Shown piece by piece: positions 1 through 32,300 of a DNA stretch of 32,300 nucleotides. The notes beneath the pieces were generated by a model. The model made no database searches. It was not told the DNA's origin and saw only the letters and a program-made list of their open reading frames with translations. Numbering within the stretch: the first letter of the stretch is position 1; every line of letters starts with the position of its first letter. The position numbers and the translations under genes are program-made. The DNA is from a candidate division KSB1 bacterium (lineage in GTDB: Bacteria; Zhuqueibacterota; JdFR-76; DREG01): contig JADFJB010000048.1 in the NCBI GenBank assembly GCA_022566355.1, positions 1-32,300 on the forward strand, written 5' to 3'.

Positions 1-1
1 C

Positions 2-52
2 TTCGAGTCAGGTGATGTCGAAGCGGTAATCGCCAGCCACATCGGCGGCTGA
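2..52 (+). CDS. C-terminal tail of an unidentified gene (partial)
   Basis: An open frame enters from the window edge and ends at TGA 50-52, giving 16 residues (FESGDVEAVIASHIGG). The stop lies two bases from the stop of the convergent minus-strand gene, which is a plausible gene end. The base composition is GC-rich like that neighbour. It is too short to identify. Confidence 0.3.
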   Translation, partial: FESGDVEAVIASHIGG

Positions 53-54
53 GT

Positions 55-771
55 CTAAGTTTTCTCTACTAACTTACGCACATCCTGCGCCCTTGATTTT
101 GGGACGACCAGGATCTTGCCGTTCGCAGCGACCACTGCCAGGTCGTCGCAGCCCAATAGGCAGATTTCGACGCCTTCCATTTCGTTGTACACCGCGCAAC
201 CCGTTGACTCGACGACTCTCGCCGCACCGACGATGGCGTTTTCCGAGTCGTCGAGTGGCAAACTTCTTGTCAGCGCGTCCCAAGCTCCGAGGTCGTCCCA
301 CTCGAATGTGGACTCCACGACGTACACGCGTTCCGACCGCTCCATCAGCGCGTAGTCGATCGATTCGGACTTGACCTGTGAGAACAGCCCTGCGGCCTCT
401 TCGCTCTCGCTAGAAATCGCGGACGCAAGCTGCTTGACGAACTCTCGCGTAACGACTCCGGCCTCTTCGAGCTGGTCGATGAAAGCCTGCACAGTCCAGA
501 AGAACATACCGGAGTTCCAGTAGTACTGACCGCTGTTAACGAAGCGCGCTGCGGTCTCCGCGTCGGGCTTTTCAGTGAATCGAACGACGAGGAATCCCTG
601 CCCGACGGGGTCGCCGCGCTCGATGTAGCCGTACCCTGTCTCCGGCCGGGTCGGTGTGATTCCGATCGTTACGAGCCCTCGCAAGTTCTCTGCAAGATCC
701 ATCGCTGAAGCCACGACCGATAAGAACTTGTCCGCCGGGGCGATCCGGTGATCGGCGGTCACGACGGCCAT
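55..771 (-). CDS. Mannose-1-phosphate guanylyltransferase, 5'-truncated
   Basis: The enzyme makes GDP-mannose from mannose-1-phosphate and GTP in the cytoplasm. Family motifs appear in order: TADHRI (the usual PADH site) at residues 6-11, GITPTRPETGYGYIE near 37-51, FTEKPD near 66, YYWNSGMFFW near 83-92, SIDYALMERSE near 137-147 and WDDLGAWDAL near 157-166. The protein begins at a motif that normally sits about 100 residues into a ~350-residue enzyme. The nucleotide-binding N-terminus (GGxGxRLxPxxxxxxPK) is therefore missing. The reading frame ends at the same place where a plus-strand gene fragment begins, and the GC content falls sharply there. It is most likely a foreign contig end joined by assembly, and less likely a natural breakpoint. 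Confidence 0.85.
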   Translation of the reverse strand: MAVVTADHRIAPADKFLSVVASAMDLAENLRGLVTIGITPTRPETGYGYIERGDPVGQGFLVVRFTEKPDAETAARFVNSGQYYWNSGMFFWTVQAFIDQLEEAGVVTREFVKQLASAISSESEEAAGLFSQVKSESIDYALMERSERVYVVESTFEWDDLGAWDALTRSLPLDDSENAIVGAARVVESTGCAVYNEMEGVEICLLGCDDLAVVAANGKILVVPKSRAQDVRKLVEKT

Positions 772-1446
772 GGTTCTTCAGAAAAAGAAATGACGATCCG
801 TTTTGCTGCAATCGGCAAGGATGGCAGTCTTTATGATGAACAGGAACTCGACTCGCGCATTTGTGATTGCTGCCAGACTTCGGCCGCATTGACACCTGAC
901 GGATCTATTGTCGTGTACCGGGATCGCTCCGAAGAGGAAATCCGGGATATATCTTTCGTGCGATTCGAATCCGGCAAATGGACGGAACCGCAAAATCTTC
1001 ATCCGGATAATTGGAAAATCGTCGGCTGCCCGGTCAATGGCCCCGCAGTGGATTCTAATGGCAACATGGTTGCGGTTGCCTGGTTTACGGCAGCAAATGA
1101 TTCACCTAAGGTGAAAGTAATCCTTTCCAGCGATGGCGGTAAAACCTTTGGAGATCCCATTCAAATCGATGACGGCAAACCGGTAGGCCGGGTTGATGTA
1201 ATTGTTTTACCGGATAATTCCACGCTGGTCAGTTGGGTAGAAAACAGGGGAGAATATGCGGATATACAAATTCGGAAAGTCGATTCATACGGCAATCTGG
1301 AACAACCCATAACCATCGAACAAACAAGCTCGAGCCGGTCAAGCGGCTTTCCCATTATGAAAAGAAACTCCCAGGAAATTGTAATCGCCTGGACTGATGT
1401 TGGAGATGGAAAAATAGTACGGACTGCAAAAATTCCGCTTCGATAA
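748..1446 (+). CDS. Sialidase-like (BNR/Asp-box) beta-propeller protein, 5'-truncated
   Basis: This resembles the C-terminal ~225 residues of the exo-alpha-sialidase/BNR-repeat proteins. The visible evidence is a Cys cluster (SRICDCCQTSAAL), YRDRSEEEIRDI, CPVNGPA, an Asp-box-like SSDGGKTFGDP and GRVDV-VSWVE. True homology appears to begin at about GSSEKEMTIRFA (near 772). The leading codons from GTG 748 lie in the GC-rich guanylyltransferase DNA and are probably not native. The signal peptide and first propeller blades are missing. The substrate is unknown; many such proteins are not true sialidases. The 3' end is intact and is followed by a hairpin terminator. Confidence 0.7.
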   Translation: MIGGHDGHGSSEKEMTIRFAAIGKDGSLYDEQELDSRICDCCQTSAALTPDGSIVVYRDRSEEEIRDISFVRFESGKWTEPQNLHPDNWKIVGCPVNGPAVDSNGNMVAVAWFTAANDSPKVKVILSSDGGKTFGDPIQIDDGKPVGRVDVIVLPDNSTLVSWVENRGEYADIQIRKVDSYGNLEQPITIEQTSSSRSSGFPIMKRNSQEIVIAWTDVGDGKIVRTAKIPLR

Positions 1447-1464
1447 ATATCTAAGTATAAATCC

Positions 1465-1524
1465 AACCCCTGGCAGTAAGTGCCTTCAAACTATTCCGAA
1501 GGTGCCGAGCCCAGGGGTTTTCAT
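1465..1524 (+). terminator. Rho-independent-type terminator
   Basis: AACCCCTGG at 1465-1473 pairs perfectly with CCAGGGGTT at 1511-1519. An inner stem, CCTTC 1483-1487 with GAAGG 1498-1502, adds structure, and a T-rich run follows. It lies 19 bases after the sialidase-like stop. Confidence 0.65.
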
Positions 1525-1763
1525 TTATAAGAGTTTTAAATGATGAAATCTAAAGACAATAAAAAGAGTTTGGGCCTAATCTAAAACCAACAGCCATTTT
1601 AGTTGATGGGTCATTTTTTTAAAAAGATACAAAAAATGTTACCCAACAAATCCATAAGCTTTGCAAAGTGCCACTTAATTCCGGTTTCAATAGAATAATT
1701 CATCTTTTCTATTTGAAAAATCAGAATTATCGAATGGATAATATTTGGTATGGGTAGAATTTT
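1525..1763. other. Intergenic, no gene seen
   Basis: AT-rich sequence between the terminator and the convergent sigma-54 regulator, with no credible reading frame. A minus-strand AAGTGGCACTTT at about 1669-1680 resembles sequences repeated near 7411 and 12856. Confidence 0.4.
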
Positions 1764-3707
1764 TTAGGAAGATTTAGTTATTTTATATTCTCTTAATTTT
1801 CGCCATAAGGTAGTTCGCCCAATACCCAATTGTTTGCAAGCTATATCGTAATTCCAACTATTTGCCCGAAGAATTTCCTGAATATAATTCTTTTCAATTT
1901 CTTTTAAAGTGGTTGGATTTTTTGAATCGGAGAGTTGTAGTTTTCCATTTAATTTTTGTAAGTCTTGAGGAAGATTATATAAAGATATTGATTTACTAAT
2001 TGCCAAAGCGACCGAATGTTCGATCACGTTTTCTAATTCTCTCACATTTCCCGGCCATTGGTGTTTCATTAAAATATCCATTGTTTGGTCTGAAATATAT
2101 TTGACTTCTTTTTTCTGCTTATGAGAAAACTTTTTTAAAAAATGATGAGCCAGATGAGGTATATCATCAGATCTTTCTCGCAAAGGTGGTATCGTTAATC
2201 GGATTACATTTATACGATAGAAAAGATCACTTCTAAACTGACCTTTTTCTACCATTGAGGAGAGATCTTTATTTGTTGCAGTCAAAATCCGAATATTTAC
2301 TTTAAAAGTATTATTGCTGCCAATTGGTTTAATTTCGCCGTCTTGAAGTGCTCTTAGGAGCTTAACTTGTAATTGAATAGGAAGTTCGGCAATTTCATCA
2401 AGTAAAATTGTACCTCCGTTTGCTACTTCGAAAAGACCTTTTTTAGCAGAAACTGCACCGGTAAAAGCACCGCGTGTATGCCCAAAGAACTCGCTTTCTA
2501 GCAAGTTTTCCGGAATAGCCCCACAATTGATCACTAAAAAAGGTTGGTTAGAACGAGCGCTTAATTGATGGATAGCCCTTGCAACCATTTCTTTCCCCGT
2601 ACCACTTTCTCCATCAATTAGAACAGTAATATCAGTTCGTGAAATTCGCGAAACCAATTCGAATATTCTCTGCATTTTATGGCTTGAACCAATAATCCCC
2701 ATGAATTGGAAATAATCGGCACTATTCATCCAGTTGCTAAATTCGTCAGCCTGTTTTAGAATCCATCTTGAGATTTCTTTTGTAATCGATAATTGCTGTT
2801 CCCGATTATGTTTTACTAAATATTCAAGATCTTCACGGCCGTATAAATAAAAATTTGAGATTTTTTTTATCTTATCTACTGGAAGATTAAGACCCGCATA
2901 GTTAAAAATCAATAGAAGTGTCTTTGGTTTTTTATCCGCTTTTTGGATGAGTATATCATAAAGAATATTTTGGTCATCTGAAGCGAATATAAGTAATATC
3001 TCCGCTCCGGTAGAAGATTTAACAATGGCTTGATGTGGCTGGACAACGCCGGAAAATCGACCAATTAAGCCAGGATTTTGATGTTTATTATTTTCAAAGA
3101 AAATAAATTGGTGACATCCATCATTTTTTAAATCTTCTAAAACAATAGGAAGAATAGGATGATACCCATTTATATAAATAGTTGACGCATTAAGCGATCC
3201 TAGAATCTTATTGGCAAGTTCTCTAAAAACATTCTCGATTTGAACAGCGAAGCGAAAATATTCAGTTTCCTGTCTTACTTTTTCATGTAACCATATTCCT
3301 CTTTGAAATAGGTAATGTATGAATGGACCAATTTGTGCCCGATCAACAGCTTTTACGTATGCTTCTTGCAATTTCTGTAATAAATTAATTCCACCGCTTT
3401 TCGAATCACTAATTCCCGTCGCAATTTGGAGGAATCGGTAACTTGCGCTCTGGCCAGTTAAGACGTTTTTAAATGTTGTTTGAAGTTCAGAAATAGTCTT
3501 TTTATTAAAAAAAGCCGTCTTTATAAGTTCCGGATCTTGTTTCCCCTCGCTAACCACAATCAGTTCAATAGAATTTCCATCAACCAGGAATAACCATTCT
3601 TTAAAATCAAACTTGGCAGCAATTTTTGGGGGAATTTCCTCTAAACGGATACCGGATTTGAAAATATTATTATCCGAAAATTCATATTGATAAATAGTTA
3701 AATTCAT
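1764..3707 (-). CDS. Sigma-54 activator with a HemA-like (glutamyl-tRNA reductase) sensor domain
   Basis: 647 residues. Residues ~340-580 form a sigma-54 AAA+ domain: Walker A GESGTGKE 366-373, GAFTGA, Walker B TILLDEIAE and the R-finger region FRSDLFYRINV. A Fis-type helix-turn-helix closes the protein (CKQLGIGRTTLWRKLRE). Residues 1-330 show no receiver, PAS or GAF domain but follow glutamyl-tRNA reductase along their length. ATGISDSKSGGINLLQKLQ matches HemA's ASGLDSLVLGE-QILGQVK, LFQRGIWLHEKVRQETE matches its FQ-VAKRVRTET, and NFYLYGREDLEYLVKHN matches its YLY-VDDL--I--HN. The catalytic Cys of STCNR aligns with Gly44 (LVDGNSIEL), and the GAGE NADPH motif reads NGYH. It is therefore probably a pseudoenzyme sensor. 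AAAGGA precedes the ATG. It lies 10 bp after the hemX-like gene in the canonical hemX-hemA order. Confidence 0.85.
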   Translation of the reverse strand: MNLTIYQYEFSDNNIFKSGIRLEEIPPKIAAKFDFKEWLFLVDGNSIELIVVSEGKQDPELIKTAFFNKKTISELQTTFKNVLTGQSASYRFLQIATGISDSKSGGINLLQKLQEAYVKAVDRAQIGPFIHYLFQRGIWLHEKVRQETEYFRFAVQIENVFRELANKILGSLNASTIYINGYHPILPIVLEDLKNDGCHQFIFFENNKHQNPGLIGRFSGVVQPHQAIVKSSTGAEILLIFASDDQNILYDILIQKADKKPKTLLLIFNYAGLNLPVDKIKKISNFYLYGREDLEYLVKHNREQQLSITKEISRWILKQADEFSNWMNSADYFQFMGIIGSSHKMQRIFELVSRISRTDITVLIDGESGTGKEMVARAIHQLSARSNQPFLVINCGAIPENLLESEFFGHTRGAFTGAVSAKKGLFEVANGGTILLDEIAELPIQLQVKLLRALQDGEIKPIGSNNTFKVNIRILTATNKDLSSMVEKGQFRSDLFYRINVIRLTIPPLRERSDDIPHLAHHFLKKFSHKQKKEVKYISDQTMDILMKHQWPGNVRELENVIEHSVALAISKSISLYNLPQDLQKLNGKLQLSDSKNPTTLKEIEKNYIQEILRANSWNYDIACKQLGIGRTTLWRKLREYKITKSS

Positions 3708-3717
3708 GTCATTTCCT

Positions 3718-4536
3718 TTAACCAGTGAAATTATGTAAACTGGTGAAAAACAAGGAAATTATTAGAAATGAAAAGAGCAGCAAGCTAAATCCTATTAAGG
3801 AAATGGTTGCTGAACGCTGCGCCCCCCAACCTGCAAATCTTCTCCCTAGAAAATGGAAACAATAAATTAGCCATGTTAATGCAGCAGTAAGAAATTTGGG
3901 ATCTGTTAAGAAAGATTTTTCCCAAATTGTCATGGCTTGGAGAATACCTAACCCGATGCCAATGGTTGCAAAGGCTAATCCGATATCAATAGCAAAGTTA
4001 CTAATTCGCTGAAAAAAGGGCAATGAAGGCAAGCGGCTGTAAAAAAGGCGAAATCTTCGTTTTTGAATTTCCCGATCTAACAACGTATGCAACAAACTAG
4101 CTATGAAAGAAATAGAAAAGGAACCATAAGAAATTAAAAGAGCTATGACATGCGCTTCAAATTTAACATCTTTTAAAACTTCTGGTATTGCTTCGTTATT
4201 CTGAAAAGTAATTATCCCTATTGCCATCAAAATTGATAAGACCGTTAAGATAAAGGCGCCCATTGAGTAATTTTTTAATCGCCATTCTAATACTATATAA
4301 ATACAACTAGTTAACCATACAAAGGTACTCAAAGCTTCGCTTAAATTAGCTATTGGGATTCTACCGTACTCAAAAGTTAAGAAACAAATTAACCCCAAAT
4401 GACAAACCAAAGTCAAAACCAAAACTCGTTGTGCCCAATGATAATTGGTTGTCCGATTTCGAGAAAATCCTTGCCAGTAAAAAGAGCAGGACAATATGTA
4501 AAGTGCAAAAATAATCCAGGAAATTAGAACGGTCAT
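3718..4536 (-). CDS. hemX: HemX/CcsA-family cytochrome c assembly membrane protein
   Basis: 272 residues with about eight hydrophobic helices. The C-terminal part (TDPKFLTAALTWLIY, then LGRRFAGWGAQRSATISLIGF) follows the HemX/YpjD branch of the CcsA family, where the usual pattern is D-K-x(5)-TW-x-Y then R-x(3)-GW-x-G-R-A-x(5)-GF. His residues in EAHVIALL and YCFHF are candidate haem ligands. The tryptophan-rich WWD motif of true CcsA is not obvious. HemX proteins are membrane partners of HemA, or cytochrome c maturation factors. The gene runs into the HemA-like activator after 10 bp. No Shine-Dalgarno sequence is seen before the ATG. The assignment to HemX rather than CcsA is moderately sure. 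Confidence 0.75.
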   Translation of the reverse strand: MTVLISWIIFALYILSCSFYWQGFSRNRTTNYHWAQRVLVLTLVCHLGLICFLTFEYGRIPIANLSEALSTFVWLTSCIYIVLEWRLKNYSMGAFILTVLSILMAIGIITFQNNEAIPEVLKDVKFEAHVIALLISYGSFSISFIASLLHTLLDREIQKRRFRLFYSRLPSLPFFQRISNFAIDIGLAFATIGIGLGILQAMTIWEKSFLTDPKFLTAALTWLIYCFHFLGRRFAGWGAQRSATISLIGFSLLLFSFLIISLFFTSLHNFTG

Positions 4537-4650
4537 TTGTGATTGTTTTTTAAAAATGATGTACTAATGTTTTTTATTAAAGTATTAATTCTTTTCATAA
4601 GTGGAAAGAAAATATTATAAAGTTTTGTATGTATTTCTGACTTTTCTTAA

Positions 4651-4963
4651 AAATGGTGGATTAATAAATATCTTGAACCCAGAAATGATGATTGTAATGC
4701 TCTTTTTATCACAGATCCAGATACAGCCAGATTAAATCGACCAGATATTTGGAGGTTTTTTAAGCGCTATTCACGAAATGCTGGAACTAATAAAAAAAAT
4801 AACTGCTCATATTCTGCGCCATACTTTTGCCACAAACATGCTTTACAATGGTTGTGATTTAGTAACAATTAAAGAGTTGCTCGGGCACAATGATATTTCA
4901 GTTACGGCGAGAGCATATATTTTTTTGTTTTTTTTGTTTCTATTTAAAAAAATATTAAATTGA
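4651..4963 (+). pseudogene. Tyrosine recombinase/integrase C-terminal remnant, frameshifted
   Basis: Two frames join to one integrase fragment. Frame 1 from ~4651 gives WWINKYLEPRNDDCNALFIT then RPDIWRFFKRYSRNAG. The next frame (from ~4790) gives ITAHILRHTFATNMLYNG, CDLVTIKELLGHNDIS and ARAYIF. The motif HxLRHTFAT and LLGH are the catalytic H-x-x-R and second-His segments of XerC/D-type recombinases. The frame breaks in a run of eight A at 4792-4799; seven would restore it. The N-terminal domain is absent, and after Tyr the frame degrades into FLFFLFLF. It is a decayed relic of a mobile element, unlikely to be active. Confidence 0.7.
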
Positions 4964-5109
4964 GAGGAACCTTTCCTTTTTTAATTTAAACTAATAAGAA
5001 TAAGATAATACCAACAAAATTCCGACTAGGTAAAATCAGAAACAGCCCTAGCCGTTAAGTTAGTTGGTAGTCCAAATCTGTTAGTAAAGAAAAAACGGAA
5101 TGGTAATAG

Positions 5110-5144
5110 TTACTGAATTTTAAAATATTCAAAAATTCAGGTAA
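5110..5144 (-). terminator. AT-rich hairpin, likely end of the cytochrome operon
   Basis: TTACTGAATTTT (5110-5121) and AAAATTCAGGTAA (5132-5144) pair almost perfectly around a short loop, 73 bp beyond the stop of the small cytochrome gene. The hairpin's T-rich side could end transcripts on either strand. No gene is seen in 4964-5216. Confidence 0.4.
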
Positions 5145-5216
5145 GGCAGCCTTGTAGCTGTACTTAAAATAGTGTTTGCTGCTGAAACCATAGAGGGAAA
5201 CGCCGTTCCGAAAGCA

Positions 5217-5498
5217 TCAATTTGCCATTTGTAAGAATTCAACCATTTTCTTGATATCCTCACCAGACAAATTTGCACGTACCCGCATATGCATCGAGAT
5301 AGTTTCCCATTGAACGTCACTAAACGCTGCCGGAGAAGGGGCGTTATGACAACGAACGCAGTTCTCACCCCATAATTGAGCGCCAGTTTTCTCCGAAGAG
5401 AATGAGGGCTTACCACCGGTTGCACAACCAATAATCATTAAAGTAGAAATGCCCATAATCACACCCAACAATATCATCCAAATACTCAAAGATTTCAT
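5217..5498 (-). CDS. Small monohaem cytochrome c lipoprotein
   Basis: 93 residues from ATG 5498, chosen because GGAG lies eight bases upstream and the N-terminus then forms a lipoprotein signal (MKSLSIWMILLG, hydrophobic core, IIGC lipobox). The frame stays open 19 codons further upstream without support. One haem site, CVRCH, is followed by a short helical C-terminus (DIKKMVEFLQMAN). No certain Met sixth ligand is seen; M near SMHMRV is possible. It follows the porin gene by 26 bp and is probably co-transcribed. It is likely a periplasmic, membrane-anchored electron carrier. Confidence 0.75.
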   Translation of the reverse strand: MKSLSIWMILLGVIMGISTLMIIGCATGGKPSFSSEKTGAQLWGENCVRCHNAPSPAAFSDVQWETISMHMRVRANLSGEDIKKMVEFLQMAN

Positions 5499-5524
5499 TT
5501 CCAATTCTCCATTTTTTGTTATTA

Positions 5525-6739
5525 TTAAAAACCAAAAGCCCAATGAATAAGCCAACCATTTCCACCTCCGTTGGAGTGTTGGTCTCCATGTTCGTTTTCT
5601 TCATGAGGACTGTCACTAACAAATTGATAAGCAACCTTCAAAACAGTTCGCCAATCCAACCAATAATTTACCCCAATAGTCAGTCGTCTTTCGTCTTTCC
5701 CCCATAGAGCACCTGCTGGAAGTTTTGTGGCTGAATGTCTTCCAACAAATTCTAAATTTCTTAGAAAACTGTTACCCACAAATGAAGGTCTAAACGAAAT
5801 CCTACCAAAATAAGCTTGACTTTTATTGTCAAATGTGTATTCTTGGGCAAGACCATCCTCATGTTCATCGAGATGCTCTTCGCCCTCATCATCGTGTTCT
5901 CCATTGGCTAAATAATTTGCATTATCAACATTGATCCAGTTCCATTGTGCCTTTATATCAACCACCCCTTTTAAAAAGCCAATATTTTTTGTAAGGGACA
6001 AATCAACTGCATACATGAAAGCAGCAATATTTTCAAACTCAGATTCGGTATCACCTACCTTGGCATACTGAGCCGAACCGCCTAGCTCTAAGGATGAGTC
6101 GCTAAAAGGCAGCAACCCTACCCTACCTCCAAATCCCTTGTTTTTGTTGTTGTCTTCAAAATTGTCATAATGCAATAAACCTGCTTCTTCTGGTTCATCA
6201 AGGCCATTATTCAGAACCGGTCCGTTAATAGCGTAGAAAGCATAATTCATTTTTGCGTCAGACAATGGCAAAACTCCTCGAACTTCGATGCCAAGACCGC
6301 TTGCAGGACCGACCTTATTGTGATGGAGAAAACCCAATGGAGCTGAGGGCAACCGAAGAATCCACCGAGGATGAAGACGCTCGCTAAAAATCCCAAAGGG
6401 CAAAAGAAACAAACCGAATCTAAATGTAACTCGATTGCTGAGTATGTAAGACATATTGGCATATTCCAATCCGATCTTGGTTTCTCCACCTTCCAATTCT
6501 ATCTCCAGTTCAGCTTCAAATAATAAGCGATCCGACTGATGCCAGAGAAATATCGGGTTAAAACTTCCACCTACAAATGAAGAATTTTCTTTGTAGATTT
6601 CCAAACCGGAGTGTGCATATCCTCGAAGAAGAAACAGGCTCCTACCCGGTTTTAGTTGATCCGTATCTTCTTCTTGTGCATATAGTAAACAAATAGGGAA
6701 CATAAAAAATGACAACGACAGTAAGATTAATCTCTTCAT
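5525..6739 (-). CDS. Outer-membrane beta-barrel (porin-like) protein with His/acid-rich loops
   Basis: 404 residues with a signal peptide (MKRLILLSLSFFMFPICLLYAQ), alternating beta-strand pattern throughout and a terminal aromatic (WAFGF), typical of outer-membrane barrels. Early segments (FRFGLFLLPFGIFSERLHP) recall phosphate-selective or cytochrome-associated porins. Two stretches are unusually rich in His, Asp and Glu: GEHDDEGEEHLDEHEDG and SPHEENEHGDQHSNGGG. They probably form surface or periplasmic loops and could bind divalent metals, which is an inference. AAGGAG precedes the start. It sits between two cytochrome c genes, so a role in an electron-transfer or metal-related complex is possible but unproven. 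Confidence 0.7.
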   Translation of the reverse strand: MKRLILLSLSFFMFPICLLYAQEEDTDQLKPGRSLFLLRGYAHSGLEIYKENSSFVGGSFNPIFLWHQSDRLLFEAELEIELEGGETKIGLEYANMSYILSNRVTFRFGLFLLPFGIFSERLHPRWILRLPSAPLGFLHHNKVGPASGLGIEVRGVLPLSDAKMNYAFYAINGPVLNNGLDEPEEAGLLHYDNFEDNNKNKGFGGRVGLLPFSDSSLELGGSAQYAKVGDTESEFENIAAFMYAVDLSLTKNIGFLKGVVDIKAQWNWINVDNANYLANGEHDDEGEEHLDEHEDGLAQEYTFDNKSQAYFGRISFRPSFVGNSFLRNLEFVGRHSATKLPAGALWGKDERRLTIGVNYWLDWRTVLKVAYQFVSDSPHEENEHGDQHSNGGGNGWLIHWAFGF

Positions 6740-6771
6740 TTTAGACTCCTTAAAAGTTAAGAAAACAATTC

Positions 6772-7197
6772 TTATTTCTTCCCCAATTCACGTATAAAAT
6801 TGACTAACTGCCATCGCTTTTCTTCAGATAAAACTTCCTTATAAGATGCCATTGGCGGATTGCCCGCAGTTATCTTCCAGAAAATTGCCCCATCGGATTG
6901 TTTCTGGAATTGTTCGGACGTTAAATCAGTTGGCCGCGGTTTTAAGCTACCACCTGCTATGCCATCTCCCTTTCCCTTATTCCCGTGGCAAACAAAACAT
7001 AGTTGAGAATATATTTTTTTCCCTTCCTTCCATGCTGCAGGATCTTTTTCAAAAGAATTCTTAAGTGTGTCCGCCCAAGTTGGTGCAACCCATTTGGATT
7101 TTTCTCCTTGAGGTGCTTCGGAACTTGAGGCATGAAATGTGGAAAGCACGAAAAGAATTATGAAAAAGCCAACAATTAAAAGATTTAATCTTCGCAT
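6772..7197 (-). CDS. Class I cytochrome c, periplasmic
   Basis: 141 residues from ATG 7197; a GTG three bases earlier is an equally possible start, and AAGGA lies upstream of both. A signal peptide (RRLNLLIVGFFIILFVLSTFHASS) is followed by a single haem site, CFVCHGNKGKGDG. PPMASYKEVLSEEKRWQLVNF supplies the likely Met ligand and the closing helix typical of cbb3-CcoP/NirC-like cytochromes. First gene of a cytochrome-porin-cytochrome operon, 32 bp before the porin. A near-consensus sigma-54 promoter is seen upstream at 7274-7288. Confidence 0.85.
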   Translation of the reverse strand: MRRLNLLIVGFFIILFVLSTFHASSSEAPQGEKSKWVAPTWADTLKNSFEKDPAAWKEGKKIYSQLCFVCHGNKGKGDGIAGGSLKPRPTDLTSEQFQKQSDGAIFWKITAGNPPMASYKEVLSEEKRWQLVNFIRELGKK

Positions 7198-7200
7198 CAC

Positions 7201-7723
7201 AATTCATCCTTCATTTTTATTAGTTACTGGTTAATAATTTATGGTTCTCTAATAATATTTTACATTACATTGTCCAAGAATCGTGCCCACATCATACTTA
7301 CAGATGTAACCTTTTAAATTATAAAGCCTTAGATATGGCTAATCGGCGAAAAGAAACTTTGAAAGGCGTGCCACGTTTTTGTTAAAACTGATCCCTTAAG
7401 GAAAAAAAGTGGCACCCCTTTTTACGATTTCCTCAGCTTTGCTATGCCAATGCTTGATAAATCCTTTGACACCGAAAGCGAACCTTATGATCTAATTTTA
7501 TTGAGACTCACTCGTCGGATCATTCTACTCTGCCGCGTGTTTCATCTCTCTTTCTAATTCGAGCGCAATCGAAGATTATGAATAAATCAGGTAATTGAGA
7601 TTTATTTCTTGAAAATAATGAAATATTATTATTTAAGGAGGGTTTTGTTTGATCAATAAGTAATATGGTTAATAGATTTAATGAATAATTTTTACAGATT
7701 TACGACTTTTATTTCTAGAGGTA
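7201..7723. other. Intergenic between divergent operons
   Basis: 523 bases between the cytochrome operon and the kinase gene. It holds the possible sigma-54 site at 7274-7288 and, near 7370-7416, two facing copies of GTGGCAC (minus at ~7370-7376, plus at ~7412-7418) that may be relics of an insertion-sequence end. No credible gene is seen in 7430-7700. Confidence 0.4.
7274..7288 (-). promoter_or_regulatory. Possible sigma-54 promoter of the cytochrome operon
   Basis: The minus strand reads GGGCAC-N5-TTGG against the consensus TGGCAC-N5-TTGC. The spacing is right, but the first T and the -12 C are changed. It lies about 75 bp upstream of the cytochrome start. A weak match. Confidence 0.3.
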
Positions 7724-9292
7724 TTGTTGAAAATAAATAGCAGCTTAACCCAGGCAATTCTTGAGCAAGCAACTGAAAGTATTATAATTGTAAATTCAAA
7801 AGGTACTATTGAATTTTCTAACAAAAGCGCCACAGAATTGTTTGGTTATCCGATGCATGAATTATTAGGTAAATCGGTAGATATTTTACTTCCCGAAGAG
7901 CTGAAAAATATTCATGAGAACCATAGGACTGGTTATTTTCAATCACCGATTTCTCGTCCAATGGGCCAGGGGCTTGATCTTATTGCATCCCGAAAAAATG
8001 GAGAGCGATTTCCAGTTGAGATAAGTTTAAGTTCAATAAGAACAGATACTGAAGTACTGGCAGTGGCATTTATTATTGATATAACCAAACGCAAAAAAGC
8101 AGAAGAGTTGATAAAGATTGAAAGAGATAGAGCTCAACAATATTTGGATATAGCAAAAGTTATGTTCCTGGGTTTAGATCTTGAAGGCAAAGTAACTCTC
8201 ATCAACAAAAAAGGTTGCGAATTATTAGAATGTAAAGAAAACGAAATTGTAAATAAAAATTGGTTCGATACATTTTTGCCGCAGACAATTCGAAATGAAG
8301 TGAAATCGGTTTTTTCGGAATTAATGGCAAACAATATTGAGCCGGTTGAATATTTTGAAAATCCAATCATCACAAAAAATGGGGTAGAAAGAATTATCGC
8401 CTGGCACAATACTTTGTTAAAAGATGATCAAGGCAAAATCACAGGAACACTAAGCTCTGGTGAGGATATTACTGACAAAAAAAGGGCCGAGGAAGAGACT
8501 AAAAATCATCAGCGTAAACTCATCCAGGCCGATAAAATGGCTACACTGGGCATTTTGGTTTCCGGGGTGGCGCATGAAATCAATAATCCTAATAATTTTA
8601 TCTTGTTGAATGGGAATATTCTGACAAAAGTTTGGAAGGACACTTTACCCATTCTTAATGATTACTTTGATAAAAATGGCGACTTTATCATCTCAGGAAT
8701 GCCTTATTCAAAAGCCCGTGAAAAGATAGGTGGTTTAATTGATGGAATTGCTGAAGGCTCGAAACGAATTCAAAAGATAGTCCGGAATTTAAAAGAATTT
8801 TCCCAGGAAAACAGGGGGGATTTAGATGAAGAAGTTGATTTGAATAAGGTTGTCGATTCTGCTATTGTAATTATCAATAATTTGATTAACAAATCTACTG
8901 CTCATTTTTCAGTAAAATATGACGATAAATTGCCCTCGATAAAGGGAAATTTTCAAAACCTTGAACAGGTGGTTATCAACCTGATTACAAATTCTTGTCA
9001 GGCTCTAGCCACCAAAAAGAAAGGAATTACCGTCTCCACAAATTATTACAAAGATGATTCTATTATTGAATTGGAAGTTCGAGATGAAGGGACAGGGATT
9101 TCGAAAGAAAATCTCGAACGAATTATGGATCCTTTTTTTACGACAAAGAGAGAAGCCGGGGGAACCGGGTTAGGCTTGTCCATTTCATATAATATCATGA
9201 AAGATCATGGGGGTGAAATGAAAATAAAGTCTGAAGTTGGAAATGGAACGTCAATAAAGCTGATCATTCCGGTGAATCAAATCACCAAATAA
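7724..9292 (+). CDS. PAS-PAS sensor histidine kinase
   Basis: 522 residues, soluble, with no membrane segment. PAS domain 1 spans ~8-125 (ILEQATESIIIVNSKGTI, then DITKRKKAEE) and PAS domain 2 ~135-255 (ending GEDITDKKRAEE). The phospho-accepting His is H284 in GVAHEINNPNNF. ATPase boxes follow: N-box NLITNSCQA ~419-427, G1 DEGTGIS 454-460, F-box FFTTK, G2 GGTGLGLS 479-486. The start is TTG at 7724 or the adjacent TTG at 7727, with AGAGG just upstream. A regulator gene follows after 11 bp, so this is its likely partner. Being cytosolic, it probably reads redox state, a small ligand or another protein; the PAS cofactor cannot be told. Confidence 0.9.
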   Translation: MLKINSSLTQAILEQATESIIIVNSKGTIEFSNKSATELFGYPMHELLGKSVDILLPEELKNIHENHRTGYFQSPISRPMGQGLDLIASRKNGERFPVEISLSSIRTDTEVLAVAFIIDITKRKKAEELIKIERDRAQQYLDIAKVMFLGLDLEGKVTLINKKGCELLECKENEIVNKNWFDTFLPQTIRNEVKSVFSELMANNIEPVEYFENPIITKNGVERIIAWHNTLLKDDQGKITGTLSSGEDITDKKRAEEETKNHQRKLIQADKMATLGILVSGVAHEINNPNNFILLNGNILTKVWKDTLPILNDYFDKNGDFIISGMPYSKAREKIGGLIDGIAEGSKRIQKIVRNLKEFSQENRGDLDEEVDLNKVVDSAIVIINNLINKSTAHFSVKYDDKLPSIKGNFQNLEQVVINLITNSCQALATKKKGITVSTNYYKDDSIIELEVRDEGTGISKENLERIMDPFFTTKREAGGTGLGLSISYNIMKDHGGEMKIKSEVGNGTSIKLIIPVNQITK

Positions 9293-9303
9293 GAGAGCAT
9301 AAA

Positions 9304-10728
9304 ATGAATGAATCAATATATCCAAAACTGCCAGTTTTGTTAGTTGACGATGAACAACAATTTCTTTTGAGTGCAGAAATGGCGCTGAATGCAAATGGTG
9401 TTACGAATGTTTTGCAAAGTTATAACAGCCTCGAGGTTATGTCTATCCTTTCAGAACAGGAAATATCTGTAATCCTTTTAGATATTACGATGCCTCATAA
9501 AACTGGGGATGAACTACTCAAAGAGATTCATCAAGAATTTCCGAACATTTCTGTTATCATGGTTACTGCGGTAAATGAGGTTGAAACAGCCGTTGAATGT
9601 ATGAAAAATGGCGCAATTGATTATTTGCTTAAACCCGTGGATGAAACAAGGTTGGTAACAACGTTGAAACGAGCCATTGAATTTACCGAGGTACGTGAAG
9701 AAAATCTCAAACTGAAAGAATATCTTTTATCTGACCGGCTGGATAGTCCGGATGCCTTTTCAGATATCATTACTGATAGTGAGAATATGAGGTCTATTTT
9801 TCAGTATGTTGAAGCTATCGGAAGTACGTCGCTTCCAGTTTTGATAACAGGAGATACAGGAGTTGGGAAAGAACTTATTGCCAGGGCCATCCATCGAATT
9901 AGTGGGCGTAATGGAGAATTTGTACCAATAAATGTAGCGGGGGTCGATGATAATTTATTTTCTGACACACTGTTCGGTCATAAAAAAGGCGGGTTTACCG
10001 GAGCCGATCGAGATCGAAAGGGTTTAATTGAACAGGCGAGTAATGGTACGTTATTTTTGGATGAGATTGGCGATTTGAGTTTTGAATCACAAGTAAAGCT
10101 GTTAAGATTATTGCAAGAGGGGAAGTATTATCCCATCGGTTCTGATATATCTAAATTGACGAATGCCAGATTTGTTATTGCAACCAATGCTGATATTGAT
10201 TCCATGCAAAAACAAGGTAAATTCAGGAAGGACCTGTTCTATAGATTACAAGCACACCACATAAACGTGCCCATTCTCCGAGAAAGAAAAAATGATATCC
10301 CATTATTGGTAGATCATTTCATCGCAAAAGCGGCAAAAGAGTTAGGTAAAAAGCAACCAACTCCGCCAAAGGAATTGGCAATTTTGCTTAGAAATTATCC
10401 TTTTCCCGGAAACATCCGTGAATTAGAAGGCATGATATATGATGCCATCAGTCAGCACAAGTCTGGCATCTTATCCATGGATTCATTTAGAGAAAAGATC
10501 AAACTCAGCCTTCCGGATTTCGAGCTAGTACAAGAAAATGAGGTTGGGTTTGAAGATGATAATCAAATCAAATTTTCCGAACTGTTACCAACATTAAAAG
10601 GGGTCGAAAAAATGCTAATACAGGAAGCCTTAGGCCGAGCGAATGGTAACCAAAGTATCGCTGCAGAAATGTTAGGATTGACCAGAAGGGCTTTGAACAA
10701 CAGGTTATCTCGTTCGCAAGGCGCTTAG
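9304..10728 (+). CDS. NtrC-family sigma-54 response regulator
   Basis: 474 residues. The receiver domain has D15/D16, phospho-site D60 (VILLDITMP), T88 and K110 (LLKPVD). The AAA+ domain has Walker A GDTGVGKE 183-190 and Walker B LFLDEI 250-255. The sigma-54 contact loop reads GGFTGA (229-234) instead of GAFTGA; Gly in place of Ala is unusual but keeps F-T-G. A Fis-type helix-turn-helix closes the protein (SIAAEMLGLTRRALNNRLSR). It is co-transcribed with the PAS kinase upstream. Sigma-54 promoter matches at 12675-12690 and 13641-13656 are natural candidate targets, although the HemA-like activator is an alternative. Confidence 0.92.
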   Translation: MNESIYPKLPVLLVDDEQQFLLSAEMALNANGVTNVLQSYNSLEVMSILSEQEISVILLDITMPHKTGDELLKEIHQEFPNISVIMVTAVNEVETAVECMKNGAIDYLLKPVDETRLVTTLKRAIEFTEVREENLKLKEYLLSDRLDSPDAFSDIITDSENMRSIFQYVEAIGSTSLPVLITGDTGVGKELIARAIHRISGRNGEFVPINVAGVDDNLFSDTLFGHKKGGFTGADRDRKGLIEQASNGTLFLDEIGDLSFESQVKLLRLLQEGKYYPIGSDISKLTNARFVIATNADIDSMQKQGKFRKDLFYRLQAHHINVPILRERKNDIPLLVDHFIAKAAKELGKKQPTPPKELAILLRNYPFPGNIRELEGMIYDAISQHKSGILSMDSFREKIKLSLPDFELVQENEVGFEDDNQIKFSELLPTLKGVEKMLIQEALGRANGNQSIAAEMLGLTRRALNNRLSRSQGA

Positions 10729-10757
10729 TACTAGAAAACTGATTTTGAATTTCATCA

Positions 10758-11045
10758 CTACATATCGCGTATGACTTTCAGCATATCCAAAGCATTGGTG
10801 GGTGGTGTAATATCATCAGCAATTAATTCAATTTGTTGGACATCCGGTAATCCATAGCCAATTTGCAATTTTTTTGGAGTAGCTTGAAGGAGGACCACAA
10901 AAACCATGACACTGATTATAAGACTGAATTTCAAGTTTTTATGATAAGTTTTGTTTATTTCTCTTACCGGAGTTTTTAATGAGGTCAATGGAGAAATAAA
11001 TCTTTTGACTAAAAACCGTTTTCTTGAAAATGTATTATGTATCAT
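10758..11045 (-). CDS. Single-helix membrane protein resembling the N-terminus of TonB
   Basis: 95 residues. A charged cytoplasmic N-terminus (PLTSLKTPVREINKTYHKN) is followed by one membrane helix (LKFSLIISVMVFVVLLQ) and a short tail (QQIELIADDITPPTN). This pattern matches the start of TonB-type energy transducers in FCB bacteria (R-x-Y-x(5)-SL-helix-Q-x-P then VQIEVEDIPPT). The proline-rich spacer and C-terminal TonB domain are absent: the gene stops at TAG, 29 bp from the convergent regulator gene. It may be a truncated tonB relic or a genuine small protein. The upstream ribosome site is weak (GAGA). Confidence 0.45.
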   Translation of the reverse strand: MIHNTFSRKRFLVKRFISPLTSLKTPVREINKTYHKNLKFSLIISVMVFVVLLQATPKKLQIGYGLPDVQQIELIADDITPPTNALDMLKVIRDM

Positions 11046-11120
11046 TTGATTATCTCATTTCGTTTAGTTTTAATTGTGACATATTGTGTAATGTCGTTTG
11101 GATTAAATTGTAAATAATTA

Positions 11121-11966
11121 TCAACTGTCCTCTCGTTCCAAAGTCAAAACTGGACAGTTTGCCAGTCGAACAACGCGTTCCGTAGTACTGCCAAATAAGA
11201 TATGATCCAACCCACTTAATCCACGTGTTGCCATTATAATCAAGTCAACGCCATTGTCATTTGCATATTTCACAATTTCATGATGTGCCCGACCTTGCTT
11301 TATAACATAGGTGGCATTTTCATCCGAGACATCGGTGAATTCTCTTAATTTCTCCTCTGATCGCTTTGGTAACTCTGAATCAATTTTAAAAATACTCGTT
11401 ACATGCATGAACACAAGCTGTGAACCAAACTCTTGGCCAAGTGCTATTGCCCTTTCTGCAGCTTGTTTAGAGTAGTCGGAGAAATCCATTGGAATTAATG
11501 TTTTCCCGATTGCAAACTTTCTTAAGGGTTTCATGGTAGTTAAAACTGGAATTGGAGAAAGGCATACCACCTTTTCAGCTACACTGCCATAAAACCATTT
11601 TTTTAAACCAGTTCGACCATGGGTACCCATAATCACGACATCAAAGTCATTGTCGTTTATATAATCTAAAATTGCATCTGCAGCAGAAAAACCTGGTGTA
11701 ACTTGTGAATCTATAGTAATCCCTTTTTTTAGTGCTTTTTCATTATGTAACTGTAAATACCTGAAGGTTTCCTCTTCTTTTTTCTTAACAAAATTCTCGT
11801 ATTGACGAAGAGGGGCTACTTCATTAAAGCTTTTCTGGAATAGCACAATTGTATGAAATAGTGTGACATGAGAATTATTTTTTTCAGCAATAAATAACGC
11901 ATGATCAACTGCATGATCTGAAAATTCACTAAAGTCTACCGGAACTAAGATTTTTTTGATTAACAT
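11121..11966 (-). CDS. Tandem universal stress protein (two UspA domains)
   Basis: 281 residues made of two UspA folds, ~1-146 and ~147-281. Each begins with a beta-strand/Asp pattern (ILVPVDFSEFSDHA; TLIPMDFSDYSKQA). Each ends with the ATP-binding signature G-x(2)-G-x(9)-G-S/T: MGTHGRTGLKKWFYGSVAEKV and ATRGLSGLDHILFGSTTERV. Both halves therefore probably bind ATP. Cytoplasmic. AAGGAG precedes the ATG. It lies between the TonB-like gene and the RsbW-like gene, with 151 bp to the latter, so it may have its own promoter. Usually involved in survival of stress or growth arrest. Confidence 0.92.
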   Translation of the reverse strand: MLIKKILVPVDFSEFSDHAVDHALFIAEKNNSHVTLFHTIVLFQKSFNEVAPLRQYENFVKKKEEETFRYLQLHNEKALKKGITIDSQVTPGFSAADAILDYINDNDFDVVIMGTHGRTGLKKWFYGSVAEKVVCLSPIPVLTTMKPLRKFAIGKTLIPMDFSDYSKQAAERAIALGQEFGSQLVFMHVTSIFKIDSELPKRSEEKLREFTDVSDENATYVIKQGRAHHEIVKYANDNGVDLIIMATRGLSGLDHILFGSTTERVVRLANCPVLTLEREDS

Positions 11967-12117
11967 GATTAACTCCTTTATTTTTGCTGGTTTTTGTAAT
12001 TTAGGAATTTGTTCATAATTGTTACCTCATTATGGTTCTTTGATATTAGTGTAATTTGATTCAGCATTAACAAAACAAATTACGTGATTCATTTATCCTG
12101 ACATAAGTGCACAAATT

Positions 12118-12597
12118 TTATTCAGTGCTGGTTCCATTTTCCACTCTTGAATTATATTTCTTTTTTTTAGGTGTTCGATATATTGTCATAGTTATTTGAT
12201 TCTTCTTAAATGGGGTATCCGAAAACTTGACTTCATCCATTAACTTTTTAATCAAATGAATTCCTAACCCGCCTCTTTTATATTCCTTTAAATATTCCCT
12301 CATATTCGGAGATTTAATAATATTTGGCTCGAATCCCCTTCCATAATCGATAACCGAAACATCCATCTTTTCTTCATCTACTTTCACCTCAACTCGCATA
12401 ACGCTTCGTGTTATTTCATCATAAGCGTGGTTAATTACATTAGTACATGCCTCATCCACGGAGAGTTGGATTTTATAGACGTCCTCCTCAATAAATCCAA
12501 CATTACTGGCTATTTTTTTTATAAAATCTCTTATTATCTCTAAAAACTCGCTTATACTTGGTGTGACGATCAGGTATTTTTTCTTTTTCTCGGACAT
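12118..12597 (-). CDS. RsbW/SpoIIAB-like ATP-binding (anti-sigma factor type) kinase
   Basis: 159 residues of a single HATPase_c_2 domain: N-box DEACTNVINHAYDE near 49-62, G1 DYGRGFEP and G2 RGGLGIHLIKKLMDEV. Such proteins are anti-sigma factors or serine kinases in partner-switching cascades. No anti-anti-sigma (STAS) or PP2C gene is next to it, so its partners must be elsewhere. AAAGGAG lies before the ATG. A well-matched sigma-54 promoter lies ~75 bp upstream (12675-12690). The basic tail after residue ~140 is unremarkable. Confidence 0.85.
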   Translation of the reverse strand: MSEKKKKYLIVTPSISEFLEIIRDFIKKIASNVGFIEEDVYKIQLSVDEACTNVINHAYDEITRSVMRVEVKVDEEKMDVSVIDYGRGFEPNIIKSPNMREYLKEYKRGGLGIHLIKKLMDEVKFSDTPFKKNQITMTIYRTPKKKKYNSRVENGTSTE

Positions 12598-12674
12598 TTT
12601 CTATTCTCCTTTATTACAAAAACCTGAATGGACTTCACCAAGAGTTTGATCTAGGCTTTCTTCTTAATAACTTA

Positions 12675-12690
12675 GGCAAAAAATCTGCCA
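12675..12690 (-). promoter_or_regulatory. Sigma-54 promoter of the RsbW-like gene
   Basis: The minus strand reads TGGCAG-ATTTT-TTGCC, matching TGGCAC-N5-TTGC with one mismatch and the exact GG-N10-GC spacing. The predicted start of transcription is near 12664, about 67 bases before the coding start. Two sigma-54 activators are encoded in the same window. Confidence 0.6.
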
Positions 12691-12699
12691 AAAAACCGG

Positions 12700-13640
12700 T
12701 TCCAAAAATAAGCTTTTAAATTACAGTAACTTATGTCTACAATAGGTGGTCTAATAAAGGCATGATGGGTGCAATCAAATTAAAGGAATGAATTAGCAGT
12801 GGCATATTATACTATTTAAAATTAAGGAGTTAGCCTTAGTCGGTAGCCAGGGGATTAGGACGAAAAGTGGCACCCTTTAAAACTTGCTAATGGTGGGAGC
12901 AATTCAAGCGATGGTTCAAATGCCCTACTTCCTTTTATTGACCAGACTAACCCTTATACTTTACTTGGCCACTTCCAGGATGAACTCTAACGTGTTTGAG
13001 CATGTTGGTCATCATCCCACAACGAGGATATGTTTTTGAGCCATTGCCATCTATGTCGTTTGTAATGTTTTGCTTTAACAGCAACCTCTAGCGCCAATTT
13101 TGATTTCGAATCTCAGCAGGCTAATAGATAAAATGCTTGACACCCAGGTAGCAGCGCCTGGTCTGACCATTTTTTTTATTTACTTAGGAAGGTGAATCTA
13201 TTGGTGGTATATGCCTTTAACCGGCCGTTTTCTTAATATTTCTCCCAACCCTCTGCTTGATTCGTGTTTGCGCAGTTGTGGGCAAAGTCTGTTTAAGGTT
13301 GAGATTCTCCAAAAATAAGGTAGCCACAAATTCTTCTGACGAATCTTCTTTGTTTGTGTAATTAGCACTGGTACTCCATCAACTCTTCTTCTCGTACCCA
13401 CACCCTAAATCATTTGAAAAAGCATGCAGTAACACGGCAATACCATGCCACATTTTATCCATCCTATTCAAAACCTAGCTCTGCAGCAACCTGCTAAATT
13501 TCCATAAGTTAGCGCAACTCTAACGACAAATTTTCCTCAATTACGTGGCATCCATCTTAATGCTGTCTCCACAGGAGAATGTCCTCTTAACTACTTGATA
13601 TTAAACAACTAAAGTCAACAGATATTAGACTGATAACTTT
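12700..13640. other. Gene-free stretch of about 0.9 kb with decayed sequence
   Basis: No reading frame here looks like a real protein. Short coding-like pieces appear in shifting minus-strand frames (for example EFVATLFLENLNLKQTLP near 13270-13340 and YPRCGMMTNMLKHVRVHPG near 12980-13030), broken by many stops. This suggests an old, decayed gene or insertion element. AAAAGTGGCACCC at ~12854-12866 matches the copy near 7408. A small hairpin (CCAGG 13144-13148 / CCTGG 13157-13161) precedes a T-run at 13170. Confidence 0.4.
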
Positions 13641-13656
13641 TGGCATATTCATTGCC
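13641..13656 (+). promoter_or_regulatory. Sigma-54 promoter of the YceI operon
   Basis: TGGCAT-ATTCA-TTGCC matches TGGCAC-N5-TTGC with one mismatch and exact GG-N10-GC spacing. The expected transcription start is near 13665, some 40 bases before the first yceI start codon. Confidence 0.65.
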
Positions 13657-13706
13657 AATTTAATTGATAAACAAAACGAATTATGATCAAACATGAGGAA
13701 ACTAAA

Positions 13707-14369
13707 ATGAAATCTATAAAAATTGTTCGAATGATTTTTTTAATAATAAGTGCATCCTTCTTTTCAGTACAAGCTCAAGAAATATCAGACTACAAATTCA
13801 TTATTAGTTCAGAAAGTAAGTTATGGTTTGAAGGTACTTCAACATTACATGATTATAAATGCGTTGCAAATGAGGTAACGGGGTCATTGATGATGAAGAA
13901 GTCAATCTTAAGTTCCTTCGCAACCGGGATTAACGACGAAATAATTTCCGGTGTCGTGCATATACCCGTCTTAAGCATCAAAAGCGGTAAAAACAAAATG
14001 GACAAAAAGATGTGGAAATCATTGAAGGCTGACCAGTTCTCTGAAATTCTATATGAATTAACCAGCGCTGAATTAATCAGATTACCGGATGCTGAAAATA
14101 ATCAATTACTGATTAAAACAATAGGAATTTTGAAGGTTTCAGGAGTTGAAAAAAATATTGAGATGGAGGTAACCGGAAGCCAATCGGAGAGTGGTAATAT
14201 TAAATTTAGCGGAAATAAAAAATTGTTAATGACTGATTTCAATATAAAACCGCCAACTATGTTCTTGGGTACGATTAAAACTGGGAATGAAATCACAGTT
14301 TACTTTGAATTAGTTTTGATTCCAAACAACCGTTATGAAATAAGTAAAATCGGAAATTTCTTTAACTGA
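13707..14369 (+). CDS. YceI-family periplasmic lipid-binding protein (first copy)
   Basis: 220 residues from ATG 13707, chosen over the ATG at 13683 because GAGGAAA lies just upstream and a clean signal peptide follows (MKSIKIVRMIFLIISASFFSVQAQ). YceI features are LWFEGTSTLHDYKC near the start, KMDKKMWKSLKADQFSEI in the middle, and GILKVSGVEKNIEMEV and DFNIKPPTMFLGTIK near the end. The family forms a lipocalin-like barrel binding isoprenoid lipids such as quinone-like molecules. It is first of a yceI-yceI-porin operon, behind a sigma-54 promoter. Placement upstream of nitrite reductase genes suggests a link to electron transport or stress, which is an inference. Confidence 0.85.
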   Translation: MKSIKIVRMIFLIISASFFSVQAQEISDYKFIISSESKLWFEGTSTLHDYKCVANEVTGSLMMKKSILSSFATGINDEIISGVVHIPVLSIKSGKNKMDKKMWKSLKADQFSEILYELTSAELIRLPDAENNQLLIKTIGILKVSGVEKNIEMEVTGSQSESGNIKFSGNKKLLMTDFNIKPPTMFLGTIKTGNEITVYFELVLIPNNRYEISKIGNFFN

Positions 14370-14396
14370 AAAATTAATCATCAAATCATCCAAACC

Positions 14397-15176
14397 ATGA
14401 AAAATCTGAATAAGATAAGAAGCGTTTTACTCTCACTCATAATTACTTCTTTGCAAGTAAGCGCCCTATTTTCCCAGGTTATAAGCTTAGGCCCCTATAC
14501 CAGTTTGCCGAAAAGCCGTCTTTGGCTGGAAGGTAAATCCAATATTAACAAGTTCAGTTGCGAATCAGAATCATTAAAAGGCTATGCCTACTTTGGCCCT
14601 GAGAGTTTTCTTTTACCTGTAAACAATTTTGACGACGTTCAAAGCAATACTTCTGTTTATTTCTTTATTCCTGTTCAAAGTTTCGATTGCGGGAAAAAAA
14701 AGATGAACAAGGATATGTATAAAGCCCTGAATGAAAAGCAAAACCCAACCATAAAATATGAATTAATCAAATCGCAATTGATTGCATCTCCTGATACTTC
14801 CAGTGAATGGTTTCAAGTAAATACCCACGGCAATCTAACCATTGCAGGAATGAGGAAGGAAATTGAGATGGTCATCAAGATTCGACCACTCTCTAATGGT
14901 AAATACCAGGTTATTGGAGCTATTCCAATTTCTATGTATGACTTTAACATCAAACCACCCTCAGCCTTTTTCGGGTTAATAAAGGCAAAACCTGAATTAT
15001 TTGTTCGCTTTGATATTAAGGCTATGGCCAACCAAATTGATGGCACAGCCAATCAGTCTAATATCTCAATTAACGAATTGAGAAATTCAAATCAAATTCT
15101 AACCCAACGTTCTTTGAATTCAACGAACTTCGATTGTAATGGAAACAATAAACTAATAACCATAATCCCAAAATAG
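14397..15176 (+). CDS. YceI-family periplasmic protein (second copy)
   Basis: 259 residues with a signal peptide (SVLLSLIITSLQVSALFSQ). It is parallel to the preceding protein: SRLWLEGKSNINKFSCES, KKKMNKDMYKALNEKQNPTI, GNLTIAGMRKEIEMV and DFNIKPPSAFFGLIK. The two are tandem paralogues 27 bp apart. This copy has two Cys (KFSC, FDCG) and a ~45-residue polar C-terminal tail of unknown role. No clear ribosome site is seen before the ATG, so translation may depend on the upstream gene. The porin gene follows after 8 bp. Confidence 0.8.
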   Translation: MKNLNKIRSVLLSLIITSLQVSALFSQVISLGPYTSLPKSRLWLEGKSNINKFSCESESLKGYAYFGPESFLLPVNNFDDVQSNTSVYFFIPVQSFDCGKKKMNKDMYKALNEKQNPTIKYELIKSQLIASPDTSSEWFQVNTHGNLTIAGMRKEIEMVIKIRPLSNGKYQVIGAIPISMYDFNIKPPSAFFGLIKAKPELFVRFDIKAMANQIDGTANQSNISINELRNSNQILTQRSLNSTNFDCNGNNKLITIIPK

Positions 15177-15184
15177 GAGGTTTC

Positions 15185-16498
15185 ATGAAAACCTTAATAA
15201 AATTATTCACAGTTTCTGTTTTGCTAACTGTATTTTTTTTATCGCCGGCTGTTGCCCAAGTTAGCCAGAACAGGGAAATGCAGTATTTCAAGCCCTCAGA
15301 TAAGCGTGGGTTGAATGTCTTCGAGACGACAAAGGATAATTCAATCGGTTTTACTAAATTGAAAGTGATCCTGGGTGGTTCGTCTACGCTTCAATATCAA
15401 GGCATAAATCACAGCAATTCCGCATTGTTTTTTGATAACGGAAGCGGTGTGAACGTTAATGAATTAAAGGAATTAGGAAGCAATTTTAACCTGGCGACCG
15501 CAAATTTTGATTTGGATATCCAACTCCACAATGGCTTAAGAATGCACTTGAGGACATACCTGTCTTCAAGACACCATCACGAACCGTATGTAAAAAGCGG
15601 ATACTTACAGGTTGACAGATTGGACTTTGTTAGAGAGGGATTCCTTGACAATGTGATGGATATGATCACTCTCAAAATTGGCCATATGGAGAACAACTAC
15701 GGCGATGCACATTTCAGAAGGTCTGACAATGCAATGAGTTTGCACAACCCATTTATTGGCAATTACATTATGGACTCATTTACCACCGAGGTCGGAGCGG
15801 AAGCCTATTTGAAAAAAAATGGTTTCATCGGCATGATTGGTTTTTCCAACGGCAAACTGAATCAGGATGTTGAGAACCCGGGAGCAACTGACCTGGCATT
15901 TATTGGAAAACTCGGTTTTGATAAACAAACAAATCCAAACTTGCGGGTAAGACTCACGGGTTCTATTTATTCCATTGGTAAAGCCAGGAGTATTTATCTT
16001 TACAGCGCTGACCGGGCTGGCTCACGATACTATAGCGTAATGAAAGGCATTACCGCAACTTCAGATAACTTCAGATCCGGAAGATGGAATCCCAATTTCT
16101 CGGACAAATTGACTGCAATTATGATCAATCCTTTCATTAAATACAAAGGATTAGAGTTTTTTGGCACCTATGAAAATTCACAGGGTGGAGATTTTAAGAA
16201 CTCTTCAGAAACACGAACCTGGAAGCAAGTGGCAGGAGAGGTTATCTATCGGTTTGGAAACTTTGAACAATGGTACGGTGGCATTAGATATAATAGTGCA
16301 AGTGGTAAATTAGCTAATGCGGATCCAAATGAAGTTTCCATCGATAGAATTCAAATGACCTTTGGATGGTTCCTCACTGACAACGTAGTTGCTAAAATTG
16401 AATACGTCAACCAATCCTACAATGACTTTGCGAAAAATAGTATTTACAGCGAGGGAAATTTTAAAGGGTTCTTGGCTGAAGCTGCAATCGGGTTCTAG
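15185..16498 (+). CDS. Outer-membrane beta-barrel protein of unknown substrate
   Basis: 437 residues: signal peptide (TLIKLFTVSVLLTVFFLSPAVAQ), repeated amphipathic strands and a terminal aromatic (AAIGF). Motifs such as KIGHMENNYGDAHFRRSDN and SLHNPFIGNYIMDSFTTEVG are typical of porin-like proteins of FCB bacteria. A His cluster (SRHHHEPY) lies in an early loop. AGGAGG precedes the start. Third gene of the yceI operon, followed by a strong terminator. Possibly the outer-membrane partner of the two YceI proteins. Confidence 0.75.
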   Translation: MKTLIKLFTVSVLLTVFFLSPAVAQVSQNREMQYFKPSDKRGLNVFETTKDNSIGFTKLKVILGGSSTLQYQGINHSNSALFFDNGSGVNVNELKELGSNFNLATANFDLDIQLHNGLRMHLRTYLSSRHHHEPYVKSGYLQVDRLDFVREGFLDNVMDMITLKIGHMENNYGDAHFRRSDNAMSLHNPFIGNYIMDSFTTEVGAEAYLKKNGFIGMIGFSNGKLNQDVENPGATDLAFIGKLGFDKQTNPNLRVRLTGSIYSIGKARSIYLYSADRAGSRYYSVMKGITATSDNFRSGRWNPNFSDKLTAIMINPFIKYKGLEFFGTYENSQGGDFKNSSETRTWKQVAGEVIYRFGNFEQWYGGIRYNSASGKLANADPNEVSIDRIQMTFGWFLTDNVVAKIEYVNQSYNDFAKNSIYSEGNFKGFLAEAAIGF

Positions 16499-16530
16499 CA
16501 AGAATTAAAGTCAATTGCTAAGACGTCTGT

Positions 16531-16568
16531 AAATTGGCGCAGCCATAATCGGTTGCGCCAATTTTGCA
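16531..16568 (+). terminator. Terminator after the YceI operon
   Basis: AAATTGGCGCA (16531-16541) pairs perfectly with TGCGCCAATTT (16554-16564) around a short loop and runs into TTTTG. It could act on both strands. Confidence 0.8.
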
Positions 16569-16622
16569 AGCTAATTGATGGTGAAAAAACCTAATATGGA
16601 AAGAAAGCAGAGATTTGATTGC

Positions 16623-17021
16623 ATGAAACAAAAACATATCCTTGTGGTTGATGACGAACAAAACACACTTCGTTCAATGGAATTTATATTAGAGGCTGCC
16701 AATTATCAAGTCAGCGTTGCGAAAAACGGGTATGAAGCCTTGAAGGTACTTTCCAACGAATTAAAAACTTGCTCACCAATCGACCTGATTATAACTGATA
16801 TACAAATGCCAATGTTAACTGGATTAAAGTTGATCGAAAAACTGCAAGAGTTCAGCTATGGCATCCCCGTATTAATCATAACCGGGTATGGGAATAAGCA
16901 ATTATATGCTCAACTGCTTGAAAATGGCTACAACGAAATTTTGGATAAGCCAATCGAAGAGGATGAATTGCTAAGACGTGTAAAAAAACTGATTAATAAT
17001 GGAAATCAACCCGGTAGATAA
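16623..17021 (+). CDS. Stand-alone response-regulator receiver
   Basis: 132 residues from ATG 16623, where CheY homology starts (KHILVVDDEQ). The frame is open further upstream with ATGs at 16575 and 16596, and no start has a strong ribosome site. D10/D11, phospho-site D59 (IITDIQMPM), a Thr in LIITGYG and Lys in LDKPIEE are all present. There is no output domain, so it must act by protein contact or as a phosphorelay step. It sits between the YceI terminator and nirK. The PAS kinase at 7724 is the only kinase in the window. Confidence 0.8.
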   Translation: MKQKHILVVDDEQNTLRSMEFILEAANYQVSVAKNGYEALKVLSNELKTCSPIDLIITDIQMPMLTGLKLIEKLQEFSYGIPVLIITGYGNKQLYAQLLENGYNEILDKPIEEDELLRRVKKLINNGNQPGR

Positions 17022-17127
17022 ATATCTTCGGAATCATGACTGGTGAAGAATTTTTAGTTAAGTTGCTATTCTAAATTGAAACGAATAACTGTATTTTAAT
17101 GGAATTGAACTGATGAAAGGAATTATG

Positions 17128-18552
17128 ATGAAAAAGATATTTACATGGGTAATCATTGTAATGGTTGCAACGTTTTTTGGATGTGATAATCAAAACAAAA
17201 TTGATCCCGCCACATTATCGATTTCCGGTGAAATGGAAGCGGAATTGACCAGTCCTCCGGCGGTCCCCAAACCGGTTGGTAATCGGGCGCCGATGAAATT
17301 AATCGTGAACATGGAAGTGGTGGAAAAAGAGTCCGAAATGATGGACGGTGTGACCTATATTTATTGGACTTTTGGCGGCAGCGTTCCCGGAAGTTTTATC
17401 CGAACCAGGCTTGGCGACGAGGTCGAATTTCATTTAAGAAATCATCCCGATAACAAATTACCCCATAATATTGATTTGCATGCTGTAACCGGACCTGGAG
17501 GCGGTGCGACATCTTCATTTGTGGCGCCTGGTCATGAAATCATGTTTTCCTTTAAAGTAATCAATCCCGGGTTGTATGTTTATCACTGCGCAACAGCCCC
17601 TGTAGGTATGCACATTGCTAACGGCATGTACGGTTTAATATTGGTTGAACCGGATGGCGGGCTGACACCGGTTGATAAGGAATATTACCTAATGCAAGGA
17701 GATTTTTATACCAGGGGCGCTTATGGAAAAACCGGGCTCCAGCCTTTTGATATGAAAAAAGCGATTATGGAAACCCCGGATTATGTGGTTTTCAACGGAA
17801 AGGTCGGGTCCATGACCGGAGATAACGCCATTAGTGCAAATGTGGGAGAAACGGTGAGATTATTCGTCGGCAATGGCGGTCCTAACCTGGTATCCTCATT
17901 TCATGTGATTGGGGAAATTTTTGATAGAGTAAATATTGAAGGCGGCAGCGCAATCAATAAAAATGTGCAAACCACATTGATTCCGGCAGGAGGATCGGCA
18001 ATTGTTGAATTTAAAGTAGATGTTCCTGGAACATTTATTATAGTGGATCACTCCATTTTCAGGGCTTTTAACAAGGGAGCGCTGGCAATGCTAAAAGTGA
18101 GTGGAGAAGAAAATAAAACCATCTATTCCGGAACACAACAGGAAGGAATATACCTGCCTGAAGGAGGCGCCGTTCAGGTAATGCCGGAAACTGCGCAAAC
18201 CGTTGAGGCAGTAAAAGCAAGATCCTTGTTCGAAAGGATACAGTTTGGTAAGCAGGTTTATGACCGCACATGTTTTGCATGTCACCAGGCCAATGGAGAA
18301 GGAATCATCAATGCATTCCCACCGCTGGCTCAATCTGACTATTTAAATGCGGATACCAACAGGGCTATTAGTACGATACTAAACGGACTTTCTGGAAAAA
18401 TCACAGTCAATGGTTTGGACTACGATAGCATTATGCCTAAGCTAGTTTTAACAGATGAAGAAGTGGCTAATGTGTTGACCTATGTTTACAACAGCTGGAA
18501 TAATAATAAAAAAGAAATTACTCCACAAATAGTAAACAAGTTAAGAAAATAA
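17128..18552 (+). CDS. nirK: Copper nitrite reductase with fused C-terminal cytochrome c
   Basis: 474 residues from ATG 17128, chosen because AAGGA lies six bases upstream and a lipobox follows (ATFFGC, Cys19). It reduces nitrite to NO in the periplasm. Copper ligands are visible. Type 1 has H113 (PHN), C154 (YHC), H162 (MHI) and M167. Type 2 has H118, H153 and H308 (VDHSIF). Catalytic D116 and H259 (SFHVIG) are present. After ~residue 365 a class I cytochrome c domain is fused: CFACH 382-386 with likely ligand M436 (IMPKL). The fusion brings the electron donor into the enzyme. The next genes are NirV- and Sco-like. Confidence 0.95.
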
Positions 18553-18559
18553 ATTTACA

Positions 18560-19333
18560 ATGAAGCAGTCTCAGTATGTGATATTTTTCTTGTTGCTCCT
18601 TAACCCTATGGACCCTATTCTCGGCCAGACGGATAAAATGGCCCATATAAAGGGGGGTGTATTCGTGCCGCTCTATGGTAGAGATACACTGAAAGTTGAG
18701 ATTGAAGATTTTCTGATGGATGTTTATCCGGTCACAAATGAACAGTTTTTACAGTTTGTCCTTAAGTTCTCCGAATGGCAAAGATCCAAAGTAATTCCGT
18801 TGTTCGCTGACGATAATTATCTTGCTGAATGGGAAAGCGACACGTCGATCAGTTGGCTTCTGAATCTAAATGCGCCTGTCACTTCGGTATCGTGGTTTGC
18901 TGCCAGGAAGTATTGCGAATGCCAGGGAAAGCGTTTGCCAACAATTGATGAATGGGAATACTCAGCGATGGCCAGTCAAACCAGGCCGGATGCAAGAATC
19001 GATAGCTCTTATAACCAGTATATTTTGAACTGGTACGAAACGCCTAAGACATTTGGAAATGCTATTGGCCAAACATTTAAAAATTATTGGGGAGTTTATG
19101 ATCTTCATGGCCTGGTTTGGGAGTGGACCATCGATTTTAACTCGGTATTGATTACAGGAGAATCCCGCGGAGATGTGGATTTGGACAGAAAGCTATTCTG
19201 CGCAGGAGGAGCGGTTGGCGCTACCGATTTGATGAACTATGCCGCATTCTTGAGGTTTGCATTTCGTGGCAGCCTCAAGGCTAATTATGGTGTAAAAAAC
19301 CTTGGTTTTCGATGTGTCAGGGATATTAAATGA
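18560..19333 (+). CDS. nirV: NirV-like protein (SUMF1/formylglycine-generating-enzyme fold)
   Basis: 257 residues: signal peptide (VIFFLLLLNPMDPILGQ), then one SUMF1 domain with MAHIKGGVFVPL, DVYPVTNEQFLQF, PVTSVSWFAARKYCECQGKR, LPTIDEWEY, GLVWEWTIDF and KNLGFRCVRD. In the segment where formylglycine-generating enzymes have their paired active-site Cys, this protein reads NYAAFLRFAFRG without Cys, so sulfatase activation is unlikely. SUMF1-type genes next to nirK are known as nirV, of unsettled function. It is 7 bp after nirK and overlaps or abuts the Sco gene, so all three are one operon. Confidence 0.8.
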   Translation: MKQSQYVIFFLLLLNPMDPILGQTDKMAHIKGGVFVPLYGRDTLKVEIEDFLMDVYPVTNEQFLQFVLKFSEWQRSKVIPLFADDNYLAEWESDTSISWLLNLNAPVTSVSWFAARKYCECQGKRLPTIDEWEYSAMASQTRPDARIDSSYNQYILNWYETPKTFGNAIGQTFKNYWGVYDLHGLVWEWTIDFNSVLITGESRGDVDLDRKLFCAGGAVGATDLMNYAAFLRFAFRGSLKANYGVKNLGFRCVRDIK

Positions 19334-19347
19334 ACAAAGGAAAAATT

Positions 19348-19956
19348 ATGAAATTCACTATTTTAATTGGAGTCACATTGCTGTTATTGTCATGCAGTCA
19401 ACAACAAGATGAAACAATTTCTTTAACTGGAAGTGATCAAAATGCAGAACCTTTGCCGGGATTGTCTATTTTCCATCTGCCATCCGACTGGATAACTCAA
19501 GATAATGAGTCTATAAAACTCAAAGACCTGCGGGGAAATGTTTTAGTCATGGTAATGATCTATACATCCTGTCAAGCGTCTTGTCCGAGGCTTGTCGCAG
19601 ATATGAGGAGTATAGAATCAAAGATTCCTGGAAAATTCAAGGAAAAGGTAAAACTGCTGCTCGTCAGCATTGATCCAAAAAACGACACGCCCGAAAGCTT
19701 AAAGAAGTTCGCAATCGATAATAAAATGGCTGGCGATCAATGGATGTTTTTAAATGGAACGGAGGAAGATGTGAGAGAGTTTGCAATGGTTCTTGGTTTC
19801 AAGTATAAAAAAATATCGCCTATTGATTTTTCCCATTCCAATATCATTAGTGTTTTCAACCATGAAGGGGTCCTGGCATACCAAAAAAATGGCCTGGGAG
19901 TGAATAACAAGGAAATCGTTGCCAAAATCATTGAATCGGCCGATGCAATCCATTAA
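19348..19956 (+). CDS. Sco1/SenC-family copper chaperone lipoprotein
   Basis: 202 residues from ATG 19348, preceded by AAAGGA. An earlier ATG at 19330 overlaps the upstream stop but has no ribosome site. The lipobox is LLLLSC (Cys16). The copper site is complete: C75 and C79 in TSCQASCPRL plus H163 in FSHSNII, within a thioredoxin fold (LRGNVLVMVMIYTSC; LLLVSIDPKNDTPE). Sco proteins deliver copper to oxidases and related enzymes. Placement behind nirK and nirV suggests that it loads or maintains the copper nitrite reductase. Confidence 0.9.
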   Translation: MKFTILIGVTLLLLSCSQQQDETISLTGSDQNAEPLPGLSIFHLPSDWITQDNESIKLKDLRGNVLVMVMIYTSCQASCPRLVADMRSIESKIPGKFKEKVKLLLVSIDPKNDTPESLKKFAIDNKMAGDQWMFLNGTEEDVREFAMVLGFKYKKISPIDFSHSNIISVFNHEGVLAYQKNGLGVNNKEIVAKIIESADAIH

Positions 19957-20030
19957 GATTTTTAGAATGTAATGGATACCTTAACTAGATTTCATGCTCG
20001 AGCTTTCACCATTTCTACAAGAAATTCATT

Positions 20031-20444
20031 ATGCCTAAGCTAACCAGATGGTTTATCAAATCCGGGTTCATATGCTTAATTACCGCCCTTTCAATTGGCG
20101 TTATTATTAAGTCGCAAATTATCCAAATTGCTAGCTTCTCATCTGCAGCTACGCCTGTTTATTTTCATCTCTTTATGGTTGGCTGGGTCACTCAATTAAT
20201 TTTTGGAGTATCCTATTGGATGTTTCCTCGATTTAGTCGTGACAAACCTAGAGGAAGCTTATTACTGGGTTGGTCTTGCTTTTGGCTGTTGAATGTTGGT
20301 CTTTTTCTCCGGATGATTGGCGAGCCATTAAATCACACTTATCAAAATAAGTTTGGATGGATGTTATTGATATCGGCGGTTCTACAATGGCTAGCGGGAA
20401 TGTTCTACATCTTTAATACCTGGTTGAGAATCAAAGGAGATTAA
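20031..20444 (+). CDS. Half-size CcoN-like four-helix membrane protein (first copy)
   Basis: 137 residues, four predicted helices. The second helix region, YFHLFMVGWVTQLIFGVSYW then MFPRFSR, resembles the His-bearing helix of cbb3 oxidase subunit I (H-x(5)-FGW/FG-x(6)-SYY-x-VQR). The other five-plus His ligands of an oxidase are absent, so it cannot be a full oxidase subunit. It could bind one haem or a quinone. No ribosome site is seen. It is 74 bp after the Sco gene and directly before a paralogue. Likely part of the nitrite/NO module; the function is unknown. Confidence 0.65.
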   Translation: MPKLTRWFIKSGFICLITALSIGVIIKSQIIQIASFSSAATPVYFHLFMVGWVTQLIFGVSYWMFPRFSRDKPRGSLLLGWSCFWLLNVGLFLRMIGEPLNHTYQNKFGWMLLISAVLQWLAGMFYIFNTWLRIKGD

Positions 20445-20445
20445 G

Positions 20446-20853
20446 TTGCCTCTATTAACTCTCCTTTTTATCCGCACAGCATTAATCTATTTTGGAATGG
20501 GTTTCACAATTGGCAGCTTCATATTAATAGCAAAAGGTACTTATTTGTTTCCAATGAGTTGGTTGTTTTTGCCTGTTCACATTGAATTGTTATTATTTGG
20601 CTGGACTTTACAATTGGCTATTGGAGTCGCATTTTGGATTTTTCCTCGTTTTCCCAAGAAACCATATCGTGGCAGGGAACAGTCAGCATGGCTTTCATAT
20701 ATTTTGCTTAATGTTGGAATTGTAATTTCAGTGGTGGGTTATCTTAAAACCAGTTTATCCCCTCTTATCCTATGGGGACATATTTTGGAAATTGTAGCCG
20801 TTCTTTTCTTCGTTCTCTATGTTTGGCCCAGAGTGAAAGCGTTCGCTAAATAA
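20446..20853 (+). CDS. Half-size CcoN-like four-helix membrane protein (second copy)
   Basis: 135 residues with the same four-helix layout: PVHIELLLFGWTLQLAIGVA then FWIFPRFPKKPYRG. It shares P-V-x(1-2)-H/E, FGW-x(2)-QL-x(2)-GV and W-x-FPRF with its neighbour, so the two are tandem duplicates and may form a heterodimer. It starts at TTG 20446, one base after the previous stop, with AGGAG inside the end of the upstream gene, so translation is probably coupled. Function unknown. It shares one transcription unit with its paralogue and probably with the nirK operon. Confidence 0.65.
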   Translation: MPLLTLLFIRTALIYFGMGFTIGSFILIAKGTYLFPMSWLFLPVHIELLLFGWTLQLAIGVAFWIFPRFPKKPYRGREQSAWLSYILLNVGIVISVVGYLKTSLSPLILWGHILEIVAVLFFVLYVWPRVKAFAK

Positions 20854-21002
20854 TGTAGCAAAGTAATTTTTCACTACCTTTTGAAAGTGATGATTAAATC
20901 CACTAATAAACTTGACTGTTTTACATAGAAGGATTGAACAATAATAAAAGCGGTTTTAGGATTAAGGCTAATTCAATCAGGATCGGAAAGGAATGAAAAC
21001 AT

Positions 21003-22427
21003 ATGAAATTACCGAAGATAATTCAAGGGGGAATGGGCATTGGCATTTCCAACTGGAATTTGGCCAGAGCAGTGTCGATGCAGGGGCATCTGGGAGTCGT
21101 TTCGGGGACAGGGATTGCCCTGGTAATGATTGCACGATTGATGGATGGCGATAAAGAGGGGCATATTCGGCGGGCATTAAGCCATTTTCCCTTTCAAGGG
21201 CCGGTTAAGCACATTTTAAATAAATATTATGTCCCCGAACCAAAAACCCCACAGCCACCTTACAAACGCCCGCCGATGTGGACCCTCAAACCACCCAAAT
21301 CGCTCTATGAGCTGACAGTCATTAGCAACTTCGTCGAGGTATTTCTGGCAAAGGAGGGGCATCAGAACGCAGTGGGGCTCAACCTGTTGGAGAAGGTACA
21401 GATGCCAACAATGGCCTCTCTTTACGGGGCGATGCTGGCGGAGATAGACTTCGTGATCATGGGAGCCGGCATCCCGGTGCAAATTCCCGGCATCCTCGCC
21501 AGGTTGGCCGGCCACCAGGCGGTTAGCTACCGGCTCGATATACAGGGAGCCGATCAAGGGGATGATTATCGCCTTCACTTTGATCCCCAGGCAATTTTCC
21601 CCGGCGTCGTGGAAAGGATAAGCCGATTGCCCCGCCCCTATTTTCTACCGATCATCTCCTCGGTGGTGCTAGCGAAGGCATTGATTAAACGGGCAACGGG
21701 TAAGATAGACGGCTTTGTCATCGAAGCACCCACCGCTGGCGGACACAATGCTCCCCCCAGAGGGCCGCTACACCTGAATGAAGATGGCGAACCGATCTAC
21801 GGGGAGAAAGATGTGGTAGACTTAAACAAAATCAAACAGTTTGGTCTGCCCTTTTGGCTGGCCGGCGGCTACGACAGCCCAGCGAAACTGCAGTACGCAC
21901 TAGATGCCGGCGCGGTCGGTATCCAGATAGGCACAGCTTTTGCTTATTGCGCCGAATCGGCCATGGATGAAACACTCAAAAGCCGCATCATCCAAAAAGT
22001 CCTCGCTCAAGAGATAAAGTTGCACACCGATCCCATCGTCTCCCCAACCGGCTACCCCTTCAAAGTGGTCCAACTGGAAGGAACCCTGTCAGATCCGAAG
22101 ATTTGCCAGAACCGGATCCGGCTGTGCGATGTTGGTATGCTGCGACATCTCTACAAACGAGCGAATGGGAAGGTAGGGTTCCGCTGTCCGGCCGAACCGG
22201 TAGAGCAATACCTGGCAAAAGGGGGGAAACCGGAGGATACAGTCGGAAAAAACTGCCTGTGCAACAATCTATCCGCCACTGCGGGATATCCTCAGCATCG
22301 AAAAGACGGCTACATAGAACCACCGATAGTCACTGCCGGAGACGGGCTGGCAGCCATCGGAAAATATATCAAACCGGGCCATCACAGCTATACAGCCCAA
22401 GATGTACTTGACTATCTGACCGGGTGA
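21003..22427 (+). CDS. Nitronate monooxygenase / PfaD-like flavoprotein
   Basis: 474 residues of a TIM-barrel flavoenzyme: IIQGGMGIGISNWNLARAVS at the start, a central APTAGGHNAPPRGPL (FMN phosphate/His motif), then LAGGYDSPAKLQYALDAGA and VGIQIGTAF. It is longer than common nitronate monooxygenases (~330-370). A Cys-rich C-terminal part has RLCDVGML, FRCPAEP and GKNCLCNNL. The subfamily may instead resemble PfaD-type enoyl reductases. GGAAAGGA lies upstream of the ATG. The gene is clearly GC-richer than its neighbours (the stretch around 21421-21540 looks near 60%), suggesting transfer. It stands alone. Confidence 0.85.
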   Translation: MKLPKIIQGGMGIGISNWNLARAVSMQGHLGVVSGTGIALVMIARLMDGDKEGHIRRALSHFPFQGPVKHILNKYYVPEPKTPQPPYKRPPMWTLKPPKSLYELTVISNFVEVFLAKEGHQNAVGLNLLEKVQMPTMASLYGAMLAEIDFVIMGAGIPVQIPGILARLAGHQAVSYRLDIQGADQGDDYRLHFDPQAIFPGVVERISRLPRPYFLPIISSVVLAKALIKRATGKIDGFVIEAPTAGGHNAPPRGPLHLNEDGEPIYGEKDVVDLNKIKQFGLPFWLAGGYDSPAKLQYALDAGAVGIQIGTAFAYCAESAMDETLKSRIIQKVLAQEIKLHTDPIVSPTGYPFKVVQLEGTLSDPKICQNRIRLCDVGMLRHLYKRANGKVGFRCPAEPVEQYLAKGGKPEDTVGKNCLCNNLSATAGYPQHRKDGYIEPPIVTAGDGLAAIGKYIKPGHHSYTAQDVLDYLTG

Positions 22428-22577
22428 TAAATTCATAACCCTAATAATTGTTAAAAAAAAGTGTAAGTAAAATCGTGTGCATTAAATGACCCAATATGTC
22501 TAAATTTATCTCTTCCCCTAGTAAAAAAGGTTCGCCATATGACGAACTCTTGGTATTGATTTTATTGAGTTTAAGCT

Positions 22578-22604
22578 TGTAGCGGGGGTAGGATTCGAAC
22601 CTAT
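22578..22604 (-). tRNA. tRNA 3'-end fragment (not a complete tRNA)
   Basis: The minus strand ends AGGTTCGAATCCT-AC-CCCCGCT-ACA: a T-loop TTCGAAT in a near-complete T-stem, a seven-base acceptor strand CCCCGCT and a 3' ACA. A CTCAT triplet context further 5' recalls an initiator-Met anticodon loop. The D-arm and 5' acceptor strand are absent, so it is a relic. Confidence 0.45.
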
Positions 22605-22621
22605 CCGCCAGCTGGCGGATA
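22602..22621. repeat. Perfect 20-bp palindrome
   Basis: TATCCGCCAGCTGGCGGATA is its own reverse complement over all 20 bases. It interrupts the tRNA-like sequence where the variable region and T-stem should meet. Confidence 0.85.
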
Positions 22622-22775
22622 TGAGACTACGGTCAATTAAATGAGTAAATTCCTGAAGTTCTCTCTAAAATTTAGTTAAAATCCTCCATAAACAGGGAAG
22701 AGTTTGCGTCCCCAGGGGGAGGACTAGTCTATCATGCTGAACACGATGCTGATATCGGAAACTCCGAGCATCCCG

Positions 22776-23723
22776 TTAATTTCTTAAAATCTTAAATTTT
22801 TGAATTCGGTCGTTTCCAAAGTCTACCACATAGGCAAACCCATTCATAATGGCAATGTCCGTTGGTTTTTCAAATTGGCCTGCATTCGAACCATTTGCTC
22901 CAAATTGATAAAGATAGCTCCCAATCGCATCAAAAACTTGAATACGATGATTATAAAAATCTACCACATAAATCCGTCCTTTAGCATCCAATTCAACAGC
23001 GTTGGCAACATTGAACTGTCCTGGAAGCTTATCTTCTCCGCTCCAACTGCCCCATGAATGTAGGGCTTTTCCATCTGGGTTGAATGTTTGTATCCGGTGA
23101 TTGTAAGCATCGGCGATAATAATATTTCCTTTGTTGTCAACCATAACGTCTGTCGGGTAATATAGTTGACCAAACTCATGGCCTTCTTTGCCGAATTGAG
23201 AAATGAATTTGCCTTGTGTATCAAATATTTGAATTCGGTTATTATAAAAACCAGCCACCAGCACATTCCCACTTCGGTCGAAATTCACTGCCGCCGGCGC
23301 GTCAAACTGGCCGGGCCCTTCTCCACCTTTACCCCATGAAAATTGATAAATGCCATTAGTGTCAAAAACCTGGACGCGATCATTGCCATATTCCGGCACG
23401 TAGACCCGGCCACCCGAATGAACAGCCAGATGCATGGGGCGATCAAATTCTCCCGGATCACTCCCGGCTGTTCCCCATTGGGTGATAAATTCGCCTGTTG
23501 CTGTAAACTTTTGAATACGATTGTTGCCGGCATCCGAAACAAAGACATTACCGGCAACATCCAGAGCAATCCCGATTGGCTGGTTGAATTGTCCAGGCGC
23601 ACTGCCCTCGCTGCCCCATTGGCTGACAAACTCAACACCCATTTGATTCTTTTTCGTGCACGCGATTGACCATACCTGGACGACAGCCAAAACGACAAAC
23701 AACAGCCACCTTGGCGTTTTCAT
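22776..23723 (-). CDS. NHL-repeat six-bladed propeller lipoprotein
   Basis: 315 residues. Lipobox WSIAC (Cys22), then six NHL repeats of ~45 residues. Each has the form G-QF-P-I--D--GNV-V-D--NNRIQ-F and a connector WG--G--PGQF. The start overlaps the stop of the upstream HMA gene by four bases (ATGA), with GAGG upstream, so translation is coupled. NHL propellers bind proteins or ligands; enzymatic residues are not evident. It is last of the eight-gene metal operon, and probably sits at the periplasmic face of a membrane. Its role there is unknown. Confidence 0.85.
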   Translation of the reverse strand: MKTPRWLLFVVLAVVQVWSIACTKKNQMGVEFVSQWGSEGSAPGQFNQPIGIALDVAGNVFVSDAGNNRIQKFTATGEFITQWGTAGSDPGEFDRPMHLAVHSGGRVYVPEYGNDRVQVFDTNGIYQFSWGKGGEGPGQFDAPAAVNFDRSGNVLVAGFYNNRIQIFDTQGKFISQFGKEGHEFGQLYYPTDVMVDNKGNIIIADAYNHRIQTFNPDGKALHSWGSWSGEDKLPGQFNVANAVELDAKGRIYVVDFYNHRIQVFDAIGSYLYQFGANGSNAGQFEKPTDIAIMNGFAYVVDFGNDRIQKFKILRN

Positions 23724-24244
23724 TCGATCACCTCAAATTCTTGGATAGTGAGCGTAAAAGGATGGGCATGATGCTGTTCAGGAGTTTCATGCTCGATAAT
23801 GCCTGTCACCCGAACACGATCTTCCGGTCCTTTTACCATCGAGCGCAGGTTCTTGAGCTGCTCATTCTCCTGAAGAATAAATTTCTCGTCCGCTTCGCTC
23901 ACCAAGAGAACCGTAGCCTCATCGGCTTGGTTTATGGTACCCACAACACTCACGGTTAGTTGTTTGGGAGTGAACCCCGCGTTCTTTACGGCAAGTTCAA
24001 TCCCTTCAACTTCTATGGATTTCCCTTGCTTGTTTTCAAGCATTGCCACAGCTTTATCCACATTTATTTCTACTTTCCCCACACCTTCAATTTTTTTAAG
24101 TTTCTTTTCCAGGCCATAGGCGCAGAAAGGACATGAGAGCCCATCGACGCGAATATCTGCTTTTTCAACCTGAGCTTGTGCAGTAGTAATTAGTCCTAAC
24201 GTAGAAAACATAGTGACATAAATAAAATATGATTGCCATTTCAT
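23720..24244 (-). CDS. Secreted heavy-metal-associated (HMA) protein, CxxC type
   Basis: 174 residues. Signal peptide (YVTMFSTLGLITTAQAQ), then an HMA fold with metal site LSCPFCAYGLEKKLKKIEGV and the closing strand VEGIELAVKNAGFTPKQL. A second domain of ~75 residues follows (VSVVGTI ... RVRVTGIIEHE ... LTIQEFEVIE). The UGA-containing protein at 25234-25818 has the same two-part layout and the same ending (EEFEV), so the two are paralogues; this one keeps both Cys. A His cluster EQHHAHP may add ligands. AGGAG precedes the start. It overlaps the NHL gene. Confidence 0.85.
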   Translation of the reverse strand: MKWQSYFIYVTMFSTLGLITTAQAQVEKADIRVDGLSCPFCAYGLEKKLKKIEGVGKVEINVDKAVAMLENKQGKSIEVEGIELAVKNAGFTPKQLTVSVVGTINQADEATVLLVSEADEKFILQENEQLKNLRSMVKGPEDRVRVTGIIEHETPEQHHAHPFTLTIQEFEVIE

Positions 24245-24259
24245 TTTTTGTCGCTCCTT

Positions 24260-25165
24260 TCAAAATAGCAAAATTCGGGTTCCCAGCGAAAGACTCCAAT
24301 CGGTAGCCAACTGGATACCGTTAGGTTCGTTAATGATAGGATATTGGAACGACGCTTCAATCAACCAACGCCGACCGCCGACGTATTGCAGGCCTGGTGA
24401 TAGAAAGATTGTCGTGCCACCAGAGTTGTCTACACTTTGGTCGTTTATTTTATTCTTATTGGCCGTCGTGCCATTGATTTCCAGATAGGCGTTTAGCTGG
24501 GGCGATGGATAAATCTCATAAACGACGGGTAACAGCCTGTAGCCAAAAGCCAGATTATATGAAAAGCTGTTACCGAAATCGACCTGATCTCGAGAAGTGT
24601 TCAGATTGTAAATACCTTCCAGATAGACACCAGTCCGGCCTTTAACCCACCCTAAAACACTGGAAAAGAAATAGCCTGTCGACCCGGAGCCCAATGCCGG
24701 AGCTTTTTCTTCATCACCTGAAGCCAATTTAACCCCAACTTTCGAGGCTAGACGAACTGTTTCTTGTTTACGGTCGAACTGATAGACCAGGTACTTGGCA
24801 AAGAAACGCACGTCGCCTATACCGCTACTGGAAACATCCTGCGTACGCGTTTTTAGACTGATGTCCATGAATGGGAGAATAACACCCAGCTGAAATCTAT
24901 CGCTGAACAAATTGTAAGGGATGGCGACCGGCGTAATTCGAATAGTGATACGACGGTTCATATCATCGGTAATTTCTTCGCCATCCTGTAAAAGAGTTGC
25001 CTTACGAACGAATTTTGCAAATGTGCGAATTCCACCGCCCTCCAAGCCAAGCATAATTGGAGTATCGGTATGAATGGGGGGACCCTGGCTGAAGACTTTT
25101 TGCAATGGAAGCAATAATGATAAAACTACAAAACTCATTAATAATTTGCGGCATTGTTCTATCAA
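24260..25165 (-). CDS. Outer-membrane beta-barrel, MetA/transporter-like
   Basis: 301 residues from TTG 25165, chosen because GAGG lies eight bases upstream; the ATG at 25138 has no ribosome site. Signal peptide (LLMSFVVLSLLLPLQKVFSQ). The pattern RITPVAIPYNLFSDRFQLGV, SSSGIGDVRFFAKY, KVGVKLASGDEE and GSGSTGYFF recalls outer-membrane transporter proteins of the phenol-degradation MetA type. The terminal Phe suits a barrel. It is set between two HMA proteins, so it may move the metal or its ligand across the outer membrane. Substrate unknown. Confidence 0.75.
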   Translation of the reverse strand: MIEQCRKLLMSFVVLSLLLPLQKVFSQGPPIHTDTPIMLGLEGGGIRTFAKFVRKATLLQDGEEITDDMNRRITIRITPVAIPYNLFSDRFQLGVILPFMDISLKTRTQDVSSSGIGDVRFFAKYLVYQFDRKQETVRLASKVGVKLASGDEEKAPALGSGSTGYFFSSVLGWVKGRTGVYLEGIYNLNTSRDQVDFGNSFSYNLAFGYRLLPVVYEIYPSPQLNAYLEINGTTANKNKINDQSVDNSGGTTIFLSPGLQYVGGRRWLIEASFQYPIINEPNGIQLATDWSLSLGTRILLF

Positions 25166-25233
25166 TGGAAATACCTCACAACATCAATTCATTCATTAAC
25201 TATATTTGTTTTTCTATAACGCTGCTTCTTGTT

Positions 25234-25818
25234 TCATTTTTTTTGCGTCACTTCAAACTCTTCTACCAAAAGGCTCAAAGAGTTTTCTTTGTTAGTTTTA
25301 ACCCGGCCTGAAATGATAAAATTCTTTTTACCCGCCTTAAATGCCTCTCGTAATTTGGGCAACAAATCGATCTTTTCAGCTTGTTCTTTTTCTTTGTCCG
25401 CCTTTTTGGGTGGCGGTGAAACCGGCAAGAATATCTGCCCGGTATCGGGCATTTTAAAAGCTAAATCTGCAACCTGGGCAGTATCCTTCACAGGGATGAC
25501 AACAATCTCACCGGTGGCTTTAATATGAATATCCCGCGGTGAGAAATTTGCTTTTTCCACTGCTTCTCTAAGTATCATCGGGTTGAGAATTTCTCCTGGT
25601 TTTAAGATAATTAAAGCATTCTGATCTTCTAAACTTACATCCACATCTTGAACGCCTTCCAGGCGTTTTAGGGCATTCTGCACCCTGTTTGCTCAGCCAC
25701 CTCAGGTCATGCCAGCTATACCGATATGTACCTCTTGTATCTGTGCCTGAGAAACGAGCGGAAGACTTAGAAACAATAAGGCTGTGCTAATCAAGCTTAA
25801 TAGAATTCTTCTTAACAT
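25234..25818 (-). CDS. HMA metal-binding protein with two in-frame UGA (predicted selenocysteine, UxxU)
   Basis: 194 residues if both UGA codons are read. It starts at ATG 25818 behind a strong AGGAGG, with signal peptide LLSLISTALLFLSLPLVSQAQ. The HMA motif then reads GMT-UGA-GG-UGA-ANRVQNALKRLEGV, with UGA at 25702-25704 (residue 39) and 25693-25695 (residue 42). These are exactly the positions of the two metal-binding Cys in GMTCxxC. The rest of the frame is open. The C-terminal domain (FIISGRV ... LVEEFEV) matches the CxxC paralogue at 23720-24244. A hairpin suited to a bacterial SECIS follows. It is predicted to be a periplasmic metal (perhaps mercury) binding selenoprotein. Two chance nonsense mutations is the alternative. 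Confidence 0.8.
25651..25667 (-). promoter_or_regulatory. Candidate bacterial SECIS hairpin
   Basis: In the transcript AACGCC pairs with GGCGUU around loop UGGAA. The loop has G in its second position, as bacterial SECIS elements require. It begins 32 bases after the second UGA (usual window roughly 16-37) and 41 after the first. A weaker stem GGGUG/UGCCC lies between. Folding was done by eye. Confidence 0.5.
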
Positions 25819-25837
25819 TTTACCTCCTTTTTGATTT

Positions 25838-26137
25838 TCATAATACAAACGCTTTCACAATGACTTCCACAGATGGAACACCTTTAAATTTTCCATCATC
25901 AAGGTAAAGCCGGCAACAATCAGCCCCATCCGATTCAATGGCTCCTGCGACGTCTTGCCCGTTGACTAAAATTGTCGGTGAACCGTACTTTTTAACATAG
26001 GTTGGACTTTTTTCGTCTCCACGATTCCATTCTATCCATGACGGTTCAACCCCTGTTTGTTTGTGTGCAAGTTGTAATTGTAACCTGGCTTCATTTACAT
26101 TAGGACAATCACTATCGAAGATCAATTCGACTTTCAT
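25838..26137 (-). CDS. Small thioredoxin-fold protein of the metal operon
   Basis: 99 residues, cytoplasmic. A beta-strand and Cys motif FDSDCPNVNEARLQL is followed by YGSPTILVNGQDVAG (the cis-Pro segment of thioredoxin-like folds) and a vicinal Cys pair GADCCRLYLDDG. Similar small proteins accompany mercury or arsenic genes. The CC pair could bind a soft metal or shuttle thiols; this is an inference. AAGGAAAA precedes the start. It ends 19 bp before the UGA-containing HMA gene. Confidence 0.75.
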   Translation of the reverse strand: MKVELIFDSDCPNVNEARLQLQLAHKQTGVEPSWIEWNRGDEKSPTYVKKYGSPTILVNGQDVAGAIESDGADCCRLYLDDGKFKGVPSVEVIVKAFVL

Positions 26138-26209
26138 ATTGAATTTTCCTTAATATTGCATTAAATATTTATTATTATGCCTAAATTCTAATTTTGTAGT
26201 TTTATAGAA

Positions 26210-26545
26210 TCAGCCTCCGGAATCAGCTTTTTTCGCCTTGTAACCCATTTTATTGATAGCGTCAATTACATCCTGCTCACTCACTTTTTCAGGATCTACC
26301 GTCACTTCAGCTGTGCCATCAGCAAAACTGGCTTTGACTTCTATTACACCATCGATCTTATTGACTGCCATTTTTACATTGACTTCGCAGCCTGTGCATG
26401 TCATACCTTCCACGTCACAAGTAATAACTTTTGTCGAGATGTTATCAACCTTTGCAGTCAGCTCCAGTTCGGCGTTTTTACTCGAGCAGCCGAATACTGC
26501 TAACAATGGGAGCAATACAAATGCCAATATAAAATTCCGTTTCAT
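26210..26545 (-). CDS. merP: MerP-like periplasmic heavy-metal-binding lipoprotein
   Basis: 111 residues. Lipoprotein signal (LAFVLLPLLAVFGC, Cys20), then one HMA domain: VITCDVEGMTCTGCEVNVKM with the metal-binding CxxC, ending VIDAINKMGYKAKKA. MerP captures Hg(II) in the periplasm and hands it to MerT; other copper/zinc HMA proteins look similar. The MerT gene 53 bp upstream favours the Mer reading. Being lipid-anchored differs from soluble proteobacterial MerP. AAGGAG lies before the ATG. Confidence 0.85.
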   Translation of the reverse strand: MKRNFILAFVLLPLLAVFGCSSKNAELELTAKVDNISTKVITCDVEGMTCTGCEVNVKMAVNKIDGVIEVKASFADGTAEVTVDPEKVSEQDVIDAINKMGYKAKKADSGG

Positions 26546-26598
26546 GATTAAACTCTCCTTTTAGTTATTGTCTATTTTTTTTGGTTTTAGATTTTCAT

Positions 26599-26940
26599 TT
26601 ATAAAGGTAAATAGGGCAAAATGTATGGAAATGCGACGAGCATAATTGCCATGATCGCCACGATCCATAACATCAAGCGCTGGTTTCGTCGGCTCTGTGG
26701 TGTCTGGCAAACTTGCCCTGGCGCACATTCAACATCTCGTTGAGGTCGATAGGCGAAGAAAAATCCCACAGCTAAAAAAACCACTGTAATGCCGATGAAA
26801 AAAGGCCGGTAGGGTTCAAGGGCTATTGCAAACGCTACACCTCCGATTCCAAGAAAAGTAAGAACCAACGGCCCTATGCAACAAGCCGAAGCAAGAATCC
26901 CAGTAACAATAGTACCGCTATTAATCATTGAGTCTTTCAT
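26599..26940 (-). CDS. merT: MerT-like mercuric transport protein
   Basis: 113 residues, three membrane helices. The first helix has the paired Cys of MerT (SACCIGPLVLTFLGIGG). A second Cys pair (VECAPGQVC) lies in the loop between helices two and three. MerT takes Hg(II) from MerP and passes it inward, normally to mercuric reductase MerA, which is not in this window. GGAG lies nine bases upstream. It starts 15 bp after the ArsR-type gene and is surely in its operon. Confidence 0.88.
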   Translation of the reverse strand: MKDSMINSGTIVTGILASACCIGPLVLTFLGIGGVAFAIALEPYRPFFIGITVVFLAVGFFFAYRPQRDVECAPGQVCQTPQSRRNQRLMLWIVAIMAIMLVAFPYILPYLPL

Positions 26941-26955
26941 GATTCATGTCTCCTA

Positions 26956-27315
26956 TTAATCATCAATTTCAAAAAGTTCTATCAACAAATCTTTAAATAT
27001 ACCTGACGTCATTTGATAATAAATAGTTGGTCCTTCCCGGCGCTGTTGAATAACTCCTCTATCGCGTAATTTACGGAGTTGATGAGATATTGCTGATACC
27101 CCCATTCCCATAATATCGGCCATGTCACAAACGCAAAGCTCGTCGCTTTGAATAAGAAGAAACAACATTTTTAATCTTGTTGCATTTCCAGCCATATCCA
27201 AAAGATCAGCAAGTTTATCCAGATCATCTTTCTGTAGCAATTGCTTTCTGAGGGATAGTAGTTTCTCTATATCTACTTGTTGTCGTATACATGTTTCAGT
27301 TGTAAGCTCTTTCAT
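26956..27315 (-). CDS. ArsR/SmtB-family metal-responsive repressor
   Basis: 119 residues. The winged helix-turn-helix has the metal site ELCVCD in the alpha-3 position, the signature of ArsR/CadC repressors. Recognition helix region MGVSAISHQLRKLRDRGVI, wing QRREGPTIYYQM. Extra Cys in the N-terminal arm (TETC) resembles CadC, so Cd, Pb, Zn or Hg are possible inducers. It is the first gene of the operon, with an operator-like inverted repeat 18 bp upstream, so it is probably autoregulated. Confidence 0.9.
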   Translation of the reverse strand: MKELTTETCIRQQVDIEKLLSLRKQLLQKDDLDKLADLLDMAGNATRLKMLFLLIQSDELCVCDMADIMGMGVSAISHQLRKLRDRGVIQQRREGPTIYYQMTSGIFKDLLIELFEIDD

Positions 27316-27332
27316 TTGTTACCTTGTTTTAT

Positions 27333-27354
27333 TATTTGAGCATTTGTTCAAATA
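27333..27354. promoter_or_regulatory. ArsR/SmtB-type operator
   Basis: TATTTGA-G-CA-TT-TG-T-TCAAATA: two 10-base arms around a central TT with a single mismatch pair. This has the same general form as known SmtB/CadC operators. It sits directly upstream of the repressor start at 27315. Confidence 0.7.
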
Positions 27355-27481
27355 GTGAAACAATTAATAATACTTTTTATTCCCGGGTTATTCAAAGAAG
27401 AGTAGAATCCTGAGTAACTGCCTTTTGGCAGTGTGTCTCAGCAGTGTTCTGAGCAAAATCGAAGGGGGTGCTTCCTACTCA

Positions 27482-27691
27482 TCACCAGGCAATTCTAATC
27501 ACCGATTTTCCTTCCCCTTTCTCATCCTCACCTTCTTTCTCCGGCAATTCCGGCTCCCATAAATCCGGTAATTCATCGCCCCACAAATAATGGTTGAACC
27601 AGGCCAGGTTATGCCACATCACTGCACGTTGCGATTTGGTTTTGCTTTTGAATGTTTTCTTAGGTAATTTTAACTCAGAACGGATTATGAT
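27482..27691 (-). pseudogene. S9-type peptidase C-terminal remnant
   Basis: An open minus-strand frame without a start codon ends at TGA 27482-27484. It reads KSQRAVMWHNLAWFNHYLWG then DELPDLWEPELPEKEGED, like the extreme C-terminus of prolyl-oligopeptidase-type (S9) enzymes (W-x(2)-NLAWF-x-YLWG). The catalytic region is not upstream; the frame hits a stop at 27692-27694, just before the HEPN gene. An N-terminal S9 piece on the same strand lies at 28555-29490, so the two may be the ends of one broken gene. Confidence 0.55.
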
Positions 27692-27702
27692 TTATTAGTC
27701 AG

Positions 27703-28112
27703 ATGGAACTAAAAAAGCATATTGATTACTGGTTGAAGTCTGCTGCCCATTATTTTGAATCGGCAGAGACTCTATATAAACATCGCCGATATGACTGGTG
27801 TTGTTTCTTGGGCACTTGGTCATTGAGAAAATGCTAAAGGCACATTTCGTTCACGATAATCCGAGTGAAAATGTCCCACTCATTCATAATCTTCCAAAGC
27901 TAGCCGAGCAAACAAGATTTCCACTAAAACAAAAGCAAAAGCTTCTACTTTTAGAGATTAATCAGTTCAATATTAAAACTCGATATCCAGATTATAAGTT
28001 TAAATTTTACCGAAAATGCACACCAGAGTTTACTGAATACTACTTTAACAAAATTAGGGATTTATACAATTGGCTATTACAGAATATGTTGAAAAAGCAA
28101 TCCGAAGATTAA
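27703..28112 (+). pseudogene. HEPN-domain toxin of an MNT/HEPN pair, frameshifted
   Basis: ATG 27703 gives MELKKHIDYWLKSAAHYFES, then ETLYKHRRYDW, and shifts frame near 27796-27800. The next frame continues VLFLGHLVIEKMLKAHFV ... HNLPKLAEQT ... TRYPDYKFKF. One added G in TGGTG restores a normal HEPN protein (PF05168 type, R-Y-D-W-x-LFLGHL-x-IEK). The pair partner follows immediately. The single-base break may be decay or a sequencing error. A canonical R-x(4-6)-H RNase motif is not evident. Confidence 0.7.
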
Positions 28113-28397
28113 TTAATTAAGCTAGCGGCAAAAGATCTTCGTCTCCAAGAGGTTTACCTTTTCGGATCTGCTGCAAGAGGTTACGGGCATAAATGGAGCG
28201 ATATTGACTTGGCAATTGTTTCTCCGGATTTTAGCGGCGATAGTTTTGAAGACAGCAAAAAGCTTTTTCCCTACATCCTTCAGGTAGATACGGCTATTGA
28301 AGTTCATACATTCCATCCAACAGATTTTACTTCTGACAACCCATTTGTTAAAGAAATCTTAGTTGTCTGTTTCATAAATTCGCTGACGTATTTTTAA
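28070..28397 (+). pseudogene. MNT-type nucleotidyltransferase (antitoxin), frameshifted
   Basis: From TTG 28070 the frame reads LAITEYVEKAIRRLIN and stops at TAA. One extra T in TTAATTAATTAAG shifts it from the continuing frame LAAKDLRLQEVYLFGSAARG. The catalytic pattern GSAARG-x(8)-D-x-D (SDIDLAI) is intact. A third acidic residue may be the D or E in VDTAIEVHT. The gene overlaps the end of the HEPN gene, as in canonical HEPN-MNT pairs where the nucleotidyltransferase neutralises the toxin by nucleotide addition. The C-terminus after NPFVKEIL looks eroded. Confidence 0.7.
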
Positions 28398-28436
28398 ACG
28401 GAGCTATAAGCTGTAGTCATTTGTTTATTCTCAATT

Positions 28437-28507
28437 ACCCCTCCTAACCTCCCTTATCAAGGGGAGGAATTTCCCCTCCTTGTTTAAGGAGGGGGTAGGG
28501 GAGGTTT
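28437..28507. repeat. Imperfect palindromic repeat, about 70 bp
   Basis: Arms rich in CCCCTCC and GGGGAGG: ACCCCTCCTAACCTCC at left, AGGGGGTAGGGGAGGT at right, around AAGGGGAGGAATTTCCCCTC. The whole element folds on itself. Its size and form suit a non-autonomous mobile repeat. It lies between the MNT gene and the truncated S9 gene. Confidence 0.75.
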
Positions 28508-28554
28508 AATAATATTGACAAGTACAATTTTAATACGTTACAGTAATTATGTTT

Positions 28555-29490
28555 TTATATACTTAGCGACCGGAATTCGAGTACATTAACACATCTTGCT
28601 GTGACAATTTTTGGATTGCCACCATCAGCCGGAATGATGGCAAAATTGCGATTATATGCGTAATACAACTCTTTGCCTGAATAGGTGGAATACAGAATTT
28701 GACTACCATCGGGGGACCAGTTAGGGCTCCAATCGGGTCCTGGAGTTGATACGATTTTGTAAGTGGTATCTGCCACTAAATCGAGGATAAAAATATCAGT
28801 GGTGTAAAAATTGATACGATCCGGATTCTCTGCAGCATTGAAGGCAATCTTATTTCCGTCGGGAGACCACGAGAATCCGCCAACACTAAAGGTTTTGCCA
28901 TTGGTCTTTTGATCTCCTTTAACCGGTTCTTTTAAAGCATCGGATATTTCAAATGTCCATAAATGCGAATGGCTATATTCTTTACGAACCACTGAAAATC
29001 CACCCATATGATCTTTTCTTCCCTTTGCATATTTGGATTCAGGCTCGGTTGCTGTAAAAGCAATCTTTTCCCCATCCGACGACCATTCATAATTGGAAAC
29101 ACCGCTTTCGGAATCTGTTAAACGGACCGCTTCCCCACCATTGGGCCGAATCGCGAAAATTTGGTTTTTGTCCTTGCTGCGATTCGAGGTAAAGGCCAGC
29201 CATTTTGAATCCGGCGACCACTTCGGATTGGATGTCGATTTTTTTCCACTCGTTAATTGAAATGTATCTCCGCTTGAAACATTTGCCAACCAGATGTGGG
29301 TAATATTGGCATTCTCCTCAAAATCAGCTCCTCTTACCGTATATGCCACAAAATTTCCATCCGGTGAAATTCTAACCGAACCCACAGATTTCACTTTGAT
29401 GAGTTCATCGATAGTGGGAACGTGTTTGCTGTCTTTTGCAAAAAGGGATGATGAAAACAAAAGGATAAAAAGTATGATTCGCTTCGTCAT
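28555..29490 (-). pseudogene. S9-family peptidase, N-terminal propeller only
   Basis: 311 residues: signal peptide (MTKRIILFILLFSSSLFA), DELIKVKSVGSVRISPDG, then TolB/PD40-type blades (W-SPDSKWLAFTSNRS, EWSSDGEKIAFTAT, SWSPDGNKIAFNAA, NWSPDGSQILYSTYSG). This is the propeller half of dipeptidyl-peptidase/oligopeptidase S9 enzymes of ~650 residues. The alpha/beta-hydrolase catalytic half (GxSxGG, Asp, His) is absent. The frame leaves homology after PKIVTA (near 28610) and ends in an unrelated short tail. A strong ribosome site (AGGAG) precedes the start. The gene is probably disrupted, with its far end at 27482-27691. Confidence 0.75.
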
Positions 29491-29561
29491 TTTTTCTCCT
29501 AGTTTGATTGAATTTACCTGTTAATATCAGCAACACATTAGCAGCCGGTTGGATTGGGTGG

Positions 29562-29981
29562 TTATACGTTTTGTTTGAAAATGGGATGATCATTATTTAG
29601 TTCTAGCAAATCCCAAAGATTGCCATATAAATCTTCGAAAACAGCTACCGTACCGTAAGACTCCTTCTTAGGATCTCTAACAAATTTTATCTCCTCAGAA
29701 ACCATTTCATTATAGTCACGCCAGAAATCAGTATGGAGAAATAGAAAAACCCTTCCACCTGCTTGATTTCCCACAAACGCTTCCTGTTCAGGTTTTGAAG
29801 CTCTGGCAAGCAACAATGTTGTACCGCTAGATCCGGGAGGAGAAACTACAACCCAACGTTTATCTTGCTCGGGTTGATAAGCGTCCTCGACCAAAGTGAA
29901 ATGAAGTTTCTTGGTATAAAACTCAATTGCCTCATCGTAATCCCTAACGAGCAAAGCAACATGAACAATTGACTGCCTCAT
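29562..29981 (-). CDS. VOC-superfamily (glyoxalase-like) protein
   Basis: 139 residues. The vicinal-oxygen-chelate fold is visible: IVHVALLVRDYDEAIEFYTK opens the first repeat with His7 as likely metal ligand, and AVFEDLYGNLWDLLEL closes the second with Glu. GRVFLFLHTDFWRDYNEMV lies between. Reported members are glyoxalases, dioxygenases or resistance proteins; the substrate cannot be told. Cytoplasmic. GAGGAAG precedes the start. It is a single gene. Confidence 0.85.
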   Translation of the reverse strand: MRQSIVHVALLVRDYDEAIEFYTKKLHFTLVEDAYQPEQDKRWVVVSPPGSSGTTLLLARASKPEQEAFVGNQAGGRVFLFLHTDFWRDYNEMVSEEIKFVRDPKKESYGTVAVFEDLYGNLWDLLELNNDHPIFKQNV

Positions 29982-30397
29982 TACTTCCTCTTTAAAACTC
30001 GTCTACTAAGTTCGTCGAGGAGTTACACTCCTCGACTTAAAACAAAGTAACGTTCTATCCCATTACATCAAAGTCTATTCAATAATTGAATGATCCTCCA
30101 AAATATAATTTCTAGCGCTTGAGTACAGCAAATCTTAAGGCTTGCTACAAGCTTTCCGAATTGTGATTCACCTCTACAATCAAATTTCCAAATTTCGAGG
30201 ATTATCTTTACCCGGTGAGATATTCCTAGATTTATTATCCTGGAACAAACCAATCAAAATCGTCTGTCTAGCGGGATGAATCTTCATCCCAATTAAAAGG
30301 ATTATCATAAATGTATTCACGAATGTGATTTTATTTCTTTTTTGTTACGAATAATAAATAGTTTATTGCCAAACAACATGCACATCCCGGGAGTCAA
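29982..30397. other. Intergenic with two hairpin repeats
   Basis: 416 bases with no gene. GTCGAGGAGT 30014-30023 pairs perfectly with ACTCCTCGAC 30027-30036 around a three-base loop. GGGATGAA 30273-30280 pairs with TTCATCCC 30283-30290. Both are compact hairpins without clear T-runs and look more like short repeats than terminators. Confidence 0.55.
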
Positions 30398-31970
30398 CTA
30401 CTGCGCCGCCGCCAAAGCAAACAACAAATCCACATAACTCTTCTCGATTTCCGCCAGTCCGGCAACACTGGAACCTTCCGCCGGTTCGATAACCATGTAC
30501 TCGTTTGGAGCATGGGCGCCAGAGCCATGGCCGAGTCCGTTAAAAACCAGCGGTAATCCGAGACGTTCCGTAAACTGGTAGAACGGCGCACTTCCGGCCA
30601 GTCGCGGCCAAATCTCTTTTGTACTGCGCCATTTATTAAAAACGCTGATTGCTGCTTGCACAAGGGGTGCTTCAACAGATGTTTGAGCCGCAGGATAGCT
30701 GGAAAGTTTCCGTAATTCAATATCGGCGAAGCCGTGTTTGTCGAGATGAGCCCGAACCAGCTCCAGGGAATGATCCGGATCGACGTTTGGCGGCAACCTG
30801 GAATCGACCTTCGCAGTAGCCACATGCGGCAAGATGGTCTTCACACCTTCTCCGGTGTAGCCGCCCCAGATGCCGTCAACATTGAGTGTCACTTCGTACA
30901 GATAACGCAGAAGCGCCTCTTCACCGCTAATGCCATCAATCCACTTTTCGACATTGAGCAGCTTCTTGATCCCGGCTTCATCCCAATTTTTCAGCGCGCC
31001 ATTGATGAGACGCTGCTCTTCTTCTGTGGGAGGGCGAACGTTATCGTAATAGCCATCGATCAGGATTGTATTGCCATCGGGTGTGGTCATGGACGCCAGT
31101 GCCTGGGCCAAGCGCAAAACAGGAGCATCCACCAGCGCTTTGTAAGAGCCATGAATCTCGGAATATGTCGGACCGCCCCAGTCGCCGCCTTTAGCTTCCA
31201 TTTCAAAATAGAGGATACCTTTTACTCCCATACTCAGGCGGATTTCGCCGGTTAAACTTTGGGAATTAAAGGGAAAGAAAACCCCGTCGGCAGTGCGCAG
31301 GCGTTCCTCAAAATGGTCGACCAGTTCCGGGTAATTGGGCGAACCCAACTCTTCCTCACCCTCTGCTAAAACCATCAGGTTTACCGGTTAAACTACCGGT
31401 TACAGCAATGATAGACTCCACAGCATTCAGAAATGCCCGCTCAGGTCCCTTCTGGTTGGTCGCGCCTCGTCCCATGAGCACTTTACCAAAGTCCTTCTCT
31501 ACAAGGTTGGCGGCAAAGGGCGGTGATTCCCAATCTTCCGGATTTACTGGTTGGACATCGTACATCATGTAGATCATCAGTGTCTTAGCCGCTCCAGCGT
31601 CATAGTAGCCCCACACCCCTGGATGTCCTGATGTGGCTACGACTTCAGTTTCGGTAAAACCCATCTCGGCAAGGTCGTTTTTTACCATTCGCGCCATTTC
31701 CTGGATACCGTTGTTCTGGGCGCTGATCGATGGCTGACGAATCCAGCGCTGAAGCTTTGCCAGATGTCCGTCCAGATTGTTGTCAATGTAGGAGTAAACA
31801 TCGTTGTGCTCACCACTGTAGGGCGCAATGGTCGATGGATCGAAGGCTTCGTCTGTAGATAAAGAAAATTGTGGACGCTGTTGAGTGTTGTCCGGAGCAC
31901 AACTAATTACAATAAGTAAAACAAGAAAAAAGAATAAGCAATAAAGTATGAATATTTGTTTTCTTAACAT
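30398..31970 (-). pseudogene. M20-family metallopeptidase lipoprotein, split by one base
   Basis: Two frames (31970-31356 and 31375-30398) make one ~520-residue M20 dipeptidase. The N-terminal frame has lipobox VISC (Cys24), IRQPSIS and MMYDVQPVNPEDWESPP, and ends after AVTGSL. The other resumes as PVNLMVLAEGEEELGSPNYP. Dropping one A in GTTTAACCGG (near 31393) joins them. Metal ligands deviate: HxD is M-Y-D (MMYDVQP) and the bridging D is N (GRGATNQKG). The Glu-Glu pair (EGEEELGSP), D (KVDSRLPPN) and His (GLGHGSGAHAPNE) remain. It is GC-richer than its surroundings. A strong AAGGAG precedes the start. Confidence 0.8.
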
Positions 31971-32300
31971 CTTGGTCTCCTTTTTTTACATTTTCAATTG
32001 AACATTGTAGAATCTGACGCCACCTGTGTAGTTTCAATCATGGTTTTCAAGTTATCATACATTCAGGTTAATTTAATTAACCTGCACTATTCATGAATTT
32101 TTGCCACAAAGACTCTAAGTCACTAAGAATATGAAAGTTATAAAGAAGATAATTATGAACCAATTTTCGGTCAATATAAAAAATCAATCTTTCTTAACCT
32201 TTATTTTTTAAAGCTTTGTGTCTTTGAGTCTTGTATGTTTAAAGTTTTAAGTTTTTATGTTTTTTTCCATTACAAATAGTTCTTTTATTTTTTAATAAGA
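31971..32300. other. Upstream region with inverted repeat, no gene
   Basis: AT-rich end of the window. Imperfect inverted arms lie at 32104-32130 (CACAAAGACTCTAAGTCAC) and 32211-32236 (GTGTCTTTGAGTCTTGTAT), about 80 bp apart, of the GACTCAAAGACACAAAG type often seen as dispersed small repeats. Confidence 0.45.

Follow-up and report, generated by a model that had tools for sequence, protein, structure and literature searches.

The locus examined here raises the question of whether a gene with two in-frame TGA codons, lying in a mercury-type gene cluster of a candidate division KSB1 bacterium, is a broken reading frame or encodes a selenoprotein that binds metal through selenium. The window (the whole stretch of 32,300 nucleotides that was analyzed) contains this gene on the minus strand, starting with ATG at 25818 and ending with a stop TGA at 25234-25236 (194 codons). 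With TGA read as a residue, the product (P0001, here called the UxxU protein) begins MLRRILLSLISTALLFLSLPLVSQAQIQEVHIGIAGMTUGGUANRVQNALKRLEGV. The features on which the reading depends are the following.

25234..25818, minus strand: gene for a secreted HMA protein with a UxxU metal site, 194 aa (translation with TGA read, Pfam HMA, AlphaFold2 model)
25702..25704, minus strand: first in-frame TGA, codon 39, putatively read as selenocysteine (translation)
25693..25695, minus strand: second in-frame TGA, codon 42, putatively read as selenocysteine (translation)
25822..25828, minus strand: Shine-Dalgarno sequence AGGAGGT (sequence)

Codons 39 and 42 are both metal-site positions of the HMA domain (GMT-U-GG-U), and no other internal stop was present in all 194 codons, in agreement with the first-pass annotation, which had described UGA only at the two metal-site codons of an exported HMA protein. 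The predicted product consists of a signal peptide (residues about 1-26), an HMA domain (29-98), scoring 51.6 bits against Pfam HMA (PF00403; cut-off 24.8) and thus passing the gathering score, and a C-terminal domain of unassigned family (99-194), about 95 residues for which a Pfam search returned no family. An AlphaFold2 model built from 14 sequences had a pLDDT of >90 across the HMA domain, with the C-terminal domain poorly modelled, and was used instead of a model from the single sequence (pLDDT 40.5, unusable); its closest structural matches were ATP7B domains, CopZ and MerP. The ribosome site upstream is as strong as had been claimed, but is spaced only ~4 nt from the ATG. Gene callers end this gene at UGA, and the listed open reading frame (149 aa) starts at an internal GTG at 25683 and loses the N-terminus, as had been foreseen; since that frame has neither signal peptide nor metal site, we dismissed the internal start as the source of the main product. 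Such proteins are therefore easily missed.

The gene is part of a same-strand run in the order ArsR-MerT-MerP-like-DF-HMA (UxxU)-OMP-HMA (C..C paralogue)-NHL. Promoter- and terminator-like sites in the cluster were at or near chance level, and the assignment to one operon was therefore made from gene order and spacing. The genes flanking the UxxU gene are as follows.

26956..27315, minus strand: ArsR/SmtB-type metalloregulator, first gene of the cluster (NF033788, 77.7 bits, cut-off 55)
26599..26940, minus strand: MerT-type mercuric transport membrane protein (Pfam MerT, 94.1 bits, above cut-off)
26210..26545, minus strand: MerP-like HMA lipoprotein with an ordinary GMTCTGC site (Pfam HMA, 52.3 bits)
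25838..26137, minus strand: Cys form (SDCPN) of a DF-family protein, immediately ahead of the UxxU gene (NF049942, 49.6 bits, under the cut-off of 70)
24260..25165, minus strand: putative outer-membrane beta-barrel protein (Pfam Phenol_MetA_deg, 48.1 bits)
23720..24244, minus strand: C..C paralogue, a secreted HMA protein whose C-terminal domain is shorter, with the motif GLSCPFC (29% identity over 101 aa)
22776..23723, minus strand: NHL-repeat protein, final gene of the run (Pfam NHL)

The CxxC paralogue that the first-pass annotation had noted in the same cluster is the gene at 23720-24244; it matches DUF5818 with an E value of 0.013, a match seen in the paralogue and not in the UxxU protein.

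The earlier suggestion that homologues might carry U/C or C/C at the metal-site columns was borne out for both combinations. In 151 alignable HMA segments, drawn from relatives and from other bacteria, these columns were C..C in 149, U..U in one (the UxxU protein) and U..C in one; the UxxU protein thus has in-frame UGA where homologues carry Cys, which is one criterion for a bacterial selenoprotein. The U..C homologue is a secreted HMA-rhodanese protein (GMTUHSC) encoded by G005 and G006, both genomes of the same order; the count took in only the G006 copy (L111).

L112, 1612-2352 (+), and L111, 1145-2068 (+): HMA-rhodanese fusion, UxxC (GMTUHSC), scoring 68.9 and 63.4 bits, respectively, against NF041115 (cut-off 95)

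A second U..U orthologue was found neither in 82 genomes of the phylum nor among the matches of genome-contig searches, both searches being of limited depth, and the HMA matches to the UxxU protein in genome-contig and plasmid searches were all distant.

In the published model of bacterial Sec insertion elements (PMC13188914), a stem of 4-16 bp carries a 3-9 nt loop with G in position 1 or 2, the loop lies 16-37 nt past the UGA, and the folding energy does not exceed -7.5 kcal/mol. Two candidates lie downstream of the UGA codons.

25651..25667, minus strand: SECIS-like hairpin for codon 42, AACGCCU-GGA-AGGCGUU, 7 bp (-7.9 kcal/mol)
25670..25686, minus strand: weaker hairpin, candidate for codon 39, AGGGU-GCAGAAU-GCCCU (-5.0 kcal/mol)

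The loop of the codon 42 hairpin opens with GG, 32 nt past the UGA, and the hairpin lies within all limits of the published bSECIS model. This is the hairpin (25667-25651) that had been described as starting 32 bases past the second UGA, except that it is the apical loop, and not the stem, that lies at this distance. For codon 39 the proposed folding was less successful: the loop opens with G, 20 nt past the UGA, but the energy of the hairpin misses the published limit. The strong hairpin is 41 nt from codon 39, beyond the usual range, and codon 39 may have its own weak hairpin or share the strong one of codon 42. Hairpins as strong as those of codons 39 and 42 follow 6.7% and 2.4%, respectively, of 1171 Cys codons in the organism's own genome; when a GG loop and a stem of 6 bp or more are required, only 0.26% of Cys codons have a hairpin that equals the codon 42 one in strength. 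The GG restriction was picked after the sites were seen, although it agrees with the published G[G/U] pattern.

The source bin (4.62 Mb, 213 contigs, rated 98.5% complete) contains three other genes with UGA at positions typical of Sec: selD, and two that came from a scan of 0.8 Mb of the bin for TGA codons flanked on both sides by coding sequence.

L209, 10837-11895 on contig C12 of the bin (-): SelD, 352 aa, with UGA at the catalytic Cys (LAKTCGUAAKISP; 374.8 bits, cut-off 125)
L212, 6934-7536 on contig C1 (-): OsmC-like gene, UxxT (AATGGULTGTF; Pfam OsmC, 55.9 bits, cut-off 27.5)
L224, 18220-19716 on contig C7 (-): secreted ResA/AhpC-TSA-like protein, ~455 aa, UxxC (FASWUAGC; 30.9 bits, cut-off 26)

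OsmC (UxxT) and Prx/TlpA-like (UxxC) proteins rank among the established predicted families of selenoproteins (PMC9312934, PMC13188914); the ResA-like protein scored low against NF041054 (51 versus 300 bits). All three genes have a SECIS-like hairpin past the UGA: GCGCGCU-GGA-AGCGCGU at 26 nt (-9.8 kcal/mol) in the OsmC-like gene, which has the apex CUGGAAG in common with the codon 42 hairpin of the UxxU gene, UCAGCCC-GGUC-GGGUUGG at 17 nt (-8.7 kcal/mol) in selD, and one at 23 nt (-8.6 kcal/mol) in the ResA-like gene. In the HMA-rhodanese genes of the same order, hairpins were found at 23 nt (-6.4 and -9.0 kcal/mol). Among the candidates read in a second sample of the bin (0.4 Mb), there was no further clear selenoprotein. 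Without Sec decoding by the organism, it would be hard to account for four genes, otherwise open, with UGA at Sec-type positions.

The machinery for doing so was recovered in part. Of the sel genes named in the first-pass annotation, selD is present, itself with a UGA, but selA gave no match in the bin, selB none above cut-off (the best, at 191 versus 242 bits, being a 400-residue EF-Tu-like ORF) and tRNA-Sec none, either by Rfam search (150 of 355 candidates scored) or by a pattern search without such a limit; the Rfam candidates were ordinary Tyr, Ser, Leu, Lys and Trp tRNAs. Among relatives, selA occurs in the two same-family genomes and in three of the four from the same order, with selB adjoining it, and a tRNA-Sec with anticodon UCA was found in G001, G004, G005 and G006. 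With selA present in both genomes of the same family, an assembly gap is the simplest explanation for the missing genes, and we consider such a gap probable for selA, selB and tRNA-Sec. In G002 and G004 an MFS gene adjoins selA; this gene, too, is missing from the source bin, as expected if the whole selA locus is unassembled, although real loss would look alike. Since selAB and selC are on different contigs in the relatives, one gap may not explain both absences. A wrongly binned contig was ruled out, in that the tetranucleotide composition of the window fits the bin (0.08 for the window, compared to 0.085 ± 0.012 for the bin's own segments and at least 0.19 for other genomes).

These absences speak for two readings in which the UxxU gene does not yield a selenoprotein. 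If Sec decoding is gone or disappearing from the lineage, the UGAs would terminate translation and the gene would be a relic, as the lack of selA, selB and tRNA-Sec matches in a nearly complete bin, together with that of the neighboring MFS gene, would suggest. SelD would then be non-functional, however, and four separate genes would have stayed otherwise open around their UGAs. Moreover, in the bin of G002, a same-family genome that is 95% complete, selA and selB are present and yet no tRNA-Sec was found, so such gaps occur and a missing tRNA-Sec is not decisive; we regard a relic as unlikely. The first-pass annotation had named the lack of selABCD and tRNA-Sec as evidence against its own proposal, and the lack of selABC and tRNA-Sec is, literally, what the assembly shows, but the sister genomes, and the further selenoprotein genes in the bin, outweigh this. 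Opal-suppressor tRNAs resembling tRNA-Sec have been described, and with selABC absent such a tRNA might insert Cys or some other residue at the UGAs, so that the product would be an ordinary CxxC protein. This is very improbable, given that the anticodon UCA occurs in 0 of the 40 tRNA genes listed for this genome (150 of 299 candidates scored) and that the UGAs stand at the Sec positions of known kinds of selenoprotein and are followed by SECIS-like hairpins. Least credible of all is misreading of TGC or TGT codons as TGA by sequencing or assembly error: a frameshifted peptidase gene in the window (30398-31970) shows that errors or decay exist, but two separate errors would have to fall on exactly both metal-site codons (two random nonsense changes in a CxxC gene would strike precisely codons 39 and 42 with a chance of ~3e-4), and the same genome has three further selenoprotein-type genes. 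Both codon 39 and codon 42 very probably encode selenocysteine, because three more UGA genes of known selenoprotein kinds, the codon 42 hairpin and the C/C and U/C homologues all point that way.

What the selenium would do is a separate matter. A mainly redox role (as a selenol/diselenide oxidoreductase), or one in binding copper or another metal but not mercury, is a possibility to which we give less weight. HMA domains also bind Cu(I) and Zn(II); the top matches among solved structures are copper ATPase domains, a copper nitrite reductase is present in the window, UxxU resembles a redox motif, and selenoproteins of known function are mostly redox proteins (PMC9312934). Against this, the fold of the UxxU protein is that of HMA and not of thioredoxin, and the adjoining genes are those of MerT, a MerP-like protein and ArsR. 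The MerT and MerP-like neighbors point to mercury; no merA was seen among the ORFs read in the window (the profile scan covered the cluster proteins), and the case for mercury therefore comes from the neighboring genes only.

Our preferred reading, which we hold to be probable, is that the UxxU gene encodes an exported metal-binding selenoprotein, likely for the capture of a soft metal (probably Hg(II)). We infer Sec insertion, export, the identity of the metal and a trapping role, which would fit together as follows. The ribosome would read both UGAs as Sec, aided by the stem-loops just downstream, and the HMA domain (GMTUGGU) would offer two selenolate metal ligands in place of thiolates. 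Made alongside MerT, the MerP-like lipoprotein and the ArsR-type regulator, the protein would most likely act in the periplasm, capturing a soft metal ion (probably Hg(II)) that it would then either hold or pass to its neighbors. Selenolates hold soft metals, e.g., Hg(II), more tightly than do thiolates; trapping Hg(II) or relaying it would therefore be the likeliest role of the protein, and two selenolates gripping Hg(II) is plausible for this site. Selenium has rarely been reported to serve as a metal ligand instead of a catalyst. The U/U protein, beside its C..C paralogue and the C..C MerP-like protein, offers natural variants for testing selenium-held mercury.

The selenium-based trap proposed in the first-pass annotation therefore keeps its two Sec residues, but UxxU metal-binding selenoproteins are an already predicted family (NF041115 UxxU_metal_bind, metal-binding (seleno)protein, UxxU with 2 Sec [PMC13188914]), and a UxxU "putative mercuric reductase" from a study of Olavius symbionts is listed in PMC9312934. 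No experimental study of a UxxU metal-binding selenoprotein was found in the open literature consulted. NF041115 and the UxxU protein are alike in having an HMA-type domain with Sec at both metal-site positions. The NF041115 model, however, has 74 residues and a cut-off of 95, against which the UxxU protein scores 51.5 (and the MerP-like lipoprotein 74.9 bits, also under the cut-off), and the domain is here secreted, followed by a C-terminal domain of ~95 residues, and encoded in an ArsR-MerT cluster. We count it as a variant because it is under the NF041115 cut-off, is predicted to be exported and has a C-terminal domain without known family; what is new here is this predicted variant architecture. 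More tentatively, it may be a dedicated periplasmic two-selenolate Hg trap whose ancestor was a CxxC HMA protein of a MerT/ArsR operon and whose origin is independent of NF041115, although we think this rather doubtful. With MerP (TIGR02052) it shares being an exported HMA protein alongside MerT, but MerP has Cys-Cys ligands and half the length, and the UxxU protein scores 35.4 bits against it (cut-off 92.55); a Sec form of MerP was recorded in the GOS survey, its Sec motif not given (PMC2398784). The HMA-rhodanese proteins resemble it in being secreted and in having an HMA domain whose first metal-site residue is Sec, and their genes, too, have a SECIS-like hairpin; they differ in having UxxC, not UxxU, and a fused rhodanese domain. 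The MerT/CopZ fusion-like selenoprotein NF045683 likewise combines selenium with mercury-type transport and a CopZ-like HMA domain, but is a MerT-HMA fusion, whereas these are separate genes here (24 bits versus a cut-off of 375).

In G004 (L153, 3202-4256 [-]), a gene for a secreted double-HMA C..C protein is immediately preceded by a selD fragment, an adjacency that suggests a link between selenium genes and metal-binding genes. Elsewhere in the window, the copper nitrite reductase (17113-18552 [+]; TIGR02376, 346 bits, above cut-off) has a C-terminal cytochrome c-like extension. The frameshifted peptidase gene (minus strand) is that of an M20 dipeptidase in two frames (31970-31356 and 31375-30398), either through a sequencing error or as a pseudogene, and a Dpp5-like peptidase gene (28555-29490 [-]) covers its profile only to about position 275 of 655 and is either truncated or frameshifted.
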